Below, piece after piece: positions 1 to 64,000 of a stretch of DNA of 64,000 nucleotides. The translations under genes were made by a program, and so were the position numbers. This stretch comes from Zingiber officinale (taxonomy: Eukaryota > Streptophyta > Magnoliopsida > Zingiberales > Zingiberaceae): contig NC_055992.1 in NCBI RefSeq assembly GCF_018446385.1, forward strand, positions 98,722,947 through 98,786,946, given 5' to 3'. The number at the start of each line of letters is the position of its first letter. Positions within the stretch are counted from its first letter, which is position 1. The notes beneath the pieces were generated by a model that saw nothing but the letters and a program-made list of their open reading frames with translations, was not told the DNA's origin and ran no database searches.

Positions 1-2091
1 AACTGGAGTAGACCCAAGAACGTCAGAGAGATCAGAAGCTTTCTTGGTTTAGCAGGGTACTACAGGAAGTTCGTGGAGGATTTTTCCAGGATAGCCTCTC
101 CACTAACAGCTCTCACCAGAAAGAACAAGAGATTCGAATGGTCAGACAAATGTGAGCAGAGCTTCCAAGAGCTAAAGAAGAGATTGATCAGTGCTCCCAT
201 TCTGACTGTTCCACAGAGCGACAAGAGTTTCGACATCTACAGCGATGCTTCCAAGATGGGTTTAGGAGCTGTACTCATGCAAGAAGGAAAGGTCATAGCT
301 TATGCTTCCAGACAACTCAAAGACTATGAGAAGAACTACCCTACTCATGATCTCGAGCTGGCAGCTGTAGTTTTTGCACTTAAACTCTGGCGACATTATT
401 TGTATGGAGTCCAGTGTAGAATTTTCATAAGTACTTCTTCACTCAGAAGGACTTAAACATGAGACAGCGTAGGTGGCTGGAATTGGTCAAAGATTATGAC
501 TGTGAAATTCTCTACCACCCAGGCAAAGCTAACAAAGTGGCAGATGCACTCAGCAGAAAATCTAGTGCATCACTGATGTCTTTGTCATCACTAGCCCTGC
601 CACTGCAGAAGGAGTTGTCAGATTTTGGGCTTGAAATTATCGAAGGACAGCTCTCTACATTGACCTTAGAGTCTACACTGCTTGTGGAGATACAGAGAAA
701 GCAAAGTGAAGATCCGGACATCCAGAAGATCAAGCAAGAGATACAAAAAGAAGACAACTCAGAGTTTAGAGTGACAGATAGCGGAATTCTTTATCAGGGG
801 AGTCGCATTTGCGTGCCCAATGATGAGGAACTGAGAAAGAAGATCTTAGAGGAAGCTCACAGTACACCATATTCCATGCATCCTGGTTCTACCAAGATGT
901 ATCAAGACGTGAAACAGAGATTCCGGTGGTCTGGACTCAAAAGAGATGTAGCTAAGTATGTCAGTACCTGCTTGACATGCCAGAGTCAAAGCGAACACCA
1001 GAGACCAGGAGGAGTTCTCCAGCCTCCCCAATACCAGAATGGAAATGGGAAGACATTTTCATGGACTTCATAACAGGTCTTCCAAGAACCACCGGTGGAT
1101 ATGATGCGATATGGGTAATAGTAGACCGATTGACCAAGTCTGCTCACTTCCTAGCCATCAAGGTGTCCCACTCCATAGAGCAGTTGGCCCACTATATGTT
1201 AAAGAGGTAGTCGACTTCATGGAGTTCCTAAATCTATCGTTTCGATAGAGATGGGCGCTTCACCTCACATTTTGGGAGTGCGTTCAGAATGCACTAGGCA
1301 CCAAACTCAAGTTCAGCACAGCTTTCCATCCGCAGACTGATGGACAGACAGAGCGAGTGAATCAGATTTTAGAAGACATGCTCCGAGCTTGTGCGCTAGA
1401 TTTCAAAGGAAGTTGGTGCAAGTATTTGTGCTTAGCTGAATTCGCTTACAACAATAGCTATCAGGCTACCATTAAGATGGCACCTTATGAAGCACTATAT
1501 GGCAGGAAATGCAAATCACCCATATGCTGGCAAGAAGTAGGAGAGAGAAAAGAGATAGAAGCAGAGTTGGGCATTCAGATAGAGGTGATAGATGAGACTA
1601 CTCAAGCAATCCAGAAAATCAGACAGAGAATTGAGACTGCCAAGAGCATGCGACGTAGGCCATTGGAATTCCAAATAGGAGATTCAGTTTTCCTCAAGGT
1701 CGCTCCTATGAAGGGAGTGATGAGATTTGGCAAGAAGGGCAAATTAAGTCCTCGCTATGTAGGACCTTACCTGATCATAGAGAGGATTGGGAAAGTAGCT
1801 TACAGGCTGGACTTACCACAAGACATGTCAGCGATACACAATGTGTTTCATGTCTCTATGCTAAAGAAGTGTCTCCATGACCCGAGCCAAGTGATTCAGC
1901 CGCAGTCAGTGCAGATCCAAGAGGATCTTAGTTATGAGAGCAGACCTACACAGATAGTGGACAGAGCAGTCAAGAGGTTGAGAAATAAAGAAGTACCACT
2001 AGTGAAGGTCGTCTGGCAGAACCAGAGGCACGAGGAAATCACTTGGGAGCGGGAGGACAGTATGAGACAGAAGTATCCAGAGCTATTCTAA
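1..2091 (+). pseudogene. Chromovirus (Ty3/Gypsy, Tekay/Del-like) pol remnant: RT end, RNase H, integrase, chromodomain-like end
   Basis: This is the 3' half of a Gag-Pol polyprotein; the 5' half and 5' LTR lie outside the window. Reading along the plus strand, 1-456 encodes the end of reverse transcriptase ([11 protein letters not shown]) and RNase H ([12 protein letters not shown]). A short deletion near 430-445 removes the region around the conserved DHKSL motif and shifts frame. Positions 459-1073 carry the rest of RNase H (DALSRK) and the integrase zinc finger ([13 protein letters not shown]). The integrase core continues in another frame from about 977 (FITGLP, VDRLTKSAHF), then stops and shifts again near 1210-1245, where the second catalytic aspartate is expected. 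It resumes in the 1357-2091 frame (FAYNNSY, YGRKCKSP) and ends in a chromodomain-like segment (VVWQNQRHEEITWERE). The frame breaks make it non-functional. The chromodomain and the long LTR that follows support a chromovirus. Lineage was judged by eye. Confidence 0.9.
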
Positions 2092-2110
2092 GTTCGAGGA
2101 CGAACTTTTT

Positions 2111-2126
2111 ATAAGGTATGGGGGAT
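2111..2126 (+). other. Polypurine tract of the chromovirus
   Basis: A purine-rich run (core GTATGGGGGAT) sits immediately before the LTR start TGTAACGACCC. This is the normal position for the plus-strand primer. Confidence 0.65.
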
Positions 2127-2434
2127 TGTAACGACCCAATTTTTCTCATTTCAAGTTCTAAAGGGCCATAAAAGTATTTGGAAATGCCTTTAAAATATTC
2201 TAGAGATTTTTAGGAATTTTTAGAGTATTTTTACGTAATTTTTGGAGGTCGTTTAGTATTTTTACAAAACCAAAGAAGTTTAAGCAAAAAGCGTTGGAGA
2301 AGAGGTTCGAACCCGCGACCTCAGGTCGGACCAAACCAAGCCAAACCGGCTTGACCAGCTGGGATAAGAGATTTATGTTAATCTCAAATAGAGTTAAATA
2401 AGGTTATAGTATAGTTGAGTTATATCCGATTACT

Positions 2435-2442
2435 TATAAAAG
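2435..2442 (+). promoter_or_regulatory. LTR TATA box
   Basis: TATAAAAG lies about 310 bp into the LTR and just upstream of a GC-rich leader-like stretch, the expected place for the element promoter. Confidence 0.6.
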
Positions 2443-3289
2443 GGAAATAAGTTTTGGGATTTTAGAAAACCTAAACATTTTCTCTCCTCCCTCGCGACGG
2501 CGTCTCCTCTCCTCGGGCGAAAATCGCAGCTCAAACCTAGGCGATTCCGGCGACCGGCGAGCTCTCTCCTCCACGGATTCTTCACGAAGCTGAACTTCTC
2601 TCGTCAAGGGGAGCGCGCGGGCACAAGAAGAAGTCAAAAGTTTCAAGCTTTGGAACCCTAGACCTTCCTCTCCTTCGGTTGTAAGTCCAAGAACCGGCGG
2701 TAAGTACTACTCACCTGCGGTAGGAGTTGCTCCGGGCTTCGATTTGATTTCTTTGCTTCCGGTTTTCATAGTGCCGAGTAGAACTTTATGCTAGGGTTTT
2801 CCTTCCTTGCTCTGTTTGTCAAGCCGAACGGTTATACCTAATTGCAGTAGAGTTTTGAGTTTTGGGAATGGACATGCTCCAATTGCAGCAGACCGAACAT
2901 CCCTTGTTTGAGGTCTTGGTTCTCCTTGTGTTTGAATCTGCCGTGAGTTCTATGTGGAAAGAATTGGGGGACTTTGGCTTTCTTTTGGGTATTCTGCCGT
3001 GAGCTTCACAGGGAAATCAAGGTTTCGTTTAGGTTAGTTGAGCATGTAGTATGATTCTAGTGCCAAGTAGAATTGTATGCATTCTATCCTTAATTATTGC
3101 TAGGGATTTTGGCTCGGTTGATTCCTTGCTGCCCTGTTTAGGATCATACCGAACAGATCATTATAGTTATCCCATGTCGCTGCCATGAGTTCGCTTAAGG
3201 ATGCATTGTCTTGGCTTGCTGTTGAATGCTTTGAGTTGTATGTTGTACATGAATTTCCTTGCTTTAAGGTCATGTTGTACATAGTTAAA

Positions 3290-3720
3290 GTAGCATGTTA
3301 CCTTATTTTGTATAGCATGTTTAAAGGCCTTAAAGGTAGCATCCTTTGTCTATTTTACAGCATGCTTGAGAAGCCCTAAAGTAGTATTCTTTGTCTATGC
3401 TTTATAACATGATTAGAATCCCTAAAGTAGCATTTTTGCCCTATTTTACAGCATGTTTAGGAAGTCCAAAATTAGCTTCCTTTTTGCTCTATTTTGTAGC
3501 ATGATTAGCAAGTTTGAATTAGCTTTCTTTTGCTTTATTTATAGCATGATTAGAATCATTCCATGCTTGATTTTACAGCATGTTTAGAAGTACTAAAACA
3601 GCATCCTTTGCCATGTTTTCACCGTATGATTCAAAGGCTTTAAATTGCTTTCTTTAGTTAGCTTGTAGCATGATCAGTAAGCTTTAAGTTATTTGTTTTA
3701 TTCTGTTATATAGCATGGTT
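3290..3720 (+). repeat. Tandem array inside the chromovirus LTR
   Basis: About seven degenerate copies of a unit of roughly 60-65 bp. Each contains an AGCATG(A/T)TTA core, a block resembling CCTAAAGTAGCAT and a TTTGTCTATTTTA-like block. It encodes nothing and looks like local amplification within the LTR. Confidence 0.7.
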
Positions 3721-4874
3721 AGTTGAGTATACACCTATACTTATTAAGTATATCTAAAGGACTCCCACAATCTTTAATAAAAGATAATAAGGAAGATAAA
3801 AGAATAAGAAAGATAACAAGTAAGTCAAGCAAGAGGCTAGTACCCGACATCCAAGAGCTTGTCGTTAAACAAATCCAGGTGACCATTTCCGAGGTCTTGG
3901 TAGACCGAGGTCTGCTCTTTTAGGATTGGTGGCTCGCAACCCCAACCTATTAGGGAACGCGCATGAGTTGGTACTAGGCCTGGGCCCCAGAAAAGAAAAC
4001 CAAAGAAAAGAAAAGTTAAGAAAGAAAGAAAGAAGAAGAAAGTAAAGGATAGAAATTAAAAGATTAATTTCTAACACAAGGATACAAGAAATGAAATAAG
4101 TTCCAAGCTTAGAATAAATAAGAATGGTTAGTTTTCTTTGATTCTAAGTTTACATTGTTAGTTCTCGTTATTCTGCTTGATACTGAGTATGATTTGTATT
4201 CTGTTCATTTTCTGTATACCATGAGCACATGCAGATAGCTTTATTATTATTTCAGTTTCAGCACTTATGCATTTTATTTATGCATTTCGAGTTTTGTGAG
4301 ATAGATTAGTACTTACTAAGCGTTTTCGCTTATAGATACTTTTTCTTTTTCCTCCTACTGCAGATAAAGGAAAAGCTAAGATATGAAGGGAGGCGACAGG
4401 GTGGTGGTGATGATGGATGTGTGTGGTGGCTGAACTATGGAGGGATCCAGAGGGGACTAGCAAGATTTATTCATTTAGAGTTTATGTCTAGTTCATTTTC
4501 CTTATTTCCATTATGAAACCATGAGTTTATGCTTGATTTTGAAGTGCATTGTAGTTTGTTATGCTTTGTTCTGAGAGTTTTGAGTTTAATTCTTATTGCT
4601 AGTTTAGTTTTTGATTAGAATATGATTTATTAATGCGTGGTTGTGAAGAAAATATATGTTCCAGCCGCCTGTGGCTGAGTATAGATTGTTTGTATTATGG
4701 ATTTGGTCACCGGTACAGGGGAGACTCTGCCGAAATTTTTCGGTAGGAATTCCTCTGAACCGTGATAAAATCTACCTGACTCTAATTATAGAGTTAGTGC
4801 CACTAGGAGTGAAGTTATAGTTAGGTAACAACCTCCCTTAGAGAGTAGTGGTAAGAAAGGGGGGGGTTGCTACA

Positions 4875-6382
4875 ATATGTCACTACCTCTAGGAGCATAT
4901 ATATAATCATGTGGGTACTAACATAAAATGCATAACAGGTGAGCAAACAAGCATGTAACAGGTATCCGGTAGTGACATATCGAAACAAGAAATGAACATA
5001 ATTATTACTTAAGGCTATAAGCTGCTAAACATATCAACATGACATTATCAAAGATAAGTCAAGGTACCCGCCTCCAATAGAAAAGTCCAATCTGATCCAA
5101 ATCCGACGTCGAGATACTCATCTCGTGTCAAAGTCCTGTAGTAAATCGTACAGTTTAGCTAAGTTAACTATAAACAAATTCCTAATCCACCGACCATCTA
5201 GGGTTAGCTTCATTAACCCTAATTACACCATACATATAAACAACTAATTATACATTAATCATTTCATTACCCTTCTTCTTACCTCTTCCTCACAGCTCGG
5301 ATTAAAGCTTATCCTGAAAACTCACCTTAGCAACCTCTTCCTTAATGTCCTCAGCCGAAGCAAGATCCCTTCAGTAAATTCCAAAAGCCCTATATCAAAA
5401 ATATCATCACAGCCGTATCAATGTTTCCAACCCAAAAACTAATCCAAATACTCACCCAAATATAAATGCCCGAACTGTTGAGTCACTGCCGGATGTGGCT
5501 GCAGTCGGATAGCGTCGGAAACCAGTGGCCGGAACAAACTCTAAGTCCAGTGGTCGTCACAGAGGAGAGCAACAACCCTCGGCCGGCAGTGAAGAACTAG
5601 CAGGGTCTGGTGGTGGCTGTTGGCGTCGACAGCGGTGCTAGGGCACAAGAGGAAGATGACAGCCGACACTAGGGCAGAGGGGAAGCGTTCAACACTGTGG
5701 CTCGCGTCGAGAAGGGAAGACTAGGGCATCGACCTTGAGGTGGCGCTCGGGTGGCTGGCGGCTAGGGCACAGGGAAGGGGGTCGACGCTAGGGCACGCTG
5801 CTAGCCACCATCAACGTCGGCGACTGGTGTCGGACCTAGTGGCTGGCTCTCGGCCTCATCTCGTCGCTGCAACTTGTCTCAAGTAGAAGGCGGTGGTGGA
5901 GACAACTAGGGCAAGAGGGAGACGACGGCCAGAAATCGGGTGGTGCCGACCGGTCAAATCGACGTTGCTGGAGGGTTGAGGGAGGCAGCGACGCTAGGGC
6001 TGAGGAGCGGCTCGGCCGGCGGTGGCTCGTGCTCGCCGGCGCTTGGGTAGGGACAGAGGAGAAGGAAACTGCCGGCGCTAGGAGGTTAGGGCACGGGGTG
6101 AGTTCGGCGGAGGAGAAGAGGAAAGTCACGCGGGGGAAAAAAAGAGGGAAACAACGAGGGAGAGGAGAAAAAAGAAATAAAAGAAAAGAAAAAAGAAAAA
6201 GGAAATGATTTAAAGAAAATAAACATTTCCTCGTTAAAACGGGATAGTCTAAACAAGCTTTCCCGAGGCCCAGTTTTCATCCCCGTAAACTCGTCCATAC
6301 GGTCTCCGAAAAATTCCAGAAAAATTTCTAAAAATTCTAAAAAAATCCCTTATCATTATTCGTCATTTTTCGGTATTTTACA
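4875..6382 (-). mobile_element. Older chromovirus-like LTR piece, minus orientation
   Basis: Read on the minus strand this begins TGTAAAATACCGAAAAATGA at 6382. It passes through an AT-rich U3-like part and a purine/pyrimidine-biased stretch (6120-6240). A long GC-rich leader-like region (5480-6110) follows, and the piece ends near 4875. The style matches chromovirus LTRs. The plus-strand chromovirus ends exactly where this piece begins, so the younger element probably landed inside it and its other part lies left of the window. No target duplication was found at 6382. No gene is present; open frames at 5836-6298 are leader-like noise. Confidence 0.6.
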
Positions 6383-7025
6383 TTCACCACCTAGCTTCAC
6401 TCACTAGGCTTACATCACCTAAGGTTACCTTCTCCTAGAATTTCCACCGCCTAGCTTCACTCACTATGACTTACCCTTGCTTAAGTTAGGACTTTTACTA
6501 GTCATCTAGTCCTGACTAACTTCTCTCTTCTAAACATTAAGTCATGTTTGGATAAACCCTTGGTCAAATTGACCAGACTTAGGTATATTATCAAACATCA
6601 AAACCCTGGAAGCTGATTGCACCAATAAAAACTAGGTACGAAAGTCCTGGTGAGTGAAGTTGGGCCCTAGTGAGTGAAGCTAGGTAGTGGAAGTCCTGGT
6701 GAGTGAATCCAGACCCTACTGAGTGAAGCTAGATAGTGGAAGTCCTAGTGAGTGAAGTTGGGCCCTAGTGAGTGAAGCTAGGTAGTGGAAGTTCTAGTGA
6801 GTGAAGTCAGACAATGAAAGTCCTAGTGAGTAAAGCTAGGCATTCCTAGGGGAGGTAACCTTAGGTAATATGTGATCGACTGGTTTCCAGTTGACCATGT
6901 ATGGTCGATCGAACTAGCAAATTATTAATAATGCTAACACTGTTTTATCTTTACCATTTTATATCTATTGTTCTAACTTAGTATTGTAGGCAAATCTTAG
7001 TAGATCAGCTTTGTCATATACTAAG
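6383..7025. mobile_element. Head-to-head LTR fragments with 'gtgagtgaag' repeats
   Basis: Two pieces of one LTR family meet head to head near 6630. The left arm reads on the minus strand and contains the family start motif TTGGTGCAAT (plus ATTGCACCAA at 6618). The right arm reads on the plus strand with five or more copies of GTGAGTGAAG flanked by short complementary stems. The block GGTAACCTTAGGT occurs in the right arm and, inverted, in the left. The family resembles the LTRs of the element at 45463-52028. The right edge is cut by the Tat-type insertion at 7026. No gene seen. Confidence 0.6.
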
Positions 7026-7934
7026 TGATCTTGTCCGAGAGTCGAGGTGACGAATGCTGGGGATGTGGCGCTCCTATTGACCGTGCATGGACCTCCGATG
7101 AGACTAGCCTGCAAGCACAAAAGCGTTAGTGCTGAGCCAGGGAGTGGTTCCCCGGCGATGGCCCTCCGATGCTCAAGTTAGATCTCCGGTGAAAGCAGCA
7201 AGCAAGCAAAGAAACGAAAGTGGCAGCGTAACTGTAGCTACAGTAGAGATTATGCATACCTACGATGAAGCTTGGGGCTCCTTATATAGGATCCTGGGAG
7301 CGTGCGTGCACGTTTCCTGATGCGTGCACGCTTCTCAAAGGCTTCCGTGAAAGTACATGTCAGAAAAAGTACCTTTGACGCCATACCTCAATGGCCCGAG
7401 CATATCCTGACAAGATAGTGGAAGCTTCCATCGTACGATTCTCTGTCTGATCTCTACCTGATCATGCCGCTGACCATGCTGTCTATCGGCGGCGCGAGTC
7501 TCGAGGAGGATATCACTCAATCCTGCTTTTGTCTGCTAGTAGGCCGAGCGGATGACCACTCGGCTTACTTCCACTGTTTGGGCCGAGCGAGGTGGACGCT
7601 CGGCTACTTCTACTGTCTAGGCTTGCTGGGTCGTGTTTCCGCTTCGCTGGTTGTGATATGATCTATGGCCGATCCGGATGTCCGCCCGACACATGCCCAG
7701 CCGCTCGGCACATGTCATGCCGGTCGGCGCCCACTTTGGTGACATTGGTCTTTGAGCGTCGGAAGCTCGGTGTGAGGCTGAGTTGTGATAACGTCGGACC
7801 GACCATTCCTTAATCTGATCTGCTGATGGGGTCGCCCGGTTGGATGCTAGCTTGGGGCATTGATTGCCTTGACTTTGATCCTTCATGTGGCGCTGACCTC
7901 CTACAAGGCGAGGCCCCACCTTACCACCGGATCA
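7026..7934 (-). repeat. 3' LTR of the Tat-type element
   Basis: Pairs with 22988-23895 over its whole length with many substitutions. On the plus strand it runs from TGATCTTGTCCG to GGATCA. A TATATA motif near 7284, read on the minus strand, is a likely promoter. Frames within it (7129-7920) are not genes. Confidence 0.9.
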
Positions 7935-8381
7935 CGTGCCTCCCCCTCAAGTCTAGTCGAAGGAGACTGCAAGTCCAACTGACTAGACAAGTAGCTTGTA
8001 GATCGGTTGGCCGATCGACCATGATGCTAGTCGGACCCCGACCAGTCCATACAGGATTAATCTTCTGGGTCACTCGATGATCCAATGGTTTGCCCTTGGG
8101 GGGTTTCTCCTTCGGCATCTTTGGTTGGGCTCGGACCGCGCGGTGAAATGCTGACGTCACCCCGAATCTCCTCAAAATTCGTGCAAATCCCCTCCATTAA
8201 GGCCGAGTACGTGCCCACGCCTAATAATGGCACCCATCAAGTGATCTTGTAGGAGTATGCCACGTGTCGCCGCTGTAGTCGCCGCACGTCCGAGGTGACA
8301 GCTATTGATGTGACGCTTGACGATTTGAATTCGACAGTTGGATTTGTGCTTCGGTTCCCGTGACCTAGATCCGACGGCTCC

Positions 8382-8407
8382 GATCGGCTGAGCCGATCTT
8401 TATAAAG
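8382..8407 (+). promoter_or_regulatory. TATA box of the antisense gene beside a 17-bp palindrome
   Basis: GATCGGCT (8382-8389), one G, then AGCCGATC (8391-8398) form a perfect 8-bp inverted repeat, followed two bases later by TATAAAG (8401-8407). The second Tat-type element has a comparable imperfect palindrome at 33932-33950 before TATAAA at 33955. The site lies about 250 bp upstream of the antisense ATG, with a putative 5' UTR intron between. Confidence 0.6.
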
Positions 8408-8520
8408 CCGCAGCACCGTCTCCATCTTCACTTTGCGTCTTCTTTCTCAGCGACTGCCGACGACATCGCGCAACTAGTGCTCCGGCGACCGTTCATCTTC
8501 TTCCTCGGCAACCTCTTTCA

Positions 8521-8629
8521 GTAAGCCTTTTTGACCTTTCCTGCCGTTTAATCTTTAGCAATCTTGTTCCTCCCGTCCCACGCCCCTGTCTGGTGTCTGT
8601 TTTGTGTTTCTTCGATTACCTTTCCGCAG
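8521..8629 (+). other. Putative 5' UTR intron of the antisense gene
   Basis: A GTAAGCC donor at 8521 and a TTTCCGCAG acceptor ending at 8629 bound a pyrimidine-rich stretch just upstream of the ATG at 8660. The second Tat-type element keeps a GTAAGA donor at the same place (34098). Confidence 0.5.
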
Positions 8630-9356
8630 AACTTCTCATTTTCTCCCCTTTCTCCGGCAATGGCCAGTTCCTCACAACCATCAGACCCCTCACCTGGGCT
8701 CTGGTACTCCACCATGGAGACCAGGTTCGATGAGGGTGACGCTGAAACCCTAAGGAACACCTTTGAAATTCCTTATACTCATGAGGTCATTTTGGCTTCT
8801 TCATCCGATCGACCGAATTACCCGCCGACCGACACATTCTGCTTATTCCGAGACCAATTCGTGGCCAGCCTACGATTTCCCATTCACCCCTTTATTATTG
8901 AAGTTTGTAATTACTTCCGTGTCCCTCTTCCACAGCTCGCCCCTAACTCCTTTTACCTTCTATGAGGTGTTGTCGTGCTGTTCTGGTTGCACGACATCCC
9001 TTTGACCCCGTAAGTCTTTCATTACTTTTACTACCCTAAGCAATCTGAGTTGGGGACTTATTTCTTTCAGTCTCGGATCAGTTTGGTATTTTTCGATAAG
9101 ATGCTCACTTCAAATAAACACTGGAAGGAGTACTTCTTCTACTTGAAACTCTCCGAGTGACCAAACTTCCAAACCCAGTGGCACGTCGGACTACCACCTC
9201 AGCCGGACTTGAAGAAGTACAAGAGCCGACCGGATTACCTTCACGCCGTGAACATGCTAGCCGGTCAGAAATATGATATACATAGGCTGCTACATGAGGG
9301 CGTCATGTATATCTTCGGGTTGAGTCTGATCCGCACGCGGCTCCCGAACAGCTCAG

Positions 9357-9417
9357 GTATGAGATTTCTTGACACTTCTCCTTTGAGTCTAACTGATTTT
9401 CCTTTTCTCTCTTGCAG
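9357..9417 (+). other. Putative spliceosomal intron in the antisense gene
   Basis: Donor GTATGAG at 9357 and acceptor CTCTTGCAG ending at 9417, 61 bp, with a CTAACTGAT branch-point-like motif. The same intron is recognisable in the second Tat-type element at 34918, where the acceptor reads GCAAC. Confidence 0.7.
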
Positions 9418-10619
9418 CCAAAACCATGATGCGCGTACGCATGGCCGGCCTGACAAAGCTGAGGGATGCCGAGATCGAAGCGGCGACTTCCAAGGAAATG
9501 GCGAGCCTTGGCCTAGCGCCGGTCGGCTCCCATAAGGGCACATAAATCGAGAGCGAGGCAACCCCTACTGTCGTTCAGACGGCCAGCGTTGAAGAAGTTA
9601 TCGCGCTGCCTCTAACACTTGAAGCACAGCCCGCCACTCAGACCGAGGGCATCGAGTCTTCCGATGAGGGGTTGCCACTCATCAGCCGCAAAAGGCGCCG
9701 AATGGAAGGCGCTTCCTGATCCGCCACCTCGGTCGTGGGTGTTGCCGAGGGCACTTCCTCTCCTGGGGCTGTCCTAACGGTGGAAGCTGTTGGTGTGGTT
9801 AGCACTAACGGTCTAACTCAGGTTTTGATGAATAACAAATCAGGTTAAGTTATGTAACACCCACGAATGATAAGCTATACATATGGGTAAATTCTTTATA
9901 AAAGGAAAATGGAAATAGAAATCAAAATGAAATAAAAAGAAAGAGAGGTTAAGGTTTGAACCTTGAACCTCCCACAAATAATAGAGTTAAATTAGTACAT
10001 GATAACCACTAGAACCATGAATGACTTATGATTTGTAAAGAGTGGGAATTGTAGTTAAAAGTGAGAGTATGATTAAGTAAGGGAACAAGAGAAAGTCAAG
10101 TAGCTATTCTCCTCTTCCTCTTGGTTAAGAAAAGAAGCAAGGAAAAGAGAAAGACAAGTTGTCTTTCTCCTCCCTTTGCTATTTTCGTGGGAATGAAGAG
10201 GGGAGAAGATGGAGAAGACAAGGGGATGAATTGGGACACTTTTTCCTCATTGGGAATAAATAAGAATGAGTGAAGAGAAGGGAAAGAAAAGTTTTGTTAA
10301 TTTTTCCTCCTTCTTCTTCCTCCTCCTTCTTTCTCCTTCTTCCTTCTCCACCGAGACATAGAGCTCTCTCTCCCTCATTTCCAAAATCCAAGCTAAGGTT
10401 TTCTCTCTAAGAAAACTAATTCCTAAGAAGGAGTCTCAAGGTTTACTCCTTACAAGAAAGAGAAAACAAAAGGGAGAACTAGGAAGAGAAGCTCCTTCTT
10501 CCTCCTCACAAGGGTACCATTTTCTTTAGGAACAACAAGCGAAAGGAGGTAAGTATCCCCTCACCTGTGGTACAAGTTGTTTATGTTTTCCATAAGATTA
10601 GAATGCTTGAAACCTAGGG

Positions 10620-11970
10620 TCACAATATTGAACTTTCGGCCAAGTGTAGATGAAAGACCTAGGAAAGCTTAAGACCTAAACTAACCATGTTCACTATATC
10701 CCCATTATATGTATGCTATGATAGGAGATTGGTTTGGTGTTCTTATGCTTGTATGTTGCTTAAATCTTAATTTCATGCTCCTAAGGTGTTCGGCCAAGAC
10801 ATGAATAAAAGGTTTAGGGAAGTTCAAGACCTAAATAAGCATGTTCATTATGTTCTTATGATAAGTACCCTAGTATAGGAAGCTAGTTAATGTTCTTATG
10901 TTGTATGATTACTTAAAACCTAGATCTATGATTTTGAACTTTCGGCCAAGTGTAGATGAAAGACCTAGGAAAGCTTAAGACCTAAACTAACCATGTTCAC
11001 TATGTCCTTATGATATGTATGCTATGATAAGAGATTGGTTTGGTGTTCTTATACTTGTATGTTGCTTAAAACTTAATGTCATACTCATAAGGTGTTCGGC
11101 CAAAACTTGAATAATGGATTAGGAGAGGTTAAAAATTTAGGTTATCATGCTCATGACCTTCTTTATGAAATGGTATGAAAGATTGTAAGTGTTTGCATGC
11201 TTGTATGTTGTTGGAACCTAGTGGTATTACCTATAGGGTTTCGGTCATGATGGGAATGAAAGACCTAGGAGAGCTTAAAACTTAGTCTAACATGTTCATG
11301 ACTCTCCTTAGGATATGATATAAAGCTAACTTAGGGTTATCATGTTTTGATGTTGCTTGAAATCTAGACACATGTTTCTTTATGGTTCGGCCATGGTGAA
11401 TTTTAGTGTCCAAGGAAGCTTAAAAATTTAACCTAGCATGCTCATGAATCCCCTTATGATATGATATGAAGTTAGCTAGATATTCATGCTTGTATGTTGT
11501 TTAGAGCTTGATTTCCTCTTCATGAACTTTCGGCCATGATCAAGTTTAGGGTCCAAGGAAACTTAAAAATTAAACCTAGCATGCTCATGAATCCCCTTAT
11601 GATATGATATGAAGTTAGCTAGATATTCATGCTTGTATGTTGTTTAGAGCTTGATTTCCTCTTCATGAACTTTCGGCCATGATTAAGTTTAGGGTCCAAG
11701 GAAACTTAAAAATTAAACCTAGCATGCTCATGAATCCCCTTATGATATGATATGAAGTTAGCTAGATATTCATGCTTGTATGTTGTTTAGAGTTTATTTT
11801 CCTACTTCATGAACTTTCGGCCATGATAAGGATCAAGACCTAGGAAAGCTTAAAAATTGGATTAACATGTTTATGGCTTTCCTTATGATATGATATGAAG
11901 TTAGTTTGATATTTATGCTTGTATGTTATTTAGAGTTTAAGTTCATACTCTTTGAGCTTTTGGCCATGAT
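10620..11970 (+). repeat. Satellite-like tandem array inside the chromovirus solo LTR
   Basis: About nine or ten copies of a unit of roughly 130-160 bp, marked by TTCGGCCA and AAACCTAGCATG-like blocks and GATATGATATGAAGTTAG. Two neighbouring units (about 11533-11664 and 11665-11796) are almost identical, so amplification was recent or is ongoing. The array makes this LTR longer than the related one at 2127-4874. Confidence 0.8.
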
Positions 11971-12039
11971 GGGATTAGGAGCCTAGATGTACTTCACATG
12001 CTACGTTATGAATTAAGAGATGTTATTTAATGATTCCAT

Positions 12040-12960
12040 GCATGATTATATTTTCTATGATAGGTGATGTGTTCATTTATGTATACCTATGAACCATGCA
12101 TGATAATGTCTCTTATGAGGTGATATGTGATCAAGTATGCATACTTTACGATATGACAAGTAATATGCTTATTTATGTATGCTTATGATCCATGCATGAT
12201 AATGTCTCTTATGATGTGCTATGTGCCCAAGTATGCATGCTTTATGATATGATAAGTAAAGGCCTAAGAGTTGCTTCCCTTTATGTTGGGATTAAGAGCA
12301 CTCTTTATGATATGATAAGTGAAGGCCTAAGAGTTGCTTCCCCTTGGGGACTAAGAGCACTCTTCATGATATGACAAGATATGATATGCTATGTTATGAC
12401 ATGAACCATGATATGCTATTTTACTTTGTATGGCTTGTACCAAGGGTGAGCTCCATAAACGCCCCTAGGCCGACGGACTATGAACGGGTCTAGTAAAAAG
12501 GGATAGGCTCCTTAGTACACCCCTAGGTCGACGGTCATAGTACGGACCTAGTTTCCTAGTAGATTCGAGGCTAGCTACTCTGTCCTAGGGACTGCGCGCA
12601 TTTATGTATGTATGTGGTACAAGCCGGACCCTCATGATGATATTATGTTCAAGTACTATATGATATGTTTAAAGACATCTTGCACATGACATGACACATG
12701 TTTTAAAAGACATCTTGCATGATATGATTTATGATATGATATGCTCTTATGATTTATATGACATGATGCTCCTATGATTTATGATATGATATGCTTTTAT
12801 GATTTATATGACATGATGCTCTTATGATTTATGATATGATATAACATGATGTTCTTTATGAGATGACATGTTATGATGCTATGTTTTCACAATATGATGT
12901 TAGATGATTATGTTTCCATTGTTATATGCTTATGTGATTATGCTATGATATATGGTTTTT
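12040..12960 (+). repeat. ATGAT-rich low-complexity stretch
   Basis: Dense short repeats of TATGATATGAT and ATGACATGA fill this part of the LTR, broken by a less repetitive block at 12430-12630 that contains two CCCCTAGG(C/T)CGACGG motifs. No genes seen. Confidence 0.7.
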
Positions 12961-13309
12961 GTGAGTAGGAAGGGATCTTACTAAGCCTGTGTGCTTATAG
13001 CTTACTTTCCTTGTACCGCAGATAAAGGCAAAGAATGGATGAACTAGGGGAGCCACAGGAGAGGCAAGAGATGTGTGTGGTGGTGGCTCGGCTAAGACAA
13101 ATAAAAGACCTGCTTATGTTATTTTTTTTATGTTGACATGAACTAAGTTTATTTATGTTAATGTTCCGCTGTTTTACTTTAGAAAGAAATTTTAATATGC
13201 ATGTATGTTTTCGCAAGTAGTAAAGTAACCCCGCCCTACTAGCAGGAGGGGCGGGCGTTACAAGTTAAGTTTGTCGTGATCTAACACTCTGACTGAGTGT
13301 GCAGGCGAA

Positions 13310-13513
13310 GTCCAGACAGGTCGACGGGTTGACCGGATGTCTGACACGAAGTCCAAGCGGGTCGACGGGCTGACCGGATGCTTGGCAAGAAGTCTAACTA
13401 GGTCGACGGGTTGACCGGATAGCTGGCGAGAAGTCCAAGCGGGTCGACGGGCTGACCGGACGCTTGGCGAGAAGTTCAGACGGGTTGAAGGGCTGACCAG
13501 ACGTCTGGCAGAT
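13310..13513 (+). repeat. Array of five 41-bp hairpin units in the Copia-type LTR
   Basis: Five units of about 41 bp begin GAAGTC or GAAGTT. Each has an inner GGTCGACGGG(T/C)TGACC-like stem and outer arms that pair within the unit: CAGAC/GTCTG, CCAAGC/GCTTGG, a partly paired CTAACTA/TAGCTGG, CCAAGC/GCTTGG and CAGAC/GTCTG. Arms differ between units but remain complementary. The array lies about 400 bp upstream of the TATA box. Confidence 0.8.
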
Positions 13514-14662
13514 GAGTGAAGGTAAGTCACTGGAAGGGAGTGACTGTGAGGACGCGTTCCCGGGAAGGAAACATTAGGCGTCGATCCGGCTTAGATCCAT
13601 TTCGGATATCTAAGTCGAGATCGTGACTAGATTTCAGTCTCGAAAAGACGGAATCTAAGTCATACTTTTTATATTGAACTAATAAACTGTGCTAACATTT
13701 TATTTTGCAGGATATACATTATCTAGTTGCCTCAGACTAATCTTGTTTTACAGGAAAGATGTTCCCTGGAAAAAGGTGGTCCGGGTGCCTGGGAGGCAAT
13801 TTTTATCCTATCGCGTCGTCGTCACGTGGAACCCACTGGTTGGACCTGCCACGTCTCACCAGGGCACCCAGAAGGGATCCGAGGCGCCCCGAGCCTCATA
13901 TAAAAGGAGGGTCAGGGGTGGAGTTCAAAACAACAACTGACAAGAAGATCTTCTACTGCTTGCTCTGCTGCTCTGCGCTCCTGCGACGCTAACGAAGTTA
14001 CGACAACACAATTCTCCTTTTCAATTTATTCCTTTGTCGGTATTTCTTTTAGTTTCATTAGCATTTCCTATACGTAGTTTGTAATAAATTTCGAATTGCT
14101 AGTGATTGCACACCGAAAGCACTCAAAGAGTACGGGACTTGGAGTAGGAGTCGACACAGGCTCCGAACCAAGTAAAATTGGTCTGTGTTAGCATTGCTTA
14201 ATTTTTCCGCTCCGTTTAACTCTTATCGAAGAATTTTTCATAATCGATATTCACTCCCCTTTATCGAAACATCATGATCCAACAGAAGCTACCTCGTTCG
14301 ATCCGACACCATCCTTACCTGAGCCGTCGTCAGAGGCTGTTGCTGTCCTCCCAATCTACTTTTTGCCACCGCCCCGGATCCTACATAGGCCTCGGGCGTC
14401 CCGGATCAACGTCGCATCGACTGCTACTCGCTCCGGTCCAGCAGTCTCCTCCTCGTCAGACCCGAGCGGACGACGGTCGGTGATGGCAACTATCAACCTT
14501 CCGACAGAGGATTATCTGGAGTAGTGCGCCCGTCCGACCGTCCCCGAACAAAAGATCATAATTTGCGAGCCGCTTGCCGGCGTTTGGGAGGAAGCGCGAG
14601 CCCGAGCAGCCACGATATCACCGAGAGCACTTGGGAACAACCATCTCCAGATGGCCATGGGG

Positions 14663-14735
14663 GTAAGTATTTTCATCATTTCATACCATTCCTTCGATAG
14701 GCGTTAAATAATAATATTTTTCTATTTCTTTGCAG
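14663..14735 (+). other. Second putative intron of the antisense gene
   Basis: Donor GTAAGTATT and acceptor TTCTTTGCAG, 73 bp, AT-rich. The homologous intron in the second element (from 35750) keeps GTAAGTA but its acceptor reads GCAA. Confidence 0.7.
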
Positions 14736-15649
14736 TACTGGGTGGAAAATGTGGTCATGTGCCAACGACTTGCCCTTATGGAGGAAGAGCCGAAGAAGAT
14801 CAAGATTTCTGGTGGTGCCTCTTCCTCCCAGGGTCCATCGGTCGCTCAACTGCAGGTCGATCTGGAAAAGGCCCAACAACTCCTCGGGGAGGAGCAACAG
14901 AAGTCGGTCAATCAGGTTAGTAGGTTGGGCCAGATCGAGGCGCAATTGAAGACTTACGACAAGAAACTCGAGCTGGCCTCCATGAGGAAATAACGAGCCA
15001 TTGCCGACCTGGAGCTGAAGAACCAGGAGGCTTGACGGCTTGCCCAAAAGATCAAGGAGGCCGAGGACTATCTGATCGTCGAGCGGGCATGCTGAACGGT
15101 TGGCGAGGAGTCCCTAAATAAGAAGCTTAAGGAGGCCGAAGGTGCCCTGGAGGCCTCCCATTCGGCTCTGATGGTCTACCAACATGAAGAGCCGAATCGG
15201 TTTGCCATGATGAAGCAGGAGTATCTCGGCTCGGACCAGTTTATTGAAAAAGTAGTCCAAAGGATCATCCGAGCGTTCGAGTTGGCCGTTGATGGGACCA
15301 TCCAACAGCTCAAGGCGGGCGGTCACCTCCCCGAGGCCTTGGCGGATGGTGTTATCAGCTGTAGTCAGCTGAACGACTCTATGTCTGATGTTGTGTTCGA
15401 CTATATAGAGTGAGCTGGAGTCCTGTAAAAGTTTTTTTTCAAGTCTTAAATGTAATCCTGCCGCTCGGTAGCATTTTTTGTGAAATGAACGTTTTGCCCG
15501 CTCATCGGGGCTATTCTTCGTGACTTGTTTGCTCCCATGCTTGGTATCGGGTGTTTCTGCTCGGCTATAATCACAGCTGTCCTGTAGATTTATGAGTCAT
15601 CGATCGTCCATTTGCCGAATTCAAATAAGGTTCCTAACTTCTTCGGGGT

Positions 15650-16311
15650 TTAAAGTCGCCGCTCGACCGTGTGTGATGGTTCGGGTTTAAGGTCGTCGCT
15701 CGACCGTTGGTGGAGACCTAGGTTTAACGTCGCAGCTCGACCGTCGGTGGAGACCTGGGTTTAATGTCGTCCCTCGACGATTTGATGAGGTCTCGGGTTT
15801 AAGGTCGCTGCTCGACCGTCGGTGGAGACTTGGGTTTAACGTTGCCGCTCAATGGTTTGTTGAAGGTTGGAGTTTAAGGTGTCGCTCGACCGTTAGTGGA
15901 GACCTGGGTTTAACGTCGTCGCTCGACGATTTGATGAAGTCTTGGGTTTAAGGTCGCCACTCGACCATCGGTGGAGACCTGGGTTTAACGTCGCCACTCG
16001 ATGATTTGATGAAGACTCGGGTTTAAGGTCACCACTCGACCATCGGTGGAGATCTGGGTTTAACGTCTCCTCTCGACGATTTGATGAAGACTCGGGTTTA
16101 AGGTCGCCGCTCGACCGTCGGTGGAGACTGGGTTTAATATCACCGCTCGACGGTTTGTTGAAGACTCGGGTTTAAGGTCGCCGCTCGACCATCTGTGGAG
16201 ACCTGGGTTTAATGTTGTCGCTCGACAATTTGATGAAGACTCGGGTTTAAGGTCGCCGCTCAACTGTCAGTGGAGACCTGGGTTTAACGTCGTCGCTCGA
16301 CGATTTGATGA
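15650..16311 (+). repeat. Tandem repeats between the convergent antisense gene and pol
   Basis: About nine alternating units of roughly 35 bp, pairing into dimers of about 72 bp. They are built on GGGTTTAAGGTCGCCGCTCG and GGGTTTAACGTCG with GACGATTTGATGAAGAC. The array resumes at 17443-17585 after an insert. The second Tat-type element has the same array at 36980-37600, so it is a conserved part of this family. Hypervariable repeats in this part of Tat/Ogre elements are known. Confidence 0.85.
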
Positions 16312-17442
16312 AGAAAAAAAATGCACAATACAATGTTACAGCGTAGTGTTACCCTCACGTACCACCTCGAACACCACTACATATCCTATGGAGTTTTCAT
16401 CTATGGAGCGACTACCTTCATCGAGTCGTCGACGGCGGGCTGCATTCCCCATAGGGGCTACATGGAGATCTGGAGTTGGGTTTGAGTCTCCGGAGTGGAG
16501 CTGCAGTTGAGGAGACTGAGGGCCCCACAACTTGTTTTTGTGAGGTGGGGCCATTTGTGTATTTTCAGTGAGGGGGATAGTATAGTGTCCAGTGCTGCTC
16601 ATCTAGTGGGAGGGGGATATTTTGTATCGTGAGGACCATTTTGTGAGAGGGGGCCATTTTGTCAGGGGCGTTAGGGCGGTGTGGCTATGTATGCTGGGTT
16701 GAGGAGGGTTGGGGAGGAGTGATAGGGGTTAGGATGGTGAATAGATCCACCATGATGATCTATCTAGTCCGCAGCAAATGACTCACGGTAAGGACACACC
16801 AAATCCGTTGATAGCTGACCACTTGTTAAAAGTGGGGCGACGATCGATTGCGGGATGATAGCTCAAGTATGAGGGACTTGGGATCCCTGTCCCCTCCACA
16901 CTAGGGTTGGACCGCGCACGGTAGCAGACAGTTGTGGACATCGCCATGGACAGAGTGGCACATGTGGATGAGGTTGAGGATGTGATATGGGCCAGACTAT
17001 TGACACTCATGATGCGGACACAGGATGACTGTTACTACGGATAGGTAGGTTACGGATAGCATATCAGTGCCAGTGCCAGTGGACTGGATGACTGTTGACA
17101 CTAGTATCCTAGCAGGCCAGTGCCATGGAGTACGAGACAGTGGTTTTGGATAGGTGCGGACAGTGCATGATACTGATGGTTAGAGGCTGGTGCAATGAGG
17201 CAGCAAGACAGGATATGGGCTCTTACAGTCCACATCCATGTGAGGATAGATGCATTTTGAGTGGATGGCATAGTGAGAGTAGGGATGTATTTTGAGTGGT
17301 TGGTATAGTGAGAGTATAGGACATGTATACCTCCGATTACCAGCAGGATCTGACACTTTGTCAAACCTGACTGGATATCCTAGGACATGTAGATTGTATG
17401 CCTTTTTCTTGATGATATATAATTTACCTTTCATAAAAAAAA
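16312..17442. mobile_element. Unidentified 1.13-kb insert between two A8 runs
   Basis: This block interrupts the tandem array. It lies between AAAAAAAA at 16314-16321 and AAAAAAAA at 17435-17442, and three bases of the array (CTC) appear lost. It has a G-rich middle (16540-16760) and two partial repeats (TTTTGAGTGG near 17252 and 17290). I found no terminal inverted repeat and no recognisable protein. A retroposed transcript with a poly-A end or a non-autonomous transposon would both fit; identity unknown. Confidence 0.5.
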
Positions 17443-17585
17443 GGGTTTAAGGTCACCGTTCGACCGTCGGTGGATACCTGTGTTTAACGTCGCTGCTCAA
17501 CGATTTGATGAAGACTCGGGTTTAAGGTCGCCGCTCGACCATCAGTGGAGACCTGGGTTTAATGTCGCCGCTCGACGATTTGACT
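17443..17585 (+). repeat. Continuation of the Tat-type tandem array
   Basis: Two further dimer units of the 15650-16311 array lie on the other side of the insert, then the sequence passes into the 3' end of the integrase region. Confidence 0.8.
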
Positions 17586-17689
17586 TGCCGTTCGACATGA
17601 AATTTTTGCAGCCTTCTGCTTTTGATTTCAGTCCTGCACTCAAAGGGCGTAGGGATAAAGAAAATACATTGATTACATCAGCGTACCTC

Positions 17690-18981
17690 TCATCTGGTTC
17701 GGTATGGCTGGAGATGATTCGCTCTCAATAGACGTTCTAATCGTCGCCCGTCCTCATCCTCAAGGTAGTAGGCGCTCGAGCGGAGCTTTTCCACGATCCT
17801 GAAGGGTCCGACCCATGGAGCTTCCAACTTGGTGACATCGCTGACCGACTTTACATTCTTCTACACAAAGTCACCGACTTGAAATGATCTTGGGATCACC
17901 CTTCAATTGTAGTTCTACTTTATCCTCTGTCACTAGGTCATTAGCCGGACGACGGCTTTAGCACATGCCTCGTCCACCAAGTCCAGCTCTAGGAGTCTTT
18001 GCTCGACGTTGTCCTCATCATAGTATTGTAGCCGGTCGGACTCTACTCCAACTTTAACGGGGATGACCGCTTCACCGCCGTACACCAAGTGAAAGGGGGT
18101 TGCTCCTGTTCCTTCTTTGGGGGTCGTGCGGATTGCCCACATCACGCTGGGGAGTTCGTCCACCCAGCTCCCTCCCATATGGTCGAGCCGCGCGCGTAGG
18201 ATCCGCAATATCTCTCGATTGGCGACTTCTGTCTGCCCATTACTTTGAGGATATGCTACCGAGGTGAAGGCCTGCTGGATGCCATACCCCTCGCACCATT
18301 CCTTGAGTTCTTGACTAACGAACTGTCTCCCGTTGTCCGAGATAAGCCGGCGAAGGATGCCGAATCAGCAAATGATGTGCTGTCAGATGAACTTCTTAAC
18401 CATCTGTTCGGTTATCCTGGCCAACGGCTCGACTTCAACCCACTTGGAGAAATAGTCGACCACGACAAGCAGGAACTTTCGCTGACCTATCGCCATTGGG
18501 AAGGGTCTCACGATATCCATGCCCCATTGGTCGAACGGGCAAGACACAGTAGACGCTTTCATTTCCTCGGTCGACCGATGCGAAAAGGTGTGATACTTCT
18601 AACAGGACAAGCAGGTGGTGACTGTTCGAGCAGCGCCCTCCTGGAGGGTCGGCCAAAAGTATCTCCGGCCAGGAGGATCTTCCTTGCTAATGAGCGGTCG
18701 CCCGGGTGCCTGCCGCAGGATCCTTCATGCATCTCTCGTAGTATGTACTCGGCGTCTTCTGATCCGATGCACTTAAGAAGAGGTCTAGCGAAGGCTTTTT
18801 TGTAGAGTTGATCCTCGATCAGAGTGAACTGACCTACTCTTTTTCTCAATAAGTATGCCTCTTCCTGATCAGAGGGTGTAGCTCCCGATCGTAGAAATTC
18901 TACCAGCGCCATTCTCCAGCTGCTTGGGAAGGTGAGCCCCTCCATCCGATCAATGTGGGCCACCCACACCTGCTCGATCAA
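17690..18981 (-). pseudogene. Tat-type integrase remnant
   Basis: Read on the minus strand, the zinc-binding N-terminus is visible (ILREMHEGSCGRHPGDRSLA), then in shifted frames a catalytic core. The C-terminal half (MRILRARLDHMGGSWVDELP, then TPFHLVYGGEAVIPVKVGVE) lies at 17933-18208, and the end (LEAPWVGPFRI-type) reaches about 17690. The order fits a Tat-type integrase without a chromodomain. Several frameshifts and stops break it. The plus-strand frame 18245-18805 is its shadow. Confidence 0.85.
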
Positions 18982-19563
18982 CTATGATATGACGATCGGG
19001 GATAGAGAGTTGGCTAGTTTGGCCAATTCGTCTGCAGCTTGATTCTCCGCGTGGGGGATCTTTTGTATAGTGACCTCTCGAAAATTGGCCTTCAGCTTTT
19101 CAAAAGCTTCAGCGTAGAGCTTCAGCCTTGTGTTACTTATCTTGAATGTCCCAGTAAGCTGTTGAGCGGCTAATTGAGAATCCGAGTGAATGAGAACCTT
19201 AATGGCTCTGATGTGCCGGGCGACTTGCAAACCGGCTATTAGCGCCTCGTATTCGGCTTCATTATTTGTTGCCCTATAGTCCAGTTGATCGAACAGTTGC
19301 ATCCAATCGTCCTAAGGGGAGATGAGCAGTATGTCGATCCCGCTCCCCTGCCGAGTGGATGACCCATCCATATATATTTTCCAGATTGAGTCAGGCTCAG
19401 GATCTTGTACCTCCGTGATGAAATCCGCCAAGGATTGTGCCTTGATGGCCGCTCGGGGCTGATATTGGATATCGAACTCGCTGAGCTCTGTTGTCCACTT
19501 GATCAGCCATCCGGAAGCCTCAGGATTGAGGAGGACTCTCTCCAAAGGACTATTGGTCATCAC
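18982..19563 (-). pseudogene. RNase H remnant of the Tat-type element
   Basis: The frame at 19563-19312 includes SPLERVLLNPEASGWLIKWT and the catalytic-type segment IYMDGSSTRQGSG. The frame at 19302-18982 continues with YRATNNEAEYEALIAGLQ and LIHSDSQLAAQQLTG. A frameshift near 19305 separates them. Typical of the plant Tat RNase H domain with its second-aspartate motif HSDSQL present. Confidence 0.85.
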
Positions 19564-19757
19564 AATGATAGTGTCACGAGGAAATACGGGCCGAGCCTCT
19601 GAGCGGTGAGTACTAATGCGAAAGCAAGCTTCTCGAGACTAGTGTAGTTGGACTCGGCGTCTTTTAATATGTGACTTAGGAAATACACTAGTTGTTCTTC
19701 GCCATTCTGACGGACTAGTGCCGAGCTGACAGCATGCTCGGTCGAGGATAGATAGAT

Positions 19758-20562
19758 TCAGAGCGGCTCACCGGTAGTTGGCTTAGCCAGTACAGGCAAC
19801 GAGTTCAGATACGCCTTGAGTTCCTCGAATGCCCGGTCGCACTCCTCGTTCCACTGAAATTTCGTGGCTCGGCGTAATATCTTGAAGAAGGGCAGGCTTC
19901 GGTCGGATGATTTGGAACTGAACCGAGATAGTGCAGTTATCTGACCGGTGAGACATTGGGCTTCCTTTCGGTTTCTGGGGGGCGACATATCCTGTAGCGC
20001 CTTCTCCTTGCTAGGATTTGCTTCGATTCCCCGTTCGGTAACGATGTAGCTCAGAAATCGCCCACTCTTTGCGCTGAACAAACACTTGATCGGATTTAGC
20101 TTGATCCTGTACGTCCTCACCGTCTGGAACGTCTCCGTGACATCTGCACATAGATCAGCAGCTCGGAGGGACTTAATTAGCATATCGTCCACATATACCT
20201 CCATATTGCGGCCGATCTGTCGCCGAAACACTTTGTTCATCAGTCTTTGATATGTGGCCCCAACATTCTTTAGTCCGAACGCCATAATATTGTAGCAGTA
20301 CGTATCCGAACGACATAATATTGTAGCAATACGTATCGTCGGTTGTGATGAAGCTAACCTTCTCTTGATCTTCCTGGGCGAGCGGTACTTGATGGTATCC
20401 TTGATACGCGTCAAGTATGCATATCAACTCGCATCCGACAGTGGAGTCCACCACCTGGTCAATCCGAGGTAGGGGGTAGAAGTCCTTTGGGCAAACTTTA
20501 TTGAGGTCCCAGAAGTCGATGTAGACCCTCCACTTATTCCCTGGCTTGGAGACCAACACCAC
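19758..20562 (-). pseudogene. Reverse transcriptase remnant of the Tat-type element
   Basis: Visible RT motifs are KWRVYIDFWDLNKVCPKDFY, the catalytic-type box MEVYVDDMLIKS and the thumb region FLSYIVTERGIEANP. A 31-bp direct duplication (20276-20306 and 20307-20337) between the palm motifs shifts the frame, so the domain is split. A poorly conserved N-terminal part continues upstream to about 20900. Confidence 0.88.
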
Positions 20563-21076
20563 ATTGGCAAGTCAGCTCGGGAACTAAACTTCACGTATGT
20601 GGCCGACCTCCAAGAGCTTTTCTATCTCTGCTCGGATGGTCAAATTCTACTCAGCACTGAAGTCTCTCTTCCTCTGCTTTACAGGACGAGCATCCGGTCG
20701 GACATGGAACTCATGCTGGGCGACGTTCGGGGAGATGCCGGCCAGTTCATGCGTCGATCATGCAAACATGTCATGGTTCTGCTGGAGACATGTGATCAGC
20801 TCAGTTTTTTGCTCGGCCTCCAGATCGGCAGCAATGAAGTAGTTGCTTCTGCTCGGCTCGGGTGGATCTGTACTTCTTCCTTCTCCTCATAAACCAAAGT
20901 AGGGGCTTTTCAGTTACGGCATTTACCTCCAGCCAGGGTGCTTTCTGTACGAACTTCGCCTCCATCTTGACCATTTCGACATAGCAACGCCAAGCGGCCA
21001 ACTGATCACCCTTTATCTCTCCTACACGATCTTCCACCGGGAACTTGATCTTCTGGCAGAAGGTTAAGACGACCGC

Positions 21077-21454
21077 TCAGAATTCATTGAGGGTCGGTCG
21101 GCCCAAAATGACGGTGTAGGCCGAGGAGGCGTCTACCACGATGAAGTTTGTGGCCCTCGTCCTTCGGAGCGACTCCTCTCCAAGTGATATGGCCAGCTTG
21201 ACTTGGTCGATCGGTTGAACCTCATTGTTGGTGAACCCGTACAACGGGGTTGTCATCAGCAGCAGGTCGCCCCGATCGATTTGGAGTTGATCAAATGCCT
21301 TCTTGAAGATGATATTGACCGAGCTACCTGTGTCAATGAACACACGATGAATGGTATTGTTTGCGATTACCGCTCGGATAATGAGGGCATCGTCGTGCGA
21401 CACTTCAACTCCTTCGAGATCCTTGGGGTTGAAACTGATCTCGGGTCCGCTCAC
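21077..21454 (-). pseudogene. Aspartic protease domain of the Tat-type element
   Basis: A 125-aa open stretch contains the retroviral-type protease motif VFIDTGSSVNIIF and the later VILGRPTLNEF, which fits the ILG flap/C-terminal motif. The local frame is intact but upstream and downstream frames are broken. Confidence 0.85.
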
Positions 21455-21675
21455 ATTCTCCCTGCTGCAGCCAACAGTGTGGATCTCCAGCCGCCGAACG
21501 TATAATTTTCTGGCTCAGTTGGAGTCTCCGCTAGTCGGTCCACCAACTATAATGTTGATCTCACCTTGCACCGCGTTACTCCTGTTCTCCTCCTCCCGAG
21601 CGGATGGTCTGCTTTGATCATGTGTGGCTCAGTCGGGTTCGGTGCTTCTTCGATGGGGTTGCTGCGATGATCTCC

Positions 21676-22941
21676 TTACTTCCTCTCTCCGTTTGGCATT
21701 GTGGTGCCCGTGTCGCTGGTCAGGAGAGGGAGACCCACGACGTTAACTTCTGGGCGCCGGTTGGGCGACTGAGTTGAATCCGCAACAGTCACGGGTATTG
21801 TGGATTGTTGACTGATGAAAGGAACAAAACATGGGGGTCCATACCTTTCCTTGTGGTTTTGGGCGCCCGGAGGCCACATGCTGAACGACGTGTGACCTTG
21901 CTTCCTGATGTGGCCATGCTCCTTCGGCTCGGGGCCCGCGTGGTGGCTGATGGCTGATTGGCAAACTTTGTTCGGTCGGCGCTGACGGCTCGGATGACGT
22001 TTCTTTTCTTCTTGTTGCCTGGGCTTCTTCCACGTTTATGTATTCGTTGACCTTTTCAACATGTGGTCGTAATCCCGAGGCGACTTTCAGATGAGCGACC
22101 AGAAGAAGTCCCCGTCAACGAGCCCTTGGGTGAAGGCGTTCATCATGGTCTCCAAGGAGACTGAGGGTATGTCCATGTCCACTTGGTTGAAGCGTTGGAT
22201 GCATGCCCGGAGGGACTTTCTGGGGCCTTGTTTTATGGAGAATAGGCTGACGCTCGTCTTTTGGTAGTGCCTGCTGCTAGCGAAATGATGTAGGAAGGCC
22301 ATTCGAAAGTCCTTGAAGTTTTGGATGGACCTGTCTGGCAGCCTTCTGAACCATCGTTGTGCCGAGCCGGAGAGCGTGGTGAGGAAGACTTGGCACATGA
22401 CTCCCTCTGTGTACTGATGAAGAGTAGCAGCGTTATCGAACTTATCAAGATGGTCGTCTAGGTCGGTCGACCGGTTATATTCTCCAATCACCAAGGGAGT
22501 GTAGTGCCTTGGTAGCGGATCTTGTAGGATTGCCTCGGAGAACTGGCGGTTGATCCGCTCGGGCGACGAATCAGCTCGGGGCACCTTGCCTTTCCTTGCG
22601 TCCCGCACGGGTGCTTCATCTGAAGAAGAGTCCCTTCCTTGATTGGCTTGAGCAATCTTGGAGGGCGTTTGAAACAAGGCTCGATGGAATGGAATAGGCA
22701 CGGGTGGAGTCTCCCCGTGAGTGTCGGTTGGCCCATTATTCTACCCCCAGATGGACAATTGCTCCGGTCGGTCTTCATGGGCCGCTCGACCTCCTGAGGC
22801 CAATGTTGCTTGTTGAGCCAGTCGATTGGCTAGCGCTCTTTGCTGCTGTTGCTCGACTAACTTTGCCTCTCGCAATTGTACAAGTGCATTGAGCTCCTCT
22901 TGAGTGAGTGTCACCGTGTGAAGTCGTCCAGCTTCTTCCAT
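21676..22941 (-). pseudogene. Gag remnant of the Tat-type element
   Basis: The likely start is at 22941 (MEEAGRLHTVTLTQEELNAL), just after the primer site, followed by a glutamine-rich stretch. In a shifted frame, 22701-22087 carries the retrotransposon gag core (PLPRHYTPLVIGEYNRSTD, SAQRWFRRLPDRSI, FLHHFASSRHYQK). 22033-21676 holds the basic C-terminal part. At least two frameshifts. Confidence 0.85.
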
Positions 22942-22965
22942 TCTCTCGGCTCGGATGCAGGTGTG

Positions 22966-22983
22966 TTCCCATAGACGACGCCA
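22966..22983 (-). other. Primer-binding site of the Tat-type element
   Basis: Directly inside the 5' LTR the minus strand reads TGGCGTCGTCTATGGGAA. This resembles the TGGCGCC-type primer sites of Tat-lineage elements with small changes. Confidence 0.65.
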
Positions 22984-22987
22984 AATT

Positions 22988-23895
22988 TAATCCTGTTCAA
23001 AAGTTGAGGTGACAGACGCTGGGGATGTGGCGCTCTTGTTGACCGTGCGTGGACCTCCGATGAGACTAGCCTGCAAGCACAAAAGCATCAGTGTCAAGCC
23101 AGGGAGTGGTTCCCCAGTGATGACCCTCTGACGCTCAAGTCAGATCTCTGACGAAAGCAGCAAGCAAGTAAAGAAACGAAAGTGGCAGCATAACTATAGC
23201 TACAGTAGAGATTATGTATACCTCCGACGAAACTTGGGGCTCCTTATATAAGATCCTGGGAGCACGCGTGCATGCTTCCCGATGTGTGCATGCTTCTCAA
23301 AGGCTTCCCTGAAAGGACATGTCAGAAAAGTACCTCTGACGTCATACCTCAATGGTCCGAGCATATCCCGACAAGACAGTGGAAGCTTCCGTCGTATGAT
23401 TCTCTGCCTGATCTCTGCCAGATCATGCCGCCGACCATGCTGTCTGTCGGCGACGCGGGTCTCGAGGAGAATATCAGTCGATCCTGCTTTTGTCTACTAG
23501 TGGGCCGAGCGGATGACCGCTCGGCTTACTTCCACTGTCTGGGTCGACCGGGGTGGACGCTCGGCTACTTCCACTGTCTAGGCTTGCTGGGTCGTGTTTC
23601 TGCTTCACTGGCTATGATCTGATCTTTGGTCAATCCGGATGTCTGCCTAGCACATGCCCAGTCGCTTGACACATATCTTGCCGGTCAGCGCCTGCTTTGG
23701 TGACATTGGTCTTTAAGCGTCGGAAGCTCGGTGCGAGGCCGAGCTGTGATAACGTCGGACCGACCATTCCTTAATCTGATCGGCTGATAGGGTCGCCTGG
23801 TCGGATGCTAGCCTGGGGCGTTGACTACCTTGACTTTGATCCTCCACGTGGCGCTGACCTCCTATGGGGCGGGGCCCCACCTTACCACCAGATCA
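22988..23895 (-). repeat. 5' LTR of the Tat-type element
   Basis: Partner of 7026-7934. The element end has decayed from TGATC to TAATC. The flanking CTAAG at 23896-23900 matches 7021-7025. Confidence 0.9.
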
Positions 23896-24942
23896 CTAAG
23901 CAATGGCAAAGAAAGTCCAAAAAGGTCTGAAGGATCAGATGTTTGGCAGGTAAGTAAAAGGTAATCAACTAAAGGAGTGACTCAATGAGGACATGTTTCA
24001 TTTGAGGGGACAGTAGGTGTCGATTCAATTTAGGTCCATTTTGGAAACCTAAATTGAGACCCTGACTAGATCCTGATCTCGAGAAGACAAAATCTAACTC
24101 ATAAATCTATATAAACTACTCATGCATATATTTTTCTAACTCTATGTTGTAGAGATAAATGTAGACCTTTGAATTCTTCACGCGTGGCAACTGACAGAGC
24201 TCGATTCCAAATTTGGAGTCAAAATATATAGCCTTTGAAAGATTACTGTGTCAAACCAGCAGTCGAAGGCGCCTTGAGCTTGTTGGAAGGCACCTTGAAG
24301 TGCTTTGAAGACGGCTTCCAGAGGATAAAATCCGAAGTTTGCTGATTTTATCCTCATTGAAGATAGGGGGATAAGATTTGCTTATAGAGGCGTCTTGGAC
24401 GAGGTTGAAGGCGCCTTCCATAACCTATATAAGCCCTGTTTGAGCATCATTCAATATACAACTCATATACAAGCTTCTACGCATCTGATTAAGGTTCCGA
24501 CTACTTTGACCTCCTGTGGCTGCTCTGCTACAATGCTACTATGCCTGACTAACTTTAAGAAACCGTCCCAAATACCAAGCTTGAGTCGACCGTCTTTTGA
24601 AAAGTGTTTGGTAACTTTAATTTTTATACTTAATTACTGTAAAAGGACAATACAGTGTGTTGTACTTGTACCAAAATTCCTTGTACTCGATTCCCTCTTC
24701 CGGAGGTATCGGAAGAGGTATTTTAGTAGATTACCCATTGATAGGTCCGCGGGACTTGGGTCTTAGAGTAGGAGTTGCCGAAGGCTCTGAACCAAGTAAA
24801 ATCGCTTGCGTTCATATTCTGTCTGCTTGGTTTTTTTCTTCTTCTTAGTTTTCCGCTGCGTACTTATCTTTTAAAATTTAAAAAGAACAAGTTTTCAAAA
24901 CCACGTGATTCACCCCCTTTTCACGTGCGACTCGATCCAACA
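23896..24942 (+). mobile_element. Remnant of a Copia-type LTR related to 9788-14284
   Basis: Blocks shared with the LTR at 9788-14284 include GGTCCATTTTGGAAACCTAA-like sequence, GACCCTGACTAGATCCTGAT-like sequence and the end CGACTCGATCCAACA. It has hairpin motifs with complementary GGCGCCTT/AAGGCACC arms (24270-24300) and GGCGTCTT/AAGGCGCC arms (24388-24415) just upstream of a CTATATAAG box near 24425. Its left end was displaced by the Tat-type insertion. No genes; the 24395-24766 frame is LTR sequence. Confidence 0.65.
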
Positions 24943-25537
24943 GGATCTACATCGGTAAATGTTCGCATCTGATCCCAAACTCCTTACAATAGGCTTGGTG
25001 ATTCCTTCCTTGACTCTTTTGTTGGGTACAAACGAGCCTTACGACAAGCACAAAACCCCTAACTCCGAGCAAGCGATACAACCTTACGATAGGCTCGATA
25101 ATTCCTTCCTTGACTCTTGAGTTGAAAGCGATTTAGCCTTACAACAGGCTTATCAATTCCTTCCGTGACTCCTTAGTCGGAAGTGATTCAGCCTTACGAT
25201 AAGTTCAGTGATTCCTTCTCTAACTCCTTAGCCAGAAGATATTTAACCTTACTATAGGTTCCACAATTCCTTCCCCAACTCCTTAGTTAGAAATGATTCA
25301 GCCTTATGATAGGCTCAGACTCCTCAATCAGATGCAACTTAGCCTCACAACAGGCACAGGACGCCTAAGCCTGAATTAGCTCTTTGACCTTGCAACAAGC
25401 CCAAATCCACAGTTATAGCCTATTTCTCCTTATCAGCTATTCAATCGGCCTCTCATTATTAATATCTTGCTCGAGCATTCAACATAGTGGTAAAAGACAA
25501 GTTCAGAAAAGAAATTGTATTCTAAAGAAGTAATTTA
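24943..25537 (+). repeat. Degenerate 55-57-bp tandem repeats, no gene
   Basis: At least five units carrying GATTCCTTCC, AACTCCTTAG and CAGCCTTACGATAGGCTC-like blocks are spaced 55-57 bp apart between 25000 and 25330. This may be an eroded internal region of another retroelement. No reading frame or family recognised. Confidence 0.55.
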
Positions 25538-26446
25538 TGTTGAAACCCTAAGGTTGTTTTGATGTGATCAACAAGTTAAGTTAGGTCCTGTCGTGTTTTT
25601 AACTTTGTGTCTAAGTGTGCAGGAGCTTAGGAGCACAGGGAGTCGAGTAAAAGACACAGCTAGCAAGAAGGACGGCACGGGAGGGAGCCGACGGGCTCAG
25701 TGCGTCTGAGGTACGAGGCGTTGCGGAAGAGTATGCGGGCGGACGAGAAGGAGGCATGCGGCGTTTCCGAGGAACAAGAAGCCGGAGCGGAAGGTTGCTC
25801 GAAAAGGTCGAAATTGGGTTTGGGTGAGTCTTATTTCGGTTGGCTGAAATCACCCAAGTAAGTGGAACCGGAGCGGAAGACCCGGACCGAGACGAGCAGC
25901 ACCGGAGCAGAGGGCCCAGACCAAAAAGTCAACTTGGTTGACTTAGTGGTCCGGGCTCCCGGATCCATTCCAGGCGGCCGGACTGTCCAGGCGCCTGGAA
26001 CCATTCCAGGCGCCCGGAGTTGGACTTTATCCAGATCATGGTCAAACCTCGATCCGTGCGTCGGGAATAAAGTTTTATCCCCCCAGGGCCCCCGGAACTC
26101 TTCCAGGTGCCCCGACCAAGGCTATAAATATAGTCTTGGTCTAGAAGCTTCAAATCAACTCAAGTAATTCATTTCCAACACTTGTACGCTTCATTTCTAG
26201 ATTAGCTTCTTTGTTTTTGCACTTCACTACTGTAAGAGGCTTCTTCGCCTGAAGGAGTATTTAGTGCTACACTTTCTTTAGATTAACAACCTCCCCGGTT
26301 GTAACCAAGTAAAAATCCTCTTGCCTCTTCTTTCTGTTCTGTTTAGTTAATTTATTTTATACAAGTGTTATTCTATTGAAAGTTTGAGAATGGTTATTTT
26401 TTTAGGCTATTCAACTCCCCTTCTGGCCGGCCCCAGCGGTCCAACA
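25538..26446 (+). repeat. 5' LTR of the gag-only element
   Basis: Starts TGTTGAAACCC, ends GGTCCAACA. U3 contains a 9-bp-stem hairpin (GGCGCCTGG, loop AACCATT, CCAGGCGCC at about 25990-26014) and related motifs. The TATA box lies in a 28-bp inverted repeat (26114-26141). Confidence 0.93.
26114..26141 (+). promoter_or_regulatory. TATA box held in an inverted repeat
   Basis: GACCAAGGCT and AGTCTTGGTC flank ATAAATAT, pairing at 9 of 10 positions. The sister 3' LTR has the perfect version (29311-29338). Confidence 0.75.
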
Positions 26447-26448
26447 AG

Positions 26449-26460
26449 TGGTATCAGAGC
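26449..26460 (+). other. Primer-binding site (initiator Met tRNA type)
   Basis: TGGTATCAGAGC starts two bases after the 5' LTR, the usual Copia primer site. Confidence 0.9.
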
Positions 26461-26500
26461 AAGGTTGCTTCAGGAGGACTAACCGCGGATCGAAGCGAAG

Positions 26501-27930
26501 ATGATGGCCGGACCGAGCATATACTCGCCGAAGTTCGAAGGGGAATTAGCTACCTGGAAAAGCGAATGCAGGTATTTTTTAAAACTGATTTTGATTTAAT
26601 ATTAATTATGGAATTCAGTTTTACAGCGCCGGAAGGTAAGGAGAAATACCACTTGACGAAAAAGGAGCAGGCCGACTACATGGCAAACGGTAAAGCAAAG
26701 TACTATCTGCTAAGCGTTCTTTTGCCACAAGAAGTCAACCGAATCGGCAACTACGACTCCGCAAAGGAACTTTAGGAGAAGTTCCTTGAGCTGCACAAAG
26801 GAACATCCAAAGCCAAGCTCGCAAGACGGGATCTACTTCGCAACCAGCTTACCAGCATGTAACTTGGAGAAGACGAAACAGATGCACATTTGCACTCGAA
26901 GATTAAGGAAATCATCACCGGACTTTCGAATCTTGGAGAGACGGTAAGTAACCGAGATTCGCTAAGGTACGCACTAAATTCTTTTCCTAGAAATTCAAAA
27001 TGGGCGTCACTAATAGATGCATTTTATATTTCAAAAGACTTAGAAAAAATTACATTAGAAGAATTATTTTCTACATTTGAAGTGCATGAATCAAGATGTG
27101 CAGGTATGAAGGAGCCCAAGCACAACGTCACCTTCAAAGCATCGAGAGACGAATATGAGTCAGAGTCTTCTCTCGACGACGAAGAAATGGTTATGATGGT
27201 AAGACGTTTTAAGAAATTTTGTAAGTCTAGAAATACTAACTATCCGCAGGGTAGAAAAAAAGGACGATCCGCTGCTACCACTGTAATGAAGAAGGGCATG
27301 TCAAGGACAACTACCCCAAGCTAAGGAACAAGGACAAAGGTAAGAAGCCTGTCCAAAAGTGCAAGGTCTTAAAGGCGACGTGGGATGATACGTCGTTCGA
27401 ATCGGAAGTCGAGGCCTTCTCCGGACTTGCATTATGGCAAGTCATTAAGACGATGATTGCGAGTCAAGCTCTTCCGAAATGAGCATCGAGAACATCGATG
27501 AAGGGGGAGCTACATCGGAAGAAAGTAGTAGTTCAGGGGGAGACACGGAGAACGAGATCGACAAGGTAAGTCAGGTACGATCTCTTTCTCCCGATAAACT
27601 CTTTAAGTTTGTTAAATTGTTAACTAAAGACTGTTGTAAGTTAGAAAAGGAAATTAAAAATTTAAAAGTAATTCTAGCTAAGTCTTGCCCATTGAAGAGT
27701 TAGACAAATTAAAATTAGAAAATAATAATTTAAAAATGTAAATAAATAGTCTAAAAAATCATGCATGTTCAAATAAAATATATTTTAGAAAATACAACAA
27801 TTTAAATTGGTACTTTCAATATCATTAGGGATAGATTAGAAATATTTCAAAGAAATACGTCCCTAAGAAATTCCTAGTTAATCCAGTAGGTCGGAACCTA
27901 TATTGGGTTCCTAAGTCTTGTTTAACCTAA
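26501..27930 (+). pseudogene. Copia-type Gag remnant
   Basis: From ATG 26501 the frame is broken early. A recognisable Gag core follows at 26566-26775 (NYDSAKEL) and 26890-27324 (IKEIITGLSNLGETVSNRDS, EKITLEELFSTFEVHESR). The zinc knuckle at about 27268-27315 reads Cys-X2-Cys-X4-His and then Tyr where the fourth ligand, Cys, is expected; a frameshift lies just before it. An acidic, serine-rich segment with a short coiled-coil stretch (27479-27703) comes next. The remnant ends at 27930 with KFLVNPVGRNLYWVPKSC, a motif that in Copia polyproteins precedes the protease. No pol follows. Confidence 0.85.
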
Positions 27931-28769
27931 TTTTTAAATCAGATTCAGCGCTTTCAGCGAGAAAATTAAACAATTAATTTCTTTATAAGGCTTTGTCTAA
28001 GAAAGTGGTTGTTGCTCCAATAACCAAGAAGACCTAGTGCCTCGTCACTGCCTGGAAGCCAAAATATTGAAAGAAAATATTTAATTAACTTTCTGATAAA
28101 AGCATTAAGGTTGAAATTAAATGCTTTAAAAAAAAGTTCTTCAAAATTAAATGCTTTTCAATTTTTTTTGAAAATTCATCAAAAATATTTTTATGCTTAA
28201 ATTTTTCTTACTTAGAAAAATTCTCAAAAATATTTTTGCCTAAGTTAAAATTTCTTCTGAAATAGAAAATTTCTGCTTAAATTTTTTTTTTACTTAGAAA
28301 AATCTTCAAAATTATTTTTTCCTAAGCTAAAATTTCTTCTGAAAATTAGAAATTATTACTTAAATTTCTTTTTACTAAGAAAATTTTCTTACCTAAAGTT
28401 TTTACTTAGAAAATTCTCAAAGATGTAAGTTAGAATTTTTTTTAAAAAAATACTTCTTTAGTAAATTATCTAACTTAGGATTTTTTTTAGAAACTTAGAA
28501 ACAGTGCTAAAAATTACTGCAAATTGTTAAGTAAAATCATTGAAATTATTTTTTAAAATTTTCTAAGTTTTAACCCTTAGGTTTTTTTTGGAACCCCATT
28601 TTTTTATGTGATGAAAGGGGAGAAGGAAAAGTATAAGTCTAGGAGGAGCTAGACCAAGTTTTTTACAATCTCTCTATCTTTATGCACTTTACTGCAAAAT
28701 TAGTTATTTCTTTTTTATGTCTATTTACCCTAGCTTAACTTAGGTTGTTCACATCAAAAATGGGGAGAT
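27931..28769 (+). other. AT-rich non-coding 3' region of the gag-only element
   Basis: A stretch dominated by AAATTTTT and TTTTCTTACTTAGAAAA repeats separates gag from the 3' LTR, ending in the polypurine tract AAAAATGGGGAGAT (28756-28769). No coding potential seen. Confidence 0.8.
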
Positions 28770-29650
28770 TGTTAGAACCCCAAGGTTGTTTTGATGTGAT
28801 CAACAAGTTAAGTTAGATCCTGTCGTGTTTTTAACATTGTGTCTAAGTGTGTAGGAGCTTAGGATCATAGGGAGTCGAGCAAAAGACGCAACTAGTAAGA
28901 AGGACGACACGGGAGGGAGCCGACTGGCTCGGTGTGTCTGAGGTACGAGGCACTGCGGAAGAGTACGCGGGCGGACGAGAAGGAGGCGCGCGGCGTTTCC
29001 GAGGGACGAGAAGCCGGAGCGGAAGGTTGCTCGAGAAGGCCAAAATTGGGTTCGGGTGAGCCTTATTTCGGTTGGCTGAAATCACCCAAGCAAGCGGAGC
29101 CGGAGCGGAAGACCCAGATCGAGGCGAGCAGCACCGGAGCAGAGGGCTCAGACCAGAAAGTCAACTTGGTTGACTTAGTGGTCCGGGTGCCTGGATCCAT
29201 TCCGGGCGCCCGGAGTTGGACTTTATCCAGATCACGGTCAAACCACGATTCGTGCGTCGGGGATAAAGTTTTATCCCCCCTAGGGCACCCGGAACTCTTC
29301 CAGGCGCCCCGACCAAGGCTATAAATACAGCCTTGGTCCAGAAGCTTCAAATCAACTCAAACAATTCATTTCCAATACTTGTACGCTTTATTTCTAGATT
29401 AGCTTCTTTGTTTTTGCGCTTCACTGTTGTAAGAGGCTTCTCGGCCTGAAGGAGTATTTAGTGCTACACTTTCCTTGGATTAACAACCTCCCTGGTTGTA
29501 ACCAAGTAAAAATCCTCTTGCCTCTTCTTTTTGTTCTGTTTAGTTAATTTATTTTATGCAAGTGTTATTCTATTGAAAGTTCAAGAAGGGTTGTTTTTAT
29601 TTTTTTTAGGCTATTCAATCCCCTTTCTAGCCGGCCCCAGCGGTCCAACA
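28770..29650 (+). repeat. 3' LTR of the gag-only element
   Basis: 881 bp, partner of 25538-26446, starts TGTTAGAACCCC and ends GGTCCAACA. It lacks one hairpin unit of about 28 bp present in the 5' LTR. Confidence 0.93.
29311..29338 (+). promoter_or_regulatory. TATA box in the loop of a perfect 10-bp inverted repeat
   Basis: GACCAAGGCT (29311-29320), loop ATAAATAC, AGCCTTGGTC (29329-29338). The arms are exact reverse complements. Confidence 0.85.
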
Positions 29651-29815
29651 ATTTAATTACATTTGCTCTAACTAGCATGAAAAAATAAGAAAAGATGAAT
29701 TACTACTCCAGGTCGATTTGGGTCCTACTTATGGACATCCTTGAGAATTTTCCTTAAAAGGACAGTAGGTAGAGGCAAGTAGGTGGGTAGACTCCCAACT
29801 TCTATTATTTGTTTA
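29651..29815. other. Short non-coding spacer between two LTR elements
   Basis: Background DNA into which the neighbouring elements inserted. No gene or repeat recognised. Confidence 0.5.
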
Positions 29816-30716
29816 TATAAGTATCTCGAGTTAGTTTTGATATGGTCAATCAAGTTAAGTTAGGTTATATTATGTTTGATACCTTATGTCTAAGTGTGCA
29901 TGAGCTTAAAAATATAAGAAGTTGAGCAGAAGACGCAGTAGTGAGAAGGATGGCACGGAAAGGGAGCCGATGGGCTCGGTGCATCTGAGGGATGAGAAGC
30001 TATGGAATAGTACACTGCTAGACGAGAAGAACGTATGCGACGTTCGAAGGACGAGAAGCCAGGGAGGAAGTTTACTTGAAGAGAAGGTCTTAGTTGGGTT
30101 TAGGTGAGCTCAACTTCGGATGATGAAAGTATCACCCAAAGAAGAGTTAATCATTTTGAAAGGAGTTGCCTGGTGAAAGGCACCTCCAACATGGTTAGAT
30201 GTGCCCTAACGCTTTTTTGTGGAAGACACCTCCAACCATGTTAGAGGTGCCTTGAGTTGTTGTGACCATTATTGTAGCTAGTTGTTACAAAGAGGATAAA
30301 ACCTTATCCATTAGAGGTGACCTAAAAGTCATTGGAGGCACCTCCAACCCACGGAAACCAATGGTAACATATGTCCAGAATGCTATAAATAGTATCCTGG
30401 AGCTAGGAGTTAACAACAACAATTTGTATTCAATTCATAATTAATTTATAAGCTATCAAAGAGTGTAAGAGACTTCTCCACCTTCAACTAAAGAGATTTT
30501 TTAGTACTTTCAACTATCTTGGATTAACAACTACCTAAGTTATAACTAAGTAAACTCTGACTTCTTACTTATTATTTTTTATGCTGTTATTCTATTAAAT
30601 GCTAATTGTTTATGCCTAACTAATCTTGAATCCTTGCCTAGTTCAAAAGCATGAGATTTTCTCTAACTTCTTTTCAGGGCTATTCACCTCCCCCATCTAG
30701 TTTCACTGGATTGACA
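29816..30716 (+). repeat. 5' LTR of the second gag-only element
   Basis: Starts TATAAGTATCTCG, where TG has decayed to TA, and ends GGATTGACA. U3 contains CACCTC/GAGGTG hairpins (30160-30345) upstream of ATGCTATAAATAGTAT near 30378. Confidence 0.85.
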
Positions 30717-30770
30717 ATTGGTAGCTCAACAGCTTTAGAAGGACTAATCACCAACTGAAGCACCGAGACG

Positions 30771-31229
30771 ATGGCCAGATCTAGCATTCACTCGTCAAAG
30801 TTCAAGGTGGAGTTCGCGATGTGGGAAAAAAATGAATGGAAGTATTCTTTAAAACAAACTTTGAAAGTATTTTAATAATTAAATATGGTTTTATAGCATC
30901 TAAAGACACGGAGCTGAAAAAGAAGAATACTTGTGGACCAAAAAGGAACAAGCTGAATTCATGGCGAACGGCAAAGCAGAGTTCCATATGTTGAGCATTC
31001 TTCTTCCCCAAGAAGTCAATCGGATCGGCAGTTACGACTCAGCTAAAGAACTTTAGGAGAAGTTTCTAGAGCTGTACGAAGGGACCTCAAAAGCTCAACT
31101 CGCAAGATGGGACTTGCTCCGGAATCAACTCGACAACCTTTAGATGGAAAAGGAAGAGATGGTAGCTCATCTACATGCAAGAATCAAGGAGCTAATCACC
31201 GGATTAACGAACCTCAGAGAAATGGAAAT
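30771..31229 (+). pseudogene. Gag remnant, part 1
   Basis: From ATG 30771, related base by base to the gag at 26501. Stops and frameshifts include a TAG within the conserved AKEL-ekfLEL region (about 31054). It is cut at 31229 by the Tat-type insertion and continues at 40954. Confidence 0.8.
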
Positions 31230-32176
31230 TGATCATGTCCGAAAGTCGAAGAGATGAATGCTGGGGACATGGTGCTTCTGCTGACCTTCTGTGGACTTTG
31301 CTCCCACCTGCAACACAAGCAGCGTCAGTGCCGAGCCAGGGAAGGGGTCCCCGACGATGACCCTCCGACATTCAAGTCAGTCTCCAGCTAAGCAAGATGA
31401 AGAAGAAGAAATGAGAACTCTAGTGCAACAATAGAAATTGTGTGTCAAACATACCTCCGCCGATGCTTGGACCCCCTTTATATAGAGTTTCGGAAGCGCG
31501 TGTGCACGCTTCCCAACGTGAACATGCCTCTCAAAGCTTTCACTGAAAGGACATGTCAGTAAAGTGTCCCTGACATAGTACCTTAATGGGTCGGGCATAT
31601 CTCTGAAGTGACAGTGGAAGCTTCTGCCGTTTGATCCTCTGTCTGACCATGATACCTGTCAACGACACTATCTCCCAAAAGGATATCGAAAGATACTGCT
31701 GTGTCCGCTACTTGACCGAGCGGAATAGTCGCTTGACAGGAAGTCCACTGCCCATGTATTGTTTGTTGTTAGGTCAAGCGGGATAACCGCTCGTCCGGAA
31801 GTTCAATGCCCATGCACCATCTGCTGTCGGACCGATCGGGATAGTCGCTCGGTCGGAATTCCTCTGTCGTCTGTCGTTGGCTGAGCGGGATAGCCACTCG
31901 GTCGAAAGCTCACTGTCCGCATACTCGGCTGATGTTGAGTATACTGCTCAGCCGAGCGGGGTAGCCGCTCGACTCAACTTCTGTACGTCACTCTCCCTTA
32001 AGCGTCGGGTATTTGAATGTTGTGTCAAAGTTGTCGTCGGATCAGAGCCCTCGCCCTGATCGAGGAATGTTTCGCCCGATCGACAGATGCCATCCACTCC
32101 TAGACCATCTTGACTTTGACCTCCTTTGACCTCCATCGTGACAGCGAGGCGGGGCGCCCTCATCATCACTGAATCA
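31230..32176 (-). repeat. 3' LTR of the second Tat-type element
   Basis: Plus-strand limits TGATCATGTCCG and CTGAATCA. Matches 39984-40953 across its length. A series of GAGCGGGATAGCCGCTCG-like palindromic blocks lies at 31700-31980. Confidence 0.88.
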
Positions 32177-32226
32177 TAAGTCTCTCCTTCAAGTCTAGTC
32201 GAAGAAGGCTGTAGTCTGACTGACTG

Positions 32227-33508
32227 TGTTGGATCGAGAAGCGCAAAAGGGGGGTGAATAGCGCTCGTGGCTATTTCGTTCAATTTAAAACACTCGAGAT
32301 AATAAACGCAGCGGAAAAGAAAAAAACATAATCAAACGCTAACACAGGTTGTTTACTTGGTTCGGAGGCTGTGACGACTCCTACTCTAAGGCCCACGATC
32401 GTTGATCACTTCCGGTGGGAAACAACTATAAGCTCGAAAGATTATTACAAACTTATTACAATTTGAACTATAAAGAAAGCAATACCGACAACAAGAATAT
32501 CAAATTTGGAGTTCCGGGTCGTCGGGATGTTGCTACAGCACTTCGGGAACTTCTTGTTAGCAGCTTATCGCAGAAGGATCGCTTAGAATGTGTGTTGTTA
32601 AGCTGCTAGTCGAGACCCTCTTATATAGGGTGTCAAGGCGCCTCCATCACACTTCAAGGCGCCTCCAACTTGAAGTTTGATCCCCAAATCCACTCTACGA
32701 TAAGCCTCTGGTCACTGCCCATTATCCATCTAAAGACGCCTTCAACGCCACTCCAAGGCGCCTCCAAGCAGCAGTCCAAGGCACCTCCAAGTCCCATGGA
32801 GGCGCCTCCAACTCCTTGCCGCAGACAGCTTCCGCCTTGTACCCAAGGCGCCTCCAAGTTCCATGGAGGCGCCTCAGATACTGTTCATCCGAGGTGTGAC
32901 TTGCTCCTTTGTTTCTGCAAAATGTGTTAGTCCCAAACACATACCCTGCAAAACAAAGTTAGCACATAATAGTCATAGTAAATAAAATATTGACAGTCTC
33001 CGAACTGTCTGGGTCTAACTTCGGATTTCCTACCAAAAATCCTAGGTCGACCCGACGCCTACTGTTCCCTCTGCGGGGAACGCGTCCTCACCTACTCCAC
33101 TCAGGAGAGTTACCTGTTGCCAGTGCGATCCTCCAGATTGACTGGACTTTTGCTCAGTGCTCGATGCTTTTGGACTTTTGGCTGGACGCCCGCTCCCCGA
33201 CCCGTCCAGTCTTCCACCTGGTTCGCGACACCAAGACTTTCCACCTAGGGTTACCAACCCCTAGGACTTTTGCCTGAAGCCCTCGACCCGCCAAGACTTT
33301 CCGCATAGGGTTACCTCCCCCTATGACCTAGGGTTACCACCCCCTAGGGTTTTCTACCTGCCTAACCGCAGCTAGGACTTTTGCCTAAGTATACTTAGGA
33401 CTTTCCTGCAAGCTTATTCAAACTGTTAGAAAACAAGTAATCTTAACTTTGAATCCCTTTGCCATATCAAAACTTGGGTTCGATCGTCGGATGCTTCCCG
33501 CACCAACA
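32227..33508 (-). mobile_element. Copia-type solo LTR, minus orientation (TSD GACTG/GACTA)
   Basis: The plus strand reads from TGTTGGATCGAG to GCACCAACA, which on the minus strand gives TGTTGGTGC...CTCGATCCAACA. This is the same terminal style as 9788-14284. Flanks are GACTG (32222-32226) and GACTA (33509-33513); comparison with the first Tat-type element shows GACTA was the original target. A GGCGCCTCC/GGAGGCGCC hairpin array (32637-32880) lies upstream of the TATA box (TATATAAG on the minus strand near 32630). No internal region. Confidence 0.85.
32637..32880 (-). repeat. GC-rich hairpin array in the solo LTR
   Basis: Repeated GGCGCCTCC and GGAGGCGCC blocks form hairpins with 9-bp stems. 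The clearest is at about 32846-32876: GGCGCCTCC, loop AAGTTCCAT, GGAGGCGCC. Another near 32778-32808 has one stem mismatch. Confidence 0.8.
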
Positions 33509-33931
33509 GACTAGACAATTGTGTAAGCAGACTTCCTCCCGATCGGCCTTCATCACTGTATGGCCTCCAATCGAGATAGGCCCGATCCTCACCGATCGGC
33601 CCTTTGAAGCTTGTCGCTCGGTCATAAGCATGCTCTCTAGATCCGATCGAGTGGACGAAGGTTTGCACTTGTAGAGATTTTTCCTTGGGATGTCTCGGGC
33701 GAGCACTGGCTAGGCTGACGTCACCCAGATTTCTTGGGAATCATGAAAATCCCCGCTCATTAAGGATGAACATGTTCCCACGCCTTCCTTAATTGTCGAC
33801 CTGTGGTGGTGCGCTACGTGTCACGATCGTTGCCATCGCACGCTTGACGTGACAGGCATGATGTGACATTTGGCGGTTTGAATTCAACGGTGAGATCTTG
33901 GCCTAGGTTTTCGTGACCTAGATCGGACGGC

Positions 33932-33960
33932 TCTGGTCGGCCGAGCCAGATCCTTATAAA
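33932..33960 (+). promoter_or_regulatory. TATA box and palindrome of the second antisense gene
   Basis: TCTGG (33932-33936) and CCAGA (33946-33950) surround CGGCCG, followed by TATAAA at 33955-33960. This is the same arrangement as at 8382-8407 with different stem bases. Confidence 0.55.
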
Positions 33961-34222
33961 CCCATTGCGCCGCTTCATTGGCACACTTTGGGCTTAGAGT
34001 TCCCCGGCGGCCGTCTGTGTTCTTGTGCGATCCACTCTCCGACAACGCTCCATGCTTCTTCTTTGACAACCTCTGCTTTCCCGGTGACCTTTCTCTTGTA
34101 AGACTTCTCCCTATCGTGTCTGCTTTCACTCCTTTTCAACATTTCTTTTTGCTCCAACAGTATTTAAGCGACCTTTCTTCCTTTTCGATCACGTTTCTTC
34201 CCCTTTTTCTTTTGTTTTTGTG

Positions 34223-36522
34223 ATGGTTAGCTCTTCTCAATCGCTTGCTCCTGTCCTTGGACTCTGGTACTTATCCATGGAGTCTACGTTTGATGGGGCG
34301 GCGTTGAGAGCCTGCGCGATGCCTTTGAAATTCCTTCTGATCTTCAAATCATTCTACCCTCTTCATCTGATCGACCCAACTTCCTGCCGACCGGTTGCCT
34401 TTGTTTCTTCCGAGATCAATTTGTTGTCGGTCTACGGTTTTTCCTTCATCCTTTAATTCCAGTAGTTTGTAAATATTTTCGCATTTCCCTTCCTCAATTT
34501 GTGCTAAACTCCTTTTGGTTGTTGTGCAGAGTCATCATCCTATTTCGTCTGCATGGCATTCCTCTCATCCCCCGGATCTTTCATTATTTTTATTACCCTA
34601 AGTTGTCTGATCCAGGGACCTTCCTCTTCTAGTCTCGATCGATTTGATTTTCTTTGACAAGATGTCGACCTCCAACAAGCACTGGAAGGAATACTTTTTC
34701 TTCATGCGCCTTCCCGAGCGGTCATATTTCCCGACCAGCTAGCAGTTCGAAGTGGCGCCTCAGCCCCCTCTGAAAAGTTACAAGAGTCGATCAAACTACT
34801 TAAACGATAGCTCCATGCTAGCCGGTCAGAAGTATGACATCCATAAGTTACTGTTGGAGGGTGTCTTGTATATCTTTGGCTTGAGTCCGATCCGCACCCA
34901 GCTGCTGACCAGCCTAGGTATGAAGCTTCTTTAATTCCTCCTTTGATGCTAACTGATTTTTCCTTCTCTTTTGCAACCGAAATGATGATGTGAGCACATG
35001 TGGTCGGCAAGGCGAAGCTTAAGGATGCCACTATCGATGAGGTGGCTAGTGAAGAACTGGAGAGCCGAGGCCTGCAGTCAGTCGGCTCATATGATGATCC
35101 GCTTGGCGTGAGCGAGGAGACGTCCGCTGTTGTGGGCGAAGGCGAGGCCAGCTGTGCGCCGAGCGGAGGAGCCACCCCGGGCTCACAGTCTCCAGCTGAG
35201 CGACGCCCCATCATTCCTGTTGAGGAGTCGTCGGGCTCGGTCTCCTCCAATGTGCCACTGAACAGGCGCAAGAGGCACCAAGCTGAACCCTCCTTGCGTT
35301 CCACCACTTCGAGGGTGCAATCGGCCGAGCGGGTCGAAACTTCGACCCCCACTCCAGTACAACAAACGGCAGCCTCCGCGTCATCTGATTGGGCATCGTC
35401 CCTTGCTGAGCTGCCACAAGGAACTCTGGCCGTGCCCCCGGTGGCCTTCATGCCGCCGACTTCGAAGCCCTCCAAGGTTCATAAGTCCCGCATCCGTCCG
35501 ATGACGGTGTCTCGCCCCTTGGGTCGAGCAACCTTAGCGCAGTTGGCCCCAAGCGGCAAGCGCCATATCACTGTAATCCTCCATCTGCCCACCGAAGAGT
35601 ACAGCGAGCCGAGTGCCGGGTATCGAGGCCCTGAACATCATATCATTATCTAGGGACCGCTCACCAAGATTTGGGAGGACGCACGAGCCCGTGCGGCGAT
35701 GATGACTCCGGGCGCCCTCGCGAACAGTCATACTCAAATGTCCACTGGAGTAAGTACTTTAATGTAAATTCATAATTTACCTCCAATCGGCACTTACGAG
35801 CACCTTTTTGTTTTTCCGCAATATTGAGTGGAGAGCCTGGTTATGTGCCACAGGCTTGCATTTTTGGAGGAGGAAGTAAAACAACTGAAGGCGTCGAGCG
35901 GCCAATCCTCCACTGCTTAGGAAAAGACAGACACCGAGCTTGCTACACTCCAAGCTACTCTAGAGAAGAGAGATAAGCTGCTCGAGGCCGAACGAGCCAA
36001 GAGCATCGGGCAGGCCACCATGCTGGAGCGGTTGAATAAGCAGGTCACTACGTTTGATAATAAGATCGAGTCAGTGAACGCGAGGAAGAATTGAGCCATC
36101 ACCGACCTCGACGAGAAGAATAAAGCGGCCCGGGCTCTCGCCCAGAAGCTGAAGGAGGCCGAAGACTTCTTGGTGGTTGAGCAGAACAACCGCTCGGCCG
36201 AAGAAGCGTCCCTCCGCAACCAAAGGATGCTGCGCTAGCTATTGCCAAGGATGAGCAGGAGGGCACCCAAGCGGCCTTGAGGATTTATCAGGATGCCAAG
36301 GGGAGTAGGTTTGAAGCCATGAAGCAAGCCTACATCCGCTCGGACGCCTTTTGCGATAAAGTCGCCAACCGAGCCCTACGACTATTCGACTTGGTGATTG
36401 ACAAGATGATCGATCAGCTTCGCGAGGGAAGCCACCTGTCGGTCGATCTAACCAGCAAGGTCATAAGCCGGGACAAGCTTATAGCCGCGCTGCCCGATGA
36501 CACCCTAGATTACCTTGAGTGA
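34223..36522 (+). pseudogene. Antisense gene (aORF) of the second Tat-type element
   Basis: Homologous to the antisense gene at 8660-15413 and in the same place. ATG 34223 starts a short frame (SSQSLAPVLGLWYLSMES), followed by shifted frames of the gypsy-type transposon domain and MLAGQKYDIHKLLLEGVLYI at 34817. A 217-aa open linker rich in Ser, Pro and Ala spans 35000-35653. The coiled-coil end runs through 35880-36250, and ALPDDTLDYLE ends at 36522. Intron positions match the first element: donors GTATGAAG (34918) and GTAAGTA (35750) remain, but both acceptors have lost the AG. This copy is dead, yet it shows the gene structure is a family trait. Confidence 0.75.
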
Positions 36523-37690
36523 GGTTGAGGGCTCTATCTTTGTAATCTCCCTTTTGTAAATTTTGAAGTTTTAATGCATGCTCGTCCGTTCGGACGAGCT
36601 TTTCCTCCTTGCATGTTTTTTGACTTCTGATTATTTGTCAAAGCTCCTAGCTTCACTCATAATTTTTCAATCAGGTGGCCGACCCCATTAGTATTCGGTG
36701 TACATAATTTTGCAATTTCCCGCTCAACTCGAGGAGTATGTTAAAGAACAGTGCCGAACGACCGCTATATTCTGAAGACTAGCTCGGGATCACGGTTGGA
36801 TGTTCCTTGAAGACTGCTCAACCTCGAATGGGGGAGACAAGAAATCTCGCATGCTGGTTTAAGACCAGAAAAAACCACTCGGCCCCGAACGGGGGAAATA
36901 TGAGTTCCACACGCTGAGCCCGTATCTTAAATGCAATTCAAGCCCGACCAAGCGGCATGGGAGTCTTTGACTCAAGGGTTTATAGTTGTCGCTCGACTGT
37001 TGATGAAGACCCCTGGTTTTAGGTTGCCTCTCGACCATTGATGAGGAATATGTGAAGAATTGAGTTTAAGATCGCTGATCGACCGCTAGTGAAGACAAGG
37101 TTTTATCATCGTTGCTCGACGATTTGCCGAAGACTCGGGTTTAAGGTCGTCGCTCAACCGTTTGTGGAGACAAGGTTTTAACGTCGCCACTCGAGGGGTT
37201 GATGTAGACCCGCGTTAACCGTCGCCACTCGATAATTTGTTGTAGACCCGCATTTAACGTTGTCGTTCGATGATCTGTGCTAACTCGCGTTTAAGGTCAC
37301 CGCTTGACCATTGACGAAAATAAGGTTTTAAGGTCACCGCTTGACCGCTGGTGGAGATAAGGTTTTAACGTCGACGCTCGACGATTTGATGTAGACCCGG
37401 GTTTAACATCGCCGCTCGACGGTTGGTGGAGACTCGCGTTTAACATCGCCGCTCGATGATTTGATGTAGACTCGCATTTAATGTCGCCGCTCGATGATTG
37501 GTGGAGACTCACATTTAACGTCGCCGCTCGATGATTTGATATAAACTTGTGCGCCCAGGTTTAAAGTCGCTGCTCGACCGCTGGTGGAGATGCACTTGAG
37601 AGGTCTTTGCTTTTCTTTTATAATTCAAACTTTGCCTTACGTTCGGCAAACATACAACAGATACAAAGTACAGGATTTACTTGTGCACCT
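36523..37690 (+). repeat. Spacer and tandem repeats between the convergent antisense gene and integrase
   Basis: 36540-36980 is non-coding with CGCTCG-type blocks. 36980-37600 holds about ten units built on GTTTAACGTCGCCGCTCGA and GATTTGATGTAGACTC, homologous to the array at 15650-16311. No gene seen. Confidence 0.8.
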
Positions 37691-38860
37691 CTCATCCAGC
37701 CCTATAGGGTTGTAGATGATTCGCGCTCCATAGCCTCTCGAGCTGCCTCTCCTCTTCATCCTCTAGATAATAGGCGCCCGAACGGAGATTCTGCATGACC
37801 CTGAATAGTCCCATGGTGCCTCGAGCTTGGCAATGTCGCCAACCGACTTCACTTTCTTCCAGACGAGATCACCGACTTGAAAGGACCTTGGAATTACTCG
37901 TCGATTGTAGTTCTGCTTCATTCGCTGTCGGTACGCCATTAGCCGAACAACTACCTTAGCGCATGCTTCATCCACCAGGTCAAGCTCCATATGCCTCTGC
38001 TCTGCGTTCCCTTCGTCGTAGAGCTGCACCCGATCGGACTCTACTCTGACTTTTACGGGGACCACTGCTTCGCTGTCGTACACTAACTAGAATGGGGTTA
38101 CGTCAGTCGCCTCCTTCGGAGTTGTGCGGAGAGCCCACGACACACTGGGAAGCTCGTCGACCCAGCTGCCTCCCATGTGATCAAGCCGAACGCGTAAGAT
38201 TCTAAAGATCTCTCGATTGGTGACTTCGGCTTGCCCATTGCCCTGAGGGTAGGCCACTAAGGTGAAGGCTTGTTGGATGTCATAGTCCTCACACTATTCT
38301 CTAAGCTCCTGACCGATGAACTGTCTTCCATTGTCAGACATGAGTCAGCGTGGAATGTCAAACCAACAAATGATATTCTGCCAAATAAATTTGATGACCA
38401 TCAGCTCGATGATTTTGGCCACCGGCTCGGCTTCTACCCACTTTGAGAAGTAGTCCACCACAACGAGTAGAAACTTTCACTGACCGATCACTATTGGGAA
38501 CGGTCCAATGATATTCATGCCCCATTGGTCTAACGAGCATGATACCATGGACGCCTTCATTTCTTCGGTCGGTCGGTGCGGTAGGTTGTGATACTTCTGG
38601 CAGGATAAGCAGGTGGTCACCGTCCGAGTGGCGTCCTCCTAGAGGGTCAGCCAGAAATATCTGACCAGGAGTATCTTACGGGCTAGCGCTCAACCGCTCG
38701 AGTGACCTCTGCAAGAGCCTTGGCGCACCTCATTTAGGATGTATTCCACGTCTTCCGATCCGACGTACTTGAGGAGGGGCCTGGATAAGGCTCTCTTGTA
38801 GAGCTGATCGTCGATCAAAGTGAACTGTCCGACCCTCTTCTTTAGCAAGCGAGCTTCCCC
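37690..38860 (-). pseudogene. Integrase remnant of the second Tat-type element
   Basis: The minus-strand frame at 38083-37763 shows EAVVPVKVRVESDRVQLYDE and RVIPRSFQVGDLVWKKV, the C-terminal half. Upstream pieces to about 38860 carry core and zinc-finger parts in broken frames. It parallels 17690-18981. Confidence 0.8.
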
Positions 38861-39266
38861 GGATCAGCAGGTGCAGCTCCCGACCGCAAGAACTCTGTCA
38901 GGGCCGACCTCCAGTCGTTCGGGAATGTTATTACCTCCATCCGGTCGATGTGCGCAACAAGTGAGACTTGCTCAATCGGTTGACCTATGACGATCGGTGT
39001 CAATGAACTAGCTAGCTTCGCTAACTCATCCGCTGTCTGGTTTTCTGATCGGGGGATCTTCTGTATGATGACCTCCTGGAAGTTGGCTTTCAACTTCTCG
39101 AGAGCTTCTACATAGAGCCGGAGTCGGGCATTGCTGATCTCGAACGTTCTGGATAGCTACTGAGCGGCCAACTGAGAGTCCGAGTGGATGAGGACTTTAA
39201 CTATCCTCACGTGTTGAGCTACCTGTAGACTAGCTATCAATGCCTCATACTCTGCTCCTCCAGTTC
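38861..39266 (-). pseudogene. RNase H remnant of the second Tat-type element
   Basis: The frame 39093-38842 holds the end of the domain (NFQEVIIQKIPRSENQTADE). The more upstream part is present without a long frame. Homologous to 18982-19563. Confidence 0.75.
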
Positions 39267-39983
39267 TCAGTCACACTCGACGTCCCATTGAAAATTTATA
39301 GCTTGGCACAGTATCTTGAAGAATGGCAGGCTTCGATCAGACGACTTGGATATGAACCTGGATAGCACCGTGATCCGACTAGTCGGCCTTTGGGCTTCCT
39401 TCAAATTTCGAGGCAGAGGCATGTTCTGCAAAGCTTGGACCTTGTTTGGATTGACTTCGATGCCCCGCTCGGTTACGATGTAGCTCAGGAAGCGTCCGTT
39501 CTTTGCGCCGAACAGACACTTGCTCGAGTTTAGCTTTATTCCGTATATCCTTAGGTCCGGCAAGTCTCGTCGATATCTGTGCATAGGTCATCAGCTCGGA
39601 GGGATTTAATCAGTATGTCATCGACATACACCTCCATATTATGGCTGATCTGCCGTCGGAATATCTTATTCATTAGCCTCTAGCAGGTGGCTTCGACGTT
39701 CTTCAGCCTGAACGACATGACGTAGTAGTATGTCCCGTCGGCCGTGATGAAGCTGACCTTCTCTTGATCCTCCCAGGCGAGCGACACTTGGTGGTACCGT
39801 TGATAGGCGTCGAGCATCCATATGAGCTCGCAGCCCGCCGTCGAGTCTACCATTTGATCTATCCTGGGCAGGGGATAGAAGTCCTTTGGGCAGACCTTAT
39901 TAAGATCGCGGAAGTCGATACAGACCCGCCATTTGTTGTCCGTCTTGGAGACTAGCACAACATTAGCTTGGAAAAATGGTAAT
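39267..39983 (-). pseudogene. RT remnant joined directly to the LTR
   Basis: The frame 39958-39680 begins MLVSKTDNKWRVCIDFRDLN and includes FITADGTYYY. The YVDD-type box is near 39630, and 39584-39267 carries FLSYIVTERGIEVNPNKVQA. The N-terminal RT codons run straight into the LTR edge at 39984, marking a deletion of everything between LTR and RT. Confidence 0.85.
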
Positions 39984-40953
39984 TGATCCTGTCCGAAAGT
40001 CGAAGAGATGGATGCTGGGGATGTGGCGCTTCTGCTGACCTTCTATGGACTTTGCTCCCGCCTGCAACACAAGCAGCGTCAGCGCTGAGCCAGGGAAGGG
40101 GTCTTCGGCAATGACCCTCTGACGCTCAAGTCAGTCTCCGACAAAGCAAGAAGAAGAAAAAGAAACGAGAACTATAGCGCAACAGTAGAAATCGCATGTC
40201 AAACATACCTCCGCCGATGCTTGGACCCCCTTTATATAGAGCTCCGGAAGCGCGCGTGCACATTTCCTAAGGCGAGCATGCCTCTCAAAGCTTTCCCTAA
40301 AAGGACGTGTCAGTAAAGTGTCCCTGACACAGTACCTTAACGGGCCGGGCATATCTCTGAAGTGACAGTGGAAGCTTCTATCGTACGATCCTCTGTCTGA
40401 CCATGCCGCCTGTCAGGGACACTTGCTCCCAAAAGGATGCCGAAAGATACTACTGTGTCCGCTGCTTGATCGAGCAGAATAGCCGCTCGGTCGGCAGTCC
40501 ACTACCCGTGTACTATCTACTGTTAGGCCGAGCAGGATAATTGCTCGGCTGGAAGTTCAATGCTCGTGCACCGTCTGCTATCGAACCGAGCGGGATAGTC
40601 GCTCGACCGGAATTCCTCTATCATGATCTGTCGCTGGCCGAGTGGGATAGCCACTCAGTCAGAAGCTCACTGTTCGCATGCTCGTTTGATGTTGAGTATG
40701 TTGCTCAATCGAGTGGGGTAGCTGCTCAGTCGAGCGGGGTAGCCGCTCGGCTCAACTTCTGTACGTTGTTCTCCCTTGAGCGTCGGGTATTTGAATGTTG
40801 TGTCAAAGTTGTCATCGGATCGGGGCCCTCGCCCTGATCGAGGAATGTTCCACCCGATCGACTGATGTCATCCACTCCTAGACCGTTTTGACTATGACCT
40901 CCTTTGACCCCCATCGTGGTAGCGAGGTGGGGCCCCTCATCATCATCGAATCA
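39984..40953 (-). repeat. 5' LTR of the second Tat-type element
   Basis: Partner of 31230-32176. Plus-strand limits TGATCCTGTCCG and ATCGAATCA. Confidence 0.88.
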
Positions 40954-41386
40954 GTAACTAATCGAGACTCACAAAGGTATGCCTTAAATGCATTCCCAAT
41001 AACATTGGAATGGACGGCTATAGTAGACTCTTACTATATTTCCAAGTACTTCGAAATAAGTACTCTAGAAAGTTCATTTTCTACTTTTGAATTGCATAAA
41101 TGTGCAGGATAAAGAAAGAAAGATTTGAATTAGAACGTATCACTGCAAGCCTAGAAGAACAGACCAGATTCAGACTCATCGACTAATGAAGACGAAAGAG
41201 TCTGTATAGTAAGAAAATTAAATAATTTTTTAAAAACTAATAAATTTAATAAGACGCAGACCAAGAAGTTTATTCTAAGAAAAAGAAAAGATCGATGCTA
41301 CAACTACAGTGAAAAGAGACACATCAAAGATAATTGTCCCAGATTAAAGAACAAAGAGAAGGATAAAGATAACGTCAAGAACCAAC
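40954..41386 (+). pseudogene. Gag remnant of the second gag-only element, part 2
   Basis: Continues the gag interrupted at 31229 (SVTNRDSQRYALNAF-like codons). It includes the zinc knuckle region near 41295-41340, where the second Cys is replaced by Tyr (CYNY). It is interrupted at 41386 by a solo LTR. Confidence 0.75.
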
Positions 41387-42377
41387 TGTTGGAACCCCAA
41401 GGTTATTTTGATGTGATTAAACAAGTTAAGTTAGGTCATGTTTGGTTTAACCCCTGTGTCTAAGTGTGCAGGAGTTTAGGAGCACAAGAAGTCGAGCGGA
41501 AGACGCGGCTAGCAAGAAGGATGGCACGGGAGAGAGCCGACGAGCTTGGTACGTCCAAGGGACGAGGTGCCGCGGAAGAGTACACCGGTGGACGAGAAGA
41601 ATGTACACGATGTTCGAGGGACGAGAAGCCGGGGAGGAAGGTTGCTCGAGGAGAAAGTTGGAAATTAGGTTCGGGTGAGCCCTATTCCGAATGGCTGAGA
41701 TCACCCAAACGAGTGGAATCAGAGTGGAAGACCCGAACCAAGGTGAGCAAAACCGAAGCAGAGGGCCCGGACCAAAAAAGTCAATCGTGTTGACTTTTGT
41801 GTGTCCGAGCATCCGGAATCCTTCCGGGTGCTCGGAACTCAACTCTTATCAGAGTCGATGTGCATGTTGACCGACGTGTTGAAGATAGAATTCTATCCCA
41901 CTCTAAGCGCTGGGAACCCTTCTAAGTGTTCGGAATAGTGCTACAAATATATCTCTGTTTTCAGTAGTTCAGATAACAACTTGTAATTCATTTCTTTTTG
42001 TTCTACTTTCATTTGTGAGTTATTAACGTTGTAAGAGGCTACTCCGCCCGAAGGAGATTGTCATAAAGTGTGCTTCATTTCCCTTGGATTAACAACTTGT
42101 AATTCATTTCTTTTTGTTCTACTTTCATTTGTGAGTTGTTAACGTTGTAAGAGGCTACTCCGCCCGAAGATTGTCATAAAGTGTGCTTCATTTCCCTTGG
42201 ATTAACAATCTTCTGATTGTAAACCAAGTAAGTCTCCTTATGTTTCTGTCTCTGTAATCAGTCTCTTAGTTTTTTATTACAAGTGTTCTTTATTAAGCTA
42301 TAAGTCAAAAAAGGGTTGAGTTTATTTTTGCAGGGCAATTCACCCCTCCCCTCTTGCCGGCCACCAAGGGACCAACA
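41387..42377 (+). mobile_element. Copia-type solo LTR (TSD CCAAC)
   Basis: Starts TGTTGGAACCCC, ends GGGACCAACA, flanked by CCAAC at 41382-41386 and 42378-42382. Related to the LTRs at 25538 and 53577. U3 has a hairpin with arms GAGCATCCGG and CCGGGTGCTC and loop AATCCTT (about 41804-41830). A 116-bp tandem duplication (41974-42089 and 42090-about 42203) lies downstream of the TATA-like box. Confidence 0.93.
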
Positions 42378-42960
42378 CCAACATGATCGAAGCACAAGAA
42401 TCTTAAAGCGACATGGGATGAATCATCATTATCCTAATCAGAGATCGAAGCATACGCCAGACTTGCACTAATGATAAATTACCAAAAAGATACAGATGAA
42501 GAAAGTTCTTCCTAGATGAGCATCGAAATCATTGATGAAGGGGGAGCGTCGAACTATGAGTCTGACACAATAAGTGAAGTACGTAACCTCTCTTCTGAAT
42601 AATTATTTCAAGGTATTAAATTGATGTCTAGGTCATTATACAAATTAAGGTTCAAGTATGTGAAAATAAAAAAGGAAAATATTGATTTAAAAATTAAATT
42701 AGTAATAACATGTCCCTTAGAACACTTTGATAAACTTAAAATTGAAAATGAACACTGAAAAAATAAGTAGAATTACTCAAACAGAGTTATTCATGCTCAA
42801 ATATTCTTAGACTTTCAAAAGTTAAATATAATGATAGACTTAATTGATATTTGAAAAATTATAGGAGACAAATTGCTAAACTTACAAGAAATGTTATTCC
42901 ACTAAAAATTTTTATTAATATAGTAGGACATAATTTATTTTAGGTTTCTAAATCATGCAT
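42378..42960 (+). pseudogene. Gag remnant of the second gag-only element, part 3
   Basis: Aligns with 27360-27930 of the first gag-only element (MSIEIIDEGGASNYES at 42515, then a degraded lysine-rich stretch). It ends at the position of the NP..YWVP motif, here decayed. Confidence 0.7.
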
Positions 42961-43972
42961 AGCATATTGAATAAATTTTTATACATGCCTAAATTTAATT
43001 TGCTTTTGCTTTTATTTATCAAATTAACTATTTCTCATGCTTCCTATTAATGTTTTTTTTTTTGTTAAATTTTGTTTATTAAAACTGAAATAATTATTTG
43101 TTAACATAAAAAATTTTAAAATTTTTTGACATTTATATTATTTTTTATGAATTTTCTAACAAAAAAAATCTAATTTTTAAAATTATTTTTTTAAAATTGA
43201 TTTTTTAAAATTAATTTTTTTTCACTGATAATAAGTTATCTTTTCTATTATAATAAAAATTTTTGAGATTTTTCTGACGATTATCTAATTTTTCATGAAT
43301 TTTTATGGAAAAAATGTAATTTTAATTTTTAAATTTTAAAATTTAAATTTTAACATAGATAACTTTTGCGAAACTTGATTATTCAATTAAGGAATGTTAT
43401 ATTTTAAATGTTAGAAAAATCAGCAAGATTTTTTGAATTTAAAATTCATTTTTAAACATTTAAATTTGAAAATAATCACTTTTGTTTAAAAATAATCATT
43501 CTGGTCATAATCAAAATATTTTTATCAAAATATTTTTTTTGATCTTATTTTTTCTATTTAACCATGATAAAAGATGTCAGAATTTTTTGAAATTTAAAAA
43601 TAATTTTTGAATTATTTTCAAAAAAATTGAGGATTAATTACTAAAAATTATATTTTTTAAAAAAATTAATTTTAATAAAATGTAATATTCCTGAAAACTC
43701 TATTTTAAACCCCCAAGAAAAATTTCTAAAATTTTTTTATAAGTTTTTATATTTTTTTCTTTAGTTTTTGATATGATCAAAGAGGGAAAAACGTAGGAGT
43801 TAAGTTACGAAGAGATATATTTTCTTTTGCATATTATGTTTGCATTATTGTAATTTTTCTGTACTTAATAATTGTAAATTTATTTGTACTTAATATTTCA
43901 TAAGTTATTTTATTTTTTATCTTAACTTAATTTGGGTTGATGCACATAAAAAAAAGATAGATTATAAGTACT
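42961..43972 (+). other. AT-rich non-coding 3' region
   Basis: About 1 kb of A/T-dominated DNA with many TTTTTAAAATT and AAATTTTTT runs, ending in a purine-rich tract before the 3' LTR. Counterpart of 27931-28769. No gene. Confidence 0.8.
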
Positions 43973-44873
43973 CCGAGTTAGTTTTGATGTGGTCAACCAT
44001 GTCAAGTTAGGTCTTGTTATGTTTGATGCCTTATGTCTAAGTGTGCAGGAGCAAGCATAGAAACATAAGAAGTTGAGTAGAAGACGCGGTAAGTAAGAAG
44101 GATAACATAGGAAGGAAGCCGACGGGCTCGGTGCATCCGAGGGACGAAAGGCTGTGAAAGAGTATACCGGTGGATGAGAATGACATGAGCGACGTTTGAG
44201 AGATGAGAAGTCGGGGAGGAAGTCTGCTTGAAGAGAAGGTCAGAGTTGAGTCCGAGTGAGCTCAACTCCGAACGACCGGAACATCACTCAAAGAAGAGTT
44301 AACCAGTTTTGAAAGACATGCCTGGTGGAATGTGCCTCCAACATGGTTAGAGGCTCCCTCGCGCTTTTTTGTCGAAGGTGCTTCCAACGGAGGCACCTTG
44401 AGTTGTCGTAATCGTTGTTGTGATCACTTTTATAGCCATTGCAAAGAGCATAAAACCTTATCCATTGGAGGCGCCCTAGAAATCATTAGAGGCACTTCCA
44501 ACACACGGAAACCAACAGTCACATATACCCAGAATGCTATAAATAGCATCATGGAGTTAGGAGTTAACAACTTGTATTCAATTCCTAGTTAATTTATGAG
44601 CTATCAAAGAGTGTAAAAGACTTCTTCGCCTTCAACAAAGGGAATCTTTTTAGTGCTTTCAATTGTCTTAGGTTAACAATCACCTAGGTTGTGACTTGTG
44701 ACTAACTAAACTCTAGCTTCTTGCTTATTATTTTTTAAGTTGTTATTCTATTAAATGCTAATTGTTTATGACTAACTAATCTTGTGTCCTTTGCTAGATC
44801 AAAAACAATAGATTTTCTCTAACTTCGTTTCAAGACTATTCACCTCCTTTTAATCGGTCTCACCAGACTGACA
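43973..44873 (+). repeat. 3' LTR of the second gag-only element
   Basis: Partner of 29816-30716. Starts TATAAGTACTCCG, ends CAGACTGACA. It contains a GCCTC/GAGGC hairpin with loop CAACATGGTTA near 44334-44354. Confidence 0.87.
44534..44549 (+). promoter_or_regulatory. TATA box centred in a 16-bp palindrome
   Basis: ATGCTAT, AA, ATAGCAT: perfect 7-bp arms with the TATA motif (TATAAATA) across the centre. The 5' LTR has the same site with one change. Confidence 0.8.
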
Positions 44874-45462
44874 GTTTCACAACCCCGTCCATCCTATATT
44901 GGAGCATCATCAGAACATGGTCATCGAGGAAATCGTAAAATTCTCAAAAGCATAGGAATTCCTTTCACTTGGTCATCTAATGCTCCTCCTCCCCGACTAT
45001 GTATGTCTGGAACTCCGCCTCCTTATTCTCTATTTGATTTGTTTGGGTCTCCAATGCGACCTGCAGCGCTACCTTTAAAGCCTCAAAGCCCCTTGAGCCT
45101 CCAATTCGGCCTTCACTGCCTCAACCTCAGTTTTAGTAGCTCCCAACTCTGCCTGTAGAGATTCAAATTTCACCTTTGTTGCCTCTGCTTCAGCTTTGAC
45201 ATCCTCGAACTCCGCCCTCAAATTTTTAGACTCTGCCTTCCCCGGTTCGAATTTACCTTGACTACCTTTAGCTCAACGTTCTGAACCTCAGCCTTAACCT
45301 TCAATTCTTCTATTGTGGCTAAGGCCTTTCATCTTAGTTTCTTCTTCGCCTTTAGTGTTTTAATCAGACTCAGCAAGTTGGTCCTCGAAAGACTTCACCT
45401 CACCTTTGCCCTCGCTTAGTTCAAATTGTGTCAAACATAGTTCTGTCGAATGGCCCCTATAG
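44874..45462 (-). pseudogene. Degraded coiled-coil coding remnant in background DNA
   Basis: Read on the minus strand, about 45430-44985 translates in broken frames into a heptad-like, Glu/Lys/Ala-rich segment (for example VKAEAEATKVKFESLQAELG at about 45205-45145). It resembles the coiled-coil end of Tat-type antisense proteins, but identity is not proven. It is cut at 45463 by the next element; the sequence resumes at 52029. Confidence 0.5.
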
Positions 45463-45720
45463 TGTTGGTGCAACCTTAGGTCAAGGTTGACCTGGTTGAC
45501 TCGACTCGAGGTGACTTGACTCGAGTTGTATTTTGATGTTTGACTTGGGAAGATTGTCGGTGCAACCTTAGGTCAAGGTTGACCTAGTTGAGTTGCATGT
45601 TGATGTTTGACACTCGTGAGAGAGTTCTATTCTTGATATGGGACAAGAATAGATGTTTGGGAGATTATTGGTGCAACCGTAAGTCAAGGTTGACTTGGTT
45701 GACCTGATTCGGGAAAAAGT

Positions 45721-46376
45721 CCAAGTATGGAGACTTGGCACTGGAGAAGTCCAAGCAGGGAGCTTGGCACGTTAGAAAGTCCTGGTGAGTGAAGCCAGGC
45801 AGTGGGAAAGTCCTAACTGGGATGTTAGGCAGTTGGAAAGTCCTGGTGAGTGAAGCCAGGCAGTGGGAAAGTCCTAACTGGGATGTTAGGCAGTTGGAAA
45901 GTCCTGGTGAGTGAAGCCAGGCAGTGGGAAAGTCCTAACTGGGATGTTAGGCAGTGTGGAAAGTCCTGGTGAGTGAAGTCGGGCAAGGCAAAAATCCAGA
46001 TGGATCAAGGGTGATCGGACATCTGGTGGGAAAAGTCTAAGTGGGTCAAAAGGATTGACCGGACACTTAGCGGGGAGTGCTAGCAGGTCAAGGGAGTGAC
46101 CAGATGCTAGGGATGATGTACCAACAGGTCAAGGTTGACCGGATGTTGGTGTGGAAGCCTTAGGTTTAGGGCTGAGAAGTTTGGATCGGGCTGCAGACCG
46201 ATCCAATGATACATGGCTCATCTGATCGGTCTGGAGACCGATCAGAAGAAGATCAGTGGCAAACTAGCAAGAAGCCTGATCGGTCTACGGACCGATCAGA
46301 AGGTTTCCTGATCGGTCTGTGGACCGATCAGGAGGTTTCTGAAAGGCTTCTTCCCTGATCGGTCCACAGACCGATC
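45721..46376 (+). repeat. Array of about 17 hairpins with variable, self-complementary stems
   Basis: Successive units pair internally: CCAAG/CTTGG, CCAAGC/GCTTGG, CCTGG/CCAGG around loop TGAGTGAAG (three times), CCTAAC/GTTAGG (three times), a CCTGG/TCGGG unit, CCAGAT/ATCTGG, CTAAGT/ACTTAG, CTAGCA/TGCTAG and CCAACA/TGTTGG. Five 20-bp units follow at 46184-46376, four of them with GATCGGTC/GACCGATC arms. All lie upstream of the TATA box at 46442, so they are in U3 and would be transcribed only at the 3' end of the element RNA. Confidence 0.88.
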
Positions 46377-46441
46377 AGGGTTCTAGCCGTTGCGACGCAA
46401 CGACTAGTTTCTTCGCTGTTTCGCTGTTTCTTCTTCGCATG

Positions 46442-46448
46442 TATAAAG
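46442..46448 (+). promoter_or_regulatory. LTR TATA box
   Basis: TATAAAG follows the hairpin array by about 65 bp; the matching site in the 3' LTR is near 51473. Confidence 0.7.
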
Positions 46449-46963
46449 GGGTCGAGGGCTGCTGCTGTACAGGAACTCTTGTTCTTTCTTTCCTCTCTTC
46501 TGCTGAAGATTTGTGGGCTGCGATAAGAGCTCTGTTGAGTTCTGCTGCTGTTAGGGTTTTTGAAGCTGCTGCTTCATCCGGACTCCAGTCGATGAAAAAG
46601 CAAGATTGGAAGAGTGCTTGTGTATTCTTATTGTATTTCTTGCTTATTCTTTGTACTTGTACTCCTGTTTGTTGTTGCAAACAAGTGTGGCGAGGTTTCT
46701 CCACCCAGAAGGAGTTTTTATTAGCCGATTTTCCGGGGACTCATCCACCGACGGATTGATTGGGTTCGTCCACCTTACGGACACGCCGAGGAGTAGGAGC
46801 ATCATCTCCGAACCTCGTACATCGCTGTGTTAAGGTTTGATATTCTTCCTTTCGTTTCTAGTTTATTTTTCCGCTGCGCTAACGAATTGTAGGAAGAAAC
46901 GAGCGATTTGGGGTCGGCTATTCACACCCCCCCTCTCTAGCCGTACGAAGAGATCCTAACAAG

Positions 46964-46975
46964 TGGTATCAGAGC
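46964..46975 (+). other. Primer-binding site (initiator Met tRNA type)
   Basis: TGGTATCAGAGC two bases after the 5' LTR, as at 26449-26460. Confidence 0.9.
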
Positions 46976-47022
46976 AAGGCCGCTCTTCGTCGGATCAACA
47001 TCCGTGGGAGCAAAGCTAGAGA

Positions 47023-48486
47023 ATGGATCTCTATGGAGAAGACATCACCATTCCACCCTTCTACGAATGCGGCGACTTCGCGTATTGGATGGTAAGGATG
47101 AAGTACTTTCTTATGACTAACATAGTGAATTGGTTTTGTGTACAAGAAGGTTTTACTCCTCCGGTGGATAAGGAAGGAAAACCACTTGAGAAGAAGGAGT
47201 GGACAAGAGAACAAATTCACAAATCCGAAATCAACGAAGAGGTAACGAGAATAATTGAATTTTCATTGCCTACTAACATCTTGTGTAAGATAGGTTACAA
47301 CAATGCCAAGGAATTATGGGATAACTTGGCCAAGTTCCATGAGGGAAGCTCAAATTCAAGCCATGAAGAGGAGCTAAGTGAGCCAAGTAGCTCACATCAT
47401 GGAGGAGAAGATTTAGAAGTTGAGGGTCACTCAACATCTAAAGAAGAAGAGGAGGAGAGTTCCTCTTCAAGATTGGAGCAAGAAGAAGAAGCTTCTACCT
47501 CCGGAAGGGATGAAGATGAGAGCGGTCATCCATCCTCAACCCTAGGTAACTCAAGCATTTTAATTTCTAGCAAATTACACATAATGTGCTTCGAGTGTAG
47601 GGAATTTGGGCACTACAAGAGCAAGTGTCCAAAGAGGGTTAGAAAGACTCCACCGGCACCAAAGGTCAAGGAAGCCGGCGTCCCAACACGCAAAGGCAAG
47701 AAGCACGTGGTGTGCTTTCAATGCAAGCAACGGGGACACTATAGGAGCCAATGTCCGAAGGGGAGGAAATCTCACAAGGACAAGGGATGCACATCGATAG
47801 GGGGAGCTAAGGCAAACCCTAAGGTATCTTTTAAGGCTCATTCGTGCAATTCTAGTAGGATACATGCTAGTAATTTTATTGCATTAGTCAATAATGATAA
47901 GCATGTTAACACTAGAAATCAATACATGTGCTTAGGTGCTAAACATGTCAACCTAGATAGGGATACTACTAGGAATGCTAACCCTAGGATTAACACTTCT
48001 AAGGTTAAGGAAAACCTAGGTAGAAACCCTAAATCAACTAGACACATGCCTAGGAACACCTCAAGAAAGAATGACAAATCAAAACTTGAGGTAATAGAAA
48101 AGGAGAATCAAGTCTTGAGGTCAAGGCTTGATACCCTAGAAAAGGCCCTTAAAAATTTAGAGAAGTCAACTCTAGGGCCTAAGGGTCAAAAGTCCCAGGA
48201 CAAGAAAGGTTTGGGTCACAAATCTAAGTCCCAAGTGGTCAAGCCCACTTACCACAATGTTCCATTCGATTATGGAACAAAACCTAGGGCTAGGAAGACC
48301 ACCACCAAGGTCACAAGGGGAGTCACCCCTAGAGTTGATCTTGATGAGTCCCAAATGACCAAGGCTTCAAAGCCTAAGAGGGTCATTAGGAGGGTTGCTA
48401 GGGAAGTTATCCCTAGTGAATTTTTAGTGAACCCAATGAGCTCAAATAGGTATTGGGTTCCTAGGAGCATCTTCTCTACCCCATAG
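47023..48486 (+). CDS. gag: Gag protein of a gag-only Copia-type element (487 aa)
   Basis: A complete frame from ATG 47023, 48 bp after the primer site, to TAG at 48484-48486. Residues 1-110 are a Copia-type Gag N-terminus (FAYWMVRMKYFL, NAKELWDNLAKFHEG) but short compared with usual Gags: most of the UBN2-like core after LAKFHEG appears missing. An acidic Glu/Ser-rich linker (about 110-180) follows. Two CCHC zinc knuckles, CFECREFGHYKSKC (about 188-201) and CFQCKQRGHYRSQC (about 230-243), have all ligands. A basic, coiled-coil-like region (about 340-390) comes next, and the protein ends near SEFLVNPMSSNRYWVPRSIF. That motif normally sits just before the protease in Copia polyproteins, and here the stop comes right after it. 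It should bind and package RNA; enzymes would have to come from another element. Confidence 0.85.
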   Translation: MDLYGEDITIPPFYECGDFAYWMVRMKYFLMTNIVNWFCVQEGFTPPVDKEGKPLEKKEWTREQIHKSEINEEVTRIIEFSLPTNILCKIGYNNAKELWDNLAKFHEGSSNSSHEEELSEPSSSHHGGEDLEVEGHSTSKEEEEESSSSRLEQEEEASTSGRDEDESGHPSSTLGNSSILISSKLHIMCFECREFGHYKSKCPKRVRKTPPAPKVKEAGVPTRKGKKHVVCFQCKQRGHYRSQCPKGRKSHKDKGCTSIGGAKANPKVSFKAHSCNSSRIHASNFIALVNNDKHVNTRNQYMCLGAKHVNLDRDTTRNANPRINTSKVKENLGRNPKSTRHMPRNTSRKNDKSKLEVIEKENQVLRSRLDTLEKALKNLEKSTLGPKGQKSQDKKGLGHKSKSQVVKPTYHNVPFDYGTKPRARKTTTKVTRGVTPRVDLDESQMTKASKPKRVIRRVAREVIPSEFLVNPMSSNRYWVPRSIFSTP

Positions 48487-50476
48487 ATGGGTTAGAGAGT
48501 GTCAACTCCGATTAGAAGGGTAGTTAACCCAACTTTGAGGAAATTGACACTCAAGGAGCATTTTCAATGTTTTGAGAACTTTTGAAAATGAAATGGAATT
48601 ATCATTTACTCCTTTGAAGAGTTAAATGTGCCTAAAGATTGGAAATTTTATTTTTAATCTCAATTGGCACAATTTGGGAAAATCTAGAGAACTCTCGAGG
48701 AAAAATGAAACATGCCAAGTTTTGAGGATAAATTTGATCTTTAAGTGGCATGAATTAATCTAGAGTTCAAGAAGTGTCAAAATTAGGATTTTGGCATCTT
48801 GGGGGCAATCTAGGATTAAATTTGAAGTCAGCCAAGTGGTTAAGGATACTTAGATAGGTAATCTAGGTATATTTATTTATGCTAAATCTTGCCATGATTG
48901 TTTGCCCTCACATGTCATGACATCATGTTTAGTTTTATCATCATTTGAAATGTCATGATAATGTTTAGGCTAGTTTTTATGTCATGTTTATTTAAGTTTC
49001 AAACTTTATGCCATGACATCATGACATTGGCACATGTTTTCATTTATGATATCATTTTATGTCATGTCATCATCTCTTGCATTAGTAATCAATTGAATTG
49101 ATTTAAGGATGAAAAACACATTTTGATATTGAGATCAAATTTGTGTTTAGAAAATGCATGAGACCTTAGTCTAAGATACCTAAACCCATATCTCACATCA
49201 AAATTGACATGGATGTGTTTGATACACTTTAGATGTGTGTGAGATATTAGGATCATGAGTTAGGATCAAGGTGCATAGTTCTTGTACCTAGATGAGCCTA
49301 ATTCAATAAATGGAGGATCATAGGGAAAACTTGTATACAAGTCATGTACATATAGTCCTAAGATTATGATCCTAAATTAAAGGGTTTAAAATCATTTCAA
49401 AATTGATTTGAAAAACCTTGATGAAGCTTTCCTAGTGATTGCATTCATCATTGATCATTGTGATACAAAGTTGAGTTAAACTTGAACTATTTCAAAGTTT
49501 TTGAACTTTGTATCAAGATTGAAAAATGGAAGTTATTTTCATATAAAACTATTTTTCCATGATAGTGTATGATATGAGGAATGTAACCTCAAAGTTTCGT
49601 AATTTTTGGAATTTTCTTGAATTTATTAGGAGTTTCTGATTTTCCGGAAGGGGAAATCAGAAGTTCTAATTTCAGTGGCTGGATCGGTCCGGGGACCGAT
49701 CCAGGGAAGATCTGATCAGTCTGCGGACCGATCCATAGAGTTTGGACCGATCCAGTGAGTTCCAGTAGCACGAGTGCGATCTGGTGAAGGGCTGATCGGT
49801 CTGGGGACCGATCAGGGCGTGCCGAATTTCTGATTTTTTAGCTGTTGTCTGAAATTTCAGTTATGGAAGTAGTGTTTTTGGATTTCTAAAGGTTTGGAAC
49901 TCTCAAAGACATTGTTGGTGCAATGGTCAAAGGGGGAGTTGACCTTTAGGGGGAGTTTTACCTAATTGTCAAGGGGGAGTTGACTTTTAGGGGGAGTTTT
50001 TACTCCTTAAGACTTTTGAGAATTAGTGATATGGGATTATCACTAAGTTGATTGTTGAGTTTAGTATCAAGGGGGAAATTAAGAGTTTCAATGAAAGGTA
50101 TGGGACTTTCATTAGGAAGAAACTCTTGACCTTGATACTCTCCTTTTTCTTTTTGATATGTGTCAAAAAGGGGAGAGTGTTCATTGGAAAATTATTGGAG
50201 AACCCAAGTTAGGTTATCGGGTTAACCTAAGCTAGGGGAAGAATGTCAAGGAATGTTCAAGGAAGAACATTGGAATTCTTTTTGATGTGTGTCAAAAAGG
50301 GGGAGAATTATTGGAGAACCCAAGTTAGGTTATCGGGTTAACCTAAGGGGAGAATGTCCAGAGAATGTTCAAGGAAAGAACATTGGACATTGGAAGATGG
50401 TTGGAAAACCTAAGTTAGGTTATCGGGTTAACCTAACTTGATTATGGGTTTTGTCAAACATCAAAAAGGGGGAGAT
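48487..50476 (+). other. Non-coding 3' region of the gag-only element
   Basis: About 2 kb without coding potential. Notable items are three GATCGGTC-type hairpins (49682-49701, 49714-49733, 49794-49813), GGGGGAGTT repeats at 49930-50000, three copies of TTAGGTTATCGGGTTAACCT (about 50210, 50324 and 50416), and three polypurine-like tracts at about 50165, 50292 and 50463-50475. The last abuts the 3' LTR. Confidence 0.8.
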
Positions 50477-52028
50477 TGTTGGTGCAACCTTAGGTCAAGG
50501 TTGACCCGACTCGAGGTGACTTGACTCGAGTTGTATTTTGATGTTTGACTTGGGAAGATTGTTGGTGCAACCTTAGGTCAAGGTTGACCTAGTTGAGTTG
50601 CATGTTGATGTTTGACACTCGTGAGAGAGTTCTATTCTTGATATGGGACAAGAATAGATGTTTGGGAGATTATTGGTGCAACCGTAAGTCAAGGTTGACT
50701 TGGTTGACCTGATTCGGGAAAAAGTCCAAGTATGGAGACTTGGCACTGGAGAAGTCCAAGCAGGGAGCTTGGCACGTTGGAAAGTCCTGGTGAGTGAAGT
50801 CAGGCAGGGGAAAGTCCTAACTGGGATGTTAGGCAGTTGGAAAGTCCTGGTGAGTGAAGCCAGGAAAAGGACTAACCGGGATGTTAGGCGGTTAGAAAGT
50901 CCCGTGAGTGAAGCCGGGAAGTCCTAACTGGGATGTTAGGCGGTTGGAAAGTCCCGTGAGTGAAGCCGAGCAGGGAAAGTCCTAGGGATGTTAGGCAGGT
51001 GAAAGTCCCCGTGAGTGAAGTCGGGCAGGCAAAAATCCGGATGGATCAAGGGTGATCGGACATCCGGTGGGAAAAGTCTAAGTGGGTCAAAAGGATTGAC
51101 CGGACAGGCGGGGAGTGCTAGCAGTCAAGGGAGTGACCGGATGCTAGGGATGATGTACCAACAGTCAAGGTTGACGGATGTTGGTGTGGAAGCCTTAGGT
51201 TTAGGGTGAGAAGTTTGGATCGGGCACGATCCAATGATATGGCTCATCTGATCGGCCGAGACCGATCGAAGAAGATCGATGGCAAACTAGCAAGAAGTCG
51301 ATCGGTCGGACCGATCGGGTTCTGATCGGTGTGGACCAATTAGGAGGTTTCCGATCGGTCCATGGACCGATCGAGTGACCTTTCCTGATCGGTCTGCCCG
51401 ATCAGATGTTGATCGGTCCACGCATCGATCAGGTTCTAGCTGGCTAGTTTCTTCATTGTTTCTTCTTCGCAGTATAAAGGGGTCGAGGGCTGCTGCTGTA
51501 CAGGAACTCTTGTTCTTTCTTTCCTCTTTGAAGATTTGTGGGCTGCGATAAGAGCTCTGTTGAGTTCCTTCCGAAAGCTTCGCGTGAGCTTCCCCGACTG
51601 GAACAGCTGCTGCTGTTAGGGTTTTTGAAGCTGCTGCTTCATCCGGACTCCAGTCGATGAAAAAGCAAGATTGGAAGAGTGCTTGTGTATTCTTATTGTA
51701 TTTCTTGCTTATTCTTTGTACTTGTACTCCTGTTTGTTGTTGCAAACAAGTGTGGCGAGGTTTCTCCACCCAGAAGGAGTTTTTATTAGCCGATTTTCCG
51801 GGGACTCATCCACCGACGGATTGATTGGGTTCGTCCACCTTACGGACACGCCGAGGAGTAGGAGCATCATCTCCGAACCTCGTACATCGTTGTGTTAAGG
51901 TTTGATATTCTTCCTTTCGTTTCTAGTTTATTTTTCCGCTGCGCTAACGAATTGTAGGAAGAAACGAGCGATTTGGGATCGGCTATTCACACCCCCCCCC
52001 TCTCTAGCCGTACGAAGAGATCCTAACA
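50477..52028 (+). repeat. 3' LTR of the third gag-only element
   Basis: 1552 bp. The downstream part (from about 51480) is nearly identical to the 5' LTR apart from about 40 bp (51568-51607) absent from the 5' copy. The hairpin array (about 50725-51430) has many small deletions compared with 45721-46376. Confidence 0.95.
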
Positions 52029-52986
52029 TATAGTACTTTTCAATTGATTTTGTAAATATCTCATGTTAATTTTGATGTTGATCAACCAAGTTAAGTTAGG
52101 TTATATATATTTAATGACTTGTGTTTAAGTGTACAGGAACTTAGAAACACAAGAAGTCGAGCGGAAGATAGATCGAGCGAGAATGATGATACAAGAAGGG
52201 AGTCGATGGACTCGGCGCATCTGAGAGACGAGGAGCTGCGAAAAGTAAACCAACGGAGGGAGAAGGATGCAGTCCAAGGGAAGAAAAATAGGAGGAAATC
52301 TGCTCGAGAAGGTTAGAGTTGGGTCCAGTGAGCACAGCTCCAGACAACCGAAGCATCACCCAAGCGAGCGAAACTAAGAATGGTCAACTTCTGAGGCTGA
52401 CCACTGAGGCACCTCGGATGGCCCAGGGTACCTCTATTCCAGGCGCTTCAAATGGAGTTGAGGCATCTCGCATGCAGAGCTACTACGGATAACCACTGCA
52501 AGACTTAAGGCTCCTCTGATGAGCTGGAGAGACGTTGCATCGAGAATAAAGACGGAGTCGATTGGAGACGCTTTCAATGGCGACTGAGGCACCTCCAACA
52601 ATTCAGATCAGTGAAGAGGATAAAACTTTATCTAGTTGGTGTTAGTCTACGTTAGACCGGTTAGAGATGAGATAAATAGCCCTGAAACCTAAGTTAGAAT
52701 TTTCTCTTGCTTGAACTTGGCAAGGATACAAGTTAGTTAAGCATAAACAATTAGCATTAAAAAGAAATAACAACTTAGGGAAATGAGTAAGAGACACTAG
52801 AGATTACTTTGTTACAATCGGGAAGGTTGTTAATCCAAGACAGTTGAAAGCGCACTAAAGTTTTTCTTCGTTGAAGACGGAGAAATCTCTTACACTCTTT
52901 GATAGTAACTAGGAAGTTAATATAAAAGTTGTTATTGAATTCCTAACTCCAAGGTACTCTAACTTGAGTGTTAGAGTGGCTGAGCT
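52029..52986. mobile_element. LTR fragment with an inverted R-U5 part
   Basis: 52051-52690 reads as the U3 of the family at 29816 (start TGTAAATATCTC, AGATAAATAG box near 52670). From about 52693 to 52965 the sequence matches the opposite strand of the R-U5 part of that family (compare 44590-44820 inverted). The LTR was therefore broken and its downstream half inverted. No genes; short flanking sequence at 52966-52986. Confidence 0.65.
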
Positions 52987-53386
52987 TAGGGATGAGCAAA
53001 ATTTGGTTAAACCTAAAAAACTAAATAAATCAACCAAATTTTAAAATTCGGTTCGGCTTATTCAAAAAAAAATCTAAAAAAATTAGTTAATTCGTTTCAG
53101 TTTTAAATTTCTTATTCGGTTAAATTGAATTTACCGAATTTTTGGATCAAATCAAAATTTTACACCCTATTTCTAAGACTGAATTAAAAAAATGGTTAAT
53201 TTGGTTAATTCGGTTTTTGAACGAATTAACTGATATTTTATCGGTTTAGTTTATTCATTTTTTAAAATTTGGTTGGTTAGGTTTGCTAAAAAAAAAATTG
53301 ATTCGTTCAATTCGATTTATTCGAAAAAAATTGATTCGGTTCAGTTCAATTAATTCAATTCAGTTTTAACCAAATACTCACTCCTA
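52987..53386. mobile_element. MITE-like element, about 400 bp
   Basis: AT-rich, non-coding, with imperfect terminal inverted repeats (TAGGGATGAGCA at the start; the end reads TAGGAGTGAGTA on the opposite strand) and many TTCGGTT motifs inside. GCT occurs on both sides (52984-52986 and 53387-53389) as a possible 3-bp target duplication. Superfamily not determined. Confidence 0.6.
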
Positions 53387-53576
53387 GCTAAGGCAAGGCA
53401 CCCTAGCCTTCCTTCTAACGTTTCTTCTTCCTTGGTCTCCTTTTTTCTAGCTCGGTGATCAATTCCTCTCACTATTCAACAACTTGGTTAATATAGAAGA
53501 TAGCTCGCCAGTGGCTCACCCATCGGCGATCTCAAGCAGGATTAGGCATCCATCTCACCAACAACTTGTTAGTATC
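53387..53576. other. Short background segment
   Basis: Non-coding spacer between the MITE-like element and a solo LTR; nothing recognised. Confidence 0.4.
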
Positions 53577-54439
53577 CCCAAGGTAATTTTGATATAATCA
53601 ACCAAGTTAGGTTAGGTTCTATTAATTTTGAACTCCTGTGTCTAAATGTGCAAGAACTTAGGAGCACAGGAAGTCGAGCGAAAGACGTGACTAGTGAGAA
53701 AGACGGCACGGGAGAGAACCGACGGGCTCAATGCATCCGAGAGATGAGGTGTTGTAGAAGAGTATGTGGGCGAACAAGAAGGAGGCGTGCGACGTTTCCA
53801 AGGGACTAGAAGTCGGAGCAGAAGACTACTAGAAGCCCAGAAAATGGGTTCGGGTCAGCCATATTCTGGATAGACGAAATCACCCAAGCAAGCGGAGCCG
53901 GAGCCAGAGCGGAAGACCTGGACCCAAGTGAGCTGAGCCGGAGCAAGAACCCGGACCAAACAAGTTAACATACGATTAACTTTGGTCCAGGCGCTTGGAG
54001 GTCCGTGCGCCCGGACTATGAAAATTATCTAGATCCCGTTTAGCGCAATCCGTTGCGATGGGGATAAAATTTTATCCCCCTCCAGGCGCTTGGAACCCTT
54101 CTAGGCACCCCGACCAGGACTATAAATACAGCCTTGGTCTCAGAAGCTTAAACAGAACACTTGTAAACAATTTCCTTTATCTAGCTTTATATTTTGAGTT
54201 GCTTTAACTACTGTAAGAGGCTTATCCGCCTAAAGGAGACTTTGATAGTGAGCTTCAACTTTCTTGAATTAACGATCTCCCCGGTTGTAATCAAATAAAC
54301 CTCATTGTGTCTCTTCTTTCTAGTTTTTTATTTAATTTATGCAAGTATTAGTTTAATTAAACTATAACGTTCGAGGAAAGTTCGTGTTATTTTTGTAGGG
54401 CTATTCATCCTCTTCTATCCAACCACCAAGGGTCATACA
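53577..54439 (+). mobile_element. Copia-type solo LTR (TSD CAACT)
   Basis: 863 bp from TGTTAGTATCCCC to GGGTCATACA, flanked by CAACT at 53572-53576 and 54440-54444. Related to the LTRs at 25538 and 41387. U3 contains GGCGCTTGG/CTAGGCACC-type hairpins, a perfect 20-bp palindrome GGGGATAAAATTTTATCCCC at 54060-54079 and a TATA box within an inverted repeat at 54112-54139. Confidence 0.93.
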
Positions 54440-55552
54440 CAACTCATATAAAATTATTCAACTGTCCTCCAATACACTATTCTTATTATTATTTTTCGTC
54501 TATATCTCCCTTTTAAATCTTAAATTAGGGATGCGTTATAACAGTTATGAATTGTAACTTCTATATATGTTGTATAATCAACCAAGTCAGGTTAGGTTCT
54601 ATTGATTTTTAACTCCTGTGTCTAAATGTGCAAGAACTTAGGAGCACAGGAAATCGAGCGAAAGACGTGACTAGTGAGAAAGACGGCACGGGAGAGAACC
54701 GACGGGCTCAATGCATCCGAGCGACGAGGTGTTGCAGAAGAGTATGTGGGCGAACAAGAAAGAGGCGTGCGACGTTTCCAAGGGACTAGAAGTCGGAGAA
54801 GAAGACTACTCAAAGCCCAGAAAATGGGTTCGGGTCAGCCATATTCTGGATAGATGAAATCACCCAAGCAAGCGGAGCCGGAGCCAGAGCGGAAGACCTA
54901 GACCCAAGTGAGCTGAGCCGGAGCAAGAACCCGGACCAAACAAGTTAACATAAGGTTACCTTTGGTCCAGGCGCTTGGAGGTCCGTGCGCCCGGACTATG
55001 AAAATTATCTAGATCCCGTTTAGCGCAATCCGTTGCGATGGGGATAAAATTTTATCCCCCTCCAGGCGCCTAGAACCCTTCTAGGCACCCCGACCAGGAC
55101 TATAAATACAGCTTTGGTCTCAGAAGCTTAAACAGAACACTTGTAAACAATTTCCTTTGTCTAGCTTTATATTTTGAGTTGCTTTAACTACTGTAAGAAG
55201 CTTCTCCGCCTAAAGGAGACTTTGATAGTGAGCTTCAACTTCCTTGAATTAACGATCTCCCCGATTGTAATCAAATAAACCTCATTGTGTCTCTTCTTTT
55301 TAGTTTTTTATTTAATTTATGCAAGTGTTAGTTTAATTAAACTATAACGTTCGAGAAAAGTTCATGTTATTTTTGTAGGGTTATTCATCCTCTTCTATCC
55401 GACCGCCAAGGGTCATACACAACTCATATAAAATTATTCAACTGTCCTCCAATACACTATTCTTATTATTATTTTTCGTCTATATCTCCCTTTTAAATCT
55501 TAAATTAGGGATGCGTTATAACATTTATGAATTGTAACTGCTATATATGTTG
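53593..55552 (+). repeat. 980-bp tandem duplication containing the solo LTR
   Basis: Copy 1 spans 53593-54572 and copy 2 spans 54573-55552. They differ at few positions. The unit holds the solo LTR without its first 16 bp, plus about 130 bp of downstream flank. The second LTR copy (54573-55419) is followed by CAACT as in copy 1, so duplication came after LTR insertion. No genes inside. Confidence 0.92.
54112..54139 (+). promoter_or_regulatory. TATA box in an inverted repeat (copy 1)
   Basis: GACCAGGACT, loop ATAAATAC, AGCCTTGGTC: arms pair if G-T wobbles are allowed at some positions, as expected for RNA. The same site recurs 980 bp later in copy 2. Confidence 0.65.
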
Positions 55553-56071
55553 TAGTAACTATAATTTCGTAATTGTTACGATATGAATGTTTAATAAGTT
55601 GATTTCATATTATAAAAACTATAATTTCATAGTTATTAGAATGTGAATGATAAGAGAATATGATTGAATCTGAATAATAAAATTGAATAATTTTACAAGA
55701 ATTGTTAGTGGCACGATTGTTAGTGGGGCGTGCCGAAAAAAAATATATCTAGATTATTAAAATAATTAATTAATTAAGATATCGACAAACTTAGGTGTGT
55801 TACATAAGTAAAATCTGTTAAAATTTTCCTTGTCCTAAGTAACCAATAATCAGCGAGATCGTATTCCATATTTAGAAATATGATAATCATTGAATATGGT
55901 AATAAATTAATAAAGTAATTGCTTCTGCTTCTGTTCTTTCCGTTTTAATGAAGATTTTAAAAAGTATTTATTTCTGTTCCGCTTCTTTCGCTTCAATAAC
56001 TCGATCACCGTTCTCAGACTGCGTCTTCGATTCCGGCAGAAGAAGAGCGCATTAAACAACTCGCCGACGCC
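55553..56071 (+). promoter_or_regulatory. Upstream region and 5' UTR of PRP18
   Basis: AT-rich single-copy DNA after the tandem duplication. The last 100 bp (from about 55970) become pyrimidine-rich and less AT-rich, typical of a plant 5' UTR. No clear TATA box. The nearest LTR promoter ends about 500 bp upstream. Confidence 0.5.
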
Positions 56072-57282
56072 ATGGACCTGCTTAAGCGCGAGCTCCAGCG
56101 GAAGCGCAAGGCTCTGGAAGATGACTTCGGCGGACGGAAGCTCCTCCGCCGCTCCGAGATCGAGCATAAGGAGACCCAAAGACTCCGCCAACTGGAGAAA
56201 CTCCACCGCCAGCACAAATCCCTCAATGCTGCCGCTTCTTCCCCGCCTCCCTCCTCGTCTCCCTCTAAGATGTCCGACGATCCTCTTCCCCGCGGTGCCG
56301 TCGACGATTGGTCGGCAGCGCGCGACGAGGTGATTCGCCGCCTTCGGATTCTGAAGCATCCCGCCACCCTCTTCGGGGAGGATGACGCTGGCCGGCTCCG
56401 CCGTCTCCAGACGGTGATCGAGTCAGGCCCCATCGAGACCGAGGAGGAGTTGGCCGATGGGCAGACAAACGACTTCCTCAGGGACATACATAATCTCCGC
56501 CGCGAACAGAAGGCCGGAACGGCCGTCGCCAAGAGAGAAGGCGGCGCCGGTACTGCGGAGAAAAGCCCTGATACCGATACGGATTCGATTATGGCGAAGG
56601 GGAATTTCGAGGATCTGTGCGATGAGGACAAGATTCAAATTTTCTTCACGAGGCTGCTGGGCGATTGGGGCCAGGAGGTGGCCGAAATGCCCGACGCCGA
56701 GAAGCGCACCGCCAAAGGGAAATCCGCGGTAGCTACGTTCAACCAATGCGATCGGTACTTGAATCCAATGTTCAAGCTGTGCCGGAAGAAGGTACCTGTT
56801 TCCTTCAATCAACTCAAATTGAAGTTTCCTTTTCACGCAATTCGGAATTGTATTGACGGTAGTTTCCTCTCCAGGCTCTTCCGGGTGACATCCGTCAGGC
56901 CTTGATCAGGGTGACACAGTGCTGCCGGAGGCGAGACTACTTGGCCGCCACAGACGAGTACATAAAGCTGGCGATCGGCAACGCGCCGTGGCCTATTGGC
57001 GTGACCATGGTAGGCATCCACGAACGTTCTGCCCATGAGAAGATCTGCGCAAACAGCATCGCGCACGTCATGCACAACGAGACAACCCGCAAGTACCTGC
57101 AATCAGTGAAGAGGCTGATGACATTTTGCCAGCGCCGGTACCCGACAGATCCGTCCAGGTCCTCCGAGTTCAACAGCCTGGCGAACGGGAGCGACCTCCA
57201 GTCCCTCTTGGCGGAGAATAGATCATCATCAGCTAAGAAAATGGCTGTCAAAGAGAGGCCGACACTAGTCTCAGCTGCTTGA
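56072..57282 (+). CDS. PRP18: Pre-mRNA-splicing factor 18 (PRP18), two exons, 375 aa
   Basis: PRP18 acts in the nucleus at the second step of pre-mRNA splicing with Slu7 and the U5 snRNP. Exon 1 is 56072-56791 (240 codons), intron 56792-56874 (83 bp, GTACCT...CTCCAG, phase 0), exon 2 56875-57282. The start MDLLKRELQRKRKALEDDFG matches the family N-terminus. Residues about 86-118 (RRLRILKHPATLFGEDD) form the PRP4-like SFM motif. The Prp18 domain starts near residue 190 (DKIQIFFTRLLGDWGQEV) and runs through NPMFKLCRKK, then ALPGDIRQAL, GNAPWPIGVTMVGIHER and HNETTRKYLQSVKRLM. Length is similar to plant homologues (about 420 aa in Arabidopsis). Exon 1 is GC-rich. The frame appears to run on to 56905 only because the intron has no early stop. 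Intact and probably functional; it converges with the next gene. Confidence 0.96.
56792..56874 (+). other. PRP18 intron
   Basis: 83 bp with GT and AG borders. Removing it joins CRKK to ALPGDIR in phase 0, as in the conserved Prp18 domain. Confidence 0.92.
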
Positions 57283-57514
57283 CTGGAACAAATTTCTCAA
57301 ACAAAAAGTGGGTTCCTGCACAAAATGAAATCTAAAGTACGCTGGAAGTTGCGAAGATTGTCATGGATAAATACTGGTATATACATATACAAATAACCTG
57401 TAAGTACAGACAAGCTCAAGAACAACGTTAACTTTTTTAGAGAATTCAAAGGTCGCTTTAGGTGACAATCACGCTACTTTACAACCACCCTTTAGAATAC
57501 ATAACCAAAGCACC
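57283..57514. other. Space between convergent stop codons
   Basis: 232 bp that must hold both 3' UTRs or overlapping ones. AT-rich; no clear canonical poly-A signal on either strand. Confidence 0.5.
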
Positions 57515-60500
57515 TCAAATGTTGGCTCCTCCATAGCCCTTAAGAAATGTCTGTCGATGAACAAACATGATAGTTAATGCAAAAGATTGAGCAATGATAA
57601 TCTAATTTTAGCAATTCCTAGAAACTATCGGTTAAATTTTCTGAAATGTGATGCATACCATCTTGGCAGCGACCACCGACTGGTGCTGCCTTTCTTTCTT
57701 CTCGCGTTGACATTCACCGCACCAGCTAGAGAAATCCTTTTGGAACTTCCTCATCTCTCTGAAGACTGAACTGTAGAACGGATCATAGAGGGTTATTGCT
57801 TTGCACACTTTGAGTTTTGAATAGGAAGGGCAAAATTGCAGAAAACTGTATCCGAAATAGGCAAAGATAACTTGGTTGTTACTATCAGTAATAGCTTAGC
57901 GAGATGACACCTTACACAGAAAGATGTATTAAAAATTTAAAATGCAGTAATGATGCATTGGTTATCTTACCTGTAGACTTGTTTGGTTATAGTTTAATTT
58001 CTTCAAGTGGATTCTGACGAATTGTATCTTAACTTTTTATCTAATAGCCCAGATGCACCTCCTTGGCAAACCAAGCAACATCATCGCTCACCAATATGGT
58101 CTCCCAGGAGTATTTGTTCAGATGACTTGATTCTATTCTAATGCAAGTATTTGTTCCATGTTGTTAGTTCTTGAGGATACACTTCACATTTAAGATGATA
58201 TGTATACTTCTTTCCCTGTAGTCTGAATCAAAGATTATACGATGTGACAATTTCTCCATCACTCTCCGATCTCTTGTTCTTGAGGATGTATTGCCAGAAA
58301 AGCTTTTAACAGTTCATCGATAATATTCGGCGTAGACTTGATGCCTCAATTTACAAACAATGAATAATAAAGCTACTCATATGCAATTTACAATAAAATC
58401 GCCATGCATCTTGAGAATAAAAACATGAATGTACCTTCTACACCACAAAAGCATGTTGATTCTGTGTCCAGAATTTGTGGGGAGAGCCCCATGTCGGTGG
58501 CGCCCACGATGAAGTACAGCTTGACCAGGGACATGAGAGTAGTCAAAGATTTCCTACAATAAAAGCAAGGAGAATTTGGGCAGAATATCAAGTTTTAAAA
58601 ACAAAAACATCAACTCAACTACTTAAAGCAACTACAAATAAAATCATTATTAAAATAAAGCACAATAAAATACCAAGGATTTCAGCCAACTAACTTTCCC
58701 ATATTCTTTTATGAAAAAGGAGTTTACTTATTGTTTAGTTATAAAGTTTATCCTGAAGGTTCAAAACATTGGTCCTATACCTATACCATCAATGATGTAT
58801 AAACAAATTAGTAAAGCAATGTGTCTGTATAGGAATCCAAACGAATTTTTCCATATTTGTAAATGGCTCATTAAATGCCATAAACATCACAAACCAACAC
58901 ATGGTTACAAGTCATCATTGAACAAAGAGTGAGGGCATACTATTGCAATCTATTTAAAACCACTTCATGCAGCATTATTGACAATAATTTCACATGGTTC
59001 TATTGAATTACATTCATTGCATTGCGATTCCTTTTGCAAGTTCCACCATTTTTAGTCGCGGCAGCCATTACTGAGCAGGCAAATTTCCATTTTTTTAAGA
59101 GAAAGAAGCGAATTATAAATGCATGAAAAAGAAAAGCAAATATATTGAGATTTGACGACTAGTTTCTGCAATAATTTTAGCAAAATAATATGAACAAAGG
59201 AACAAAAAAATCAAGATGTACTTCAGTAAATTATGACTACCAAAGACTTTACATGTTTCAAATTCCAGGTCAACATAGAATGATGAAATGCTCAGGAATA
59301 CACACTTCTACAAAAAAAAATGTGCAAAAATACCACCCATGTGATGACAGACCTCTGTTTGTGTCTCTGTGTTCACATGTTTGTCACATCGAACTCCCCG
59401 GAAAAACAATTCACCACCAGAAAAATCTTTGCCTAAACACACATTTAGAGTGACTTCTGAGTCATCCACATGGAATCCTGGATCACAAAAACTACAATGA
59501 CTTAAAAGAAAAATAAATGAATTTATTCAATTTACACATGCTAAAATAAAGAGTAAAGTGTGGAACAACCAATCCACAAGATCTAAGATTACTCAACAAT
59601 ATGATAAGAAAGTAAAAGTATTTCCACATTTGCTGTGAGGCTGCAAAGAAACAGTCATGCAATGTATGATGTTTATAAACTATGATGTTGATAGAAGTAT
59701 TCACTCTGTAAGTTCATGGCCTAAAATCAAAATCAAGCAATAATGCCTACCAGTGCACTCAAATTAAAACCTACCATTAATGGAAGTTTTTAGTAGTTTC
59801 AGAAAGACAAGAAAGCAAACTTGCTACAAGAGCCTCTCCACGTAATTTGTTTACTATCCAATCAGTAAAAGTACAAAAAAATGGGCTATAATGGAAGGCA
59901 GGTCTGGAAGAAACAGAAAAACCAATTACACAAAAGTATACTAGTTAGAGTGAGGAGATACTACATAAGGATTCGTACATACAGCTGCAGAAAATTGCTC
60001 CAGTACTAAATCATCCTAAAATACCATAATATTGAGATAATTTTAGCACTATTTTCCTCAAATACCATAATAGTTTAATCCAATTTGCCTACCCACGTGT
60101 GAGGGGAGTGTTAAACAAACAAACACAAGAAGAAATTTAGATAAACAAAGTTGGAATGAATCCTTTCATAAGCAGTTTGTATCCAATCAAAATTAAGATC
60201 AAAATATTACATGAAATAACTCATATTTATTATATGTGTTATATTCATTTTTATATTGTTTTGAAAATAATCCATTTATGAGAATTTTTTAATAGATTTC
60301 TGATATATGTTCGCCATGAAATTATATTGAACTTTACAAATTTCAAAATGCTCTTTGACTAGCCTTTAATGAATTATTTAAAACATCATCATCATAAAAA
60401 AAAAATGTATCTTAACATCCCCTCCTATGGTTTTAAAAACACAATATGGCATGGATGTGCGCTTATGTAAGCACAAACTACCCAAACTAATTAAAATTTT

Positions 60501-63500
60501 AAAGTAGTAAGCCGTTGTGGTTTGACTCAAATAGGTAGCTGTTTTGGTGAGCTAACAGACCCTAAATTTGGTCCAATCAATTTCTGCATGAATGATGACA
60601 GGCGCTCAAGCACAAAAGAAAACTATTAAATTAATAAAAAACAACAAGGTATTGATCAACCTCTACTAGATGTGGTTTCCAATTAAGTAAACATACTAGA
60701 TATTCCATCTCCTGCATATCAAATCATATAGGAAAAAAATGTAACAAAGCTACCTAGTTCAACATCCTTGTCCTTTCCATACTCAACCACAAAGCCATGA
60801 TGTGAATCGAGAGTTGATCCGCCAACCTCAGGGTAGAATACTGCAATTGAAGAAAATAGGTTCTGAGAGATATTGATGAAACAAAGTCATGGAGCATAAC
60901 AAAGTTACAGAATCCTGTCATGCAAAGAAGACATGATTATCACCTCTAGCCATTGGGGATATGAATTCTTCCATAAGCTTGTTAAGCATGGCTTCCAAGC
61001 CAAAGTCATCAAGCACAGCACCGTACTTATTCATTGTATTTGGTCGCATTATTTTGAACTTGATAGTGTTGACCCATTTTTCAAAATTGTCCACCTAAGA
61101 AATCACCAAATTAGGTTATGTTACCGATAGTTGTGTGCTGTGAAATGATTGCAGGTTTGAGTAGTACCTCATCTAATAACATTTCACAGAAACTTGGCTG
61201 TAGCATAGAAAATGTATATATTCCAGGTGATGGTTCAGAAAGTATATTTCTGAAGCTCTCCTCTGTGTTATCATTGATAGCTTTAACAAATGATGGCATA
61301 AAAAAGGCTGACGGATGCAGATTGTATAATTCTTTATGCAAAGGCTGCTTAAGTAACAGGAAGAGAGTTAAAAGTTGCACGCATGCTATCATAATTTATT
61401 AGAAGCTAGAACGCCTATGAAAGAAGCAATTCAGCAATACAAGTAAAATTCGTGTAAATATTTTAAGATTAAACAAGAAACTAAAAGAATCATCATCCAA
61501 AGGGCATCAATCAAATAACTCAATGAAGCATTAAACCTAATCATAGTTGCAGAGAACATACATGTTATAACACATAAAAGAGGGGGGAAATACTAATAAA
61601 TAAACTTGACAGGATAATTTTTTGAACAGAAACAGGTTTACTAAACACAGGCACAAATACATGGAACTTCTCATATTTGAATAAATGTGAATCAATCCCC
61701 ATGTGTCTATTCCCACCCATGCATCATTGCAACAAATAGGGAAAAAAGTCATGAAGGCGTTAGGCAATTTGAGTACTACTCCCAAATAAAGAGAAAAGGA
61801 AGCAGAATATCAGCTTCAGATAGTGCTTAAAGTTGAAGATTTTTATAACATAAAATTAGTTGTAGAAAGGAATTTTGATATGTACAAATGAAGACAACCA
61901 ACCCTCAAAGCATTGGGAGATTGTATTACATAATAAATGTTGCTTGCTAGAGCTAAATTTGTACTCTGTTACTGCACAAACACTCCACACTCTGAGCAGG
62001 ATGCACTGCACTACTTCAGAGAAGTAACATAAAATACCTACAAACAGTCAACCGAATCTGAAAAACAAATCATATATTGCTTAATATTGTGTCTCCAGAA
62101 CATCACGCTGAGGCTAATAAGCCTAAAGGAGTTACTCCAAAAAAATAATCAGAAGCATAGTCAAAGAACTAAACATATGAGAAACACAAATTTCCAAAAT
62201 CATACACATAAATCATAGAAACTGAAGAGTACAGAGTATAACAGATAGAAACAGAAAACCTGATAAGCTGACATCAATTTTTGTCTGTACTCTTTGTGTC
62301 TCTGAACCTGATAGATCAAGTAATCGCTCTAGATTAATAGAAGTAAATGAGAAAAAATAATACAGATAGACTAGAATAAACAACAAGAAATAGACAAATA
62401 AACCATCCTTTATTTTTGGGTTCTTTAGATTCAAATAAAATTGTTCGCAAGAGCCAAAGCTCATCAAGCATTAAAAAGTCCCTTTGACATTCTAAAAATA
62501 ATGTCTTCATGATCTCAAACATTTAATAGCATTAAACTTTTCTTATTTAATATTCAATTTACTGGCATCAAGATTCTTAATTTTTCAAATATTAAAAAAT
62601 AGGTTATTTTAGTTTCTTGTTTTCCCATATGAAAACATAAATATATATTTGCAACCCAGTAAAGTAGAAACAAAGTTGAAACCTAGTAAACTAGTAATAA
62701 ATAAATGTACTGGGATAGAGCTTCCTGTATATACATGTTCATCACGTTCTTTTCCTAGACCAGTTTTTTTTTTTTTGCTAATTATCATTAATTTCTCAGC
62801 TCTGGCAGCCGTGACGGGAATAAAAAATCAATTTGGTCATAAAGCATATTCACGTATTGACATGAATTAATCATAAAAAATTTGAAACCTACTTTCGTCA
62901 AGCAAAATTCTTTCAGTTCAGTAGAATGTGCCAAACAACAGAAGATAAATATGCAAAGGAACGTGATTTTCTAATGATGATGATATTTGCAGTTAAAAAC
63001 AATCATTCTAAAAGAGGTTTCACTGGGCGATCAAACGAGAAAGCCAATCGATGCAGCACCAAGTTTAGAGGAAACTATAATCATCGAAATTGAAGCAGAT
63101 ACACGTCGTCCTAAACGCCTCAGAGGGCAAAATCTCATCGAGCGAAGGTAAGCCAACAACAATTGTTTGTGTACCAACCAAACAAATCGCTGCAGACGAG
63201 TTTACTATTTTAACATTCCGTCTTGCAGGAAGGCAGGGAAGGGCATTTCCGTTATTTCGGGGAAAAAAATTTCTAAAGAAACAACCATAGATCCTCAATT
63301 TGATGGAAGCTCTACTTCAGCTCGAAGGAGGATAAACAGGAACAAAGAAGAGTAGTTCACCCTAATTCGCTCCCCCTCAGGCAAGTATCGCGCGAGGATC
63401 TCCTTCATGAACTGGACCTTGCCATCCCGCGGTACCTCGAGCATGCTGGGCGGGAGGTGCCGCTCCAGGGAGCTGAAGATCGCCGGATCGAACTCCGACT

Positions 63501-63669
63501 GAACGTCGTCGTACCGCTCCGGCTTGTGCTCCGTGTTCGGGTTCAGCCTCAGACGCCGGTCCCCGTAGGTCGGCCTGGACGGCGCCGGCTGGACCTTTGC
63601 CGGTCCGTTCCCGTTCCCATTGCTCGACGGGGACCCATCCCTCCGATCGACGGCGCCTCTCACCGACAT
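57515..63669 (-). CDS. PKHD-type hydroxylase (2-oxoglutarate/Fe(II) dioxygenase), At1g22950-like, nine exons, 387 aa
   Basis: Predicted to hydroxylate a protein side chain using 2-oxoglutarate and Fe(II); the plant substrate is not known to me. Exons, in transcript order: 63669-63361, 62307-62260, 61344-61168, 61094-60944, 60840-60754, 59477-59353, 58553-58435, 57770-57659 and 57550-57515. All borders are GT/AG and the frame stays open (297 nt of intron-free check: exons 1-6 sum to 897 nt). Landmarks: RLRLNPNTEHKPERYDD and ERHLPPSMLEVPRDGKVQ in exon 1, VQRHKEYRQKL in exon 2, NILSEPSPGIYTFSMLQP in exon 3, IMRPNTMNKYGAVLDDFG in exon 4, and LDSHHGFVVEYG in exon 5. Iron ligands HVD are in exon 6 and His in HRGRHRHGA in exon 7; the 2-oxoglutarate-binding Arg is probably in GHRINMLLW. 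The tiny last exon is the least certain; without it the protein would end a few residues after exon 8. The start at 63669 has a good family match. Confidence 0.92.
62308..63360 (-). other. First intron of the PKHD gene
   Basis: 1053 bp, GTGAAC donor and CAG acceptor. AT-rich, with a T-run on the plus strand at 62766-62777. No gene or transposon recognised inside. Intron 2 (61345-62259) and intron 5 (59478-60753) are likewise AT-rich and without recognised features. Confidence 0.75.
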
Positions 63670-64000
63670 CGCTCCGCGGCCGGAAGCTCCCGCGTCCGGT
63701 GGAAGGAGATGGTATCACTTCCGCCGTGCCATCCGCGGTCCGAATCGGAGGATGCAGTGGGTTAGGGTTTCGTTGGAAGGTGAGCTAGGTGTTGGCGTGG
63801 GGTTGGAGAGAGAGAGACAGAGAGAAGGGAAGATGTGGTGTTCGCTTGACGTATTGGCGATATGGACGCGGATATATGAAAAGGCCACTGGCTATGGCGA
63901 TTTATTACGGGCTTGCCATCCAAGAGTGAAGGTGGTGGGAGAACGCAGTCGTTGGCTACTGGTGCAAAATTAGGGTTTCTTTTGGAGGGGACGGGGCACG
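63670..64000 (-). promoter_or_regulatory. 5' UTR and proximal promoter of the PKHD gene
   Basis: Upstream on the minus strand the region is GC-rich near the ATG and contains a CT-rich tract (GA on the plus strand, 63805-63827), a common feature of plant 5' UTRs. No TATA box could be assigned. The window ends here. Confidence 0.5.

Follow-up and report, generated by a model that had tools for sequence, protein, structure and literature searches.

The closest described systems to the array reported here from ginger (Zingiber officinale) are compared as far as the excerpts of the cited papers describe them. In LTR elements such as tobacco Tnt1, U3 carries tandem repeats that lie, like the ginger array, upstream of the TATA box, and their role in transcription has been discussed (PMC3601003). 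The repeats described there are repeats of sequence, however, whereas the ginger cassettes have a fold and a frame in common while their stem letters vary (PMC3601003). The PPT-containing stem-loop of LTR elements is likewise a 3′-end structure around the PPT, but it is a single one in the known elements and ginger has a chain of many hairpins (PMC3601003). Tat/Ogre elements also have variable arrays at the non-coding 3′ end of their RNA, hypervariable tandem repeats of the untranslated region that have been proposed to originate in element replication. These lie downstream of gag-pol, inside the element, whereas the ginger array lies mostly in U3 and consists of hairpins (PMC7004042).

Short, repeated and structurally divergent hairpin families, as in ginger, are also formed by the repetitive hairpin elements of sponge mitochondria, for which the excerpt gives no known adaptive function. 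They are dispersed across mitochondrial intergenic regions, while those of ginger stand in tandem within LTRs (PMC2800124). Perfect stems, and stem differences that may reflect several simultaneous matched changes, are shared with RNA hairpins ascribed to template switching, although these were inferred from rRNA trees and the ginger hairpins from a treeless comparison of units (PMC8794818). Among the titles and abstract openings listed, from a set outside which most subscription journals lie, no hairpin array with covarying stems was found in the U3 of a plant LTR.

A Hairpin Array in the U3 of a Ginger LTR Element

The window, i.e., the whole stretch of 64,000 nucleotides that was analyzed (NC_055992.1, positions 98,722,947 to 98,786,946), contains on its plus strand an element, here called family 1, with a 5′ LTR at 45463–46961 (ends TGTTGG...CCTAACA) that has the hairpin array in its U3. 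The 3′ LTR of the same insertion lies at 50477–52028. The TSD TATAG (45458–45462 and 52029–52033) and the TG..CA ends of the LTRs mark the insertion as an LTR retrotransposon. By eye, a PBS-like AGTGGTATCAGAGC, which we presume to correspond to a tRNA, directly follows the 5′ LTR, and a PPT-like run AAAAAGGGGGAGAT directly precedes the 3′ LTR. The only plus-strand ORF of at least 80 aa between the LTRs is gag-like, with 487 aa and a zinc knuckle (47023–48486), and the element therefore looks non-autonomous (gag-only). Two ORFs of that minimum size, of 83 and 96 aa, lie on the minus strand, and the Pol of an autonomous copia element, with integrase before reverse transcriptase, was absent among the ORFs of at least 80 aa between the LTRs. 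A hairpin-rich, non-coding internal region on the plus strand (49679–50439) precedes the PPT and is continuous with the 3′ U3 in genomic RNA. Within it, at 50209–50439, three copies of a hairpin TTAGGTTA-TCGGGT-TAACCTAA stand immediately before the PPT. Elsewhere in the window, at 11386–11957, a 143-nt repeat is present in four tandem copies.

The preliminary description had placed the array at 45721–46376, quoting eight stem pairs, all of which are found there. Counting non-overlapping perfect stems of at least 5 bp with loops of 3–25 nt, 16 inverted repeats lie in this segment; 200 dinucleotide shuffles gave 7.2 ± 2.0, with a maximum of 13. Its stem bases number 250, against 78.9 ± 22.1 in 200 such shuffles (maximum 140), and the RNA folding z is −7.65 on the plus and −10.83 on the minus strand (20 shuffles each). 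The array is thus real, unusual and more than chance. It is also wider than earlier reported, as hairpins start at 45471 and likewise occupy the internal stretch that precedes the PPT. Two peaks of inverted repeats, near 27881 and 42969, were set aside as A/T-rich DNA. A search of Rfam with 45400–52100 returned nothing at gathering score (the best of nine matches reached 34.3 bits against a threshold of 76), and no relatives were found in viral contigs, queried with one exact 21-mer, or in phage records.

Along the plus strand, the upstream part of the zone (45471–45720) adds five inverted repeats with stems of 6–10 bp, among them TCTATTCTTG/CAAGAATAGA. It is followed at 45721–45767 by a class C2 hairpin (CCAAGT-ATGGAG-ACTTGG) and a class C hairpin (CCAAGC-AGGGA-GCTTGG), and at 45781–45983 by alternating class A (CCTGG-TGAGTGAAG-CCAGG) and class B hairpins (CCTAAC-TGGGAT-GTTAGG) with a period of about 61, the final class A unit having the stem CCTGG/TCGGG. 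Next come four D-type hairpins (45996–46150; stems CCAGATG, CTAAGTG, CTAGCA and ACCAACA), which have an inner stem such as GGTCAA/TTGACC and, only on the 3′ side, an unpaired stretch of 3 nt (GGA or AGA). Five E-type hairpins with the core GATCGGTC/GACCGATC (46181–46376), the first with one mismatch, close the array. The TATAAA of the LTR at 46442–46447 lies 3′ of it, in agreement with the earlier statement that the array is upstream of the TATA box.

Related Arrays in the Window and in the Genome

Several other arrays occur in the window. A decayed plus-strand array with the TGAGTGAAG loop lies at 6643–6841; at 6666–6684 it does read CCTAG-TGAGTGAAG-CTAGG, the variant stem first reported, but a perfect 5-bp stem is present in only three of the eight plus-strand units of this piece. 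A family 2 LTR carries five D-type units on the plus strand (13313–13507), with one inner core and differing stems. On the minus strand, a family 3 array with an AAAGTC-type frame (33182–33400) includes CCTAAG/CTTAGG, CCTAGGG/CCCTAGG, CATAGGG/CCCTATG and CTGGACG/CGTCCAG, among others. The family F array, at about 40470–40749 of the plus strand, has a recurring stem like CCGAGCGG-GATAG-CCGCTCGG. It lies within a repeat pair (31217–32176 and 39971–40953, about 85% alike), and its second copy is at about 31716–31978. In another repeat family of the window, a TATA-like ATAAATA stands in a hairpin loop at 29311–29338 (GACCAAGGCT-ATAAATAC-AGCCTTGGTC), and the perfect stem is shorter in the partner copy at 26114–26141.

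Units of families 1, 2 and 3 have much the same frame, AAGTC-stem-loop-stem′-GG, which is loose in D3 (GAGTG) and D4 (GATGT). At least three ginger LTR families have a similar LTR start, two of these with PPT-like and PBS-like flanks; in family 2 the LTR starts with TGTTGGTGCGGTTAGC, and PPT-like or PBS-like flanks occur in several of 20 loci. A first look at the genome gave 5,409 candidates for family 1, 6,945 for family 2 and 5,546 for family 3, of which 40 each were scored. The copies discussed below were drawn non-randomly, from the 40 top-scoring places of each query, and represent 40 loci of family 1, 20 each of families 2 and F, and ten of family 3 plus its window copy. By our splitting rule, the 40 family 1 copies have between 13 and 27 array segments each. 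Four family 1 LTRs at G000 C21:24.026–24.043 Mb (L009, L020, L008 and L037) stand about 5 kb apart in the same orientation, with PBS-like and PPT-like flanks on both inner ones and the TSD CATAA at the outer ends, and are apparently a tandem multimer of the element.

Pairing Is Kept Between Units and Families

In eight D-type units from families 1 and 2, 55 of 56 pairs are Watson–Crick, and each of the seven pair positions occurs in at least two Watson–Crick forms. When the 3′ arms were permuted among the units, the true order alone of 40,320 gave 55 pairs (next best 53, mean 31.9), the units and their register having been chosen by us. The true order is also unique among 24 within each family, with 28/28 pairs in family 2 (next best 26) and 27/28 in family 1 (next best 22). 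Pairing in units of the same frame survives large stem changes, transversions included. The family 2 core GGTCGACGGGCTGACCGGA recurs with the commonest stems CCAGACA, CCAAGCG, CCAGCTA and CCAGACG, all perfect, and one loop of family 3 has two stems, CCTAGGG/CCCTAGG and CATAGGG/CCCTATG. A score of 60/60 for family 3 comes from 12 hand-picked perfect stems and is partly circular, so that it is not counted as evidence; in the tally of this family the u1 pattern matched nothing, and u5, u9 and u10 fall outside it.

In the E-type units, outward pairs 1–3 covary, with 85, 83 and 52 of 92 units paired against 60.4, 60.0 and 37.0 in shuffled sets, numbers that overstate independence since the rows share descent; pairs 4–6 are paired less than shuffled. 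The 92 are those of 106 distinct units that have at least six of eight core pairs, with 12 noisy loci left out. Altogether, the sequences give good evidence for covariation between cassettes and between families, and the array points to a kept fold rather than a kept sequence.

Change Among Copies of One Unit Is Mostly One-Sided

The first description held that the stems vary and stay complementary. This is borne out between units and families, as the D-type count illustrates, and it fails among copies of one and the same unit. Of the 34 types of stem change seen across the 40 loci of family 1, 33 affect one side only; the remaining type is two-sided, namely CCAAGC/GCTTGG to CCAAAC/GTTTGG in L010, L025 and L026. 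In addition, CCTAG/CTAGG is found in eight units of three family 1 copies, which the filter of that tally missed. Family 2, with units given to the nearest reference stem at up to four differences, has 36 one-sided and no two-sided changes, where 0.91 was expected (51 distinct units), and shows no restored pairs among its copies. Nor is there an excess of double changes in family F, which has 10 against 14.4 ± 3.1 in shuffled sets (88 distinct units, 20 loci); without a surplus of these, its array is a useful negative control. The excess of compensatory over single-sided change across copies that had been anticipated is thus absent. Few matched pairs would prove little anyway, because pairing is always restored when both sides of a pair undergo a transition. 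Per site, stems change more than loops in five of eight family 1 unit classes (A, C, C2, D1 and D2) and less in three (B, D3 and D4).

The LTR pair L013/L007 (TSD CTATT) differs by nine substitutions and no indels up to LTR offset 902. Beyond that offset it has three gaps (32, 34 and 33 nt), each roughly as long as a hairpin.

The 3′ LTR Array Probably Reflects Consensus Error

The array in the 3′ LTR of the window element (about 50769–51480) differs from that of the 5′ LTR by 26 substitutions and 30 indels, while the preceding 258 bp differ by one substitution and one deletion. This LTR pair has 0.73 gap openings per mismatch, against 0.00–0.20 among the other repeat pairs of at least 300 nt listed for the window. 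For 32 of the 38 array differences listed, the 3′ form was seen in none of 29 other copies, in a test by exact match with seven flanking bases, where adjacent differences inflate the zeros and the copies had been picked for likeness to the 5′ array. CTG/CAG is touched by 16 of the 28 small deletions in the 3′ array, where about 16% is expected. A similar lean is found in L020 (11/20), L030 (10/18), L031 (10/17) and L037 (7/15); the 19 copies with at most five small deletions have it in 5 of 39 altogether, and all 34 sequences together in 84 of 261.

Methylated CHG sites may disturb nanopore consensus. According to excerpts of the respective papers, the haplotype-resolved ginger assembly was made from nanopore reads and polished with Illumina data (PMC8342452), and CHG sites, to which CTG and CAG belong, are a methylation context in plants (PMC8514461). 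The differences of the 3′ LTR array are probably nanopore consensus errors, and the small deletions of L020, L030, L031 and L037 are perhaps of the same kind, in repeats that short reads could not polish. This reading is weakened by five deletion-rich copies that have no preference for CTG/CAG (L004 4/30, L010 0/11, L017 1/10, L039 2/13 and L040 1/11). Hypermutation of the array after insertion is disfavored, given the L013/L007 pair, indel-free to offset 902, and the CTG/CAG preference of the 3′ LTR deletions. Gene conversion of the 3′ array is likewise disfavored by the missing 3′ forms, in copies that were few and chosen by likeness. The CCCG/CGGG stem near 50893, which had been put forward as a paired change, sits in this probably corrupted array and is unsound as such. 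Consensus error at CTG/CAG could mimic compensatory change, and copies with many deletions of one or two bases at these sites matter for LTR dating in the ginger assembly.

Strand, Position and Acting Molecule

Whether the pairing acts in RNA or in DNA is a question on which the evidence is mixed. On the plus strand, G·U exceeds A·C in each class (13:9, 24:20, 81:67 and 21:11), in none significantly. The 81:67 of family F becomes 59:60 without the loop-adjacent pair, and class E, hand-added over all 106 distinct units, gives 24:20 without that pair and 36:21 with it. The lean to G·U may also reflect mutational bias, because C>T exceeds G>A per site in the inner core of family 2. Only three majority wobbles were found in the tallied unit classes, all of them G·T on the plus strand (the last class A unit in 40/40 copies, family 3 u2 in 8/10 rows and u7 in 6/9 rows), and no majority A·C pair. 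The predicted mean pair probability of the local hairpins is 0.39 for plus-strand RNA, 0.68 for minus-strand RNA, 0.62 for plus-strand DNA and 0.78 for minus-strand DNA. With a span limit of 60 nt the predicted values are 0.61, 0.65, 0.70 and 0.81, respectively, which narrows the gap.

The position of the hairpins was followed in family 1 copies with a TATA motif (21 of the 28 loci that remained after 12 noisy ones of 40 had been left out). Stems cover 35–93 nt per 200 nt upstream of the TATA box (5–16 in shuffled sequence) and 10–26 downstream of it (7–12 shuffled), where the first interval has 22 against 12 and the last 26 against 8. In 19 family 2 copies, stem coverage is 41–51 over the initial 500 nt of the LTR (9–13 shuffled) and mostly lower beyond; candidate TATA-like motifs lie at 475–478 and 715–734 in the three copies inspected. 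At the other end of the element, a comparison of all 40 loci of family 1 gave 34–70 stem bases per 200 nt (10–15 shuffled) over the 800 nt that precede the PPT in the 15 copies possessing one. The flanks of the 25 other loci, with 20–26, are below this. The corresponding region of family 2 has no clear hairpin enrichment in six copies.

Possible Origins and Roles of the Array

The reading that we prefer, though we put it slightly short of an even chance, is that transposing lineages keep cassettes that pair, whatever their letters, and that the likeliest site of this is the genomic RNA, at its non-coding 3′ end. In three or more ginger LTR families, U3 consists of tandem related hairpin cassettes, each with a frame near AAGTC, two matching stem arms on either side of a loop or inner hairpin, and GG; on this reading they are gained and lost as whole units. 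Lineages that still transpose would retain arrays whose cassettes pair, so that stems may drift in matched pairs while loops and frame remain alike; after insertion, the stems of a copy would decay on one side at a time. In genomic RNA, U3 stands immediately before R, and the U3 of family 1 extends the hairpin-rich stretch before the PPT. Such a chain of short hairpins may compact the 3′ end, serve packaging by binding Gag, or protect that end. What we infer is that the pairing is selected, that RNA is the molecule that acts, and that the fold has a function. This explanation is weakened because the strand leans are non-significant, the local hairpins are predicted least for plus-strand RNA and conservation is not generally better in stems than in loops. 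It is weakened further because the pre-PPT region of family 2 is not clearly hairpin-rich and the frame is loose in D3 and D4. A more ambitious version of it, which we regard as doubtful, is that ginger LTR families share an old, modular U3 code, a chain of hairpin cassettes with inherited shape and free letters. It would act by giving structure to the genomic RNA at its 3′ end, and every transposition would police the pairing as cassettes come, go and change their letters.

Perfect stems could also arise by templated copying, when one arm templates the other during reverse transcription or replication (quasipalindrome or template switch), and need no function in that case. Excerpts of two reports propose template switching as maker and keeper of RNA hairpins (PMC8794818) and as a process that homogenizes the arms of inverted repeats (PMC8604942). 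The commonest stems are almost all Watson–Crick, and cassettes that differ by a whole stem are easier to obtain in a single step. Yet the GGA or AGA of the D-type units is unpaired on one side only, so that the arms are not simply copied through, and family 2 copies show no restored pairs. Inverted loops, which may be a footprint of such copying, number 0 in families 1, 2 and F, against about 747 loops in the normal sense, with one substitution allowed and classes that may overlap. The five inverted loops of family 3 all stem from L011 and L064, which have the motif in that sense only, as would be expected if the array were on the other strand (in L064 it is the array that the window has on its minus strand), and loop inversion was rejected there. 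The one-sided GGA and the missing inverted loops in families 1, 2 and F together speak against frequent copying through the loop. Absent inversion is weak evidence in itself, however, because loop inversion with compensation was extremely rare in the template-switch study, as its excerpt states (PMC8794818). We consider templated copying rather unlikely as the source of the pairing.

A role at the DNA level, in the promoter-proximal U3, seems unlikelier still. It might be exerted by paired binding sites, by extruded hairpins, or by hairpins of single-stranded cDNA during reverse transcription. The inner GGTCAA/TTGACC resembles two opposed W-boxes, which would be putative sites of WRKY binding, and TTGACC is found in D2, in D4 and in commonest or minority forms of the family 2 cores. 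A sequence-specific factor should preserve the letters of the stems, though, and it is the letters that change and the pairing that stays; units of classes A, B and C and most of family 3 are without a W-box-like core. Hairpins become sparser at the TATA box of family 1 LTRs and beyond about 500 nt in those of family 2, a distribution that suits such a promoter-side role as well as the preferred reading, and the few wobbles and the best predicted folding, that of the minus strand as DNA, favor it. Least probable of all, and in our judgment unlikely, is that neither a function nor a special process is involved, and that palindromic cassettes arose by chance, multiplied in tandem and decayed neutrally, matched changes being coincident transitions. 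Family F, with one stem and no surplus of double changes, fits this account, as do the changes among family 1 and family 2 copies. It leaves unexplained the differing perfect stems around one family 2 core and the 55 of 56 D-type pairs, and is strained given the D-type permutation result.

If U3 keeps its pairing rather than its sequence, this part of the LTR, commonly regarded as a rapidly evolving enhancer, would have a structural role in the RNA or the cDNA. Numerous copies with dated LTR pairs would offer a natural experiment in ginger that sets structural selection against templated mutation.
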